Origin: Candidatus Fermentibacterota bacterium
Lineage (GTDB): Bacteria; Fermentibacterota; Fermentibacteria; Fermentibacterales; JCC-6
DNA length: 44,054 nt
Reading direction: 5' to 3'
Assembly: GCA_030592645.1 (NCBI GenBank)
Contig: JAUVIR010000028.1
Coordinates: forward strand, 1 to 44,054
Shown here: piece by piece, positions 1 through 44,054 of the stretch
Layout: every line of letters starts with the position of its first letter
Numbering within the stretch: the first letter of the stretch is position 1
Notes under the pieces: generated by a model
What the model was told of the DNA's origin: nothing
Databases searched by the model: none
Seen by the model: the letters and a program-made list of their open reading frames with translations, nothing else
Translations under genes and position numbers: made by a program

Positions 1-1
1 A

Positions 2-262
2 AAACCTGAGACTGAAGATGCGGAAACACCTGCAGAACCGGATACAAAGCCTGAGACTGAGGATGCAGAAACACCTGCAGAGCCGGATGCAAAACCTGAG
101 ACTGAAGATGCGGAAACACCTGCAGAGCCGGATGCAAAACCTGAGACTGAAGATGCGGAAACACCTGCAGAGCCGGATGCAAAGCCTGAAACTGAAGAAG
201 CGGATACAGCCGTAGAAACGGATACAAAGCCTGAGACCGAGGATGCCGACACAGGTGAATTG
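2..262 (+). repeat. 45-bp tandem repeat coding a 15-residue acidic linker
   Basis: Copies begin at 2, 47, 92, 137 and 182, with a partial degenerate copy from 227. Each reads K-P-E-T-E-D-A-E-T-P-A-E-P-D-A or a close variant in the frame of the downstream ODP protein. The middle copies are nearly identical in DNA, and the fifth is the most diverged. The array continues left of the window, so total copy number is unknown. Such a Pro/Glu-rich repeat is probably an extended flexible spacer. Confidence 0.95.
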
Positions 263-1381
263 AATCTGGATGAAATTGTTGAAATAGCACCGAACACATA
301 CTGGATCGGAATAAGAGAGGGCACTCTTCTCGAACGGAATATCTACCTCAGGATATTCACTAAAGGGAAAAAGACGATCAATCTACTGATAGACCCTGGT
401 GCCCCTGTAGACCTTACTCCTCTTATAGAAAAACTGTCAGCGAAGATCGGCGGACTCAGTAATCTCCACCTTATGTACCTCAATCATCAGGACCCTGATG
501 TAGCATACAATGCAGAGCATCTGCAGAAGCTCAACCCCGACTGCATCGTCCTCTGCTCTGAAGATTCCTGGAGACTTGTGAAGCTTTACGGACTGGATCC
601 GAAAAAATACAGGGCCATTGAACAGTTCAACGATCTTACCGTCGAGTTAAGCACTGGCCATCGCCTCAGGTTCGTACCGTCTCCATTCTGCCACTTCCGC
701 GGAGCTGTGATGCTGTACGACGAAGAGACAGGTGTCCTTTTTTCCGGAGACCTGTTTGGAGGTCTTTCCTTCGTGCCGGATCTCTTCGCCACGGAGGATT
801 CATGGGACGGTATATCAGTCTTCCACCAGATCTATATGCCCTGCCTCGCCGCAATCCGCAATGCATCGGGGAACATCCGCAACCTGGATACTTTACCAGT
901 GATGATAGCGCCCCAGCATGGCGGCATCATATCCGGCGATCTTGTCAATGACTTCCTTGCCCGAATGGACAAACTCGAAGTAGGGGTAGACCTTTTCCTG
1001 AAAGAACATACCAAGGCAAACTACATAGAAGTCATGAACGACCTGCTTTCGGAATTCCGCAGGATAGCTGGCCCTGAGACCCTTACAGAGGTTCTGCACG
1101 CTTTTCTTGCAGATTCCTCATTCCCGAATGTGATTTCATTGGGAGCCAATGGTATTCACGATATCAAAATCAATCCTTACGATGCCATTAGAATACTATT
1201 GTGTGAACTGCAGTCCAAAACACCTCCGGAAACCTGGAATGAGGCAGAGAAAAGTATCCTGAAGATTCTGACTATGCGGAAGATCAGCATTCCCGACTGT
1301 ATGGTACTCACAGCTAGCGATGATATGGTTTTTCACCTGGCCGACAGGTTTATGTCTGGAGCATCCGAAAACGCTGAGTGA
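2..1381 (+). CDS. ODP-type di-iron / metallo-beta-lactamase-fold protein, 5' end outside window
   Basis: The frame is open from base 2, so the gene starts left of the window. A TTG at 260 is only an internal leucine codon. About 85 visible residues of acidic Pro/Glu/Thr-rich repeats lead into an MBL fold of the ODP (oxygen-binding di-iron, flavodiiron-like) type. Candidate metal ligands are His 485-487, Asp 491-493 and Asp 497-499 in NHQDPDV, His 692-694, Asp 749-751 in FSGDLFGG, and His 917-919 in APQHGG. The family's usual HxExDH is changed to HxDxDV, so the last His of that motif is Val. A mostly helical tail of about 140 residues follows; I do not recognise it. No flavodoxin domain is visible downstream, so this is not a complete flavodiiron NO/O2 reductase. 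A role in oxygen or redox sensing is inferred from the fold; the missing N-terminus could hold a signalling domain. Confidence 0.8.
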   Translation, partial: KPETEDAETPAEPDTKPETEDAETPAEPDAKPETEDAETPAEPDAKPETEDAETPAEPDAKPETEEADTAVETDTKPETEDADTGELNLDEIVEIAPNTYWIGIREGTLLERNIYLRIFTKGKKTINLLIDPGAPVDLTPLIEKLSAKIGGLSNLHLMYLNHQDPDVAYNAEHLQKLNPDCIVLCSEDSWRLVKLYGLDPKKYRAIEQFNDLTVELSTGHRLRFVPSPFCHFRGAVMLYDEETGVLFSGDLFGGLSFVPDLFATEDSWDGISVFHQIYMPCLAAIRNASGNIRNLDTLPVMIAPQHGGIISGDLVNDFLARMDKLEVGVDLFLKEHTKANYIEVMNDLLSEFRRIAGPETLTEVLHAFLADSSFPNVISLGANGIHDIKINPYDAIRILLCELQSKTPPETWNEAEKSILKILTMRKISIPDCMVLTASDDMVFHLADRFMSGASENAE

Positions 1382-1384
1382 TGA

Positions 1385-2980
1385 TCACCATATTACAGTG
1401 ATCCCCGCTCCACCTGTAGTTTTCGTGTAATCTTTTTCGATATTACTTGAAAAAGTAATGTATTCACCAGATAGATTCGCAGTCAGAAAATCGCAGATCG
1501 GGAATCCTCCATAAAGCACAGCTCCGATCTTCCTCTCGTCATCTCCTGTTGTGTAATAACCACCAAGAGTCATGGAAAGGGAATGTGATGGGTACCATGT
1601 ACCCCTGAGATCTCCCGTATAAGTCCAGACCGGATGGCTGCCGAGCCGTGTTCGCCTTGTCGAGACGCAGGCGGTTATAACCACCGGGAAGTCCAGAGTG
1701 ACCGTTTCTCGCAGCACTGCGCTTGTAGAGCTGTAATCACTGCTCCCTGTTCCAGCCGAATTGTCATAAACACTGACAGCCGCAGCAGAATTTACATCCA
1801 GACCCGCGATATTCCTTCTGTAGTTAGCTGAGATGGAAATCATGGATGTCTTGAAACTGGTCATTACACTATCCTGCAGGTCGGTATAGGATGGGGAGTA
1901 GCTGATGTGAATCCTCGGGAAGTTTCTGAATGAAAACCCAATCCGCGCGCCGTAAGTATTCGCTGTACTGGTTGATGATTTTGTATTCAGAAGATTATCC
2001 GATTCCCACCTGTACCACAATCCGGCAGACATCTGCCTGTCCATGAAATACTTGTCCGCCCTGGTTTCGAGTGATATCTCGTCATCCCTGATGTACGGTG
2101 CTCCCATGCTCTGAAAACCGGGCTCTACACGTCTGAATGAAGCCGCTATCATATTGTCCGAAAATCTGACAGAGGAGGAAAGGTCAAGAGCCCAGCCGAA
2201 TCCTGAACTTATATTAGCCCCGGAGAAATCCACCAGCCATTGCGGAACCTCCTCGGAATCTATTTCTGGGCTCCTTACATCCCTCGTGAACATTGATCCC
2301 GCTATTTCCCCCTCAATGCGGAGTCCTCCATCAAACAGGACTGAACCGTAATCAAGGGATGCTACATAGTTTTCCGATGGAGTGATACGGAAAGTGCTGT
2401 CTTCGGTTATGGAGCCGTTCACATCCTTTCCGTACAGCATGCTCAGGTGCAGATGACTGCCGTAAGGAGATCCCAGACCTGTCTGTACGGAGTACAGGTT
2501 TCGCTCATACTCCCCGGGATCATCACCCTCAGGCTCGACCCCGCGCCTGTTTCTGCCTCCGGCAGCTGCAAAATAGAATCCACCGGGATTCAGTGCCAGA
2601 TTTGCACCTGATATGTATGCTGCATTCAGAGTGAAATTTGTGAAACAAGGGTTTGAAGCCCCAATTCCGATAGATGATATCCAGGACTGAACTGTGCCTT
2701 CCCTGGAAGATGCAGAGGGGTGTGATGAGATATAGATCCTGTTCATATTCTGTCTCTGCATATTCTCTTCGGACGATACGAACACACTTGCAACCACAGG
2801 GATACCGTAGATACGAAAAACCGGATTGAACCTCCAGCGCCAGAACTGGTTCGGCAATTCAGACCATGCATTCTCATTGTCCGAATACTGGGAGAAGAAA
2901 GAAGTGCTTCCGGATATTTCAAAATCCGCTGCAGCCGAAAAAGCAAAAGTCAGTATCAGAAGCAGAATCGTATATTTCAC
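1385..2980 (-). CDS. Predicted outer-membrane beta-barrel protein
   Basis: 531 residues with a clear signal peptide (MKYTILLLILTFAFSAAA, then DFEIS). The mature protein is made of alternating polar/hydrophobic strands rich in Ser, Gly, Tyr and Asn, such as GARIGFSFRNFPRIHISYSP, and ends in an aromatic residue (GITVIW). This is the pattern of outer-membrane beta-barrels, including the terminal aromatic BAM-type signal. The start is GTG at 2980, inside a GTGA overlap with the stop of the upstream propeller gene, so the two are probably translationally coupled and work together at the cell surface. I do not recognise a specific family. It could be a porin-like or T9SS-accessory barrel; substrate unknown. 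Confidence 0.75.
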   Translation of the reverse strand: MKYTILLLILTFAFSAAADFEISGSTSFFSQYSDNENAWSELPNQFWRWRFNPVFRIYGIPVVASVFVSSEENMQRQNMNRIYISSHPSASSREGTVQSWISSIGIGASNPCFTNFTLNAAYISGANLALNPGGFYFAAAGGRNRRGVEPEGDDPGEYERNLYSVQTGLGSPYGSHLHLSMLYGKDVNGSITEDSTFRITPSENYVASLDYGSVLFDGGLRIEGEIAGSMFTRDVRSPEIDSEEVPQWLVDFSGANISSGFGWALDLSSSVRFSDNMIAASFRRVEPGFQSMGAPYIRDDEISLETRADKYFMDRQMSAGLWYRWESDNLLNTKSSTSTANTYGARIGFSFRNFPRIHISYSPSYTDLQDSVMTSFKTSMISISANYRRNIAGLDVNSAAAVSVYDNSAGTGSSDYSSTSAVLRETVTLDFPVVITACVSTRRTRLGSHPVWTYTGDLRGTWYPSHSLSMTLGGYYTTGDDERKIGAVLYGGFPICDFLTANLSGEYITFSSNIEKDYTKTTGGAGITVIW

Positions 2981-4845
2981 TCTTCTGTTTCCGCAGCATC
3001 GATAAAGCCGTTATTGAATGAGTTTCTGCAGAACTGGGGCCATCCCTCGACCATCGGACCCGCACCAGTCCCCTCCACAGCGTATATCCTGTGATCGTCG
3101 CTTCCGAAATAGACAGTTCCATCAATACCGATTACCGGGCTGGAACGGACAGTGCCCAGGGTCTGAAATTTCCAGATGCTGAATCCCGAAGGTGAGAAAG
3201 AGTGAAGGCACCCATTGTCAGCACCGAAGAACATAGAGCCCGTTACATTCAGAGCCGGAGTCGATGTTATTACAGCTCCCGCGGGTATCACACCCGTTCT
3301 CCTGCCGGTCTCTCTTTCCATAGCGTACAGGTTACCGCTCCCGGTACCGACCCACACAGTACCGTCTGAGGATACAACCGGACCGGTATACACCGCAGAA
3401 GGAAGTACCGTATTCCATAACACCACTCCTTCGCGGCTGAAACGGAATAATTTCCTGCCTGCGGCAGCATAGATGCAATCACCATCGATCACTGGTCCGC
3501 CTGTGAAATCGTCCTCCGCCCTGTAAGACCATAACTCAAGCAATCCATCCTCGTTATCCTCCGCTGCAAAGCACATATCATCGCATGTGAAATAGATACT
3601 ACCGGTGGAATCCACCGAAGAAGGGAGATAAATACAGTCGCCTGTCCGCAGGGAATCGATGATATCTCCGTAGAGCCCGTCGATTGAATAGAATATTCCT
3701 TCCAGAGAACCTGCATAGAGCCTTCCGGAAGGAAGAATTACAGGACAGGCATGGACCGGTCCCGGCATACCGTTGTGCCACAGAAGAAAACCTGATGGAT
3801 CAAGGCAGCATATCCCGAAATCACCCGAAGCGAATATCCTCCCATCCGGACCTACAGCAGCCGAATATACCCCTCCGCCGGCGGGATACCTCCACAATTC
3901 GCCCCCCCCCTGATCCAGAGAATAGATGAAACCGTCAAGACTGCCGCAGATAATGCTTCCGTCCAATGCAATGGCCGGACTGCAAACGACCCTGTCACCG
4001 GTTTCAAAGCTCCATATCTCTGAACCCTCTTCAAAAGCTGTGCTGATACTGGCAGAGGAGAACGTCCAGACGGAGCTGCTGCCCACAGAATTGCCCAGAT
4101 AGAAACCTTCAACCTGCCAGGCGTATCTGTACCCCTCTTCAAATCCGTCGGCATATACCGGATATACGATCTCCTCATTGAGAAGACCTTCTGCAGTGAA
4201 CCAGGCTGGATTTGCAGAAATTGCGCTTTCCGGAGATTGCCCTGCAAGTACTTCAACTATTCTTATTCCGTAATCAACGGTTCCGGGAGGCAGGGACGGG
4301 AACCAGGTGAAAATCGGTAAAGGTTCTGTGATCTCACTGTTATCGATCGGGTACTGGAGTTCGGGAGCTGAATGGTTAGTAACTTCCTGGATGAAACCAC
4401 CCTGCCCGATAATGCCTCCCCCCTCCTGGTAAACATAGAATGTGACTAAATAGGTCCCGTCCGGAAATTGTCCCATCCGGTTAACACTTGCTTCGAATTC
4501 GCTGTCGTAGAACTCCGTATTTATGGGTGATAGATCAAGAGAGCTCAGATTAAGTATTCCCGGCGGCAACAGAAATACCGCAGTGGTCGCATCCATAAGC
4601 AGACCCGCGCCGGTAACTTCCACAGTTATGAACATATAAACTGAGAATATTTCTGAAGATGTATTGAAAAGCCGCACCCTCCAGAGATCCTCAACATATA
4701 TCTGACCGGGAGGAGGAGAGATTAATTCCACTTCCACCGGCAGCTGCTGCGGCGGCTGCACATACTCCGGTGCGGCAGCTTGAGGTGTTTGTAAAGCACC
4801 GCTGTCAGCAAGCATCAGAATGGAAAAAACTAATGATAACATCAT
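2977..4845 (-). CDS. Secreted PQQ-like beta-propeller protein with N-terminal Ig/Fn3-like domains
   Basis: 622 residues. An N-terminal signal peptide (MMLSLVFSILMLADSGA) is followed by a Pro/Gln-rich stretch, two beta-sandwich-like regions (about residues 35-160 and 165-270), and from about 275 a propeller of repeated W-x-F/Y...SSPAIGxDGTVYFGSxDGxIY units ending in a WPQFCRNSFNNG motif typical of PQQ-like repeats. The start ATG at 4845 follows a GGGGGT ribosome site. No PQQ dehydrogenase active-site region is seen, so a structural or binding role is more likely than catalysis. The stop overlaps the GTG start of the barrel gene by 4 bases. A G9 run lies in the coding strand at 3902-3910. There is no T9SS C-terminal domain. 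A surface role with the coupled barrel is inferred. Confidence 0.8.
   Translation of the reverse strand: MMLSLVFSILMLADSGALQTPQAAAPEYVQPPQQLPVEVELISPPPGQIYVEDLWRVRLFNTSSEIFSVYMFITVEVTGAGLLMDATTAVFLLPPGILNLSSLDLSPINTEFYDSEFEASVNRMGQFPDGTYLVTFYVYQEGGGIIGQGGFIQEVTNHSAPELQYPIDNSEITEPLPIFTWFPSLPPGTVDYGIRIVEVLAGQSPESAISANPAWFTAEGLLNEEIVYPVYADGFEEGYRYAWQVEGFYLGNSVGSSSVWTFSSASISTAFEEGSEIWSFETGDRVVCSPAIALDGSIICGSLDGFIYSLDQGGGELWRYPAGGGVYSAAVGPDGRIFASGDFGICCLDPSGFLLWHNGMPGPVHACPVILPSGRLYAGSLEGIFYSIDGLYGDIIDSLRTGDCIYLPSSVDSTGSIYFTCDDMCFAAEDNEDGLLELWSYRAEDDFTGGPVIDGDCIYAAAGRKLFRFSREGVVLWNTVLPSAVYTGPVVSSDGTVWVGTGSGNLYAMERETGRRTGVIPAGAVITSTPALNVTGSMFFGADNGCLHSFSPSGFSIWKFQTLGTVRSSPVIGIDGTVYFGSDDHRIYAVEGTGAGPMVEGWPQFCRNSFNNGFIDAAETEE
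3902..3910 (-). repeat. G9 homopolymer inside propeller gene
   Basis: Nine consecutive C on the plus strand, G on the coding strand, encoding the D-Q-G-G-G-E turn of the propeller. Gain or loss of one base would frameshift the gene about halfway and uncouple the GTGA-linked barrel gene. Tracts this long are known slippage sites in contingency genes; slippage here is untested. Confidence 0.9.
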
Positions 4846-4980
4846 TGACCCCCATTAATTATATATATCCATGCAGTTGGCTCGTCCATTGCCCTGATCT
4901 GATTATACCGAATCGGGGCGGGAAGCTCTGGACAACTACCTGTTCTGTGCATACAATCTATGCTGAAATGGAGGTTTACA

Positions 4981-5511
4981 ATGAGATTTCTGCTTATTCT
5001 GATGCTGTTTTCCCTACCCATTGCCATGGCCGAGGATGCTGAGCCTCAGGTAGGAGATGAGGTTGCCATCTCAGTCCAGAACCAGTCAATCTATCCTATG
5101 CCGGCATTCTACGCCTCACCAGTGGAACCGGTAAGTTACGGAACCCTTGCTTCAATAGACCAGATAGATGGAGAATGGTTCAGGATCACCACTTCTCTTG
5201 GAAAAGTCGGATGGATACACCGTACATCCGTTACAGGAGCTATCCAGAGCACTTCTGGAGGCACATCTGCATCCGGAAGTGTAACCTCGGACGAGATAAT
5301 GCTGGCCGGTCGCGGATTCAGCCAGGATATTGAAGAGACTTACGCCGGACAGCATCCCGAACTGAATTTTTCAACGGTGAACACCATGGAAACATCCTGG
5401 ACGATATCACCGGAGCAGCTCTACCAGTTCCTTGTTGAGGGTAACCTTATCGAGGGTACCGCAAGTACAACTCAACCTGAGACTCCAGCAACTGGCGGGA
5501 GGACAAGATAA
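4981..5511 (+). CDS. Exported SH3b-domain protein
   Basis: 176 residues from ATG 4981, chosen because GGAGG lies 6 bases upstream and a standard signal peptide follows (MRFLLILMLFSLPIAMAEDA). Earlier in-frame starts would put charged residues before it. Residues about 25-85 look like a bacterial SH3 domain (VAISVQNQSIYPMPAF, DGEWFRITTSLGKVGWIHRT). SH3b domains commonly bind cell-wall peptides. The C-terminal part is Ser/Gly/Thr-rich with a short helical segment. It overlaps the M48 protease gene by one base (TAATG), so the two are likely co-translated and act in the same envelope process. No catalytic domain is present. Confidence 0.8.
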   Translation: MRFLLILMLFSLPIAMAEDAEPQVGDEVAISVQNQSIYPMPAFYASPVEPVSYGTLASIDQIDGEWFRITTSLGKVGWIHRTSVTGAIQSTSGGTSASGSVTSDEIMLAGRGFSQDIEETYAGQHPELNFSTVNTMETSWTISPEQLYQFLVEGNLIEGTASTTQPETPATGGRTR

Positions 5512-6458
5512 TGACATTTCTGAGTATTATCATAGCATCCCTCCTTGCCTTTGGTCTTGGAGACATAGTTGATGTCCTTGAAAGCGACGAGGTCGAGACC
5601 GCCCTTAACGTAGCGGAGTCATTCGGGCAGGCGAGCAGGGAAATATCCGAAGTCGAGGAGTATTACATAGGAAGATCCGTAGCTGCAACAGTTCTGAACA
5701 TGTACGTGCCTCTTGAGGATCCTGCCATGCAGCAGTACGTCAACCTTGTAGGTCAGACCGTCGCATGCAGCTCCCCAAAGCCCACGCTTTTCGGAGGCTA
5801 CCATTTTCTTGTGGTGAACAGCAGCGAGATAAACGCTATCGCCTGCCCCGGAGGATTTATCCTTATAAGCAGCGCATTGATCGATGTGACATCCAACGAA
5901 GATGAGCTTGCAGCCATTCTTGCGCATGAAGTGGCGCATGTCACCCTGCAGCATGGAATATCATCCATAGACCAGGCCAGATGGACTGAATTCGGTATTC
6001 TGGTTGCCGAGGAATCAACGGAGAGATGGGGCAGCGATGAGCTGCAGAGCGCAGCGGGCGACTACGGTGACATTGTAGAGGATGTAGTTTCCAACATCAT
6101 CACAAAAGGCTACAGCCGTGAGACCGAATACCAGGCTGACAGTCTGGCTGCCGTTATATGCGCTTCAGCGGGATACGATCCCGGCGCCATTGCTTCCGTT
6201 CTTCAAACCATGAGCGCTATCGTTTCAAGATCCGGCCCCGGATTCTGGCAGACACATCCATCACCGGAAGACAGGCTTGCAGCGGTAAATACTGTTATAT
6301 CAACACTGCCGCAGATAGAGGTCGATCCGATCCGTACAGCCAGATTCGATGAATACATTTCAGGCTCGGTAACAGTTCCAGCTTCAACTGGAACCGGAGT
6401 AAGGGGTTCAAGCAGTACGGGCGGTACAACCTCACCAACAACACCAGGTACGAGATAG
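5511..6458 (+). CDS. M48-family exported metalloprotease
   Basis: 315 residues. The N-terminal hydrophobic segment (MTFLSIIIASLLAFGLG) is a signal peptide or anchor. The zinc motif HEVAH lies at residues 139-143 in LAAILAHEVAHVTLQHG, and the third ligand is probably the Glu of SRETEYQADSLA. The region before it (NSSEINAIACPGGFILIS) is typical of the soluble periplasmic M48C group that includes BepA and LoiP. A Ser/Thr/Gly-rich tail of about 25 residues ends the protein; no TPR domain is seen. By analogy it could degrade or help assemble misfolded outer-membrane proteins. It starts on the last base of the SH3b stop codon and is followed 13 bases later by the glutaminyl cyclase gene. Confidence 0.9.
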   Translation: MTFLSIIIASLLAFGLGDIVDVLESDEVETALNVAESFGQASREISEVEEYYIGRSVAATVLNMYVPLEDPAMQQYVNLVGQTVACSSPKPTLFGGYHFLVVNSSEINAIACPGGFILISSALIDVTSNEDELAAILAHEVAHVTLQHGISSIDQARWTEFGILVAEESTERWGSDELQSAAGDYGDIVEDVVSNIITKGYSRETEYQADSLAAVICASAGYDPGAIASVLQTMSAIVSRSGPGFWQTHPSPEDRLAAVNTVISTLPQIEVDPIRTARFDEYISGSVTVPASTGTGVRGSSSTGGTTSPTTPGTR

Positions 6459-6471
6459 TTGATACTGTAAT

Positions 6472-7269
6472 ATGCTGAAGAACAGCCGGCTACTGCCCGC
6501 ATGGTTCATACTGATTCTCTCAGTTACCATAGTTTCATGCAGCGAAACCGGTGATCCCAATTCCAATCCGGACCCGGTACTTCCGGAAACACTTTACGTC
6601 AATCTCATAGGCACGCTTCCCCATGATACTTCAGCCTACACTCAGGGATTTGAGGTACATGACGGCATTCTCTGGGAGTCCACAGGTCACTACGGCTTTT
6701 CAACTCTCAGAAAACTCAACCTTTCAGACGGTTCCATTATTCAGACCTATCCCCTCCCTGATACTCTGTTCGGTGAGGGGATTACAATACTGAATAACAA
6801 GGTCTATCAACTCACATGGACCTCCGGGTTCGTGCTTGAATGGAATGTTCTGAACCCCGTCCTTCATGTATCCGATACAATAGATACAGAAGGTTGGGGT
6901 ATCTGCTCCGTCAGCAGCAGCACTGTAGTTACCAGCAATGGCAGTGCTACACTCAGCTTCAGGGATGTAAATAGTTTTGATACTCTCTGGACCATCAACG
7001 TGAATATTGACGGCAGCCCGATTCACCTTCTGAATGAGCTTGAATATGCCGAAGGCAGTATCTACGCAAACAGGTATTACTCGGATTACATATACCGTAT
7101 AGACCCTGAAACGGGGAATGTTACAGCTCTCATCGATGCATCATCACTGCTCTCTGGTTCCAACAGGATAAATGCCGGAGTCCTCAACGGTATCGCATGG
7201 GACCCTCAGAGGGAAGCTTTCCTTCTAACCGGAAAGAACTGGCCATCCATCTTCATTGTAACCTTCTGA
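6472..7269 (+). CDS. Glutaminyl-peptide cyclotransferase (plant/bacterial type), lipoprotein
   Basis: 265 residues. A lipoprotein signal with lipobox IVSC near residue 23 is followed by the five-bladed propeller of the glutamine cyclotransferase family (PF05096). Signature stretches are HDTSAYTQGFEVHDGILWES, LFGEGITILNNKVYQLTW, LNELEYAEGSIYAN and NGIAWDP. The enzyme converts N-terminal Gln of exported proteins to pyroglutamate, which protects them from aminopeptidases. Its position behind an exported protease suggests they act in the same compartment. It is the last gene of the plus-strand group and is followed by a strong hairpin at 7284-7309. Confidence 0.92.
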   Translation: MLKNSRLLPAWFILILSVTIVSCSETGDPNSNPDPVLPETLYVNLIGTLPHDTSAYTQGFEVHDGILWESTGHYGFSTLRKLNLSDGSIIQTYPLPDTLFGEGITILNNKVYQLTWTSGFVLEWNVLNPVLHVSDTIDTEGWGICSVSSSTVVTSNGSATLSFRDVNSFDTLWTINVNIDGSPIHLLNELEYAEGSIYANRYYSDYIYRIDPETGNVTALIDASSLLSGSNRINAGVLNGIAWDPQREAFLLTGKNWPSIFIVTF

Positions 7270-7283
7270 AGATGATCTAAGTA

Positions 7284-7309
7284 AAGGGGAGGCTGAAAAG
7301 CCTCCCCTT
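7284..7309. terminator. Hairpin between convergent genes, GAAA tetraloop
   Basis: A perfect 11-bp stem (AAGGGGAGGCT with AGCCTCCCCTT) closed by a GNRA tetraloop, GAAA, at 7295-7298. It lies between the glutaminyl cyclase stop (7269) and the end of the convergent RRM gene (7332), so it can serve both. There is no long T run on either side, so it may also act as an RNA-stabilising 3' hairpin. Confidence 0.8.
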
Positions 7310-7331
7310 ACACTATCTAGATAGATTAACG

Positions 7332-7592
7332 CTAGTTCTGTCTTGGTTTGCTGTTAGCAAAATCCACTCTGAGCTCGCGTCCCTCTAATTCTTTTCCGTG
7401 CATTGCTTCCTGGGCTGCCTGTGCGCCGTCATCAGTTTCGAAAGTCACGAAACCGAAGCCTCTTGACCGTCCTGAATCTCTCTCACACACAACGTTTGCC
7501 TCTTCAATAGGTCCAAACTCCTCGAAAGCCTTTCTAAGACCTTCATCGTTTGTTGCCCAGGCTAATCCACCAACAAAAAGCTTCCTGTTCAT
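7332..7592 (-). CDS. RRM-domain RNA-binding protein (bacterial Rbp type)
   Basis: 86 residues forming one RNA recognition motif: RNP2 LFVGGL at residues 5-10 and RNP1 RGFGFVTF at 44-51, both intact. Start ATG 7592 follows AGGAG by 5 bases. Small single-RRM proteins of this kind bind single-stranded RNA, are best known from cyanobacteria, and are often cold-induced. Here the gene stands alone between a hairpin and an approximately 260-base leader driven by a near-consensus promoter, which suggests high and post-transcriptionally controlled expression. Confidence 0.95.
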   Translation of the reverse strand: MNRKLFVGGLAWATNDEGLRKAFEEFGPIEEANVVCERDSGRSRGFGFVTFETDDGAQAAQEAMHGKELEGRELRVDFANSKPRQN

Positions 7593-7854
7593 TAGAACTC
7601 CTGTTTCCGGGACCTGCGTCCCTCAGTACCAAGCAGCATTATGCCGCTGTTGCCCCCCGTGAAGGGGGTTCGTGCAAAACCGGGATACGGCCCGGAACCG
7701 TGCTGCAGAAGCGCAGCAGATAATAAAAACAATTTATAGATATTGTTACTCATGCGAGAATAGTCATACAATGTATGATATTGAAATAACTCAGAAATGA
7801 CGTAAACCTCTTTGACACAGTAAACAAACAACAGTAACTTGCTTATAAAAAGCT
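7593..7854 (-). promoter_or_regulatory. Long structured 5' leader of the RRM gene
   Basis: If transcription starts about 7 bases past the -10 box, the mRNA has about 260 bases before the ATG. It can form at least three hairpins: 7701-7718 (TGCTGC/GCAGCA), 7680-7695 (CCGGG/CCCGG, directly followed by four U, so attenuator-like), and 7654-7668 (CCCCC/GGGGG), plus GGGAC/GTCCC near the ribosome site. A 79-codon open frame spans the leader but has no recognisable content and is probably chance. Autoregulation or temperature sensing is inferred, as for cold-shock mRNAs. Confidence 0.5.
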
Positions 7855-7860
7855 TTTAGT

Positions 7861-7888
7861 ATTATACGGCATTGGTTTTACTTGACAA
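7861..7888 (-). promoter_or_regulatory. Sigma70-type promoter of the RRM gene
   Basis: Minus strand: TTGTCA (7888-7883), 16-base spacer, TATAAT (7866-7861). Five of six -35 bases and all six -10 bases match consensus. A 10-C/G tract abuts the -35 box on its upstream side. Confidence 0.75.
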
Positions 7889-7889
7889 G

Positions 7890-7899
7890 CCCCCCCCCC
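7890..7899. repeat. C10 homopolymer next to promoter
   Basis: Ten C on the plus strand, one base upstream of the minus-strand -35 box. Length changes would shift any upstream activator site relative to the promoter. It is the longest homopolymer I noticed in the window. Confidence 0.9.
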
Positions 7900-7996
7900 A
7901 TCCTGCTTCCTTCATCGTACACAACGCAGTAGCATTTTTGATACTCGATAAAGCAACTCTTTCATCGAATGTAACCGATCACAAGTTATCTGAAAC

Positions 7997-8025
7997 TTGA
8001 CGAAATGGATAGCCGGGCGTATTTT
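7997..8025 (+). promoter_or_regulatory. Promoter of tRNA-Asn
   Basis: TTGACG (7997-8002), exactly 17 bases, TATTTT (8020-8025). The predicted start lies about 10 bases before the mature tRNA 5' end at 8044, with a GC-rich discriminator, as is common for stable-RNA promoters. Confidence 0.75.
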
Positions 8026-8043
8026 TCCGCGTCTACAATGCGC

Positions 8044-8119
8044 GCCTCGATAGCTCAGTTGGTAGAGCGGGTGGCTGTTAACCACTAGGTCCGAGGTTCA
8101 AGTCCTCGTCGAGGCGCCA
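8044..8119 (+). tRNA. tRNA-Asn (anticodon GTT)
   Basis: 76 bases. Acceptor stem GCCTCGA (8044-8050) pairs with TCGAGGC (8109-8115), discriminator G, CCA encoded at 8117-8119. The D arm is GCTC/GAGC. The anticodon stem GGTGG/CCACT closes loop CTGTTAA with GTT at 8077-8079. The T arm is CGAGG-TTCAAGT-CCTCG. The encoded CCA is also the first bases of a dispersed repeat, and the last nine tRNA bases recur at 10431-10439. Confidence 0.97.
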
Positions 8120-8197
8120 TTGGGGCCGGAACCCTTGGGGCCGAACCCTTGGGGCCGGACGTCACTTCTGGTCACTTACCACCTCTGCCCCACCGAT
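8117..8197 (+). repeat. Dispersed repeat R1, copy A
   Basis: Begins in the tRNA CCA. The head unit (CCATTGGGGCCG type) occurs three times with 14-base period, followed by the core CGTCACTTCTGGTCACTT and a tail ending CCACCGAT. Related copies lie at 10431-10488 and 14841-14905 with one and two head units. No open frame conserved among copies is convincing. Confidence 0.85.
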
Positions 8198-8243
8198 CTG
8201 GGAGATTTCCATTATCATTCACAAGGCTTAATCAGCAGAAATA

Positions 8244-8263
8244 CTGCCTTTCCTTCAAGGCAG
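8244..8263 (+). terminator. Hairpin downstream of tRNA-Asn
   Basis: Perfect 7-bp inverted repeat CTGCCTT/AAGGCAG with loop TCCTTC. No T run follows, so termination of the tRNA transcript here is only a possibility. The rest of 8198-8310 shows nothing recognisable. Confidence 0.3.
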
Positions 8264-8310
8264 ATGTGCATCTGTTATTCTCTGTGCAAAGACTTGTCCT
8301 TCGCATGGTA

Positions 8311-8339
8311 TTGACTGATTCTGACATAATGGATATATC
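8311..8339 (+). promoter_or_regulatory. Promoter of SBBP-repeat gene
   Basis: TTGACT (8311-8316), 17-base spacer, TATATC (8334-8339), about 90 bases before the chosen ATG at 8431. Confidence 0.6.
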
Positions 8340-8365
8340 CTAGTATTCTACTATGGATATTTACT

Positions 8366-8401
8366 TAAACCACTCAAGCCAGAGTGGAAGCTTGAGGTTT
8401 A
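8366..8401 (+). promoter_or_regulatory. 5'-UTR hairpin of SBBP-repeat gene
   Basis: TAAACC-(AC)-TCAAGC at 8366-8379 pairs with GCTTGAGGTTTA at 8390-8401, giving a 12-bp stem with a 2-base bulge and a 10-base loop. It sits between the predicted transcription start and the ribosome site (GGAG at 8421-8424), so it may stabilise or gate the mRNA. Confidence 0.5.
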
Positions 8402-8430
8402 GTCAGGTGTTTTGGAAGAGGGAGATTATC

Positions 8431-10071
8431 ATGAAACGGTTTGCATACTTACTTTCTGTATTAATCATATTCCTGACTGCTGGAAATGCCATTTCAGATG
8501 ACCCGACCGAAGAGTGGGTTGCACGGTACAATGGCTCTATAAATGGTACTGATAAAGCAGTCTCCATGGTTCTGGATGATGCCGGGAATGTCTACGTGAC
8601 TGGCTACAGTGATGGCATCGGTTCTTTCAATGTTGACTACATCACCATCAAGTACAACAACGAGGGTTTGGAACAATGGGTTGCCAGGTACGATGGCCCC
8701 GGGATTGTGGAGAAAGATGATAGAGCGTCCTCCATCGCTCTTGATGAAGACGGGAATGTTTATGTGACTGGTGGAAGCACTGGCATAGATACCTTTTATG
8801 ATTACACAACCATCAAGTACAACAACGATGGTGTGGAAGAATGGGTTGCCCATTACGATGGTCCTGGGAATCACATGGATATAGCAACCTCTATCTCTTT
8901 GGATGAATCCGGGAATGTTTATGTGACTGGTTACAGTTTTGCCAGCGTCGCTATCGATAGAGACTATGCCACCATCAAGTACGATAACGATGGTGTGGAA
9001 CAATGGGTCGCCCGTTACAACGGTCCTGCGAATGAACGTGACCAGGCATACTCAATAACTTTGGATACAGCTGGAAATATTTACGTTACTGGTAGAAGCA
9101 AAGGCATTGGTACCTCGTATGACTACGCCACTATCAAGTACAACAATGATGGTGTGGAACAGTGGGCTGCCCGATACGATGGTCCTGCTAATTACGACGA
9201 CTCTGCAGAATCCATCGCTTTGGATGATGCCGGAAATGTCTATGTAACTGGTTACAGTAATGGCATTACAAGTTGCGACTACGCCACCATCAAGTACAAC
9301 AGTTATGGAGTGGAGCAATGGGTTGCTCGTTACGATTGCCCAGCGAGTGAGCGTGACCAGGCAAGCTCCATCGCTTTGGATGCAGCCGGGAATGTTTATG
9401 TGACTGGCTTCGATAATGGAATCACTTCCAATTCAAATTACGCTACCATCAAGTACAACAATGATGGTGTAGAACAATGGATTGCTAATTACAATGGGAC
9501 GGGGAATGATTCTGATGTGCCATCATCTATCGCTTTGGATATTGCCGGGAATGTCTATGTGACTGGCAAAAGTAATATCTCCGGTAATGGGAATGACTAC
9601 GCCACAATCAAGTACAACAATGATGGTGTGGAACAATGGGTTGCCAGTTACAACGGTCCCGGGAATAACTCTGACGCTCCATCATCCATCGCTCTAGGTT
9701 CAGATGGGAATGTCTATATAACCGGATTCAGCACAGGTTCTGGCACTTCTGAAGACTTCGCCACCATCAAGTACTCCCAGGACACCGGTATCGGGGAAAC
9801 AGCAGAAACTCCGGAATTCAGCCTTCGAGTGTATCCATGTCCGGTAAGTACTACTGCGTCAATTGCAGTGACATTACCAGAACCTTCGATATGTTCCGTC
9901 TTTGTATACAGTCTAGATGGAAGACTTATGGAAACACTGCACAAGGGTACATTACCACAGGGGGAGCACTTCTTTGTGTGGCAGACTTCTCAGATTCCTG
10001 TGGGGGTGTATCTCCTTCGGGTCAGTGCAGGCTCCATGGATAGCGTATCTAGGCTTGCTGTGATTCGATAG
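8431..10071 (+). CDS. Secreted SBBP-repeat beta-propeller protein with T9SS-type sorting domain
   Basis: 546 residues from ATG 8431 (GGAG 6 bases upstream, then signal peptide MKRFAYLLSVLIIFLTAGNA). Eight repeats of about 52 residues follow, each with the pattern WVARYDGP...SIALDDAGNVYVTG...DYATIKYNNDGVEQ, matching the SBBP (seven-bladed propeller) family PF06739. The C-terminal 90 residues (FSLRVYPCPVS..., VYSLDGRLMETL, GVYLLRVSAG) form a type A sorting domain as used by T9SS cargo. Repeat DNA is very similar from copy to copy, which suggests recent internal duplication or gene conversion. The gene lies between two copies of R1 beside tRNA-Asn, so it could be acquired cargo. Ligand unknown. 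Confidence 0.88.
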   Translation: MKRFAYLLSVLIIFLTAGNAISDDPTEEWVARYNGSINGTDKAVSMVLDDAGNVYVTGYSDGIGSFNVDYITIKYNNEGLEQWVARYDGPGIVEKDDRASSIALDEDGNVYVTGGSTGIDTFYDYTTIKYNNDGVEEWVAHYDGPGNHMDIATSISLDESGNVYVTGYSFASVAIDRDYATIKYDNDGVEQWVARYNGPANERDQAYSITLDTAGNIYVTGRSKGIGTSYDYATIKYNNDGVEQWAARYDGPANYDDSAESIALDDAGNVYVTGYSNGITSCDYATIKYNSYGVEQWVARYDCPASERDQASSIALDAAGNVYVTGFDNGITSNSNYATIKYNNDGVEQWIANYNGTGNDSDVPSSIALDIAGNVYVTGKSNISGNGNDYATIKYNNDGVEQWVASYNGPGNNSDAPSSIALGSDGNVYITGFSTGSGTSEDFATIKYSQDTGIGETAETPEFSLRVYPCPVSTTASIAVTLPEPSICSVFVYSLDGRLMETLHKGTLPQGEHFFVWQTSQIPVGVYLLRVSAGSMDSVSRLAVIR

Positions 10072-10115
10072 CTATCATGTAACATGTCACAACACCTATG
10101 CTGATAATTATCTCA

Positions 10116-10394
10116 TTATAGTGGACGCAGACTTCTCTCGGTTATCACTTGTCTTTCCCAATCATCCCCCATTGCTATTACCCTTTCGATTTTTCTTTTT
10201 GGAAGCTTTAAGAGAGACAGCCACTGGTTAACCCTGGCCCGGGATATTCCATGTTTTCGAGCCAACTCAGCCTGAGTAAGTCCCTCCCTCCTCATCTCTT
10301 CTTTGAGTTCCTGAGCGAATATGAGTGGATTCCGATATGTCTTTAGGGGCTTTGAGATAAGACTACATGAAGGCAATACAAATTCCAGTTTCAA
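10116..10394 (-). CDS. Small helix-turn-helix DNA-binding protein
   Basis: Up to 92 residues. The core (RNPLIFAQELKEEM, then LTQAELARKHGISRARVNQW, then LSLLKLPKR) is a ParB/KorB-like or Cro-like HTH. No ATG precedes the domain in frame; the annotated start is TTG 10394 with GGTGGA about 6 bases upstream, so the N-terminus is uncertain. The ribosome-site region lies in repeat R2 (10402-10429). Stand-alone HTH genes of this kind usually accompany plasmids or recombinase elements. No recombinase remains nearby, so this may be the leftover of such an element or a regulator of the neighbouring toxin-antitoxin genes. Confidence 0.65.
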   Translation of the reverse strand: MKLEFVLPSCSLISKPLKTYRNPLIFAQELKEEMRREGLTQAELARKHGISRARVNQWLSLLKLPKRKIERVIAMGDDWERQVITERSLRPL

Positions 10395-10401
10395 GATCGG
10401 T

Positions 10402-10429
10402 CCACCAAAGGTTCGAGTAGATCGGGAAT
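10402..10429 (+). repeat. Dispersed repeat R2, copy 1
   Basis: 28 bases identical to 12285-12312 (starts CCACCAAAGGTTCGAGTAG). Both copies read P-P-K-V-R-V-D-R-E on the plus strand, and weaker coding similarity extends a few codons to each side, so they look like 3' remnants of one mobile gene. R1 copy B follows directly. Confidence 0.85.
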
Positions 10430-10430
10430 T

Positions 10431-10488
10431 GAGGCGCCATTGGGGTCGGGCGTCACTTCTGGTTACTTCCCGCCTCTACTCCACCGAT
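10431..10488 (+). repeat. Dispersed repeat R1, copy B, with tRNA-Asn 3'-end match
   Basis: The first 15 bases (GAGGCGCCATTGGGG) equal 8111-8125, which includes the last nine bases of tRNA-Asn. One head unit is followed by the core, with two mismatches to copy A, and the CCACCGAT tail. The arrangement resembles an att-type duplication enclosing 8120-10430. Confidence 0.85.
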
Positions 10489-10522
10489 AGAGCCACTATA
10501 TAAAGTACATGATCCGTTTGTC

Positions 10523-11314
10523 TTATGGAAGTCGAGATACTAGATGCTCCATGATAAGGGCTCCATCGGCTTCAGGATCCCAAGATACACCAATCCTCAG
10601 CAACGGTGTAATATCTGCTGTAAATAGAGGATTCTTAAGCTTCTCATTAAGGTTATCCGTAAATTCAGCTTGTGATACATGAAGGCCTTGATTCTCGATA
10701 TAAGCCAGGAAGGCGTTCACTATTCTTTCTTCATCAACATTGGTATGTCGGAGTGCATACGCTATATCGAATAGATCTCGCCCCTTCCTACGCTGGTAGA
10801 GAGCTCTTAGCTTCGTACTCAGAAGTTCATCCAATCCAAAAGTATTGATGATAGCATTACCTTGGAACCATCTCGAGTCTACACTAAACTCCTTCTTCTC
10901 GAAGCCATACAGGTTCATATGCTCCCAAGTGTTAATCTCCACCTTAAAGCGCAAAAGGACTGGAGGCAGATCCTCTGATTCAAATCTGTATTTCAGAGTT
11001 GCTGATCGATTGGAGCGATCTCTTCTCGGTGCTCCGAGAATCGGATCGAGCCTCGACCTAATGGAATCAAAGATTGGTCCGATCCGTGTAGCGGTCACCA
11101 GGACAAGATCTATATCTTCAGAGAATCTCACGGCTGGGGTGATAAATAGCTTATGGATCGCTGTTCCACCCCTGAACGCCAGTTTCCTCTGGAGAATTGG
11201 ATCAGAGAATATCTCAGTTACTGCCCAAGTTATTACTAGATCCTGTTCAACAAGGTAGTCTTCAATCCAAGGAGCTTCACGACGCCATTCAGTGATATAG
11301 TCTCTCGGAATCAT
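10523..11314 (-). CDS. AbiEii-type nucleotidyltransferase toxin
   Basis: 263 residues from ATG 11314, in an ATGA overlap with the antitoxin stop; an upstream GTG/TTG-type start would run into the antitoxin gene. It carries the AbiEii/DUF1814 (PF08843) nucleotidyltransferase motifs: GGTAIHK at about residues 49-55, RFSEDIDL at 63-70, a later KVEI, and KLRALYQRRKGRDLFDIAYAL. All expected acidic residues are present, so it looks active. AbiE toxins are bacteriostatic, and MenT-type relatives add nucleotides to tRNA acceptor ends. It is the second gene of a type IV-like toxin-antitoxin/abortive infection pair; antitoxin first, toxin second is the usual order. Confidence 0.93.
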   Translation of the reverse strand: MIPRDYITEWRREAPWIEDYLVEQDLVITWAVTEIFSDPILQRKLAFRGGTAIHKLFITPAVRFSEDIDLVLVTATRIGPIFDSIRSRLDPILGAPRRDRSNRSATLKYRFESEDLPPVLLRFKVEINTWEHMNLYGFEKKEFSVDSRWFQGNAIINTFGLDELLSTKLRALYQRRKGRDLFDIAYALRHTNVDEERIVNAFLAYIENQGLHVSQAEFTDNLNEKLKNPLFTADITPLLRIGVSWDPEADGALIMEHLVSRLP

Positions 11315-12099
11315 GGTGCTGTCTCTAATTTTGCATTTTCTAGAATCTTCCACCGGCTATTCCGTTTACAACCTCCAGAGTTGATTGCAGGCACCAAAGC
11401 AACAAAATCTCGAATACGCGCTCCTACCTCTTCCGCAAGTGGATCAGTAAGATCAGCCTTCGCACCTACATAATCAAGCAAGAAACCAAGTCGTTGAGCC
11501 CATGCTTTGGGCTGATCTGTACTGATCTGTGCGATCTTACGACCATCAATTCGTTCAAGAAGCTCCAATAAGACTATTATAATGTTGTCATAACCTCCAC
11601 ACCTGTTTGGATAACCAACGAGATCAAACGCAGTAGCCTCTGGAGAGGATACAGTTAGAATACCTCTAGGAGTATTCCTCTTTACAGTATGAGACATCCG
11701 CATACTGCTTTTCATTATGAATGAAACCTTAACCACACCGCATTGCAGAGGTTTAATAGTTCTTGGTACAAGCACCTGTAGTTCCTGGGGACGCTGATGA
11801 GCGGCACCATAGTAACTCGCTGCTGAAAGTAATCCCACATAATATTCAAGTTTACGATATGCCATGAGTTCAGGGATGAACTGATCCGCAGGAAGACACT
11901 TGAGTCTATGATACTGTGGAGGTACTAATACGTAGAAGCTCCTAAAGGGCATCGCAATGCGACCCTTTTTCATTAATCGTCTTAAGGAAGCTCTCACAGC
12001 AGTCTGGTTTGATCCACTACAACGAACAGCGTCCATCAATGTGAAGCAATACTTACCATTCGATTCAAGCTCATAAATATATTCAGTCATAAGTTTCAT
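11311..12099 (-). CDS. AbiEi-type antitoxin / repressor
   Basis: 262 residues, start ATG 12099 with GAGGA 6-10 bases upstream. The N-terminal winged helix (about residues 1-80: TLMDAVRCSGSNQTAVRASLRRLMKKGRIAMPFRS split over two helices and a wing) and the C-terminal antitoxin domain (ELMAYRKLEYYVGLLSAASYYGAAHQ, VSSPEATAFDLVGYPNRCGG) match the AbiEi family (COG5340). AbiEi proteins neutralise AbiEii and repress their own promoter through inverted repeats. A matching inverted repeat lies in the promoter at 12131-12147. Confidence 0.92.
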   Translation of the reverse strand: MKLMTEYIYELESNGKYCFTLMDAVRCSGSNQTAVRASLRRLMKKGRIAMPFRSFYVLVPPQYHRLKCLPADQFIPELMAYRKLEYYVGLLSAASYYGAAHQRPQELQVLVPRTIKPLQCGVVKVSFIMKSSMRMSHTVKRNTPRGILTVSSPEATAFDLVGYPNRCGGYDNIIIVLLELLERIDGRKIAQISTDQPKAWAQRLGFLLDYVGAKADLTDPLAEEVGARIRDFVALVPAINSGGCKRNSRWKILENAKLETAP

Positions 12100-12127
12100 A
12101 TTACTTCCTCTCCGGAATCACCCTCCT

Positions 12128-12164
12128 AAAGTAACACTCAATGTTACATTCGGCAAGTGATCAC
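12128..12164 (-). promoter_or_regulatory. abiE promoter with overlapping operator
   Basis: GTAACA-CTCAA-TGTTAC (12131-12147) is a perfect 6-bp inverted repeat. It overlaps a possible minus-strand promoter: TTGCCG (12156-12151), 17 bases, TACTTT (12133-12128). A second palindrome, GTGATCAC, lies at 12157-12164 just upstream of the -35. This is the layout expected for AbiEi autorepression. The rest of the gap up to 12284 shows only a short degenerate plus-strand coding remnant. Confidence 0.6.
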
Positions 12165-12284
12165 GGAAATAGTGGGATTGAGAAGATATACAGGTAAGAA
12201 GATACTTATGATACTGATGCTGCTGATGATGATGAGAAAGAGGAATACTCATTCGAGCTCATGAACAAACGGCTCAAGGGTTGG

Positions 12285-12312
12285 CCACCAAAGGTTCGAG
12301 TAGATCGGGAAT
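12285..12312 (+). repeat. Dispersed repeat R2, copy 2
   Basis: Identical over 28 bases to 10402-10429. On the plus strand the upstream 80 bases read as an acidic, charged peptide tail (DDDEKEEYSFELMNKRLKG) running into PPKVRVDRE, as if this were the 3' end of a lost gene. The match fades at about 12320, 6 bases before the end of the convergent fic gene. Confidence 0.8.
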
Positions 12313-12325
12313 CAAGGCCCCAACT

Positions 12326-13369
12326 TTATGGAATCACTTCCCAGCGAGCACCACGTCCTCGTCCTTCTAGGTTAATCTTACCCTGATTTTTCAGTTCTGA
12401 AAGAATTTTCTTGATTAGCTGCAGGCTTACCGAGGGAAGCTGTGCAGCGAGGTCAGCCAGTGTAAACCGTTCAAGCTGGTTAAGAATAGTCTGCCTGACG
12501 ATATCGCTCTTTGCAGTGCGCGACGCAGTGGACTCAACAAGAAGTTCAAGTTCCCCATACCCTCTTTGTAGCACACCCAGAAAATAGTTCCACCATGGCA
12601 TGATCTCATTTGTCCCGTCATGCCATCCTCTTGAACATTTCTCCAGAATTCGGTAATAGTCTTCCTTGCTTTCCTCAACAATACGCTCAAGACTGACGAA
12701 ACGCCCCACATCAAAACCATTCTCCAACAGCAGGAGTGTTGTCATCAATCGGGAAACACGCCAGTTGCCGTCACGGAACGGGTGAATGCAAAGAATATCC
12801 AGGATGAAAGTTGCGATAACCAGAAGAATGGGTACATGTTCCTCTTTGCGGGCATCCCTGTAGTTTCGGCAGAGAGTCTCCACCATCTCGGGAGTTTCCT
12901 TAGCTGGTGTTGGAATAAACCTCACCCTTCTCTCACCATTGGGCAGCAGCTCAACAATTTCGTTGTTCATTTTCTTCCATTTACCAGCATCACTGGATAC
13001 TCCCCCTTGAGCAAGGTAGTGTAGTTTCATAATCACATCCGGTGAAACAATAATCCGATTCTTTCGAGAGAAAAACCAGTCCAGAGCATTCCTGTAACCT
13101 GATAGTTCTTCCTCAGAGCGATTCTGAGGCTTTGCCTTACCCAAAACTACCGGGCGTAGTCTTTCAGCTTTAATGGTCACACCCTCGATACGGTTGGAGG
13201 ATTCGACACTCTGTATGATTGCCAGTTCCCTCAGAACTTCAAGAACCTCCGGTTTCTTTCTGATCCAAAGTTCCTGCTTTCCCAAGGCTTCCATGCACGA
13301 ACCAAGCAACCACACGGTACTTATGGGGATGGAAACCCTCGATATTTTTTTCGATTCAAGAGAAAGCAC
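12326..13369 (-). CDS. Class II Fic-domain protein with C-terminal winged helix
   Basis: 347 residues from GTG 13369. This start is preferred over ATG 13387 because a perfect AGGAGGT (13382-13376) lies 6 bases before it, inside what the longer model would call coding sequence. The inhibitory helix motif S58-N-R-I-E62-G63 is N-terminal to the Fic core, defining a class II Fic. The active-site loop at residues 196-207 is HPFRDGNWRVSR: catalytic His and the metal-binding Asp are present, but the usual Gly before the Arg is Trp (TGG). The C-terminal 70 residues form a winged helix (LADLAAQLPSVSLQLIKKIL). Such proteins AMPylate targets and are self-inhibited. It stands alone, with no separate antitoxin. 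Confidence 0.9.
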   Translation of the reverse strand: MLSLESKKISRVSIPISTVWLLGSCMEALGKQELWIRKKPEVLEVLRELAIIQSVESSNRIEGVTIKAERLRPVVLGKAKPQNRSEEELSGYRNALDWFFSRKNRIIVSPDVIMKLHYLAQGGVSSDAGKWKKMNNEIVELLPNGERRVRFIPTPAKETPEMVETLCRNYRDARKEEHVPILLVIATFILDILCIHPFRDGNWRVSRLMTTLLLLENGFDVGRFVSLERIVEESKEDYYRILEKCSRGWHDGTNEIMPWWNYFLGVLQRGYGELELLVESTASRTAKSDIVRQTILNQLERFTLADLAAQLPSVSLQLIKKILSELKNQGKINLEGRGRGARWEVIP

Positions 13370-13375
13370 TTCTTC

Positions 13376-13382
13376 ACCTCCT
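13376..13382 (-). promoter_or_regulatory. Ribosome site deciding the fic start
   Basis: AGGAGGT on the minus strand, complete match to the 16S 3' end, 6 bases before GTG 13369. The ATG at 13387 has no such site. The 190-base gap beyond it (13388-13573) shows no gene. Confidence 0.75.
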
Positions 13383-13573
13383 ATCATAGTAGCTTAATAA
13401 TAGCCTATTATAAGGCAGGTAGCCAATTCACTTCTCAAATCCATCTTCTTTTGATAAGGAAGATCGTGAATTGATGCGCTGACCGTTTGGCTCTAAACCA
13501 TTAACAGGGACAGGGTATCGGCTCGAATCCCACCGATGTGTACTTTAAGAACGGACCAGTTTCAGGTAGCAGA

Positions 13574-14161
13574 TCAAGTTCTTACGAATTTCCGTAATGG
13601 TTCATAATCGTATCTATCCGCAGATTGTAGAGCTTCTATATATCTCTTACGCGTATCACCAGACTTCACTAGATTTCCACTGCCCCATGTGAATTTTGGA
13701 CATTTCATGACATTCTCAAGTAGTGCATCGGTCATCAGCCGTGCATGGCGACCATTTCCGTTTGGGAAAGGATGAATAGATACAAGTCGATAGTGAAATT
13801 GAATGGCCAGTTCATCAGGGGATTCTTCCTGAAGTTCTATCCTTAAACATGCATCATCGCAAAGATTTTTCAGACTCGTGGAGATCAGATACCATGATCC
13901 ACCGATATTTTTATCGCTGTCCCGAAACTTTCCTGCCCACCTCCACACATGCCTGAACATCTTTAAGTGGAGTTTCTTGATGAATAACCCATTCAGGATG
14001 TTAGTTGGTTTTATTTTGTCCAACCATGCAAGTGCTTCGATGATATTATCCTGTTCCCAGCGATCCAGTTCCGCATGAGTCGTAATATGCGTAAGCAGCA
14101 GTCCCTCTAATTCGTCTGGATCAAGGGGGGTGGCTCCTTCAGGATAAGCGAACTCGATCAT
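13574..14161 (-). CDS. Mobile mystery protein B (Fic-domain)
   Basis: 195 residues. Fic motif HPFPNGNGRHAR at residues 130-141 and the upstream WRWAGKFRDSDKNIGG segment match mobile mystery protein B (TIGR02613). The position usually Asp/Glu is Asn, which is typical of this subgroup and may change metal or nucleotide use. It overlaps mobile mystery protein A by 4 bases (ATGA, 14158-14161), the standard order A then B. The pair is known from mobile and integrated elements and is thought to behave as a toxin-antitoxin-like module; the target is not known. It lacks the N-terminal inhibitory motif of the 12.3-13.4 kb Fic protein. Confidence 0.93.
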   Translation of the reverse strand: MIEFAYPEGATPLDPDELEGLLLTHITTHAELDRWEQDNIIEALAWLDKIKPTNILNGLFIKKLHLKMFRHVWRWAGKFRDSDKNIGGSWYLISTSLKNLCDDACLRIELQEESPDELAIQFHYRLVSIHPFPNGNGRHARLMTDALLENVMKCPKFTWGSGNLVKSGDTRKRYIEALQSADRYDYEPLRKFVRT

Positions 14162-14619
14162 GTAACATCCCAGAAATAGGAAGGAAGCGTATCAACTAGC
14201 TCTTCAACCAACTGAGATAACACCTTCTCGTTCTCCTTATCAGTCAACACTTGATTTTCCAGTAACATTGTATGTGAGGCCAGAGAGATACGCTTCGCTG
14301 CAAGCACTTGGGCCTGTTTATGGATTGTGTCTTCCAGGCTAGAACGAGGCACAAATCCATAAACGAACTCGCAATCAAGACACGCTGCGATGCGTTGCAT
14401 TGTCTTGATTGTGACCGATCCTGTCAATTCATCTTTTTCTATGCGCGCCACAGCTTGCTGGGCGATACCAAGCCTGCTCGCCAGTTGCCTGCCAGTCATC
14501 CCGAGCCCATCGCGAATAGCTCGAATCCATCCTTTCGGAGGGGTATTCACTCTACGCAGAGGCCTGAGATGCTGTAAAGTGGCTTCAAGTTGCTCTCGAA
14601 TGAGTCTCTTCCTTTTCAT
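14158..14619 (-). CDS. Mobile mystery protein A (HTH regulator)
   Basis: 153 residues from ATG 14619, chosen over ATG 14625 because GAGGGAG then sits 7 bases upstream rather than touching the codon. It has an XRE-type HTH (about residues 37-90: GMTGRQLASRLGIAQQAVAR, IKTMQRIAACLDCEFVYGFVP) matching mobile mystery protein A (TIGR02612), and a helical C-terminus. It is the likely DNA-binding and antitoxin partner of the downstream Fic protein. Three regularly spaced inverted repeats begin 50 bases upstream and are the probable binding sites. Confidence 0.93.
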   Translation of the reverse strand: MKRKRLIREQLEATLQHLRPLRRVNTPPKGWIRAIRDGLGMTGRQLASRLGIAQQAVARIEKDELTGSVTIKTMQRIAACLDCEFVYGFVPRSSLEDTIHKQAQVLAAKRISLASHTMLLENQVLTDKENEKVLSQLVEELVDTLPSYFWDVT

Positions 14620-14668
14620 AATCATTCTCCCTCAGCTACAATATGCATGGCTCAGTGATAGAGCCAAT

Positions 14669-14750
14669 ACAACATATACATTGTTCATATCTCAGAGTAT
14701 CACAATACAAATATTGTACATCTTAGTCATTTGCACAACCTATATATTGT
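14669..14750 (-). promoter_or_regulatory. Three phased operators ACAA-N8-TTGT upstream of mobile mystery A
   Basis: 16-base inverted repeats ACAA-N8-TTGT at 14669-14684, 14702-14717 and 14735-14750. All three have the same 8-base spacer and start exactly 33 bases apart, close to three helical turns. The inner bases are AT-rich in each. The middle copy extends to ACAATA/TATTGT. They are best explained as cooperative binding sites of the XRE-type protein A, controlling the A-B operon. Confidence 0.75.
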
Positions 14751-14840
14751 ATATATCAGTCTATCTTTTCCATCGAACCTAATTCACCCGGACAGTTTCT
14801 TTCGGAGCTGCCTTTCTGTGACCAGTTGCCTGCTCCAGTT

Positions 14841-14905
14841 CCATTGGGGCCGCCATTGGGGCCGGGCGTCACTTCTGGTCACTTACCGGGTCTGCACCAT
14901 ATCGG
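14841..14905 (+). repeat. Dispersed repeat R1, copy C
   Basis: Two head units (CCATTGGGGCCG at 14841 and 14853) followed by the core identical to copy A over 21 bases (14867-14887) and a diverged tail. It closes the accessory region on the right; the decayed propeller gene begins 9 bases later. Confidence 0.85.
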
Positions 14906-14913
14906 TGGCACTT

Positions 14914-15407
14914 CTATCTCAATAGACACAGACCTGTGATTTCGAAGATCCCACTGGATTGGATCCTGCATAAGTACAGACCTGCGCAGACAGGTTCTTC
15001 ATTCTGATTCTTTCCATCCCACTGGATTGAATGTTCTCCAGCAGAATACTCTTCGCTCAACATCACGCATGCAGTTCTACCTGAAATATCGAATATTTCC
15101 ACAGTAATTAATCCAGGTTCACTTAATGAGAAAAGAATGGAAGCAGATGAGATGAATGGATTCGGTACTATTTCCAGATCAAGTCACCGGTAACTGCATC
15201 AAGTGCATAGAGCGAATCAGTTCCCGAATTCGAGGGATAGTATACAATTCCCTCTACTATCACAGGTGTAGCATGCTCTATCCAATCCCCTGTAACAGGA
15301 GCAGTCCAAAGCACTGTGTTGTCAAAAGGAGCAGGGGATTCTGAGAACCCGGTTCTGCAATCATTCCTCCATAAAGAGTTATAAGAATGATAAAGTGGAT
15401 TCTCCAT
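14914..15407 (-). pseudogene. Decayed secreted PQQ-like protein with T9SS sorting domain
   Basis: Two fragments in different frames. 15407-15168 encodes an N-terminal propeller start (SLWRNDCRTGFSESPAP, then ALDAVTGDLIWK, stop). In the next frame, from about 15185 to 14914, a sorting domain follows (LEIVPNPFISSASILFSLSE, VEIFDISGRTACVM, AGLYLCRIQSSG). The signal peptide is missing: the frame is stopped four codons before the ATG at 15407. An intact homologue would have several propeller blades between the parts, so an internal deletion plus frameshift is likely. Its left end is next to repeat R1 copy C. Confidence 0.75.
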
Positions 15408-15526
15408 CTACTTGTATTTCATTGCCATATAACTATACAATTTCACTTGAAGATGAGTCAAGGATAGCAATCAGACAATGGATGAATCAACATGTTTTCT
15501 GGCCTGTTCAGCCTGAGGTAAGAAGG

Positions 15527-15552
15527 ACGGACCGGGTACTTGACCCGGCCCG
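15527..15552 (-). terminator. Possible terminator of the 15.6-16.3 kb gene
   Basis: CCGGGT-ACTTG-ACCCGG (15532-15548) with four further pairs outside one A/C mismatch. It lies 30 bases past the stop of the minus-strand gene and is followed on that strand by CCTTCTT, a weak pyrimidine tail. Nothing else is seen in 15408-15581. Confidence 0.5.
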
Positions 15553-15581
15553 TACTGTCTTTATCGCGGTGAACAGCGATT

Positions 15582-16259
15582 CTACTCGAAGAGCGACTTC
15601 ACATTCGCCCATGTATGGCGTTCGATGGGGACTTCTGTGTCGTAATAAGTCCGGAAAGCATAATCGTAACCCGGGAAGGGGCTGTAGCCGGGATTGGCAA
15701 ACACATTACCGTCTGGATACGGGTTGTTTAAGTCACCGGCGATCCCCAAAGTGCTGTTTCCCGTGAATACCAGGTAGTATGTAGTCGCAGGAGTAATTGT
15801 TTCAGCTGTCCAGAAGACATCGACCCACTGACCTGCAGTGCCCGCGGCGCTAGCCTCAGCGAGCATGGTACCGCCTGCGTTGGGCAGAGCATCCCAGAGC
15901 TGTATCGTGACATTGTCGGAGGTTCCAACTCCCGTCTGCAGCAGGATACCCGCACCCGCGATATTGTCATTCGTCTGCATGAACGACTGCGCAAGATCTG
16001 TCTGGTTGAACGCAGCCATGTAAACTGGCCCGCTTGGCTGATTCTGGTCGATTTCGATGCTGAGCGATATCTGCTGGGCTGTCCCGGTCTGTTCAAACTC
16101 AGGTGTGAGGACCGACCAGCCGGGCCAGTTCTCCTCGATGATGGTGGCAGTTGCCGGCAAGGTGAGAACACCTGTATGCGCATGGGCCACCGGTGTCACG
16201 AATACCGCAGCAGCAAGGAGCGATGCGGCAACAAGATGAAGAACAGTCTTTGAATTCAT
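15582..16259 (-). CDS. Exported protein of unknown function, single beta-sandwich
   Basis: 225 residues. Signal peptide (MNSKTVLHLVAASLLAAAVF ending AHA), then a Thr/Asn-rich beta-rich domain (ATTYYLVFTGNSTLGIAGD, GYDYAFRTYYD) resembling the small all-beta ligand-binding or anchor domains found in exported proteins of many environmental bacteria. There is no T9SS sorting domain. Instead it ends in RHTWANVKSLFE, a short Trp-x-x-(I/V/L)-Lys-x-Leu-(F/Y) tail. ATG 16259 has a GGGGGG ribosome site 7 bases upstream. Divergently transcribed from the FG-GAP protein gene, with a palindrome between. Function not recognised. Confidence 0.75.
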   Translation of the reverse strand: MNSKTVLHLVAASLLAAAVFVTPVAHAHTGVLTLPATATIIEENWPGWSVLTPEFEQTGTAQQISLSIEIDQNQPSGPVYMAAFNQTDLAQSFMQTNDNIAGAGILLQTGVGTSDNVTIQLWDALPNAGGTMLAEASAAGTAGQWVDVFWTAETITPATTYYLVFTGNSTLGIAGDLNNPYPDGNVFANPGYSPFPGYDYAFRTYYDTEVPIERHTWANVKSLFE

Positions 16260-16326
16260 ATTTATACCCCCCTTTGTGATTAGAAACCTTCATAAATACA
16301 TCAATAAGAACAAGTTCTAAAATAAT

Positions 16327-16342
16327 ATTCGGTTTACCGAAT
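16327..16342. promoter_or_regulatory. Palindromic operator candidate
   Basis: ATTCGGT-TT-ACCGAAT, a perfect 7-bp inverted repeat in the 231-base gap between divergent secreted-protein genes. It is 68 bases upstream of the minus-strand start and 149 bases upstream of the plus-strand start. Regulator unknown. Confidence 0.55.
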
Positions 16343-16426
16343 CAACTAATAATACTAATGTACAGGAATAGGCTTTGAAGTGTCAAGAGAGGCTTACAAG
16401 GAAAGGCATAGAGCAGCATACTGTTA

Positions 16427-16455
16427 TTGACATGCGTATCTAATGTACATATTGA
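16427..16455 (+). promoter_or_regulatory. Possible promoter of FG-GAP protein gene
   Basis: TTGACA (16427-16432), 17 bases, TATTGA (16450-16455), 36 bases before the ATG at 16491. The -35 is perfect, the -10 matches only three of six positions. Confidence 0.4.
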
Positions 16456-16490
16456 AGTTATCAGAGTAATTAACTTAGAAGGATTCGAAT

Positions 16491-18329
16491 ATGCGCTCAG
16501 GAATTATACTTTTTACTGTTTTACTGATAGTACTTAGTGCATATGAAGCTTACGGTAATTCCGCTACACAGAGTAACTGGTCTGGTGGACCCGGTGTCCC
16601 CGGACCGGTCACCTCATGGGAATGCGATTTCCATCTCGATACTTTAGTTGTATGGAGCGACAGTGCCGGTTCTCTAACTCTTCTCCCATCACTTGAGCAT
16701 ATCGTTGACGGGGAGTTTCATAGTACCCGTTCAGTTCACTCAGAGGACTTGGATGGTGACGGTGACTTAGACGTGCTCGGTGCTGCTTTTAACGATGATG
16801 ACATCGCCTGGTGGGAGAACATGGATGGATCAGGCACAATCTGGACAGAGCATAACATTGCCCCGAACTTCGATGGAGCCTACTCCGTTTATTCGCAGGA
16901 CATAGATGATGATGGTGACATGGACGTACTCGGTGCTGCAATGAACGGTGGCGCCATCACATGGTGGAAAAACGAAGATGGATTGGGGACCATCTGGACA
17001 GAACATACCGTTACCTGGAGTTTCTATGGCGCAGCATCCGTCTATGCTGAGGACATAGATGGCGATGGGGATATGGATATTCTCGGTGCCGCTGTACACA
17101 GTGACGAGTTCGCATGGTGGGAGAATGCCAACGGCCTGGGTACATCCTGGATCGAGCATAGTATTGAGAAGTACTTAGACAGTCCAAGATCCGTCTACTC
17201 AGAAGACATAAACGGCGACGGTTATCTGGATGTTCTCGGTGCTGATGCGATGGCTGATGATATCATATGGTGGGAGAATACTGACGGTTCGGGTACATCC
17301 TGGATAAAGCATACTGTTAATGGGGACTTCGATGGTGCATGGTCCGTTTACTCGGAGGACATAAATGGTGACGGCTATATGGATATCCTTGGTGCCGCTG
17401 CATACAGTGACGAAATTACATGGTGGGAGAACTCAGATACCGGTCAGGGAATCTACTGGACAGAACATACCGTTGATGGAGACTTCGATGGTGCCTATTC
17501 CGTTTACTCGAAGGATATAGATAGCGACGGCGATATGGATATCCTGGGTGCTGCCTATGAGGACGGTAAGATCCTCTGGTGGGAAAATTTGGACGGCTCG
17601 GGTACATCCTGGATAGAACATTCTGTTGATGGGGACTTCAATGGCGCATGGTCTGTCTACTCAGCGGACATAAACAATGATGGAAATCAGGATATTCTCG
17701 GTGCTTCAGCCGGAGACCATGACATTGCATGGTGGGATCTTACCGCATATTTACCTGAAGGTTCGCTCGAATCGAGTATTCTTGATATACAGGGCGTTAA
17801 TTATAGCTGGAATGATTTTGACTGGAATGCAACAACACCTGCAAACACATCTCTTTCATTCCAGGTGCGGGCATCCTGGAATTTTATATACATGGGAGTC
17901 TGGTCTGATACGCTCACTTCGCCATGCTCACTGGCAGGCATCCTTCAAGACGGTAGAAGGTACGTACAGTACAGAGTCATCCTCAACTCATCAGACCCTG
18001 ATACAACTCCAGTACTTAATGATGTAACAATTTCCTGGAATCCGGTCGGAGTTGGGGATGAACCGGATTTAACCGAATATGTCCTGTTCGGAACAGAGCC
18101 GAATCCTGCATCAGAATTTGTGAAGATTTGCTTCTCGGTTCCGGAAAACGCTCCTGTAGAACTTTCTATCTACGATCTTACCGGGCGTCTTGTAATTATG
18201 CCCTCTCATGTGGAGTATGCGCCGGGAGTGCACTATGTGCATTTTACTGAACTCAATCCGGGGATGTACTTCTGCCGAATGAGGGCAGGAAACTTCACCG
18301 CTGCACAGCGTTTTGTAGTGATTGAATAG
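16491..18329 (+). CDS. Secreted FG-GAP/VCBS-repeat protein with T9SS-type sorting domain
   Basis: 612 residues; AAGGA lies 7 bases before ATG 16491, then a signal peptide (MRSGIILFTVLLIVLSAYEAYG). Seven repeats of about 51 residues each carry a calcium-binding-like loop (DLDGDGDLD, DIDDDGDMD, DIDGDGDMD, DINGDGYLD, DINGDGYMD, DIDSDGDMD, DINNDGNQD), then LGA and a WWEN strand. This is the FG-GAP/VCBS pattern of an integrin-alpha-like propeller. A beta-sandwich region (about 425-515) follows, then a type A sorting domain (LFGTEPNPASEF, LSIYDLTGRLVIM, GMYFCRMRAGN). It is probably a calcium-stabilised surface or released binding protein. A strong terminator follows. Confidence 0.9.
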   Translation: MRSGIILFTVLLIVLSAYEAYGNSATQSNWSGGPGVPGPVTSWECDFHLDTLVVWSDSAGSLTLLPSLEHIVDGEFHSTRSVHSEDLDGDGDLDVLGAAFNDDDIAWWENMDGSGTIWTEHNIAPNFDGAYSVYSQDIDDDGDMDVLGAAMNGGAITWWKNEDGLGTIWTEHTVTWSFYGAASVYAEDIDGDGDMDILGAAVHSDEFAWWENANGLGTSWIEHSIEKYLDSPRSVYSEDINGDGYLDVLGADAMADDIIWWENTDGSGTSWIKHTVNGDFDGAWSVYSEDINGDGYMDILGAAAYSDEITWWENSDTGQGIYWTEHTVDGDFDGAYSVYSKDIDSDGDMDILGAAYEDGKILWWENLDGSGTSWIEHSVDGDFNGAWSVYSADINNDGNQDILGASAGDHDIAWWDLTAYLPEGSLESSILDIQGVNYSWNDFDWNATTPANTSLSFQVRASWNFIYMGVWSDTLTSPCSLAGILQDGRRYVQYRVILNSSDPDTTPVLNDVTISWNPVGVGDEPDLTEYVLFGTEPNPASEFVKICFSVPENAPVELSIYDLTGRLVIMPSHVEYAPGVHYVHFTELNPGMYFCRMRAGNFTAAQRFVVIE

Positions 18330-18340
18330 CGGCAGAATCG

Positions 18341-18364
18341 GGGGGCTTGGGCCCCCTTTTCTTA
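18341..18364 (+). terminator. Rho-independent terminator
   Basis: GGGGGC-TTGG-GCCCCC (18341-18356) followed by TTTTCTT, 12 bases after the FG-GAP gene stop. It reaches the stop of the convergent TlpA-like gene at 18362. Confidence 0.85.
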
Positions 18365-19558
18365 TTCTGTTCCCAGCAGGTTATCCACAGCGGTGGTAAG
18401 CATCTCCCCTATTTCAGGGTTCGCTCCCACTTCTACGAAAGCTATTCTCCCCTCCTGATCGATGATGTACATGGTGGGGATTCCAGTTACCTTATATTCG
18501 CCTGCAACTTCGTCACCCTCAAGGAGAAGCCCGTAGGTGAATCCGCTTTCGTCCATGAATGAAGCGGGATCACCGCTTTCCCAGATATTAACGCCGTATA
18601 CATGAACCTGATCGTGTGGATAGCTTTCGAACAATGACTGTATCTTTGGCATTACGGTAACGCAGGGGCCGCACCATGTTGCCCAGAAATCCAATACAAC
18701 GATACTGCCTCTCATACCCTCGAGGGATACTTCATTCCCGTCACGGTCTGTCAGGGTCCATAGAGGTGCATCGGTACCGATCGTAAGAAATGCGCTGTAC
18801 AGTCCCACGACGGTACCTTCAGCTGGCTCAATTGCGAATGTGGCTTCGGATATTTCAGGCGAGGTGTCAAGATCGTAGATTTCCAGTATCCTGGACATTT
18901 CATTGCCGTCGCGATCGGTCATCATGCGCTCCACACGCCTTGGGATATTATCCTCTATACTGAATGACCATCGGGCTTTCTGCCCGCGGGAATATGTCAC
19001 CAGGTAGGTTTCACATTCGACTGTGCCGACAGTATCAATACCCTCATACACTACTGACTGCGAAGCTATCTCATCAGCGAAGGGATCATCCATGAAGAAC
19101 TCGTTCATCACCGCGTATACGCCAGGTCCAAGGAGGTTAGACCCTCCATCTTCCCCGGCACCCTTGTCCAGAGTATTCTCATCTGGGTTGTAAGCGTAAA
19201 CCGAGTCGGGTCCGGAAACAAGAAAGAGTGTGGTTTCGGCTGCGATACCGTCCAGGGGTGTTGAGTCCTGACCCATTTCAATTCTGAGAAGAGGAGTTTC
19301 GAGTTCAGCTGACATGCTGCCTGTAAGGTTTCCCGTCAGTTCAGGCATATCCGAAGAGGGACTCATGTAAATCCTGAATCTGTACGAGCAGCTGCTGAAA
19401 GATTCGGAAGCACTGTCAGCACGAATGAATGCGCTGTTTTCCACAGTATCGGTTGTATCCTGCGCGGCCTGCGGCTCTTCTGCGGCTCCGCCGCATGCTC
19501 CTGTCATACCTGCGGCAGTGAGCGCAAGAGTTAGAGTGATCACTATTCTTATTTTCAT
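18362..19558 (-). CDS. TlpA/ResA-like thiol-disulfide lipoprotein
   Basis: 398 residues from ATG 19558 (AGGAG 8 bases upstream; an earlier in-frame start lacks a ribosome site). Lipoprotein signal with Cys after MTGA. Residues about 45-255 form a beta-rich LolA/DUF2092-like domain (FRIYMSPSSDMPEL, TYLVTYSRGQKARWSFSIED). Residues about 260-398 are a thioredoxin fold of the TlpA family with active site WCGPC in VVLDFWATWCGPC and cis-Pro in TGIPTMYIID. It probably reduces or oxidises extracytoplasmic disulfides. Many exported proteins in this window contain cysteines. Lies 21 bases downstream of the class V aminotransferase gene, so likely co-transcribed. Confidence 0.9.
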   Translation of the reverse strand: MKIRIVITLTLALTAAGMTGACGGAAEEPQAAQDTTDTVENSAFIRADSASESFSSCSYRFRIYMSPSSDMPELTGNLTGSMSAELETPLLRIEMGQDSTPLDGIAAETTLFLVSGPDSVYAYNPDENTLDKGAGEDGGSNLLGPGVYAVMNEFFMDDPFADEIASQSVVYEGIDTVGTVECETYLVTYSRGQKARWSFSIEDNIPRRVERMMTDRDGNEMSRILEIYDLDTSPEISEATFAIEPAEGTVVGLYSAFLTIGTDAPLWTLTDRDGNEVSLEGMRGSIVVLDFWATWCGPCVTVMPKIQSLFESYPHDQVHVYGVNIWESGDPASFMDESGFTYGLLLEGDEVAGEYKVTGIPTMYIIDQEGRIAFVEVGANPEIGEMLTTAVDNLLGTE

Positions 19559-19579
19559 CAGGCACACTCCTTGCAAGCG

Positions 19580-20968
19580 TTAGATTGAATCCGGATAATT
19601 CCAGAACCCTGAGAAATCATCCCTGTAGTTTTCAGGCAGGAACTCACCGGTTTCCGGCAGCTGGTGGTACGTTCCACTGTATTCATTCAATTTTATCTTT
19701 TCCAGAAGTTCAAGGAGACGGTCAACATCCTCATGATTGCTGTAACAGCCGAAACTCATCCTGACCATTCCGGGCATTCCGGATTTATCACCGCTCCTGA
19801 ACTGATCTCTCCATTTGTGTATATCGGGACCTTCCAGATTCAGAAGTTCAACTACGTACGGGTGAGCGCAGAAACATCCGTTGCGCACCCCTACTCCAAA
19901 TTCGTAACCTGCAATCGCTGCAAGCAGCGCATGATCAACACCCTGCAGATTAAAGGGGATAACACCAACCTTCTCCGAAGCCTTCGAAGGGTCAGTCTCT
20001 CCGTACACAGTTATTCCCTCTATGGCTCCAAGCTTTTCAAGTGCGTAGGCGGTCAGTTCCCTTTCGTGCTCCGCTACAATATCCAATCCCTTTTTCATAA
20101 GTGCTTCGGCGGAAATTGCCATGGCAATTGCTCCCATTACATTGGGACTTCCGGCCTCATCCCTGTCCGGCATTCCAGCCCAGTAGACCTCATCTGGAGT
20201 AACCATGTGAACCGTACCGCCCCCGCAGTAATCGGGAGCACTTTCAAGAAATTCGGACTTCGGACCGATAAGGGCACCGGTACCGTACGGAGCGTACATC
20301 TTATGCCCGGCGATTGCAATGAAATCAAGATGACCGGGATCGTCATCCGGTCTCATATCTATTTTTCTGTGCGGTGCAAGCTGGGCGGCATCTATCATGA
20401 TCCTTGCGCCTACAGCATGAACTTTCTCTGCCAGATGATGTATCGGTTGAATGTATCCGGTAACGTTAGAGGCACCAGTTAATGCAACAAGAGCTATCCT
20501 GCCTTTGTATTCCTCTAAAAGTGAATCGAAGTGCTCCTCATCGAAACGTCCGTCCGCTGTTGTCCGAACATGGAGAGTTCTGTAGTTGAATCTCCAGGGG
20601 AGATCATTAGAATGATGTTCCATTCGGGTAGTAATAACAACGTCATCTTTTTGGGCTTCAAGCCTGTGAGCAAGCTTGTTGATGGCTTCTGTGGCGTTTT
20701 TGACGAAAATAACCGTATTTGTGCTCAGGTCGGCCCCTACAAATTCGGCTATTACATTATGAGCTCTGTCGTACGCTTCGGTGCACAATCTCGATTTGAA
20801 ACCGGTTCCCCTGTGTACGCTGGAATAATACGGTGCCAGGGCATTGATCCCGTCTACCACATTTTTCAGGGGTGGCGTACTGGCAGCGTTATCCAGATTG
20901 ACGTAACGTACCATGGTTCCATCCAGCAGGGGCACTTTTCTATTAATTCCGTAGATGCAATCACGCAT
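19580..20968 (-). CDS. Class V aminotransferase / SufS-like cysteine desulfurase
   Basis: 462 residues from ATG 20968; the frame also offers a TTG at 21001, but the family start fits better near MRDCIYG. PLP fold type I. Key features are NLDNAASTPPL, NATEAINKLAHRL, the MEHHSNDLPWR loop, DAAQLAPHRKID, the Schiff-base Lys in AGHKMYAPYGTGALIG, and a candidate nucleophile Cys in GVRNGCFCAHPYV, where SufS has RxGxHC. The C-terminus carries about 40 extra residues (LPETGEFLPENYRDDFSGFW). It probably liberates sulfur from cysteine for Fe-S clusters or other thiolation. No SufBCD or IscU gene is near, so the exact substrate and acceptor are open. Confidence 0.85.
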   Translation of the reverse strand: MRDCIYGINRKVPLLDGTMVRYVNLDNAASTPPLKNVVDGINALAPYYSSVHRGTGFKSRLCTEAYDRAHNVIAEFVGADLSTNTVIFVKNATEAINKLAHRLEAQKDDVVITTRMEHHSNDLPWRFNYRTLHVRTTADGRFDEEHFDSLLEEYKGRIALVALTGASNVTGYIQPIHHLAEKVHAVGARIMIDAAQLAPHRKIDMRPDDDPGHLDFIAIAGHKMYAPYGTGALIGPKSEFLESAPDYCGGGTVHMVTPDEVYWAGMPDRDEAGSPNVMGAIAMAISAEALMKKGLDIVAEHERELTAYALEKLGAIEGITVYGETDPSKASEKVGVIPFNLQGVDHALLAAIAGYEFGVGVRNGCFCAHPYVVELLNLEGPDIHKWRDQFRSGDKSGMPGMVRMSFGCYSNHEDVDRLLELLEKIKLNEYSGTYHQLPETGEFLPENYRDDFSGFWNYPDSI

Positions 20969-21060
20969 AATTTCACCATTTTCTGCAATAGAATAAGTCA
21001 AACAATCAGGAAATTATAATTCTTCGTGCAACAAGATAGAAGTGGACAATTCGGGCACAT

Positions 21061-21825
21061 CTATTCCGTTACATCAATACGATAAAGCATCATGTCGTCG
21101 TTGTTGCTTACCCAGAGGTGTCCTTCATCATCAATTGTCAAACCTGTAGCGGATGAAATAATGTTGCTGCTTATCTCTTTTACGGTACCTCCGGATGAAT
21201 CACAGCAGCGAACTGGAACACGGGAGTCGTCAGAGGCTACCCAGATAAGTCCCATGGAATCACGGGCTATATCCCGGGTCTGACTGTTTCTTCCAAATGT
21301 AGTGCTGTTCATCCTGTCGGATATGCCGGGAATTGAATATCGATAGGTTCTGTTCTGAGATCTTGAAGAGACATAGAGGTAATCTACATGTGCTGCAAGT
21401 CCCGTCACCGACGAGACGGGGTTACCTCAACCCCCGCACATTCTTACCGAACCTGTGAATTCACCTCCAATGGAATAGTAGTATATGTACCCATTGTTTG
21501 AATTATCCCAAAGCCCCAGATAGATTTGATTGTACTCTTCGCTGAATGCAAGCCCGGTCGCAGAGAACGATGAAGGAGTACCGCATTTGAAGGAATCTAT
21601 GATTTCTCCTGTACTTGCACTTATCCGGAAGATGGTATCACTTTGCGCGTCAACCGCCCATAGATCTCCAGCTCCCCATGCCAGTCCGGTAACGTTTTCA
21701 CCTGGGGATTCGATGGTTTCCAGAACTGTGACTGCAGGGTCGGCGGAGTTTTCCGAGTTCGAGCTGTTCAGACAGGCTGAGGAAATGAGAACGGCAGTAA
21801 GAAGCATAATTCCTAGTATTTTCAT
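21061..21825 (-). pseudogene. Propeller lipoprotein with one in-frame TGA (nonsense mutation or selenocysteine candidate)
   Basis: One continuous frame of about 254 codons broken only by TGA at 21429-21427. Before it: lipoprotein signal (LISSAC) and NHL/PQQ-like blades (ENVTGLAWGAGDLWAVDAQS, SATGLAFSEEYNQIYLGLWD), ending VRMCGG. After it, in the same frame: GNPVSSVTGLAAHVDYLYVSS and further blades to IDVTE. Start ATG 21825 has GGAG 6 bases upstream. The downstream part shows no decay, so the break is recent or is read through. The residue context C-G-G-TGA is a C-x-x-U type spacing, and a CCCGTC/GACGGG stem begins 6 bases after the TGA. A GGGGTT/AACCCC hairpin also holds the TGA in its loop. 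Other genes here stop at TGA, so recoding would have to be local. Confidence 0.7.
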
Positions 21826-22030
21826 AGCTTTCTCCGATATTACAGTTATTTCTATCTGGTTGTTCTTGAACAGAGCATTTCCAAAGGAAATATTGAAATC
21901 AGTGAGGTATAATGTATATTAGTTGCTGCTTACTGTAAATGCCGCTCATTTCTCTAAGCCCCGAACACATTCGTCGTTGTTGAATTCATAAACTATCTGT
22001 CTGAATACCAACAGACTGGATTGGACAAGC

Positions 22031-23842
22031 ATGCCTGAAGAGTTAAAAAACAGAAACGAAATTCCTGTTGAAACACGATGGAGTGTAGAAGTTCTCTACG
22101 CTGCAGATGATGACTGGGAAAAGGACTTCATCGGGACTGCAGACTTCATGGATAGTATTAAGAAATGGACCGGCAGACTCAGCGAAGGCCCTGCGACGCT
22201 TAATGCTGCGATCGAAGAGCTGCTCTCACAGCACAGATATCTTGAAAAACTATTCACTTATGCCAGTTTGAAAGGTGACGAGGACCTTGGAAACTCGCTG
22301 TACAGCGGTATGCTTTCCAGAATCAAAAGCAGATTCGTTGAGTGCAGCGCTGCTCAGTCTTTCTTCACACCTGAGCTTCTTACAATACCTGAAGATACCA
22401 TCAGTTCATGGCTGGGAACATCAGAACTTGAACCTTACAGAATATGGCTTCAGGATATTCTCAGATACCGTTCGCACACTCTTTCGAGCAAGGAGGAGGT
22501 CCTTCTTGCAAACACAAGTGAGATAATAAGCGGATTCAGCTCAGCCTTCGGAAAACTCAACAACGTTGACATACCGGCAAGGTTACCGGAGATAGAAGAT
22601 GAGAACGGGAACAGTGTCAAGCTTACAAGCGGCAAATTCGGTGCTTTCCTGCAGAAAAAGGACAGAAGGGTAAGAAGAGACGCCTACCTGGGTTTCTACG
22701 GTGAAGTTAAGGGTAATGTGGCAACAAAAGCGGCTCTTCTGGAGGGGCAGATCAAATCGCATATCTTCAGGGCCAGGGCAAGGAAACATGATTCCTCCCT
22801 TGAAGCCTCCCTTTTCAACGATATCGTCAGTGTTTCCGTATACGATTCTCTGATAAAATCTGTTCATGATAACCTTCCGGTGCTTCACAGGTACTTCAAG
22901 TTCCGCAAGATTGCTCTGGGTATTGATTCAGCACACATGTACGATACAAGCGTTCCTGTTGTTCCCGAGTCCAAGGCGGATTACACATGGGACGAAGCTG
23001 TGAACCTGACCCTCGAAGCCGTAGCTCCTCTGGGTAGTGAGTATGTTGATACCCTGGCTCAGGGTTTTGAGAATCGATGGGTGGATGTATACGAGAATAA
23101 AGGTAAAAGGTCCGGTGCCTACTCAAGCGGCTGTTACGATTCCTACCCGTACATACTGCATAATTTCAACGGTACGCTCCGGAGCGTTTTCACACTTGCT
23201 CACGAAGCCGGACACTCCATGCACAGCCTTCTCTCTAGAACATCACAGCCCTATCACATGTCAGAATACAAGATCATCGTAGCCGAAGTCGCATCGACAA
23301 CGAATGAGATGCTGCTGATCGACCTGCTGCTCAAGAGAATGGATGACAAACAGGAAAAAGCCTACCTGCTTGATCACCTTCTCGGTTCATTCAAATCCAC
23401 CCTTGTAAGACAGACCATGTTCGCGGAATTCGAGAAACTGATCCACGAGCATGTAGAATCGGGCAATCCGCTTACACCGGACTACCTTAACAGTTCATAC
23501 TACGCTCTTACAAAGCTCTATCTGGGAGATAGCTTCGCCTGGGATGATGAAGATGATTATATCGCTGCTGAATGGTCCAGAATACCCCACTTCTACTACA
23601 ATTTCTACGTTTACAAATACGCGACAGGTCTTTCCTCGGCTATTGATATATCCTCCAGGATCCTTTCCGGTGAACCCGGCGCGATTGACAGTTTCATCAC
23701 ATTCCTCAAAAGCGGAGCATCAAAGCCGCCTCTTGAACTTCTCAAAGGGGCCGGTGTGGATCTAACGACTCCGGATCCTGTAAATTCAGCCCTTAAGAAA
23801 ATGGAGAACACACTTGAGGAGCTTGAAAGGGTACTTCAGTAG
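22031..23842 (+). CDS. pepF: Oligoendopeptidase F (M3B metallopeptidase)
   Basis: 603 residues, normal length for PepF. The zinc site HEAGH is at residues 391-395 in FTLAHEAGHSMHSLL, followed about 25 residues later by the third ligand in IIVAEVASTTNEMLL. The preceding GKRSGAYSSGCYDSYPYILHNF segment, the substrate-binding region of the family, is intact. It is cytoplasmic (no signal) and cleaves short peptides. It is a lone plus-strand gene whose stop overlaps the end of the convergent DUF116 gene by 7 bases. Ribosome site weak (GGA 5 bases before the ATG). Confidence 0.95.
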   Translation: MPEELKNRNEIPVETRWSVEVLYAADDDWEKDFIGTADFMDSIKKWTGRLSEGPATLNAAIEELLSQHRYLEKLFTYASLKGDEDLGNSLYSGMLSRIKSRFVECSAAQSFFTPELLTIPEDTISSWLGTSELEPYRIWLQDILRYRSHTLSSKEEVLLANTSEIISGFSSAFGKLNNVDIPARLPEIEDENGNSVKLTSGKFGAFLQKKDRRVRRDAYLGFYGEVKGNVATKAALLEGQIKSHIFRARARKHDSSLEASLFNDIVSVSVYDSLIKSVHDNLPVLHRYFKFRKIALGIDSAHMYDTSVPVVPESKADYTWDEAVNLTLEAVAPLGSEYVDTLAQGFENRWVDVYENKGKRSGAYSSGCYDSYPYILHNFNGTLRSVFTLAHEAGHSMHSLLSRTSQPYHMSEYKIIVAEVASTTNEMLLIDLLLKRMDDKQEKAYLLDHLLGSFKSTLVRQTMFAEFEKLIHEHVESGNPLTPDYLNSSYYALTKLYLGDSFAWDDEDDYIAAEWSRIPHFYYNFYVYKYATGLSSAIDISSRILSGEPGAIDSFITFLKSGASKPPLELLKGAGVDLTTPDPVNSALKKMENTLEELERVLQ

Positions 23843-24549
23843 AGGAATAGTTCCAGCGCGGCTTCGAGCTCTTCCGTATTGACCCATGTATCGAAGCAGG
23901 GACCGTTGCGCCACTCGTTAAGCACGCCGACAGTTGTTATGGGATGCACATCCAGAATCCCAAGTGAAAGGTCAACCGGGCAGGCTACCGCGATAATCAG
24001 CTCCGGGGAGGTTTTCTCCACTATCCTTCTGGCGGATGTTCCGCCGGAAGCTATCGCAAAATGAGTGCCGAACCTGTCTCGTGCGTCAAGCAGACTCCCA
24101 ATGGGGCATTTGCCGCATCTTTCGCATGAATCAGGATTGAATGTAAGTCTGATCGGGCATTCGTGATTCTGAAGGCAATGAGGTACGAGGATAAGGGCTT
24201 TTTCGGAACTGAATTTTCTCCCAGCCAGTGAAAGCGCTTTCCGGTTGTTCATGGCCACTACCATTTTCTCAGGTGTGTGCCTTGCGAAAGCATGAACAGA
24301 CTGCAATGCCTTCAGAGTCCAGAATGAAAGCCTCAGTGGTATCGGGTTGTTCGTTATCCCCATTTCGTACAGTATTCCGCAAATCTGGAGCAGAAGGATG
24401 GTAAGCAGCCCCCCTGCTGATGAGATTACAAATCCGGCACCTGCGACCATAAGCAGAAGCATTGCTATCAATGCGGGAGCAATGGAAAACAGCAGAAGCC
24501 CCGTATGGAACAGCAATCCGGCTTTTCTAGTGATTTTCAAGCTTATCAC
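23836..24549 (-). CDS. DUF116-domain membrane protein
   Basis: 237 residues from GTG 24549. Two or three N-terminal membrane segments (LLFHTGLLLFSIAPALIAML, LLTILLLQICGILYEMG) precede a cytoplasmic Cys-rich domain: ILVPHCLQNHECPIR, then CERCGKCPIGSLLD and IAVACPVDLSLG. These conserved cysteines define DUF116; metal or Fe-S binding is likely but not proven for the family. The start overlaps the fmt stop by 23 bases and the stop overlaps pepF. As last gene of the def-fmt group its function is unknown; DUF116 genes are commonly found next to fmt in anaerobes. Confidence 0.9.
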   Translation of the reverse strand: MISLKITRKAGLLFHTGLLLFSIAPALIAMLLLMVAGAGFVISSAGGLLTILLLQICGILYEMGITNNPIPLRLSFWTLKALQSVHAFARHTPEKMVVAMNNRKALSLAGRKFSSEKALILVPHCLQNHECPIRLTFNPDSCERCGKCPIGSLLDARDRFGTHFAIASGGTSARRIVEKTSPELIIAVACPVDLSLGILDVHPITTVGVLNEWRNGPCFDTWVNTEELEAALELFLY

Positions 24550-25450
24550 CGGTTTTCATCCGTGCGCCCCTGAGAAATTCAGCCGCGCTCATGACGCTTT
24601 TGGAAGCCGGCTGGATTTCCAGTATCTCCAGTGACTCCTCTCCCCCGCACCCGACATGAAGGAGACCTTCCCTGAGAACTATCTCGCCCGGACCCGCATC
24701 GCAATCAGACAATCGCGCACTGGAAATTTTCAGGAGTTTTCCGCAGTGCATTGTTCTTGCCCCGGGGGATGGCTGAAAAGCTCTTACTTTCCGCTCGAGG
24801 TACCGGGCGGACATGTTCCAGTCCAGCCAGGTCTCATCTGTTTTAATCTTATCGGCGTATAGCGCGTCCTCCGGCTGTTCTTCTGGGATCAGTATTCCGG
24901 TTGAATAGCCTTCAATGACATCGATAAGCTTGTCTGCAGCCTTTATCGATAATCTTTCCTCCAGTGAACCGGTGGTATCCAAAGGGAGTATCCTCTCGTG
25001 ATAAACGGCAATAACAGGTCCTGTATCCCACCCGCTGTCCGTAATCATGAATGAGACCCCAGTCTCATCCATTCCATCGAGTATTGCCCTGGTTATCGGG
25101 GCTGCACCTCTGTACCGGGGCAGCAGGGACGGATGGACATTGACCACACCAAGCTTCGAAGCATCCAGAAGTTTCTCAGGAAGCCAGGCACCGTATGCTG
25201 CAGATACGATCAGCTCCGGTTCCATCGATCTGAGAGTGTTAACGAATTCTTCAGTCAGCTTTTCCGGTTGATAAAGCTCAAGGAGATTCTTCTGCGAATA
25301 CTCCGCTACCGGAGGCTGGCGCATTTTTTTACCCCGGCCTGCGGGTTTCGGCGGTCTTGAAACAACACAGATGACAGTATGCTCAGATCCGAGAAGAGTT
25401 TCCAGGGCCGGCAGAGCGAAGTCTGAAGTGCCCAGAAAGATGATTCTCAT
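24527..25450 (-). CDS. fmt: Methionyl-tRNA formyltransferase
   Basis: 307 residues, usual length. MRIIFLGTSDFALPAL start, folate-binding and catalytic loop with Asn104, His106 in NVHPSLLPRYRGAAPI (residues 104-119) and Asp in ITDSGWDTGPV, then a C-terminal OB-like domain (VRAFQPSPGARTM). It formylates initiator Met-tRNA with 10-formyl-THF. It overlaps def by one base (TGATG), so the formyl group adder and remover are made together. Confidence 0.97.
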   Translation of the reverse strand: MRIIFLGTSDFALPALETLLGSEHTVICVVSRPPKPAGRGKKMRQPPVAEYSQKNLLELYQPEKLTEEFVNTLRSMEPELIVSAAYGAWLPEKLLDASKLGVVNVHPSLLPRYRGAAPITRAILDGMDETGVSFMITDSGWDTGPVIAVYHERILPLDTTGSLEERLSIKAADKLIDVIEGYSTGILIPEEQPEDALYADKIKTDETWLDWNMSARYLERKVRAFQPSPGARTMHCGKLLKISSARLSDCDAGPGEIVLREGLLHVGCGGEESLEILEIQPASKSVMSAAEFLRGARMKTGDKLENH

Positions 25451-25980
25451 CAGAGAATCCTGCTGTGGGGACCGTATTCCCTCTTTATCTCTGATAATTG
25501 TTTCTTTACAAGTCGTTTTCTCAAAGGGCTGAGACGGTCTACAAAGAGAATCCCATTCAGGTGGTCGTTCTCGTGCTGAACCGCCCGTGCGGAATAATCA
25601 TCGAGGTTCAGAGTGAACCGCTCGCCTGCCAGATCGTAAGCTGAAACGGAAACATTGAGGGGTCTCCTGACATACTCGAATATGCCGGGGATGCTCAGGC
25701 ACCCTTCCTCATCCTTATCCAGAGGTCCTGATGTGGTAACTTCCGGATTGATGAAAATAGAATGACCGCTCAGATTGAGCTCATCTGAATTAAGCACAAA
25801 CAGCCTGACATTCTCCCCTGCCTGCGGAGCTGCGAGTCCAAGTCCCTTTTCATATTTGAGTATCTCAAGCATATCTGAAAGAAGGGAATGAAGTAACTCC
25901 AGCTCCGATGGGATATCAATCGCTCTTGAACTATTTCGCAATACCTTTGAACCGTAATACTGTAGTTTTCTTGGTGACAT
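25450..25980 (-). CDS. def: Peptide deformylase
   Basis: 176 residues from ATG 25980, chosen over an upstream TTG because AAGG lies 6 bases before it. All three deformylase motifs are present: GLGLAAPQAG (46-55), EEGCLSIPG (about 97-105, metal-ligand Cys) and QHENDHLNG (about 139-147, two His ligands and catalytic Glu). It removes N-formyl from nascent proteins. The C-terminus is a short basic helix as in type 1 enzymes. Lies 35 bases downstream of yajC. Confidence 0.97.
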   Translation of the reverse strand: MSPRKLQYYGSKVLRNSSRAIDIPSELELLHSLLSDMLEILKYEKGLGLAAPQAGENVRLFVLNSDELNLSGHSIFINPEVTTSGPLDKDEEGCLSIPGIFEYVRRPLNVSVSAYDLAGERFTLNLDDYSARAVQHENDHLNGILFVDRLSPLRKRLVKKQLSEIKREYGPHSRIL

Positions 25981-26015
25981 GGGCAACCTTCACATCCCGG
26001 TAAAACTCTCTCTGG

Positions 26016-26405
26016 CTATTTGCAGGTACCGCACTGATCCTTGCTCGGACCTTCCATCTGCAGGGAATTCCTGTCTACATCGATCTTGACTCCGTCTGCA
26101 ATTTTCACCGTAACCACATCATCGCTCTTGATGTTCGTGATTATGCCGTGTATTCCACCACTTGTAATAACTTTGTCATCCCGCTGGAGGGCGCTCCGCA
26201 TTTCCTTCAGCATCTTGGACTGCTTCTGCTGAGGGCGGATCATCAGGAAGTAGAATATCGCTATGATGGCTATCATCGGGAGGAAACTCATGATCCCTCC
26301 ACCGCCCATGCATGTCTGAGATGACGCTTCCTCTGCAGGAGCATCTGCACTCTGTGCGAACACAACACCGGTCATAATTATCATGACTATCAACATTTTC
26401 TTCAT
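26016..26405 (-). CDS. yajC: Preprotein translocase subunit YajC
   Basis: 129 residues. The YajC core is a single membrane helix (FLPMIAIIAIFYFLMIRPQQK) followed by LRDDKVITSGGIHG-type beta domain (DDKVITSGGIHGIITNI). Unusually there is an extra N-terminal signal-like segment (MKKMLIVMIIMTGVVFA) and a short Ala/Glu-rich linker with a Cys before the helix, so the topology may include a second hydrophobic segment or a cleaved leader. It works with SecDF/SecYEG; secD and secF are not in the window. AGGGAG lies 5 bases before the ATG. It sits 12 bases behind ftsX. Confidence 0.93.
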   Translation of the reverse strand: MKKMLIVMIIMTGVVFAQSADAPAEEASSQTCMGGGGIMSFLPMIAIIAIFYFLMIRPQQKQSKMLKEMRSALQRDDKVITSGGIHGIITNIKSDDVVTVKIADGVKIDVDRNSLQMEGPSKDQCGTCK

Positions 26406-26417
26406 TTTATCTCCCTG

Positions 26418-27293
26418 TCAGGATCGAGGTTTTGGAATACCGGACTTCATACCAATCCAGCTTCCTGCAGCACCGGAGGAAGCCCCCAGGATCAGAACCA
26501 GCATTATCCATCTTCCGGGTAGGAAATCATGGGGCAGGCTGGACGAAAGCATCCAGGATACTGCCAGAGTCAACAAAAGGCTGCCTGCGGCCCCGGCCAC
26601 ACCAGTAAGCAGCCCCTCACCTAAGAATGGTACTTTTACGAACCATCCGGGTGCCCCTACTATACTCATTATCTGTACTGTCAGTGCCCTTCTAGCAACG
26701 GCAAGCCTGACGGTATTAGCAACTACAAGTGAAAGACTCACTGCGAGAACAAGTCCGGCGAGTATAACCAGTTTTTCAAGAATATCAACCGCCCTGGTCA
26801 AACCGGGCAGATACTCCTTACCGTAGACTATGTCCTCTACTCCGTCCATCCCGGATACGGTTCTGGCCAGAGCACCGACCTTCTCGGAAGTTCTGTAATC
26901 CGGATGGAGTGATATCTGTATTGAAGGCGGAAGATGAAACTGGGGTCCCAGAAGAGTAAGAAGATCAGCCTGTTCGGGCAGATCTGCTCTGAAGACGGCT
27001 TCAGCCTCCTCAGGTGATACGTAATAGACCGATCTTACCCCTTCCATACCGGAAACGATATCCGCAAGAATGACCGCTTGAACTTCGGTGATGTTATCAC
27101 TCAGGAAAACTTCAATGCCTACATTCTCCTGCTCATCCTTCAGAGCTGTTCCAAGATTCCATGATATGATAAGAAAAATATCGAATACCATGAAAGAGAG
27201 ACTGACCATCAGGAGAGTTATCAGGAAAGAACCCAGTTTTCTTCTGATATTCAGCAGGCCTTCGTGAATCGCATTTCTGATAAGATGGATCAT
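26418..27293 (-). CDS. ftsX: Cell division permease FtsX
   Basis: 291 residues with the FtsX topology: one N-terminal membrane helix (about 22-45), a large extracytoplasmic domain (about 46-170, with VEVFLSD-type start GIEVFLSDNITEVQ), then three helices (about 170-195, 215-240, 255-280) including the conserved VANTVRLAVARRALTVQIM cytoplasmic loop. With FtsE it transmits a cytoplasmic signal to periplasmic murein hydrolase activators. The M23-domain protein in the same strand run (34786-36198) is an obvious candidate partner. ATGA overlap with ftsE. Confidence 0.95.
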   Translation of the reverse strand: MIHLIRNAIHEGLLNIRRKLGSFLITLLMVSLSFMVFDIFLIISWNLGTALKDEQENVGIEVFLSDNITEVQAVILADIVSGMEGVRSVYYVSPEEAEAVFRADLPEQADLLTLLGPQFHLPPSIQISLHPDYRTSEKVGALARTVSGMDGVEDIVYGKEYLPGLTRAVDILEKLVILAGLVLAVSLSLVVANTVRLAVARRALTVQIMSIVGAPGWFVKVPFLGEGLLTGVAGAAGSLLLTLAVSWMLSSSLPHDFLPGRWIMLVLILGASSGAAGSWIGMKSGIPKPRS

Positions 27294-27973
27294 AGCTGTT
27301 TGTATCCATCCCAGACACCGGGATTCACCAGACGTCCCCTCTCCAGATAGAGGAATCTTGCGGTTCCAGCCGGAACCTGCCTTGGATCATGTGTAGCAAG
27401 AATAACTGCCGTTCCCGATCTGTTTATCTCGATAAGAAGATCTATGACCATCCGTGAGACTTCAGGATCAAGGTTTCCAGTCGGTTCATCGGCGAGGAGT
27501 ATGACAGGATGCGCAACCATGGCTCTTGCAATTGCCACCCTCTGCTGTTCTCCTCCGGAAAGCTCGTGAGGGAAGGAACCCCTTCGATGGTTGAGTTCCA
27601 TCTCCGCGAGAAGTGCGAATACCCTTCTTCTTATTGCCTTTGGAGAAGTACCGGCAACCTGCAGGGGCAGGGCAACGTTATCGAATACAGTTCTTTCGGG
27701 AAGCAGGCGGAAATCCTGAAATACAATGCCGAGTTTGCGTCTGAGAAACGGCAGATCGGATTTTCTTATCCTGTCCGACCTGTAACCGGCAACCTCAACC
27801 GTACCTGTACTGGGCAGGTCTCCCATCCAGATATGCCTGAAGAGGGTAGTTTTGCCCGCGCCGCTCGGTCCCGATACAACAAGAAATTCCCCGGGCTGAA
27901 CCTGAAGATTTATGCTCTCGAGGGCAGGCCAGTTGTTGTAAAATCTGCTTACATTCCCGAAGGTGATCATCAT
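27290..27973 (-). CDS. ftsE: Cell division ATP-binding protein FtsE
   Basis: 227 residues, a single ABC ATPase: Walker A GPSGAGKT (35-42), Q-loop FQDFRLLPERTVFDNVALPL (FtsE-typical), signature LSGGEQQRVAIARAM, Walker B ILLADEPTG and H-loop ATHD. ATG 27973 overlaps the stop of the S4 gene by one base; a second ATG 3 bases on is better spaced from GGAGG and could be used. Partner of FtsX immediately downstream. Confidence 0.96.
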   Translation of the reverse strand: MMITFGNVSRFYNNWPALESINLQVQPGEFLVVSGPSGAGKTTLFRHIWMGDLPSTGTVEVAGYRSDRIRKSDLPFLRRKLGIVFQDFRLLPERTVFDNVALPLQVAGTSPKAIRRRVFALLAEMELNHRRGSFPHELSGGEQQRVAIARAMVAHPVILLADEPTGNLDPEVSRMVIDLLIEINRSGTAVILATHDPRQVPAGTARFLYLERGRLVNPGVWDGYKQL

Positions 27974-28242
27974 TACACCTCCATGCCGACTATTCTGCAG
28001 TAGTCCTGTCGATCCTTTCTGGAAACCTGCTTTCGGGTCGGGATATCAAGCACTTCAACTGAAAGCCCCGAACCATCCGGTTTAACGATGTTAAGCAGAT
28101 CTCCATTCTGAACTGAAAGAGATGACTTCACTGCTTTGTCATCAATGGATACAAAGCCGCCCTTGCAGGCTTTACCGGCAACTGAGCGGGTTCTAAAAAT
28201 GCCCATCAGTTTAAGGTATACATCAATTCGCACTTGTACCAT
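27973..28242 (-). CDS. S4-domain RNA-binding protein (RqcP/Hsp15 type)
   Basis: 89 residues that are essentially one S4 domain: VRIDVYLKLMGIFRTRSVAGKAC then GGFVSIDDKAVKSSLSVQNGDLL, plus a short C-terminal strand-helix. Size and layout fit RqcP (YabO/RlbA) or Hsp15, which bind 50S subunits carrying nascent-chain tRNA in ribosome rescue. It overlaps the upstream prolyl isomerase gene by 20 bases and ftsE by one base, so it is part of the same operon. Which of the two families it belongs to cannot be settled from the sequence alone. Confidence 0.85.
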   Translation of the reverse strand: MVQVRIDVYLKLMGIFRTRSVAGKACKGGFVSIDDKAVKSSLSVQNGDLLNIVKPDGSGLSVEVLDIPTRKQVSRKDRQDYCRIVGMEV

Positions 28243-29458
28243 CGTTTTCCAGGAAGTAGATCACCGGTTTTGCTTCACGCAAAGAATCAACCACGAAATT
28301 GTATGTATCCTGGTAGATAACCTGCTGTACAAGCCCGTCAAGCTCTGCCTGAGTATAGGAATTCCAGTCTATTTCTTCAGAAGCTTCATAGAGCCTGACA
28401 ATGGCAACCGCTCCTGAGTTCTCCAGTATAAAAGGTTCGGAACAGGAGCCGATCTCAAGTCCCTCAGCCGCTGCAGCTACTTCATATACCCACAGTTTTA
28501 AGGGAATCATCCCCATATCACCGCCACTTTCCGAACTTGACATGTGCCGGCTGTAAATTCTGGCAGCATCTTCAAATGATAACAGTGAATTGCGTATATC
28601 ATGGAGTATACTCTCTGCTTCGGCTACTGTACTTTCAATATCATCCTGATCTATGGGAACACCCATGAGTATATGGCTCGCTTCAATAGTACCGTCTTCG
28701 TTCCTCCCGTCCATCCTGATCAAATGCAAGCCGAAGGGAGTCGCAACCGGTTCGCTGATCTCGCCTGTTTCAAGGGCAAACGCGGCAGCTTCGAAGGCAT
28801 AGGTCATCTCCTCCGGACCGAATGTTCCGAGGTACCCCCCGTTCCTTCCAGAACCGTCATCCGAATACTCCATCGCAAGCTCTTCGAAAGACTCACCTGA
28901 TAATATTCTCTCCCTTAACTGATGCATTGTACCAGATGCTTCATCAAAATCAGGACCGGAAGGAAGAACCGGAAGGTATATCCATCCGATGTGTCGCGGC
29001 ATAATGATCTCTTCAACGAGTTCAGGGTTTGCGAGCAGATATGTCTGGGGATCCAGAGGCATATCCTGCATGGCGGCATGAACTTTCCTGTAAATAAATA
29101 TCTGTGCCGCCTGGTTATCACCCAGTACTTCAGAGATATATTCAATATCAGCTTCATATCCCGGCGGGCTGAGCTCAAGCTGTTCCTCTACAAGAACCAG
29201 AATCTCTTCATCGGTTGGGTAGAATCCTGCACCGATCGCAGCATTCACGAGCAGGCGTGTATCAATAAGTTCCTCAAGCGCATCATGATAGTCGATAGTT
29301 TCCGCATCTACTTCGTAGCTGCCGTCCGGATCCAGACCCATCTGAATAAGAACCTGCTCAACCTCCGAATGCAGGATGGGACTGTTGTCAACAACGGCCA
29401 CTACCTTCTCCAGAGGAACGAACACTGTAAGAAGGATCGAAACAAGCAGTGCTGTCAT
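28223..29458 (-). CDS. SurA-like periplasmic foldase with two parvulin domains
   Basis: 411 residues. Signal-like N-terminus (MTALLVSILLTVFVPLEK), SurA N-domain (VVAVVDNSPILHSEVEQVL), then two PpiC-type parvulin domains: about 150-255 (SDDGSGRNGGYLGTFGPEEM, FGLHLIRMDGR) and about 258-365 (EASHILMGVP, SGGDMGMIPL). The order N-domain, parvulin 1, parvulin 2 is that of SurA, a chaperone for outer-membrane barrels. It is third in a row of three parvulin genes and ATGA-coupled to the second. The barrel protein at 1385-2980 is the type of client expected. Confidence 0.9.
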   Translation of the reverse strand: MTALLVSILLTVFVPLEKVVAVVDNSPILHSEVEQVLIQMGLDPDGSYEVDAETIDYHDALEELIDTRLLVNAAIGAGFYPTDEEILVLVEEQLELSPPGYEADIEYISEVLGDNQAAQIFIYRKVHAAMQDMPLDPQTYLLANPELVEEIIMPRHIGWIYLPVLPSGPDFDEASGTMHQLRERILSGESFEELAMEYSDDGSGRNGGYLGTFGPEEMTYAFEAAAFALETGEISEPVATPFGLHLIRMDGRNEDGTIEASHILMGVPIDQDDIESTVAEAESILHDIRNSLLSFEDAARIYSRHMSSSESGGDMGMIPLKLWVYEVAAAAEGLEIGSCSEPFILENSGAVAIVRLYEASEEIDWNSYTQAELDGLVQQVIYQDTYNFVVDSLREAKPVIYFLENDGTSAN

Positions 29459-30357
29459 TCTGCCTCTCTTCCGTCTGTACTGTCAATTTCACCAGTATGT
29501 TGTCCGGTGCTGTTAATAAGCATGGGATCAAAATAGACTTCCCTGCTCGATACTGCGATCTCAAGAATGCTGTCCCGAGCAGCAACCATTCTCTCTCTGT
29601 AGATATCATCGGCAAGACTTCTTACAACCCGGGAAGTATCTTCAAGGGGTCTGATATCATCCACAAGAAATATGTGCCACCCGTAAACAGTGTCCGTGAC
29701 GTCCCCGAGGCCTTCAATAACCACGTACCCTCTCGGTACTCCATACATAATGAGTTCACCGGCTGTCATGAATCCCAGGTCACCTCCGATACCTGCTTTC
29801 TGCCCAAGTGAGAGCCTTTCCGCCGTTATCTGGAAATTCTCACCGGCTGACAGTCTTTGATGGATGGAATCAGCAGTTGCTTCATTGGAAACCAATATCT
29901 GGTAGTAGTGACGCTCGACCATATAGGCAAGGCTGTCTGACCTCATGTATTGGAATACTTCCGAGCTGTCCGGAAAGGGGATCCCTCTGTATACACTCGC
30001 AAGCAGTTCATCCCTGAGGTAAATCTGCCTCACTCTGTCCTGCAGAAGTCGGCTCTTTCTTGTATTCTCAAGGCCCCGTTCCGCAGCTAATGCAGCCAGC
30101 AGTTCATCCTGGACCCATTCTTCAAGGAGCAGAGGATCGATCCCGATAATTGCAATATCTTCATGGTAGATCACAGAGCTGTCCACCCTTGCGGCAACAG
30201 AACGATCATCGTGTCTGCTGCCGATCTCAAGAAGCTCAACTGAGCTGACCGAAGCTATCCTTCTGTTAATGACAATTACAACAGCAACTGTTACCGAAAC
30301 AGAAATAGCAGAAAGTATCCAGACTGCCCATATGAGGTGCTTCTTCGACTTAAAGAT
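29455..30357 (-). CDS. Membrane-anchored parvulin-type foldase with apparent non-standard (ATC) start
   Basis: The first ATG/GTG/TTG in frame is GTG 30186, but coding signal continues upstream in frame through a clear membrane anchor (KKHLIWAVW, then ILSAISVSVTVAVVIVINRR) back to a TAG just before 30360. The only plausible codon there is ATC 30357 (ATA 30333 is the next), 7 bases upstream of the TAA of the preceding gene, which would give 300 residues. The rest is a SurA/PrsA-like N-domain and one parvulin domain (about 170-260: RHYYQILVSN, GIGGDLGFMTAGEL, VYGWHIFLVDDI). It is second of three foldase genes and ATGA-coupled to the third. A sequencing slip at the start is the alternative. Confidence 0.75.
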   Translation of the reverse strand: MFKSKKHLIWAVWILSAISVSVTVAVVIVINRRIASVSSVELLEIGSRHDDRSVAARVDSSVIYHEDIAIIGIDPLLLEEWVQDELLAALAAERGLENTRKSRLLQDRVRQIYLRDELLASVYRGIPFPDSSEVFQYMRSDSLAYMVERHYYQILVSNEATADSIHQRLSAGENFQITAERLSLGQKAGIGGDLGFMTAGELIMYGVPRGYVVIEGLGDVTDTVYGWHIFLVDDIRPLEDTSRVVRSLADDIYRERMVAARDSILEIAVSSREVYFDPMLINSTGQHTGEIDSTDGREAE

Positions 30358-31165
30358 GCTCTAATAACCTTTCAGGATAAAGCACAATGGTGTGATTCAG
30401 CTCGAGGATATCGAGTTCCGCCATTATGGCCTCCTCCTGCATCATCTGTGTAAGCTCTATGGTAACAACCTGCTGAATTTCTTCAAGCGCGGGTTCGGGG
30501 GAGAGAAGCTGAGTTTCGATAACTTTGATGATATGGAAACCAGCGCCGGTTTCAACCACATTGCTGACTTCCCCATCTTCGAGCCTGAAAGCTGCTTCAT
30601 CAAAAGCCATGTAACCCGACTGCCCGCGGGTTATCCAGCCAAGGTCTCCGCCATTCTCAGCGCTGGGGCCGATGGAGTATTCCAGCGCGAGAGCCGCAAA
30701 ATCCGAACCTGCACGAATTCTTGCCAGAAGCGAATTCGCAAGATTCTCGTCCTGTACGATAATATGTTTTACATGGGCACTTTTTCTATATGTGCCCAGC
30801 CATACATTTGCGTAGTTCTCAATCTCAAGCCGCGAAGGCTGCATCCCCTCGACGATATTCATCATGAAAGCTTCAAGAAGTATCTGCCTTCTCGCCTGCT
30901 CTAGCATATCTTTAACTACAGGATCGGAATCCAGACCGCTGCTTTCTGCTGCACGAACCATCACTTCTTCTCTGACCCAGGACTCCAGGACCTCTATTGC
31001 GCTGGCCTCAGAGGATATGCCAAGGTACTGAACGTTCTCCTGACCGCCGATCATGCTCAGAACATCATCCCATGTTAACGTAACATCATCAACGCTGGCG
31101 ATAACATCAGCAGAAGCTGCAGCTGGTATCAACAGAATTAACGCAAAGTATGCTATGAATTTCAT
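30350..31165 (-). CDS. Exported PrsA/SurA-like prolyl isomerase
   Basis: 271 residues. Signal peptide (MKFIAYFALILLIPAAASA), N-domain (VIASVDDVTLTWDDVLSMI), then a single parvulin domain (about 130-225: SAHVKHIIVQDENLA, YSIGPSAENGGDLGWITRGQ, GAGFHIIKV) and a helical tail. The first of three consecutive foldase genes; its end overlaps the next by 8 bases if that gene starts at 30357. It acts in the periplasm on exported proteins. The 249 bases between it and mfd (31166-31414) hold no gene I can support. Confidence 0.9.
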   Translation of the reverse strand: MKFIAYFALILLIPAAASADVIASVDDVTLTWDDVLSMIGGQENVQYLGISSEASAIEVLESWVREEVMVRAAESSGLDSDPVVKDMLEQARRQILLEAFMMNIVEGMQPSRLEIENYANVWLGTYRKSAHVKHIIVQDENLANSLLARIRAGSDFAALALEYSIGPSAENGGDLGWITRGQSGYMAFDEAAFRLEDGEVSNVVETGAGFHIIKVIETQLLSPEPALEEIQQVVTIELTQMMQEEAIMAELDILELNHTIVLYPERLLEHL

Positions 31166-31414
31166 TTTCTCCTCCAGGTTTCTAAAGTAGTTACAATTTG
31201 TAAAGTATCCATCGATTCAGGCTGGAATACCATGCGTCAGTATTCTTCAAAGCTGAACCGTCAATCTCTATACTGCTGCTGCCACAGAGTTCCAGAAGAC
31301 AGCTTTTCCCGCTTCAGGCAGACGTAAGCACTAAAGGGCTGCCGCAGCAACATGGAAATATAAGTGATGCCGGACAAACTGAGCCACTTTTCCGGAGCAG
31401 GGATCTGATGCCCG

Positions 31415-34400
31415 TCATTCCCCACTCAGGTATCGAAGGAGGCTGAGAGTCCTTATCACCTTTTCACTGTCTTTCAAACCCTTAAGGTCGATGTTCACAA
31501 CAATTCGTCCTGTTTTCTCCACAGATACGGAAACCTTAAAGTTGTCCGGTGCAGATCTGGATGCTTCCATGCCGGGACTGAAGACCACTCGTGCGGCTCT
31601 GCCGCCCAGGACAACCTCTTCAATACCCGCCTTTCGGGCCAGATAACCTATCCTTGCCCTCTGCGCACAATTAAGTACAGATTCCTCCGGTTCACCGAAC
31701 CTGTCTGAAAGGTAATCTATCCATTCATCGATATGCTTCTCAGAGGAGGCTCTCCAGACATTGCGGTAGATCCTGACCCTCTCCGTCACATCAGGCACAT
31801 ACGATGGCGGAATGAATGAATCACCGGGAATTTCAACTCTGACATCCGTATCCGGTCCGGTATCCACTCCCTCCAGACGCCTGGCTTCCTGCCTGATAAG
31901 ATCTTCGAAGAGCGCATACCCTATTGAGATCATCTGGCCATGCTGAGATGCTCCGAGAAGCTCACCGGCGCCCCTTATCTCCAGGTCCCGCATGGCTATG
32001 TTCCACCCCGATCCGAGTTCGGTGAATCTGCGTATCGCGTCGATACGATTACCGGCTTCAGGCTTCAGCTTACTCATCTGCGGCACTATCAGGTAACAGT
32101 AAGCCTGATGATGGCTCCTTCCAACTCTTCCTCTGAGCTGATACAGGTCAGCAAGGCCGAACATGTGGGCATTATCTATGATGATGGTGTTGACTCTGGG
32201 AAGATCCAGTCCGGATTCTATTATCGATGTGCAGAGCAGGATATCGTACTGACCCTCCATAAAGGAATGCATCACATTCTCCAGCTTCCTCGGATTCATC
32301 TGACCGTGCCCTACAGCGATCCTCACTTCAGGCAGCAGGGAATGAAGCTTCTCGCGTACGCTCTCTATGGACTGTATCCTGTTATGCACGAAGAAAACCT
32401 GACCATCCCTCTCGAGCTCCCTCAGAACAGCTTTAGCGATTATTCTAGAATTAAAATTCAGAAGCTCCGTATGAACAGGGTACCTGTCTCTAGGAGGGGT
32501 TGCGATTATTGAGATATCCCGAAAGCCCGATAAGGCCATATGGAGAGATCTGGGAATAGGTGTTGCCGACATGGCAAGAGTATCAACACCTTTCATCAAC
32601 TCCCTGAGATACTCCTTCTGTTTTACTCCGAATCGGTGCTCTTCATCAATCACCAGCAGACCGAGCCTGTGAAATCTGATATCTTTCTGCAGAAGCCGGT
32701 GTGTTCCTATGACAATATCAACATCGCCTACAGCCAGTTCCTCAATGGTCTTTCTCTGTTCCTGCTTTGTTCGAAACCTGCTGAGCATCTTCACTTTCAC
32801 CGGGAATTCTGCAAGCCTGTCTCTGAATGTGAAGTAATGCTGTTCAGCAAGGACCGTAGTGGGAACGAGCACTGCAGCCTGTAAACCGGAATCAACCGCC
32901 CGGAAAACCGCCCTCATAGCCACTTCCGTCTTACCATATCCCACATCACCGCAAACCAGCCTGTCCATTGGAGTATCCCTCAGAAAATCCTGCATTACCT
33001 TCTGTATCGTCTTCATCTGGTCCGGTGTTTCTTCGTATGGGAAGCTGTTCTCAAGAGCGGCCACATGATGTCCTGGAAGTCCGAGAGGTATTCTTTTCAT
33101 GGCTTTTCTGTCCGCATACAGCGCGGCAAGCCTCCCTGCAATCGCCTTCGCTTTTCTTCTTGCGCTTGATACCCGCTTGCTCCAGGATATGCTGCCGATT
33201 TTATCGAGCCTGGGCTGTACCTTTTCAGGAGCCATGAATTTCTGTACGGAGCTTATTTCGTCGATTGGTACCAGAAGCCTGTCACCATCTCTGTATTCTA
33301 TTGCCAGGCAATCCAGTACCACTCCAGACGTTTCCACCTGTTCCAGACCTGTAAATCGACCGATCCCGTAGCGTTTATGGACTATCAGATCTCCAGGAGA
33401 TACCTCCCCGGCATTCTCCAGCCCGGAGCCGCTTCTGTATTTCCTGATCCGTTCCGGTCTTCTCCTTCCTGACAGCAGCTTTCTCTCAGCCAGTACGACA
33501 AGTCCAAGGTCAGGCAGCCGGAAACCCTCCGAAATGGAAAGCACACTCGTATCGATACTGATCTCGTCCGGTATCAGCTCCAGGAATGTCTCCTCCTCGG
33601 AAGGGGAATCACATAGAACTGCCGTCCTGAAACCCTTTTTGTTCCACTCCCCAAACTGCCTTATCATTTCTCCTCGATGATCCTGGAAACTGACCTGTGG
33701 AACGGTTCTGTAAAAAACATCAACATTGCTCTTCGGGAATGGATCGAATCTGACTATCCTCCTGCAGGAGTCGAGCTTGCTGCGGATGTCTTCCTTCGAG
33801 AAGAACTGCCTGCTGAAACAAAATGGGATGTCCCCGGGTGTGTAGTTGTTCATATTGAAGCTCAGAGCATCTTCTATATGCGCCATTATTGAATCAGGAT
33901 CGGACATTATGAGTGTTCCATCATCGGGTATGTAATCCAGTATGCTGCAGCAGTCTTCAAGAAACACCGGCAGATAGTGTTCGATTCCAGGGAAATCGTT
34001 GGCGCTCCAGAGCTTCTCACTCAGAGGATGATCTTCGGGAACCGCTTCAATAGCCCTGTTCCAGTGATCCGGTGAGAGCATAACCTCTCTTGCAGGCAGA
34101 AGCTGACATTCCTGCAGGTTCCTTATGCTTCTCTGGGATCTCTGGTCGAATGAGCGCAGCGATTCGATCTCATCACCAAAGAATTCCAGCCTTACCGGGT
34201 TATCCATTCCGTACGTTCCTATATCTATTATACCGCCTCGCCGCGCCCATCTTGCCTGTTCCCAGACGCTGCCCTCCTTCAGATACCCGGCAGCTAAAAG
34301 CCAGTCCTCAAGCTCTCTTATTGATAACCTCATACCTCTGTAAAGACGGAAGCAGGAGAAATTATCCTTCGTTGGTATTTTTTTGATCAGAGCGGAAGCC

Positions 34401-34789
34401 GGCATCACCACAAGGCTTCTTCTTTTTGCCGCAAAGAGTTCAGCCATGCATTCCACGCGGTCGGATATTACACCTGGATGAGCTGCCTCACCCTCGAATG
34501 GAAGGGTCTCGTATGCTGGAAAATAGAGGACATTGTCATCAAGAATACCGTTCAAATCGTCCCTTACACTCTCCGCGTCAGCGACAGAGGGTGTAACCAG
34601 AATGGTAGGGCCTGCAAGCCTGTGGGCCGCTGCCGCCGCAAATGAAATGGCTGCTCCCCCGAGACCTCCTACAGTAGTCAGTTTTTCAGATGCCAGGCTG
34701 GAGAGCATTCCTGCGAACACAGAATCCCAGAAGAACTCGTTAAGAACCCAGTTCCTTAGCGTTTGGGGGTTTCGATCTTCTTCTATCAT
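31415..34789 (-). CDS. mfd: Transcription-repair coupling factor
   Basis: 1124 residues, normal for Mfd. UvrB-like N-terminal domains (EAAHPGVISDRVECMAEL), CarD-like RNA polymerase interaction domain near residue 470 (GDLIVHKRYGIGRFTGLE), SF2 translocase with Walker A GDVGYGKT near 613 and DEEHRFG near 713, RecG-like TRG region (GQMNPRKLENVM, RVGRSHHQAYCYL) and a C-terminal TRCF domain. It removes stalled RNA polymerase at lesions and recruits UvrA. The start ATG overlaps the stop of the M23 peptidase gene by 4 bases (ATGA). Confidence 0.97.
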   Translation of the reverse strand: MIEEDRNPQTLRNWVLNEFFWDSVFAGMLSSLASEKLTTVGGLGGAAISFAAAAAHRLAGPTILVTPSVADAESVRDDLNGILDDNVLYFPAYETLPFEGEAAHPGVISDRVECMAELFAAKRRSLVVMPASALIKKIPTKDNFSCFRLYRGMRLSIRELEDWLLAAGYLKEGSVWEQARWARRGGIIDIGTYGMDNPVRLEFFGDEIESLRSFDQRSQRSIRNLQECQLLPAREVMLSPDHWNRAIEAVPEDHPLSEKLWSANDFPGIEHYLPVFLEDCCSILDYIPDDGTLIMSDPDSIMAHIEDALSFNMNNYTPGDIPFCFSRQFFSKEDIRSKLDSCRRIVRFDPFPKSNVDVFYRTVPQVSFQDHRGEMIRQFGEWNKKGFRTAVLCDSPSEEETFLELIPDEISIDTSVLSISEGFRLPDLGLVVLAERKLLSGRRRPERIRKYRSGSGLENAGEVSPGDLIVHKRYGIGRFTGLEQVETSGVVLDCLAIEYRDGDRLLVPIDEISSVQKFMAPEKVQPRLDKIGSISWSKRVSSARRKAKAIAGRLAALYADRKAMKRIPLGLPGHHVAALENSFPYEETPDQMKTIQKVMQDFLRDTPMDRLVCGDVGYGKTEVAMRAVFRAVDSGLQAAVLVPTTVLAEQHYFTFRDRLAEFPVKVKMLSRFRTKQEQRKTIEELAVGDVDIVIGTHRLLQKDIRFHRLGLLVIDEEHRFGVKQKEYLRELMKGVDTLAMSATPIPRSLHMALSGFRDISIIATPPRDRYPVHTELLNFNSRIIAKAVLRELERDGQVFFVHNRIQSIESVREKLHSLLPEVRIAVGHGQMNPRKLENVMHSFMEGQYDILLCTSIIESGLDLPRVNTIIIDNAHMFGLADLYQLRGRVGRSHHQAYCYLIVPQMSKLKPEAGNRIDAIRRFTELGSGWNIAMRDLEIRGAGELLGASQHGQMISIGYALFEDLIRQEARRLEGVDTGPDTDVRVEIPGDSFIPPSYVPDVTERVRIYRNVWRASSEKHIDEWIDYLSDRFGEPEESVLNCAQRARIGYLARKAGIEEVVLGGRAARVVFSPGMEASRSAPDNFKVSVSVEKTGRIVVNIDLKGLKDSEKVIRTLSLLRYLSGE

Positions 34790-36198
34790 TCCGTTGATGT
34801 ATCGTTCGGATCTGAACTCTCAGGCGGGGATACAGGTATATCCATGCCAGCCATTAAAGACCAGGTACTCTCCAGAACCGGAAGCTGAAGCTTGAAGAAA
34901 TCAAGATCGTTCTCAAGGAGAGGGTTGGCCGGCGGAAGTATTTCACTGGCGGGGTTGACGTAGGAACCGTTCTTTTTCATCTCGAAATGAACATGAGGTC
35001 CTGTTGAAAGACCTGTGCTTCCGACATACCCTATAACATCGCCCTGCCTTACATAGGAGCCGATCTCCTGATGCGCAGCGTAGCCGTTCATGTGTCCGTA
35101 TCCAGTTTCGTAACCGTTGGCATGCCTTATACGCACCATGTTCCCGTAACCCCCTGTAAAGGCTCTGACAGTTATTACCCCATCTCCGACAGCATATATC
35201 TCTGTACCCATGGGAGCTGCATAATCTATACCTCTGTGGGCTCTCGTGTATCCGAGCACAGGGTGCATCCGGGAATCGGAATAGGGAGAGCTTATTCTGC
35301 CGAATGGAACCGGCATTTTAAGGAACATCGTCCTCAGTGATGCACCGTCACGGTGATAGTGATCGAGTATTATGACGCTTCCATCGGGAGCCAGAGAATC
35401 AGGCTGGTGAAAGAATGGAATGGCTTCGGTCATACCTCCGAGGGCGAAATCATATTTGGCAGCGATTATCCTGCGGAATGTGGTCTCGGATGAAGCGGGA
35501 TACCGATTCTCCTCCAGCAGCACCCATACACTGTCACCCGGCTGCACATCGTAATAAAAATCGATATCGTAAATGAAGAGCCTGTTGGCAAGCTCATTCT
35601 CGAACCCCTTGATATAGGCTACTTCCCTTACCGAATCACGTCTGGTTGCAATCTGCCCGGACGGGGTAAGGTCCGGAGGAACGGCACCGCTGGCGATGCT
35701 TTCCCACACGGAACTGCTTACAACAAGAGTAACAGCCCGGAGTCTTCTGTACTGCTCTTCAGGAACCCAGTACCAATCTACAGGTTCGGAAGTTCCATCG
35801 AATTCAATGCAGTAGTATCCCCTGCCGTTCCTGGGTCTTGCTCTGACTTCCGCCAGAACATCCCTCTCATAGAGAGCTTCAAGGGTATCACCCAGATGAA
35901 CCGAAGTCCATCCGAGGCTGTCTATGAAAATATCACAGCAGCTGAGATATCTGTTTCCTTCAATGCCGGTTGAGTAAAGCAGCGCGCCAAGTGTCCCGCC
36001 CGGCTCAACACAGGCAGTTCTTACATCTATTGTATCTGCCAGAATTGAATTAAGGGAATCAGTCAGGCATTCAAGTTTGTAAAGGTGATCGGTGATCGAC
36101 CATACACCTCCGGTTTCCGAAGAATGAGGTTTTCTGAAGAGAAATGTGGCTCCCATTGCCAGCAGGAATATCGATATCAGCAGTAATCTTGATCGCAT
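34786..36198 (-). CDS. M23-family murein endopeptidase, membrane-anchored
   Basis: 470 residues. N-terminal signal anchor (MRSRLLLISIFLLAMGATFLF), a large extracytoplasmic region with LysM-like/OapA-like stretches, and a C-terminal LytM domain: HPVLGYTRAHRGIDYAAPMG (His and Asp ligands near residues 319-323), YGHMNGYA, and TGLSTGPHVHFEM (HxH near 402-404). All zinc ligands are present, so it should be an active cross-link hydrolase rather than an EnvC-type activator. A Pro/Ser-rich tail of about 30 residues follows. In this genome it could be the enzyme controlled by FtsEX, which lies further down the same strand. Confidence 0.92.
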   Translation of the reverse strand: MRSRLLLISIFLLAMGATFLFRKPHSSETGGVWSITDHLYKLECLTDSLNSILADTIDVRTACVEPGGTLGALLYSTGIEGNRYLSCCDIFIDSLGWTSVHLGDTLEALYERDVLAEVRARPRNGRGYYCIEFDGTSEPVDWYWVPEEQYRRLRAVTLVVSSSVWESIASGAVPPDLTPSGQIATRRDSVREVAYIKGFENELANRLFIYDIDFYYDVQPGDSVWVLLEENRYPASSETTFRRIIAAKYDFALGGMTEAIPFFHQPDSLAPDGSVIILDHYHRDGASLRTMFLKMPVPFGRISSPYSDSRMHPVLGYTRAHRGIDYAAPMGTEIYAVGDGVITVRAFTGGYGNMVRIRHANGYETGYGHMNGYAAHQEIGSYVRQGDVIGYVGSTGLSTGPHVHFEMKKNGSYVNPASEILPPANPLLENDLDFFKLQLPVLESTWSLMAGMDIPVSPPESSDPNDTSTE

Positions 36199-36213
36199 TG
36201 GTATTTGTCCCTG

Positions 36214-37407
36214 CTATTGCCTTTTAAAGACTCTTGATACCCATGATTTCAGTCGGGTCATGGGTTTGTTCGCTGTTTTTGTCTGCAGATGCTCTGAAGA
36301 GCGCAGAGATTCCATCATCCGTTCAATATCCACATTCTCCTTAACCGTTTTGACGATCTCGGAAATCTTGACCGACTCACCGGGTTCGATCTTGAATATT
36401 CGCCTGTTCAGAATTGAAACGGAATCCCCTGCAGTTTTCAATGACCTGTAAAGTGGAATATCCAATTTATTACATGCATCTGCTATATAGGTTTCATTTT
36501 CGTTCTGTTTTCCGCATAGAACTATCGCCCCTGGACCTTTGGAAAGGTTACCGGAAAGCCTTCTGGCTATTATGGAGTCTATTACTTCGTGTCTTCTTGA
36601 ACTGAGGAGAAGGGCACTTTCGGGGCTGTTGGAAATATCTGCAATGATTTCTGCGGCATTTCCAAATCCCGCGATGAAACCCTCAACTGGAACATCTTTG
36701 TTCTTCTTCCATGATATCAGAGTTTCAACCCCGAGCTCACGTCCCAGCATTCCTATCGATGGTTTTGCAAATGATTTCACGTATGGGATGTACCCGAAAA
36801 CAGGCACTCCTCTTTCAGCGAACCATGGATCAAGATACTTCCTGACCTTCTCCATTTTGCTTTCAAGCACTTTGTTTATCACCACTCCGAGCAGAGGTAT
36901 ATCTCTGTCATGGAAAAGACTGCTGCAGAGGGTGAATCTGTCAATCGTTTTTCCGATACCCGCATTGAGTACAAGCAGAACGGGAATATTCATCAGGCTT
37001 GCAACACTGGCATTGCAGAGGTTAAAGACAGAACCAACACCGGGATGCCCTGTTCCCTCAACTACAACCACATCCGATGTGGATCTTAAATACCGGTAAG
37101 CGTTCAGTATCTTCTTCTCTATGTCAGATGGATGCCCGTCAGAAAGGAAGGTTTCCGATAGCCCTGATGACATGGTGAACGGCGCTGTATACTCCGGCGG
37201 AATATCAAGACCGAGCGAAGTATTTACAAGAAAAGTATCCTCACCCACCGATTCACCATCGATCAGAGTGGTCTTCTGCCCCATGGGTTTCATGAAGGAT
37301 GCACCGTTTTCCAGATGTTCTTCAAGCCATGAGATTAGCCCGAGGCTGAACGTGGTTTTTCCCGCGTTCATATCACTTCCAGCTATGTAAATTCCGTTGT
37401 TATCCAT
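36214..37407 (-). CDS. BioD-like P-loop protein with DRTGG-type C-terminal domain
   Basis: 397 residues. N-terminal dethiobiotin synthetase-like P-loop domain (GSDMNAGKTT at 10-19, VVVVEGTGHPGVGSVFNL, VLLVLNAGIGKTIDRF, GVVINKV), as in the N-terminal part of long phosphotransacetylases (COG0857). A DRTGG/CBS-like domain (about 240-375: ALLLSSRRHEVIDSII, AIVLCGKQNENETYIADACN, PLYRSLKTAGDSVSILNRRI) follows. There is no acetyl-phosphate transferase domain, so this is the stand-alone form, whose function is not established; nucleotide-dependent regulation is inferred. It lies between upp (27-base gap) and the M23 gene (15-base gap). Confidence 0.85.
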   Translation of the reverse strand: MDNNGIYIAGSDMNAGKTTFSLGLISWLEEHLENGASFMKPMGQKTTLIDGESVGEDTFLVNTSLGLDIPPEYTAPFTMSSGLSETFLSDGHPSDIEKKILNAYRYLRSTSDVVVVEGTGHPGVGSVFNLCNASVASLMNIPVLLVLNAGIGKTIDRFTLCSSLFHDRDIPLLGVVINKVLESKMEKVRKYLDPWFAERGVPVFGYIPYVKSFAKPSIGMLGRELGVETLISWKKNKDVPVEGFIAGFGNAAEIIADISNSPESALLLSSRRHEVIDSIIARRLSGNLSKGPGAIVLCGKQNENETYIADACNKLDIPLYRSLKTAGDSVSILNRRIFKIEPGESVKISEIVKTVKENVDIERMMESLRSSEHLQTKTANKPMTRLKSWVSRVFKRQ

Positions 37408-37434
37408 TTTGTCCCTGAATCATGTTCTTAATTT

Positions 37435-38052
37435 CTATTTTCCTTTGTAAAGCCTGTCGCCGAAATCGCCGAGTCCCGGAAGTATGAACCAGTTCTCGTC
37501 AAGTTCCCTGTCTACGGATACTGTTATGAATGTTAAGTTATCGTAATCTCTCAGTCTGTATATCCCTTCAGGCGACGCGACAATACTTACCATTGTGATG
37601 CTCTCCGCCCCTTTTGCAAGAACATAGTCGATTACGCTTCTGGCTGTTCCAGCGGTTGCAAGCATAGGGTCGAGGATAATGAGATCCCTTCCCTGGATAT
37701 TCGCAATGGAATCGTAGAGCCAGTCCGCCTTCCCCGTCTTCTCATCCCTTTTCATCGCGATGAATGCCACGGGAGATTCGGGGAGCAGTTCCATAAATGG
37801 CGCTAGAAGCCCGAGTCCAGCTCTCATAACCGGAAGAAGCATAGGGTACTCTGCGCACTCCTCGCCGAGAGTATTCTCCATGGGGGTCTCAACGGTCAGA
37901 GGCAGCGTCCCGAGGTTTCTTGTTGCTTCCACCGCGAGCATGAAACCAAGCCTGTATGCAATTTTTCTGAATTCATCCGGCGGAGTGCTGCGTTCTCTGA
38001 GCTTTGTCAGAAGACTTCTTGCGACCGGATGCTCAAATTCAATGGTTTCCAT
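37435..38052 (-). CDS. upp: Uracil phosphoribosyltransferase
   Basis: 205 residues from ATG 38052, chosen because GGAGAG lies 4 bases upstream; a longer reading would add a Cys-rich nonconserved tail. UPRT features: VEATRNLGTLPLTVETPM, VMRAGLGLLAPF, the PRPP loop ILDPMLATAGTA, and the uracil-binding C-terminus (WFILPGLGDFGDRLYK). It salvages uracil to UMP. First gene of the long minus-strand run and divergent from tyrS; the 91-base gap must hold both promoters. Confidence 0.96.
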   Translation of the reverse strand: METIEFEHPVARSLLTKLRERSTPPDEFRKIAYRLGFMLAVEATRNLGTLPLTVETPMENTLGEECAEYPMLLPVMRAGLGLLAPFMELLPESPVAFIAMKRDEKTGKADWLYDSIANIQGRDLIILDPMLATAGTARSVIDYVLAKGAESITMVSIVASPEGIYRLRDYDNLTFITVSVDRELDENWFILPGLGDFGDRLYKGK

Positions 38053-38143
38053 ATTTCTCTCCAGTATTATGTTCTGTGTTACGAACAGTCGAAAACATAA
38101 ACACCCCGGCACTGTTTTGCCAGTCAGCTGAAGGGAGCCGACC

Positions 38144-39373
38144 TTGGAATTATTGAGAAAACTCAGCGAAAGAGGACTTATCTATCAGATGACAGCCGAG
38201 CAGAAGCTTGCAGAGCTTCTTGATGGCTCCTCACTGAGTTTCTATATAGGTTTTGACGCAACTGCAGGCAGCCTGCATCTGGGGCACCTGGTTCCCCTTA
38301 TGATAGCCAGACACCTTCAGAATGACGGGCATAAGCCTATCATCGTTGTCGGCGGAGGCACAGCGCTTGTAGGCGATCCTTCATGCAGAAGCGCAGAACG
38401 TCCCTTCGAATCGAAGGAAACCGTCTCCACATGGGCTGATTCCATCTCCATTCAGATGGAGCATTTCCTCGATTTCAAGTCGCATGACAACAGGGCTCTG
38501 CTTCTTGATAATTACAGCTGGCTTTCGAAACTGAACCATCTTGAATTCCTCAGAGACATCGGGCGCCATTTCAGCGTGAACAGGATGCTGGCAGCCGAGT
38601 CTGTTAAACTCCGGCTGGAGACTGGTATTTCCTTCCTCGAGTTCAACTACAGCGTTCTTCAGGCATACGATTTTCTTCACCTTCACCGCGAACACGGCTG
38701 TGTTCTTCAGGTGGGCGGGTCGGATCAATGGGGCAACATAGTAGCGGGTATCGACCTTATAAGACGCTCGGAAGGCGGGGAAACCTGGGGTTTCACCTGT
38801 CCCCTCGTTACCACCGCATCCGGCGAAAAAATGAGCAAATCCCAGGCGGGCGGCGCGATCTGGCTTGATCCATCCATGACCAGCCCGTACGAATACTACC
38901 AGTTCTGGATAAATGTGAATGATAAGGATGCAATCTATTTCCTGAAACTCTACACCTTCATCCCCATGGATGAGATAGAGAAGCTCGCGCTCCTCAAAGG
39001 CGCGGAGATAAGGCTTGTCAAGGAAAGGCTCGCTTATGAGGCTACGTCTCTGACCCACGGCCCAGAGGAAGCTCTCAAGGCGGAGAAGGCATCCCGCGCC
39101 CTGTTCGCAGGAAACGGCAATCAGGAGGACGTTCCCAGTATTGAAATCCCTTCTGAAAAGCTCAGAACAGGTATTTCCTTCCTCGACCTTTTCGTTGAAA
39201 CAGGTCTCTGTCCCAGTAGAAGCGAAGTCCGGAGGCTTGCCAAGCAGGGCGGCCTGTACGTTGGAGAGACTCGGGTAAGCGATCCAGTTGACAATCTCGA
39301 CCCTTCGAACACCCCAGAGCGCATACTCCTCCGGGCCGGCAAAAAACGCTATTGCAGAGTAATCTTCAAATAA
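38144..39373 (+). CDS. tyrS: Tyrosyl-tRNA synthetase
   Basis: 409 residues. Class I features: YIGFDATAGSLHLGHL (HIGH motif as HLGH near residue 45), LQVGGSDQWGNIVAG, KMSKS near residue 230 (GEKMSKSQAGG), and a C-terminal S4 domain (SRSEVRRLAKQGGLYVG). Full length for the bacterial TyrRS. The start is TTG 38144, supported by AAGGGAG 6 bases upstream and by the N-terminus reading directly into the conserved first helix (LLRKLSERGLIYQMT). The rare start may limit expression. Monocistronic by position. Confidence 0.97.
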   Translation: MELLRKLSERGLIYQMTAEQKLAELLDGSSLSFYIGFDATAGSLHLGHLVPLMIARHLQNDGHKPIIVVGGGTALVGDPSCRSAERPFESKETVSTWADSISIQMEHFLDFKSHDNRALLLDNYSWLSKLNHLEFLRDIGRHFSVNRMLAAESVKLRLETGISFLEFNYSVLQAYDFLHLHREHGCVLQVGGSDQWGNIVAGIDLIRRSEGGETWGFTCPLVTTASGEKMSKSQAGGAIWLDPSMTSPYEYYQFWINVNDKDAIYFLKLYTFIPMDEIEKLALLKGAEIRLVKERLAYEATSLTHGPEEALKAEKASRALFAGNGNQEDVPSIEIPSEKLRTGISFLDLFVETGLCPSRSEVRRLAKQGGLYVGETRVSDPVDNLDPSNTPERILLRAGKKRYCRVIFK

Positions 39374-39427
39374 CTACCTGCTATATATCGGGAAGTGCAT
39401 TCGTAGCAGTTAATGACAGCATGGTGA

Positions 39428-40867
39428 TCACAGTTTCACAACAGTTACACAAGCATTACTACCAGCAGATGCTCCGCGGATAATGTAGTTTCCTGCAGGA
39501 AGCTCAGTCCCCTCCGAATCGCATCCATCCCACAGGAAGGAGTTTCCCTCATTTTCGTACAGTACCCTTACCATGCGCCCTGATATGTCATAAACGACAA
39601 GCTGACCCGGGAGTGGATCGGATTCCACTACAATTGAAATGCTTTCAGAGAATGGATTCATGGAAGGTGAAAGAGTAATACCCCCCGGAGCAACCGCTTC
39701 CTCTGCTTCCTCTCCGATTCCGAGCCAGTTGTGGTCAAACCAGCCCATTACTATCCAGTAACCGCCAACTTCCATATCACCCTGGTTCCAGATCGCGAAG
39801 ATGTCCCCATCTTCGTTAGTTGTCGCAGTAAGGACTTCAAGGTTCTGCACATCCTCATCAGTGTAATCGTAAGCCGCATACGGTTCCTCAATAAAATCAC
39901 CATTCTGGTCGATCATGGCGAACATTATGAAATACTCAGCAGCTGAATAGCTCTCTATCCATAGAAGGTAGAATGAATCTCCTGAAGGTGTGCTCAGGAT
40001 ATTCGGGAATTCCATGTTTCCATAATCACGGATCAACTTATCGGAAATGAGCACTTCTCCCGTTTCTCCATTGATCTTGAAAAGTGAGAGATGGTGTCCA
40101 CCTGTACTGCACAGCAAAATGAAAAAGCAGTATAGATTTCCTTCGTTGTCAACCGCAATCCCGTAAGTAGTAATGAACTGAATCAGATCTTCAATCAGGC
40201 TGACAGTGGGTACGGTGACAATTCCATCAAGATCGTACTGGATGTAATCCGGCCACTGATCTTCTCCGCGGAAGACAATATGAACACGATCCCCATCTAC
40301 AAGAATCCGGGGTGTACTGAAACTGCAGGGAATAGTATCGCGCCATATCTCACCAACTCCGGGCTCAAATACACCATAACAACATGCCCTTCCCGATGTT
40401 CCATCTGATATTTCAAAAACGGAATGTATCCTGCCAAGTGAATCACTTGAGGAGTGAATAGATGCATAGGATACCCAGGGATCGGGAATATATAGACTGG
40501 TGGGTACGGCCTCTTCGCCATCATGTTCACGAACTGTGTAATACGCGGGGCTTCCCTGGCGCCACATTACTGTGACACTATCTGACGCAACAATAGTACT
40601 CGTGATATATCCCGACCATACATCATCGGAAATCATTGTTTCGGGATATATTTCAGTACCATCGAAAAGGTAGACCTTGTACCCCACCCTCGTTTCCTGA
40701 TTGAAATGATCCCATGCCTGATGGAGAGTGTCAGTTCCGGTCACCTGGAGAGTTTTTCTCTGACCACTTATGTAACCCCACATATCCACAGTGATGATGG
40801 GAAAGCTCCAGCCCGGCGCATGTGTGACCAGGATTGAGCAGGAAAGAATCATTGCTGAGAACATCAT
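39428..40867 (-). CDS. Secreted propeller-like protein with T9SS-type sorting domain
   Basis: 479 residues. Signal peptide (MMFSAMILSCSILVTHAPGWS) and a beta-rich region with repeated sialidase/propeller-like strands (RIHSVFEISDGTSGRACCYG, GIAVDNEGNLYCFFI, PSGDSFYLLWIESYS, NEDGDIFAIWNQGD). After an acidic linker (GIGEEAEEAVAPGG) comes a type A sorting domain (LSPSMNPFSESISI, LVVYDISGRMVRVLYE, LPAGNYIIRGASAG). ATG 40867 overlaps the C25 protease stop by 4 bases (ATGA), so it is made together with the protease. Ligand unknown. Confidence 0.85.
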   Translation of the reverse strand: MMFSAMILSCSILVTHAPGWSFPIITVDMWGYISGQRKTLQVTGTDTLHQAWDHFNQETRVGYKVYLFDGTEIYPETMISDDVWSGYITSTIVASDSVTVMWRQGSPAYYTVREHDGEEAVPTSLYIPDPWVSYASIHSSSDSLGRIHSVFEISDGTSGRACCYGVFEPGVGEIWRDTIPCSFSTPRILVDGDRVHIVFRGEDQWPDYIQYDLDGIVTVPTVSLIEDLIQFITTYGIAVDNEGNLYCFFILLCSTGGHHLSLFKINGETGEVLISDKLIRDYGNMEFPNILSTPSGDSFYLLWIESYSAAEYFIMFAMIDQNGDFIEEPYAAYDYTDEDVQNLEVLTATTNEDGDIFAIWNQGDMEVGGYWIVMGWFDHNWLGIGEEAEEAVAPGGITLSPSMNPFSESISIVVESDPLPGQLVVYDISGRMVRVLYENEGNSFLWDGCDSEGTELPAGNYIIRGASAGSNACVTVVKL

Positions 40868-43800
40868 TCCTCCAGAAGAACACCGGTACGGGCAGCGTCA
40901 TGCTGACACTGCGGCCATGGAGAATAACCACGGTCACACTCACCGAGTTCCCATATATGAAGGTAATTGTCCATGGTTCCGAACACAACCTCAACATAAC
41001 CGTCATTATCGATATCAGCTATTACAAAACCGCCGTAAACCCATGAAGGAAGAGTGTACGGAAAACCGAGGTCACTTAGCATATATGCAGTATTCGAAAA
41101 CGCATAAACCATGCCCTGTTTTGTCCCCACAAGAAGGTCCGCATATTCGTAGTCATCCTGATTATCAAGCTCCCCCAGTGCGGGGAAAGGCGGCCAACCG
41201 GTTCCACTAACGGGATATACATTCACATCCCAGTTAGTTACTAGAAAACCACTTTCATACCAGGCCATCGCCTGGTTCTCGGCGTTTGCTATCACCCTGT
41301 CTGCTCCCGGTGCGATTGGATCCCAGTCTGCCATAATGCAGCATAGTACATACTCTGATGTCTCATCAGGAGAATCACACTCAAGCGGAGTTGATGAAAG
41401 ATTATCCGGGTCGAGAAGAAATACAGGTGAAAATTCTGAATTGGATTCCTTCCTCGAAAGGGCTATCATGTCTCCGCTCATGGGAAGGCTGGCAATTGCC
41501 GGTATCCCGTAGAAATCACCTTCAAAGTCCTTCTCACGATAAACCTCCCCGGTCTCGTAATCGTAAAGGTGAAGCCAGCTCTCCCAGGGTGAACTTGCAT
41601 AAACCGTCCTGCTGATGATTATCTCATCAGGACCTGTGCCGTTCAGATCGCGGGCACTCACCCAGGAGAAGGGAACTACCTGCGATGTGCTGTTAAGAGC
41701 TTCATTATCCAGTATTTCCAGAGCGTCGTTCTGCACTCTGAAGATGTAAAGGTTATTACGGATAACAACCGCTATCTCATCCCTTGGAATCTCCTCCGGG
41801 TTTTCAGGCTCAAGGCCTGCAAGGCAGACCGTCTGCGGACCTATCCAGCCACTAACCGGATGCGGGAAGGAATAAAGAAGCTCCCCTGTGGTGCCGCTGA
41901 AAACGAACAGCGAATCCCAGCCATCTACTATTACCTCGGGAAGTCTGTCTCCACATACGTTGCCGATTGCCGGAATTGATGGTGTATGTACATTTGGGCC
42001 ATTGTATAAGTATGGATCTGTAATCCACATAGGCGAGGATGGATTATCGTATTGATAGGCTGCGATCAGATAATCACCCGAGGTGATCACTATCTCCATG
42101 TCACCGTCTCCATCGAGGTCGGCAAGGGCAGGAGACTGCACCCAGCCGAATGTTCTTACCGGCCAGCCATCCTCATTGGGGTAAAAATCCTTCACATCAA
42201 CAATTGCTTCCGCTATATTGTTGCCCCTCCACGAGTCAGGCGTGTTCTCATGCGGATCGGCTTCTGCGGAAAGGTGTATCTCACCCGAAACGACCGAAGG
42301 CGGGTTATGCCAGACGAACTGCAGCGTCTCCTCCTCACCAGGATCAAGACCGTTGCATCGGGCTGATGAAGTCCAGATTTGCTCATCATAGGTTATCTCA
42401 AGGGATGATTCAAAATATCCGGACGCAACCGCGCCTGCATTCCGGACTGTAACCTGAAATTCGGGTTCACCCGAACCGCCGCTCAGGGAAAGTGTCGAGT
42501 ACTTGTTCATAGCAATGTCGGCAGGGCTTACAATGAGGTCGCAACAGTCCCGGAACTTAACCCTGTCGCCGATGTCCACAGCCGGATCTCCAAGGAGGTT
42601 GAACTGCGCAAGTTCATTAGTGTTCCAGAAATAATTAAGATATTCCAGTCTTGCACTTTGAACAGCATCTCCAACTCGAGTAAGCCCGTTGCAGTATATT
42701 GCTTCAAGAATGCCCCTGCCGTAGATATCATAAGAGTCTGTTCCTGAAGAATTACTCCCGGCGAAAACTGCTATGGCTCCGCAGTCCGTATTCTTTATAA
42801 AATCTTCTGCCATACAGTCCGACTGAAAATCGTAGGGAGGGATTGCATCTATATTTGAACACAGTTCCGGGTGGTAATTAATGTAATCGTGTTCATCTTC
42901 AGTATGATTGAATGTTCCAGCACCGCAGCAGAGCATTAGCAGAAAAGGATGCCAGTGCCCCGGGGCAGGATCAAGAGCATGTACATCATCATCGTCAAAG
43001 GTAGAATCCCGTGCACCGAGACCTCCTGAAAGCTCCCAGTCCAGACCGGCTGAAAACATGTGGAAATCCCCATGATCGGTATAGAAAGCAACCTGCGAAC
43101 CTCTTTCGAAGACCGTCTGGCAGGCCACAATCCATTCAGCGCTGGTCATTGCGCTTCCATCGGGGTTGGGTGGAAATAAATGAAATGTGTCATCACCGTC
43201 CCCGCAGAAGTAATTGTCCCAGTCGTATCCAAGCCACTGTCTGAATGTATCTGTCCATTCGAAACCGGGATACCAATCATCCATGCCGTTAATCGGAAAG
43301 TCATCTTCATCAGAACCGGCAAGCCTGGTGATGTATCTCCTGTAAGCAGGACCGGGAAGATCATCTTCAGACTCGTAATCAACTATGAGATCGAGCATGT
43401 CCTGGAGATTATCCGTTTCTATTGCTGGAAGCCTTCCTACGATCATGTCCGGAAATGCTGTTATTGTTTCCCGGGAATCACCAAAACAGACGTACCACTC
43501 ATCATTGGCAAAGCCATGATTCCCGGATTCTCTTGACGGGAGGAACCATGGATATACAAAACAGGAGTAATCCTCGTGGTCACCTATCAGCAGCAGATAG
43601 GTAGAACGGTCTCCCGGGCTGCCCCAGTTCCACATGGCTTCCGTGAAATTGCGGATAACATCGGGAGATATGTGCGGTTCACCGCCATTGAACTGGTCGT
43701 AAATATCTCCTGTTGTCGCTATAGCAACATCAAAACCGTTCAGCTCAGCTCGGTACCCTGCAAAATCATCTATCCAATCTCCGTCAAGCATATCGCTTAT

Positions 43801-44054
43801 GATTATTACATAGTCCGGAACCACAGGAGGGCCTGCCAGAAGGTCTTCAGGTCTGTATACCTCACCTGTGGAGGGCGCAGTGTATGAATATGAAGGTGTA
43901 TATCCTACGAGCCTGTCACCTATCAGTCTGTCGTAATAACCCAATCCCGCATCGCTCCATACAGGGTCAGCGCCTTCGAAGTTGATGTACAGCTCAATGT
44001 CACTCCAAACCCTCAGGCTGTCTTCTGAAGCAAGGTACTGAACAGGATATACAT
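40864..44054 (-). CDS. Gingipain-family (C25) cysteine protease with C-terminal FG-GAP propeller, 5' end outside window
   Basis: The frame stays open past 43944 (a TTG there is internal: PVWSDAGLGYYDRLIG) to the window edge, so the gene starts to the right; about 1062 residues are visible. The peptidase domain runs from VVPDYVIIISDMLDGD to FNLLGDPAVDIGD, with catalytic His in YTDHGDFHMF (43074-43072) and Cys in LMLCCGAGTF (42930-42925). An Ig-like domain (CDLIVSPADIAMNKYSTLSL to AEADPHENTPD) and a propeller with integrin-like loops (LADLDGDGDMEIV, IADIDNDGYVEVVFG) follow, ending WPQCQHDAARTGVLLEE. No sorting domain is visible at its C-terminus, unlike most C25 exported proteases; the coupled downstream gene has one. 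Confidence 0.9.
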   Translation of the reverse strand, partial: VYPVQYLASEDSLRVWSDIELYINFEGADPVWSDAGLGYYDRLIGDRLVGYTPSYSYTAPSTGEVYRPEDLLAGPPVVPDYVIIISDMLDGDWIDDFAGYRAELNGFDVAIATTGDIYDQFNGGEPHISPDVIRNFTEAMWNWGSPGDRSTYLLLIGDHEDYSCFVYPWFLPSRESGNHGFANDEWYVCFGDSRETITAFPDMIVGRLPAIETDNLQDMLDLIVDYESEDDLPGPAYRRYITRLAGSDEDDFPINGMDDWYPGFEWTDTFRQWLGYDWDNYFCGDGDDTFHLFPPNPDGSAMTSAEWIVACQTVFERGSQVAFYTDHGDFHMFSAGLDWELSGGLGARDSTFDDDDVHALDPAPGHWHPFLLMLCCGAGTFNHTEDEHDYINYHPELCSNIDAIPPYDFQSDCMAEDFIKNTDCGAIAVFAGSNSSGTDSYDIYGRGILEAIYCNGLTRVGDAVQSARLEYLNYFWNTNELAQFNLLGDPAVDIGDRVKFRDCCDLIVSPADIAMNKYSTLSLSGGSGEPEFQVTVRNAGAVASGYFESSLEITYDEQIWTSSARCNGLDPGEEETLQFVWHNPPSVVSGEIHLSAEADPHENTPDSWRGNNIAEAIVDVKDFYPNEDGWPVRTFGWVQSPALADLDGDGDMEIVITSGDYLIAAYQYDNPSSPMWITDPYLYNGPNVHTPSIPAIGNVCGDRLPEVIVDGWDSLFVFSGTTGELLYSFPHPVSGWIGPQTVCLAGLEPENPEEIPRDEIAVVIRNNLYIFRVQNDALEILDNEALNSTSQVVPFSWVSARDLNGTGPDEIIISRTVYASSPWESWLHLYDYETGEVYREKDFEGDFYGIPAIASLPMSGDMIALSRKESNSEFSPVFLLDPDNLSSTPLECDSPDETSEYVLCCIMADWDPIAPGADRVIANAENQAMAWYESGFLVTNWDVNVYPVSGTGWPPFPALGELDNQDDYEYADLLVGTKQGMVYAFSNTAYMLSDLGFPYTLPSWVYGGFVIADIDNDGYVEVVFGTMDNYLHIWELGECDRGYSPWPQCQHDAARTGVLLEE

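Follow-up and report, generated by a model that had tools for sequence, protein, structure and literature searches.

Which protein reads the three palindromes that precede the mobile mystery A/B operon of a Candidatus Fermentibacterota bacterium, and what keeps them at one regular distance? The window (the whole stretch of DNA that was analysed, 44,054 bases) had been described in a first-pass annotation as carrying three ACAA-N8-TTGT sites at exact 33-bp intervals in 14669-14750, too regular to be due to chance, and cooperative or filament-like binding by protein A had been suggested. The pattern scan agrees with the description: ACAANNNNNNNNTTGT has exactly three matches in the window, the ACAA-N8-TTGT palindromes are all perfect and the period is 33 + 33 bp, the dyads being better drawn as 18-bp sites. 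Sequence comparison makes it very likely that the three palindromes are autoregulatory operators of mobile mystery protein A (mmA), 33 bp apart, through which the operon would be repressed and on which neighbouring proteins are probably in contact. The features of the locus are as follows.

14735..14750, no strand: operator site 1, gene-distal, exact match to ACAA-N8-TTGT; 18-bp dyad 14734-14751
14702..14717, no strand: operator site 2, middle, exact match to ACAA-N8-TTGT; 18-bp dyad 14701-14718
14669..14684, no strand: operator site 3, gene-proximal, exact match to ACAA-N8-TTGT; 18-bp dyad 14668-14685
14668..14751, minus strand: whole three-site array, spacing 33 + 33 bp, from the shuffle score and recurrence in relatives
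14158..14625, minus strand: mmA, 155 aa, HTH_3, proposed repressor, from TIGR02612, HTH_3 and the structural model
14422..14460, minus strand: mmA recognition helix, residues 56-68, from the model; residues 56, 57 and 60 covary with operator letters
14254..14271, minus strand: mmA residues 119-124, (S/T)xxxE(G/N) motif resembling that of the Fic inhibition helix, from alignment
13574..14161, minus strand: mobile mystery protein B (mmB), 195 aa, Fic domain, from TIGR02613 and Fic

The gap between site 3 and the mmA start codon (14625) is 43 bp, and several like palindromes are found just upstream of the regulator's own gene, as in autoregulated multi-operator operons of the toxin-antitoxin type. 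Within this gap, at 14649-14665, there is also a GGCTC-N7-GAGCC inverted repeat; in the relative L010, which has 93% identity, its symmetry is absent.

Chance, or AT-rich low-complexity repeats, could be thought to produce such an array, and the sites are indeed AT-rich. However, three ACAA-N8-TTGT sites were found in 0 of 100 dinucleotide shuffles of the window (mean 0.54, largest 2). The array has a three-site score of 97, whereas the highest score among 8 shuffles is 74. Within its own assembly (2.58 Mb, 73 contigs), an exact ACAA-N8-TTGT pair 33 bp apart is unique to the array, the scan for such pairs giving 2 matches against 0 in the reversed control. The pattern ACAAY-N6-RTTGT occurs at 15 places in this genome, 3 of which are the array itself, against 8 in the reversed control. 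Tandem Repeats Finder, run on the window, does not include the array among its 19 rows. The tandem repeats of the window are located at 1-253, 8562-9774 and 16744-17674, with units of 45, 159 and 153 bp, and the last of them sits within an FG-GAP protein of 612 aa that has a Por secretion tail.

The two proteins of the operon are clear members of their families. mmA matches TIGR02612 (E 1.6e-52, 177.4 bits, above the curated cut-off of 122.6) and contains an HTH_3 domain (E 1.4e-10); its AlphaFold2 model (pLDDT 90.9) ends in two long C-terminal helices, and the Foldseek search with this model gave no match at E 0.001 or better. mmB, which lies directly behind mmA with a 4-bp overlap with the mmA end, matches TIGR02613 (E 4e-74, 248.5 bits, above the curated cut-off of 124.4) and Fic (E 1.4e-13). 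Its Fic motif, HPFPNGNGRHAR in the window protein, departs from the canonical HPFx(D/E)GN(G/K)R as defined in the available text of PMC7479194, having N in the D/E place. The same N is found in 142 of the 143 motifs located among mmB relatives, and mmB may have a chemistry other than ordinary AMPylation. A second, larger Fic protein (353 aa, 12326-13387, minus strand) with a weak SoFic-like match is encoded 186 bp behind mmB.

The C-terminal part of mmA carries T119, E123 and N124, as expected of the (S/T)xxxE(G/N) partner in class I Fic toxin-antitoxin pairs (motif definition as given in the accessible part of PMC5651007). Residues M120, L122, E123 and Q125 are invariant across 94 aligned proteins, and the MxLExQ core is present in 164 of 171 mmA loci. 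Among these 164 proteins, [ST]xxxE is found in 135 and the full [ST]xxxE[GN] in 51, so that the fit of the family as a whole is loose. A natural A-B fusion frame of 348 aa (L040:1201-2244) is found in a metagenome-assembled record, in which an assembly slip is possible. The fusion was modelled with B rows only and its A part is poor (block means 38-78), so no inference on A-B docking was drawn from it.

mmA relatives are widespread: 540 were found in one genome collection (tblastn E 1e-3), and 262 of 72,556 plasmid records (E 1e-5), a Ti plasmid included, contain mmA, 154 of them covering at least 80% of the query. Neither the viral contigs searched with mmB nor the phage records searched with mmA gave a match. 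In the phylum of the window, mmA is above the cut-off in 13 of 42 genomes. A total of 176 loci were gathered, namely 13 from this phylum, 10 from plasmids, the best 80 of the 540 genome-contig relatives, 11 from viral contigs and 62 from sampled genomes. Sampling around G042 (source of L101, a record labelled Thiotrichaceae) gave mmA loci in 27 of 369 and 21 of 398 genomes (class and phylum, respectively); the figures were 1 of 246 around a Planctomycetota genome (the centre itself), 8 of 240 for Verrucomicrobia and 4 of 198 for Spirochaetes. L002, a weak match in the window's own genome that the mmA profile does not match, was left out of the count. Some operons were met twice (e.g. L010 and L025), such copies sharing one cluster. 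Start codons were assigned by a simple rule, those of L018 and L020 being set by hand to the annotated starts. Eleven of the 176 loci were dropped for lack of a start, of 165 bp of upstream DNA or of sufficient score, and the 165 kept form 106 clusters at 80% protein identity. The covariation, tree and site-number analyses were carried out with 85 arrays. Of these, 12 are labelled Planctomycetota, 9 Thermodesulfobacteriota, 2 each Nitrospirota, Verrucomicrobiota and Pseudomonadota, and 1 each Spirochaetota and Myxococcota, while 56, which include plasmid and viral-contig loci, have no phylum label; the Myxococcota array (L083) is weak, with 74 against 70 for the best shuffle.

Judged by eye and with pattern matching, within the phylum of the window, 6 of the 13 loci (L001, L010, L011, L012, L013 and L014) have three exact ACAA-N8-TTGT sites at 33 bp. 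Two others (L006 and L009) keep two exact sites and a degenerate middle one, L003, L004 and L005 have GTCAA-type half-sites, L007 has GTCTA-type ones, and L008 has too little upstream DNA. The search was extended to all clusters with scans that used either one period (20 to 46 bp) or two free spacings (22 to 44 bp each); the repeat-only and equal-period scans were superseded by the free-spacing one. In the equal-period scan the best period is 33 in 65 of the 106 clusters, 32 in 11 and any other value in at most 4, while on shuffles 33 is the best period in 5 of 106. With free spacings, 97 of 106 clusters score above all eight of their own dinucleotide shuffles, and out of 212 spacings 136 are of 33 bp and 36 of 32 bp, against 10.6 and 10.2 in the shuffles. 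In control DNA, spacings of 33 and 32 bp amount to 7 and 7 of 200 far upstream, and to 11 and 13 of 210 in coding DNA. The check proposed in the first-pass annotation, a search for arrays of the same period upstream of other mmA genes, is therefore strongly positive in several phyla. An origin by chance or by low-complexity repeats is consequently hardly credible: nine of the 106 clusters do not exceed their shuffles, but a peak at 32-33 bp is missing from dinucleotide shuffles, far-upstream and coding DNA alike.

The nine clusters are L048, L137, L141, L161, L162, L163, L165, L170 and L172, and twelve more exceed their shuffles only with a spacing outside 31-35. No three-site array above shuffles was found in the upstream DNA of L161, L162 and L163, sub-cut-off proteins in which an mmA-type HTH is followed by what looks, from a motif, like a nucleotidyltransferase domain. 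Loci collected later also support the conserved spacing: both spacings are 32 or 33 in 9 of the 12 that are above the cut-off, a count to which shuffles were not applied, the exceptions being L182, L185 and L188. L190 proved to be the same operon as L088, hence not new, and L183 closely resembles L189, which is from the same genome. Besides, a sub-cut-off group (L192-L195) shows AATATTGT-like palindromes at 31-35 bp, which could mean that the layout predates the TIGR02612 family. What is conserved is the width of the dyad and a spacing of 32-33 bp, not the letters, and this the first-pass annotation did not foresee; the linkers between sites are mostly without conservation. In a Shewanella plasmid (L021) mmA/mmB is annotated as adjoining a Qat anti-phage system, in a Megaera plasmid (L020) it is annotated near RelE/ParE-type and MazEF-type genes, and in the Ti plasmid of GV3101 (L017) an ATCAG-type array at 33 bp lies upstream of mmA/mmB.

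The constancy of the distance could have other causes than a contact between proteins. The sites may be mmA operators whose 33-bp spacing is set by promoter geometry, through RNA polymerase contacts, or by helical phasing; we regard this as unlikely, though it is the most serious of the alternatives. Half-sites are often -35-like, the mean match to TTGACA being best at positions 13, 46 and 79, in the right half of the respective site, and the best sigma-70-like pair starts in the right-half register in 17 of the 53 arrays with 33+33. Nevertheless, in the other 36 the best pair is found elsewhere, no register is common to most arrays, and where the last site ends relative to the start codon varies from 10 bp inside to 69 bp upstream, 33+33 being unchanged. 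Phasing alone would permit 22-23 or 43-44 bp, which also place sites on the same face, and neither distance is enriched in the free-spacing scan. In the window, no minus-strand sigma-70-like site upstream of mmA was detected in 14500-14900. Contact between neighbouring mmA complexes is thought probable because 32-33 bp is kept and the other whole-turn distances are not enriched, and cooperativity between adjacent dimers is plausible on the same sequence grounds.

The position of the array end bears on another alternative, in which the palindromes function as leader hairpins in RNA or belong to a mobile element, as its iterons or attachment sites. In 19 of the 53 arrays with 33+33 the last site is within 6 bp of the start codon or inside it, so that the ribosome-binding region is covered. 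Yet other arrays end up to 69 bp upstream, the half-site letters track the mmA HTH (see below) and the Rfam scan of 12000-17000 gave no family at its gathering score, which together leave such a reading very improbable.

If mmA formed an open-ended filament, as had been raised in the first-pass annotation, additional sites would be expected beyond the third. A fourth site was looked for 32-34 bp on either side of the array, with at least 8 of 10 outer matches, and was found in 8 of 85 arrays, including that of the Ti plasmid L017, in which it lies 32-34 bp further upstream. Other offsets seldom give matches of this grade, with 0 or 1 of 85 for each, and at 33 bp the mean match is near background, with 2.72 against 2.59 upstream and 2.92 against 2.67 downstream. 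The three sites themselves are about equal in quality (outer matches of 9.0, 8.65 and 8.76 of 10). Within the reach of a three-site scan, three sites are the rule and four the exception. An open-ended filament seems unlikely because 77 of the 85 arrays are without a fourth site, and this part of the earlier proposal was not upheld.

The identity of the protein that reads the sites can be approached through their letters, which vary widely between loci (ACAA, GTCAA, GTCTA, AATAA, ATCAG and others). Another DNA-binding protein of the host might be the reader, given that binding by mmA is deduced from sequence. This seems most improbable, since the letters vary with the recognition helix of mmA even within one genus, as seen when L003 and L007 are compared with the window, and the layout travels with the operon across phyla. 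Among 152 mmA columns in the 85 arrays, residues 57, 56 and 60 are the three that share most information with the half-site letters. Proteins with Q57 have C at half-site position 3 in 37 of 37 cases, T being found there with P57 in 16 of 17 and with S57 in 14 of 18. Position 2 is A in 34 of 35 proteins with Q56, GT occupies positions 1-2 with K56 (20 of 24) and R56 (10 of 13), and N55 goes with T at position 4 in 12 of 12. The residue-to-letter pattern of these arrays almost amounts to a code. Since the half-site letters track its recognition helix, mmA is taken as the reader of the sites; that the arrays recur with the operon points in the same direction, and the assignment to mmA made in the first-pass annotation may be retained.

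Common descent was taken into account in two ways. In the first, 42 non-overlapping closest pairs of sister proteins were picked without residues 43-70, and 137 columns were ranked. Residue 56 comes first of the 137 for position 2 (p 0.0001), and residue 57 comes first for position 4 (p 0.0006), where it, and not residue 55, is the lead column, as well as for positions 2-4 jointly (p 0.00014). When position 3 is taken by itself, the six best columns all lie outside the helix, and columns elsewhere also have low p values. In the second, a tree of the proteins of the 85 arrays was made without residues 43-70; 24 of its 82 inner branches were drawn open because of low support, and the test on independent pairs was limited to the supported branches. 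Residue 56 and position 1 change in the same sense in 8.6 pairs and in the opposite sense in 0.5 (11 pairs, median p 0.02), and for position 2 the values are 6.4 and 0.0 (11 pairs, median p 0.03). For residue 57 and position 3 (2.9 same and 0 opposite, 7 pairs) and for residue 55 and position 4 (3.0 and 0, 9 pairs) the pairs are too few for significance (median p 0.25 in both). The two phylogenetic controls support residue 56, and the other residues less so. On the best tree of the 85, no fewer than 39 changes of the core letters 2-4 are required. A letter rule, fixed before the later loci were viewed, was tried on 8 new loci with an array. For positions 2-4 it gave 11 of 16 called letters right, which is little better than naming the commonest letters. 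In the misses (L186, L187 and L191) residue 57 is N or A, neither of which is covered by the rule, and N or A at this residue is also found in three loci with correct calls. The later loci support a residue-to-base code weakly.

The helix to which this pattern leads is of the Cro/434 type, as indicated by HTH_3, by the helix 56-68 in the model and by the match of mmA profile residues 34-66 with residues 6-38 of the 434 repressor (1per; equal-length ranges, E 0.033). The HTH type is shared with both the repressor and Cro of phage 434, in which an ACAA half-site is read by two glutamines at those helix positions. The central spacer of the 434 operators is shorter than that of the mmA sites, and the 434 proteins are without a Fic partner, whereas mmA has one and bears two long C-terminal helices. 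As for the pair of proteins, mmA/mmB resembles the class I Fic pairs VbhA/VbhT and AntF/Fic-1 in joining a small partner to a Fic protein, with E123 of mmA in an (S/T)xxxE-like motif as in the small partners. The Fic half of the L040 fusion is like VbhT (3zcb, TM 0.71 by target) and Fic-1 (8wt0, TM 0.69), the lowest E-values being those of FICD-type chains. Unlike VbhA and AntF, mmA carries an HTH, and mmB has N where the usual Fic motif has D/E.

Regarding the arrangement of the operators, the closest parallels are found among toxin-antitoxin operons. HipB of hipBA is, like mmA, an HTH regulator of antitoxin type whose own two-gene operon is preceded by several palindromes of 18 bp (5-N8-5). 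However, in Escherichia coli K-12 there are four HipB sites, with spacings of 28, 39 and 28 bp as measured on the K-12 sequence, of the form TATCC-N8-GGATA, and the partner is annotated as a kinase, whereas the array of the window has three ACAA sites at 33/33 and a Fic partner; it is not of the HipBA type. In the available text of PMC10653801, HipBST of Legionella pneumophila is described as an HTH-led operon preceded by three 18-nt operators at even spacing, which are conserved in 28 Legionella species. It differs from the mmA array, according to the same text, in its 53-bp gaps, in two asymmetric sites and in a tripartite kinase system, and its conservation is described within Legionella, while the mmA layout extends across phyla. 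Palindromes at fixed distances are also found, in other families, in the toxin-antitoxin operons of YefM-YoeB, with two palindromes 12 bp centre to centre whose altered spacing disturbs cooperative binding (available part of PMC4803016), and of PaaR2, with four equally spaced sites (available part of PMC8630535). That HTH antitoxin genes may be preceded by an array of several palindromes is already known (hipBA, HipBST, PaaR2). In the literature searched there is no description of the control or operators of mobile mystery A/B, in agreement with the first-pass annotation, nor any antitoxin paper with a comparable three-operator, 33-bp array. With respect to that literature, what appears to be new is the mobile mystery operator, the spacing of 32-33 bp that persists across phyla as the letters change, and the putative residue-to-base code.

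On the preferred reading, in which the palindromes are mmA operators, one mmA dimer would bind each 18-bp palindrome through its Cro/434-type recognition helix, residue 56 reading base pairs 1-2 of the half-site and residue 57 pair 3, with residue 55 helping at pair 4. Three dimers, 33 bp (about 3.1 helical turns) apart, would then lie on nearly one face of the DNA and cover 84 bp, and, bound just upstream, they would repress the mmA/mmB operon. Neighbouring complexes would probably touch, either A to A or via the Fic protein B held on the C-terminal helix of mmA. Such a contact would make occupancy cooperative and sensitive to the A:B ratio; if B alters the contact, the operon would respond to this ratio, as known toxin-antitoxin operons do.

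The mobile mystery A/B pair is widespread, and with this array it gains a candidate operator that can be tested. For 434-type HTH proteins a candidate residue-to-base code is provided, and the spacing strongly limits the possible geometries of the repressor complex. The family also offers a natural series of re-coded operators at nearly constant spacing, in which protein-DNA specificity can be separated from protein-protein contact. A broader view, which we hold as possible but tentatively and with rather less than even confidence, is that mmA/mmB is governed by a molecular ruler that would hold three dimers, perhaps with B as a bridge, at 32-33 bp across phyla while the letters are rewritten repeatedly, giving insulated copies and a compact code. 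If so, mobile copies would be mutually insulated in their autoregulation under one fixed assembly geometry, and the operator of a new copy would be partly predictable from its protein.
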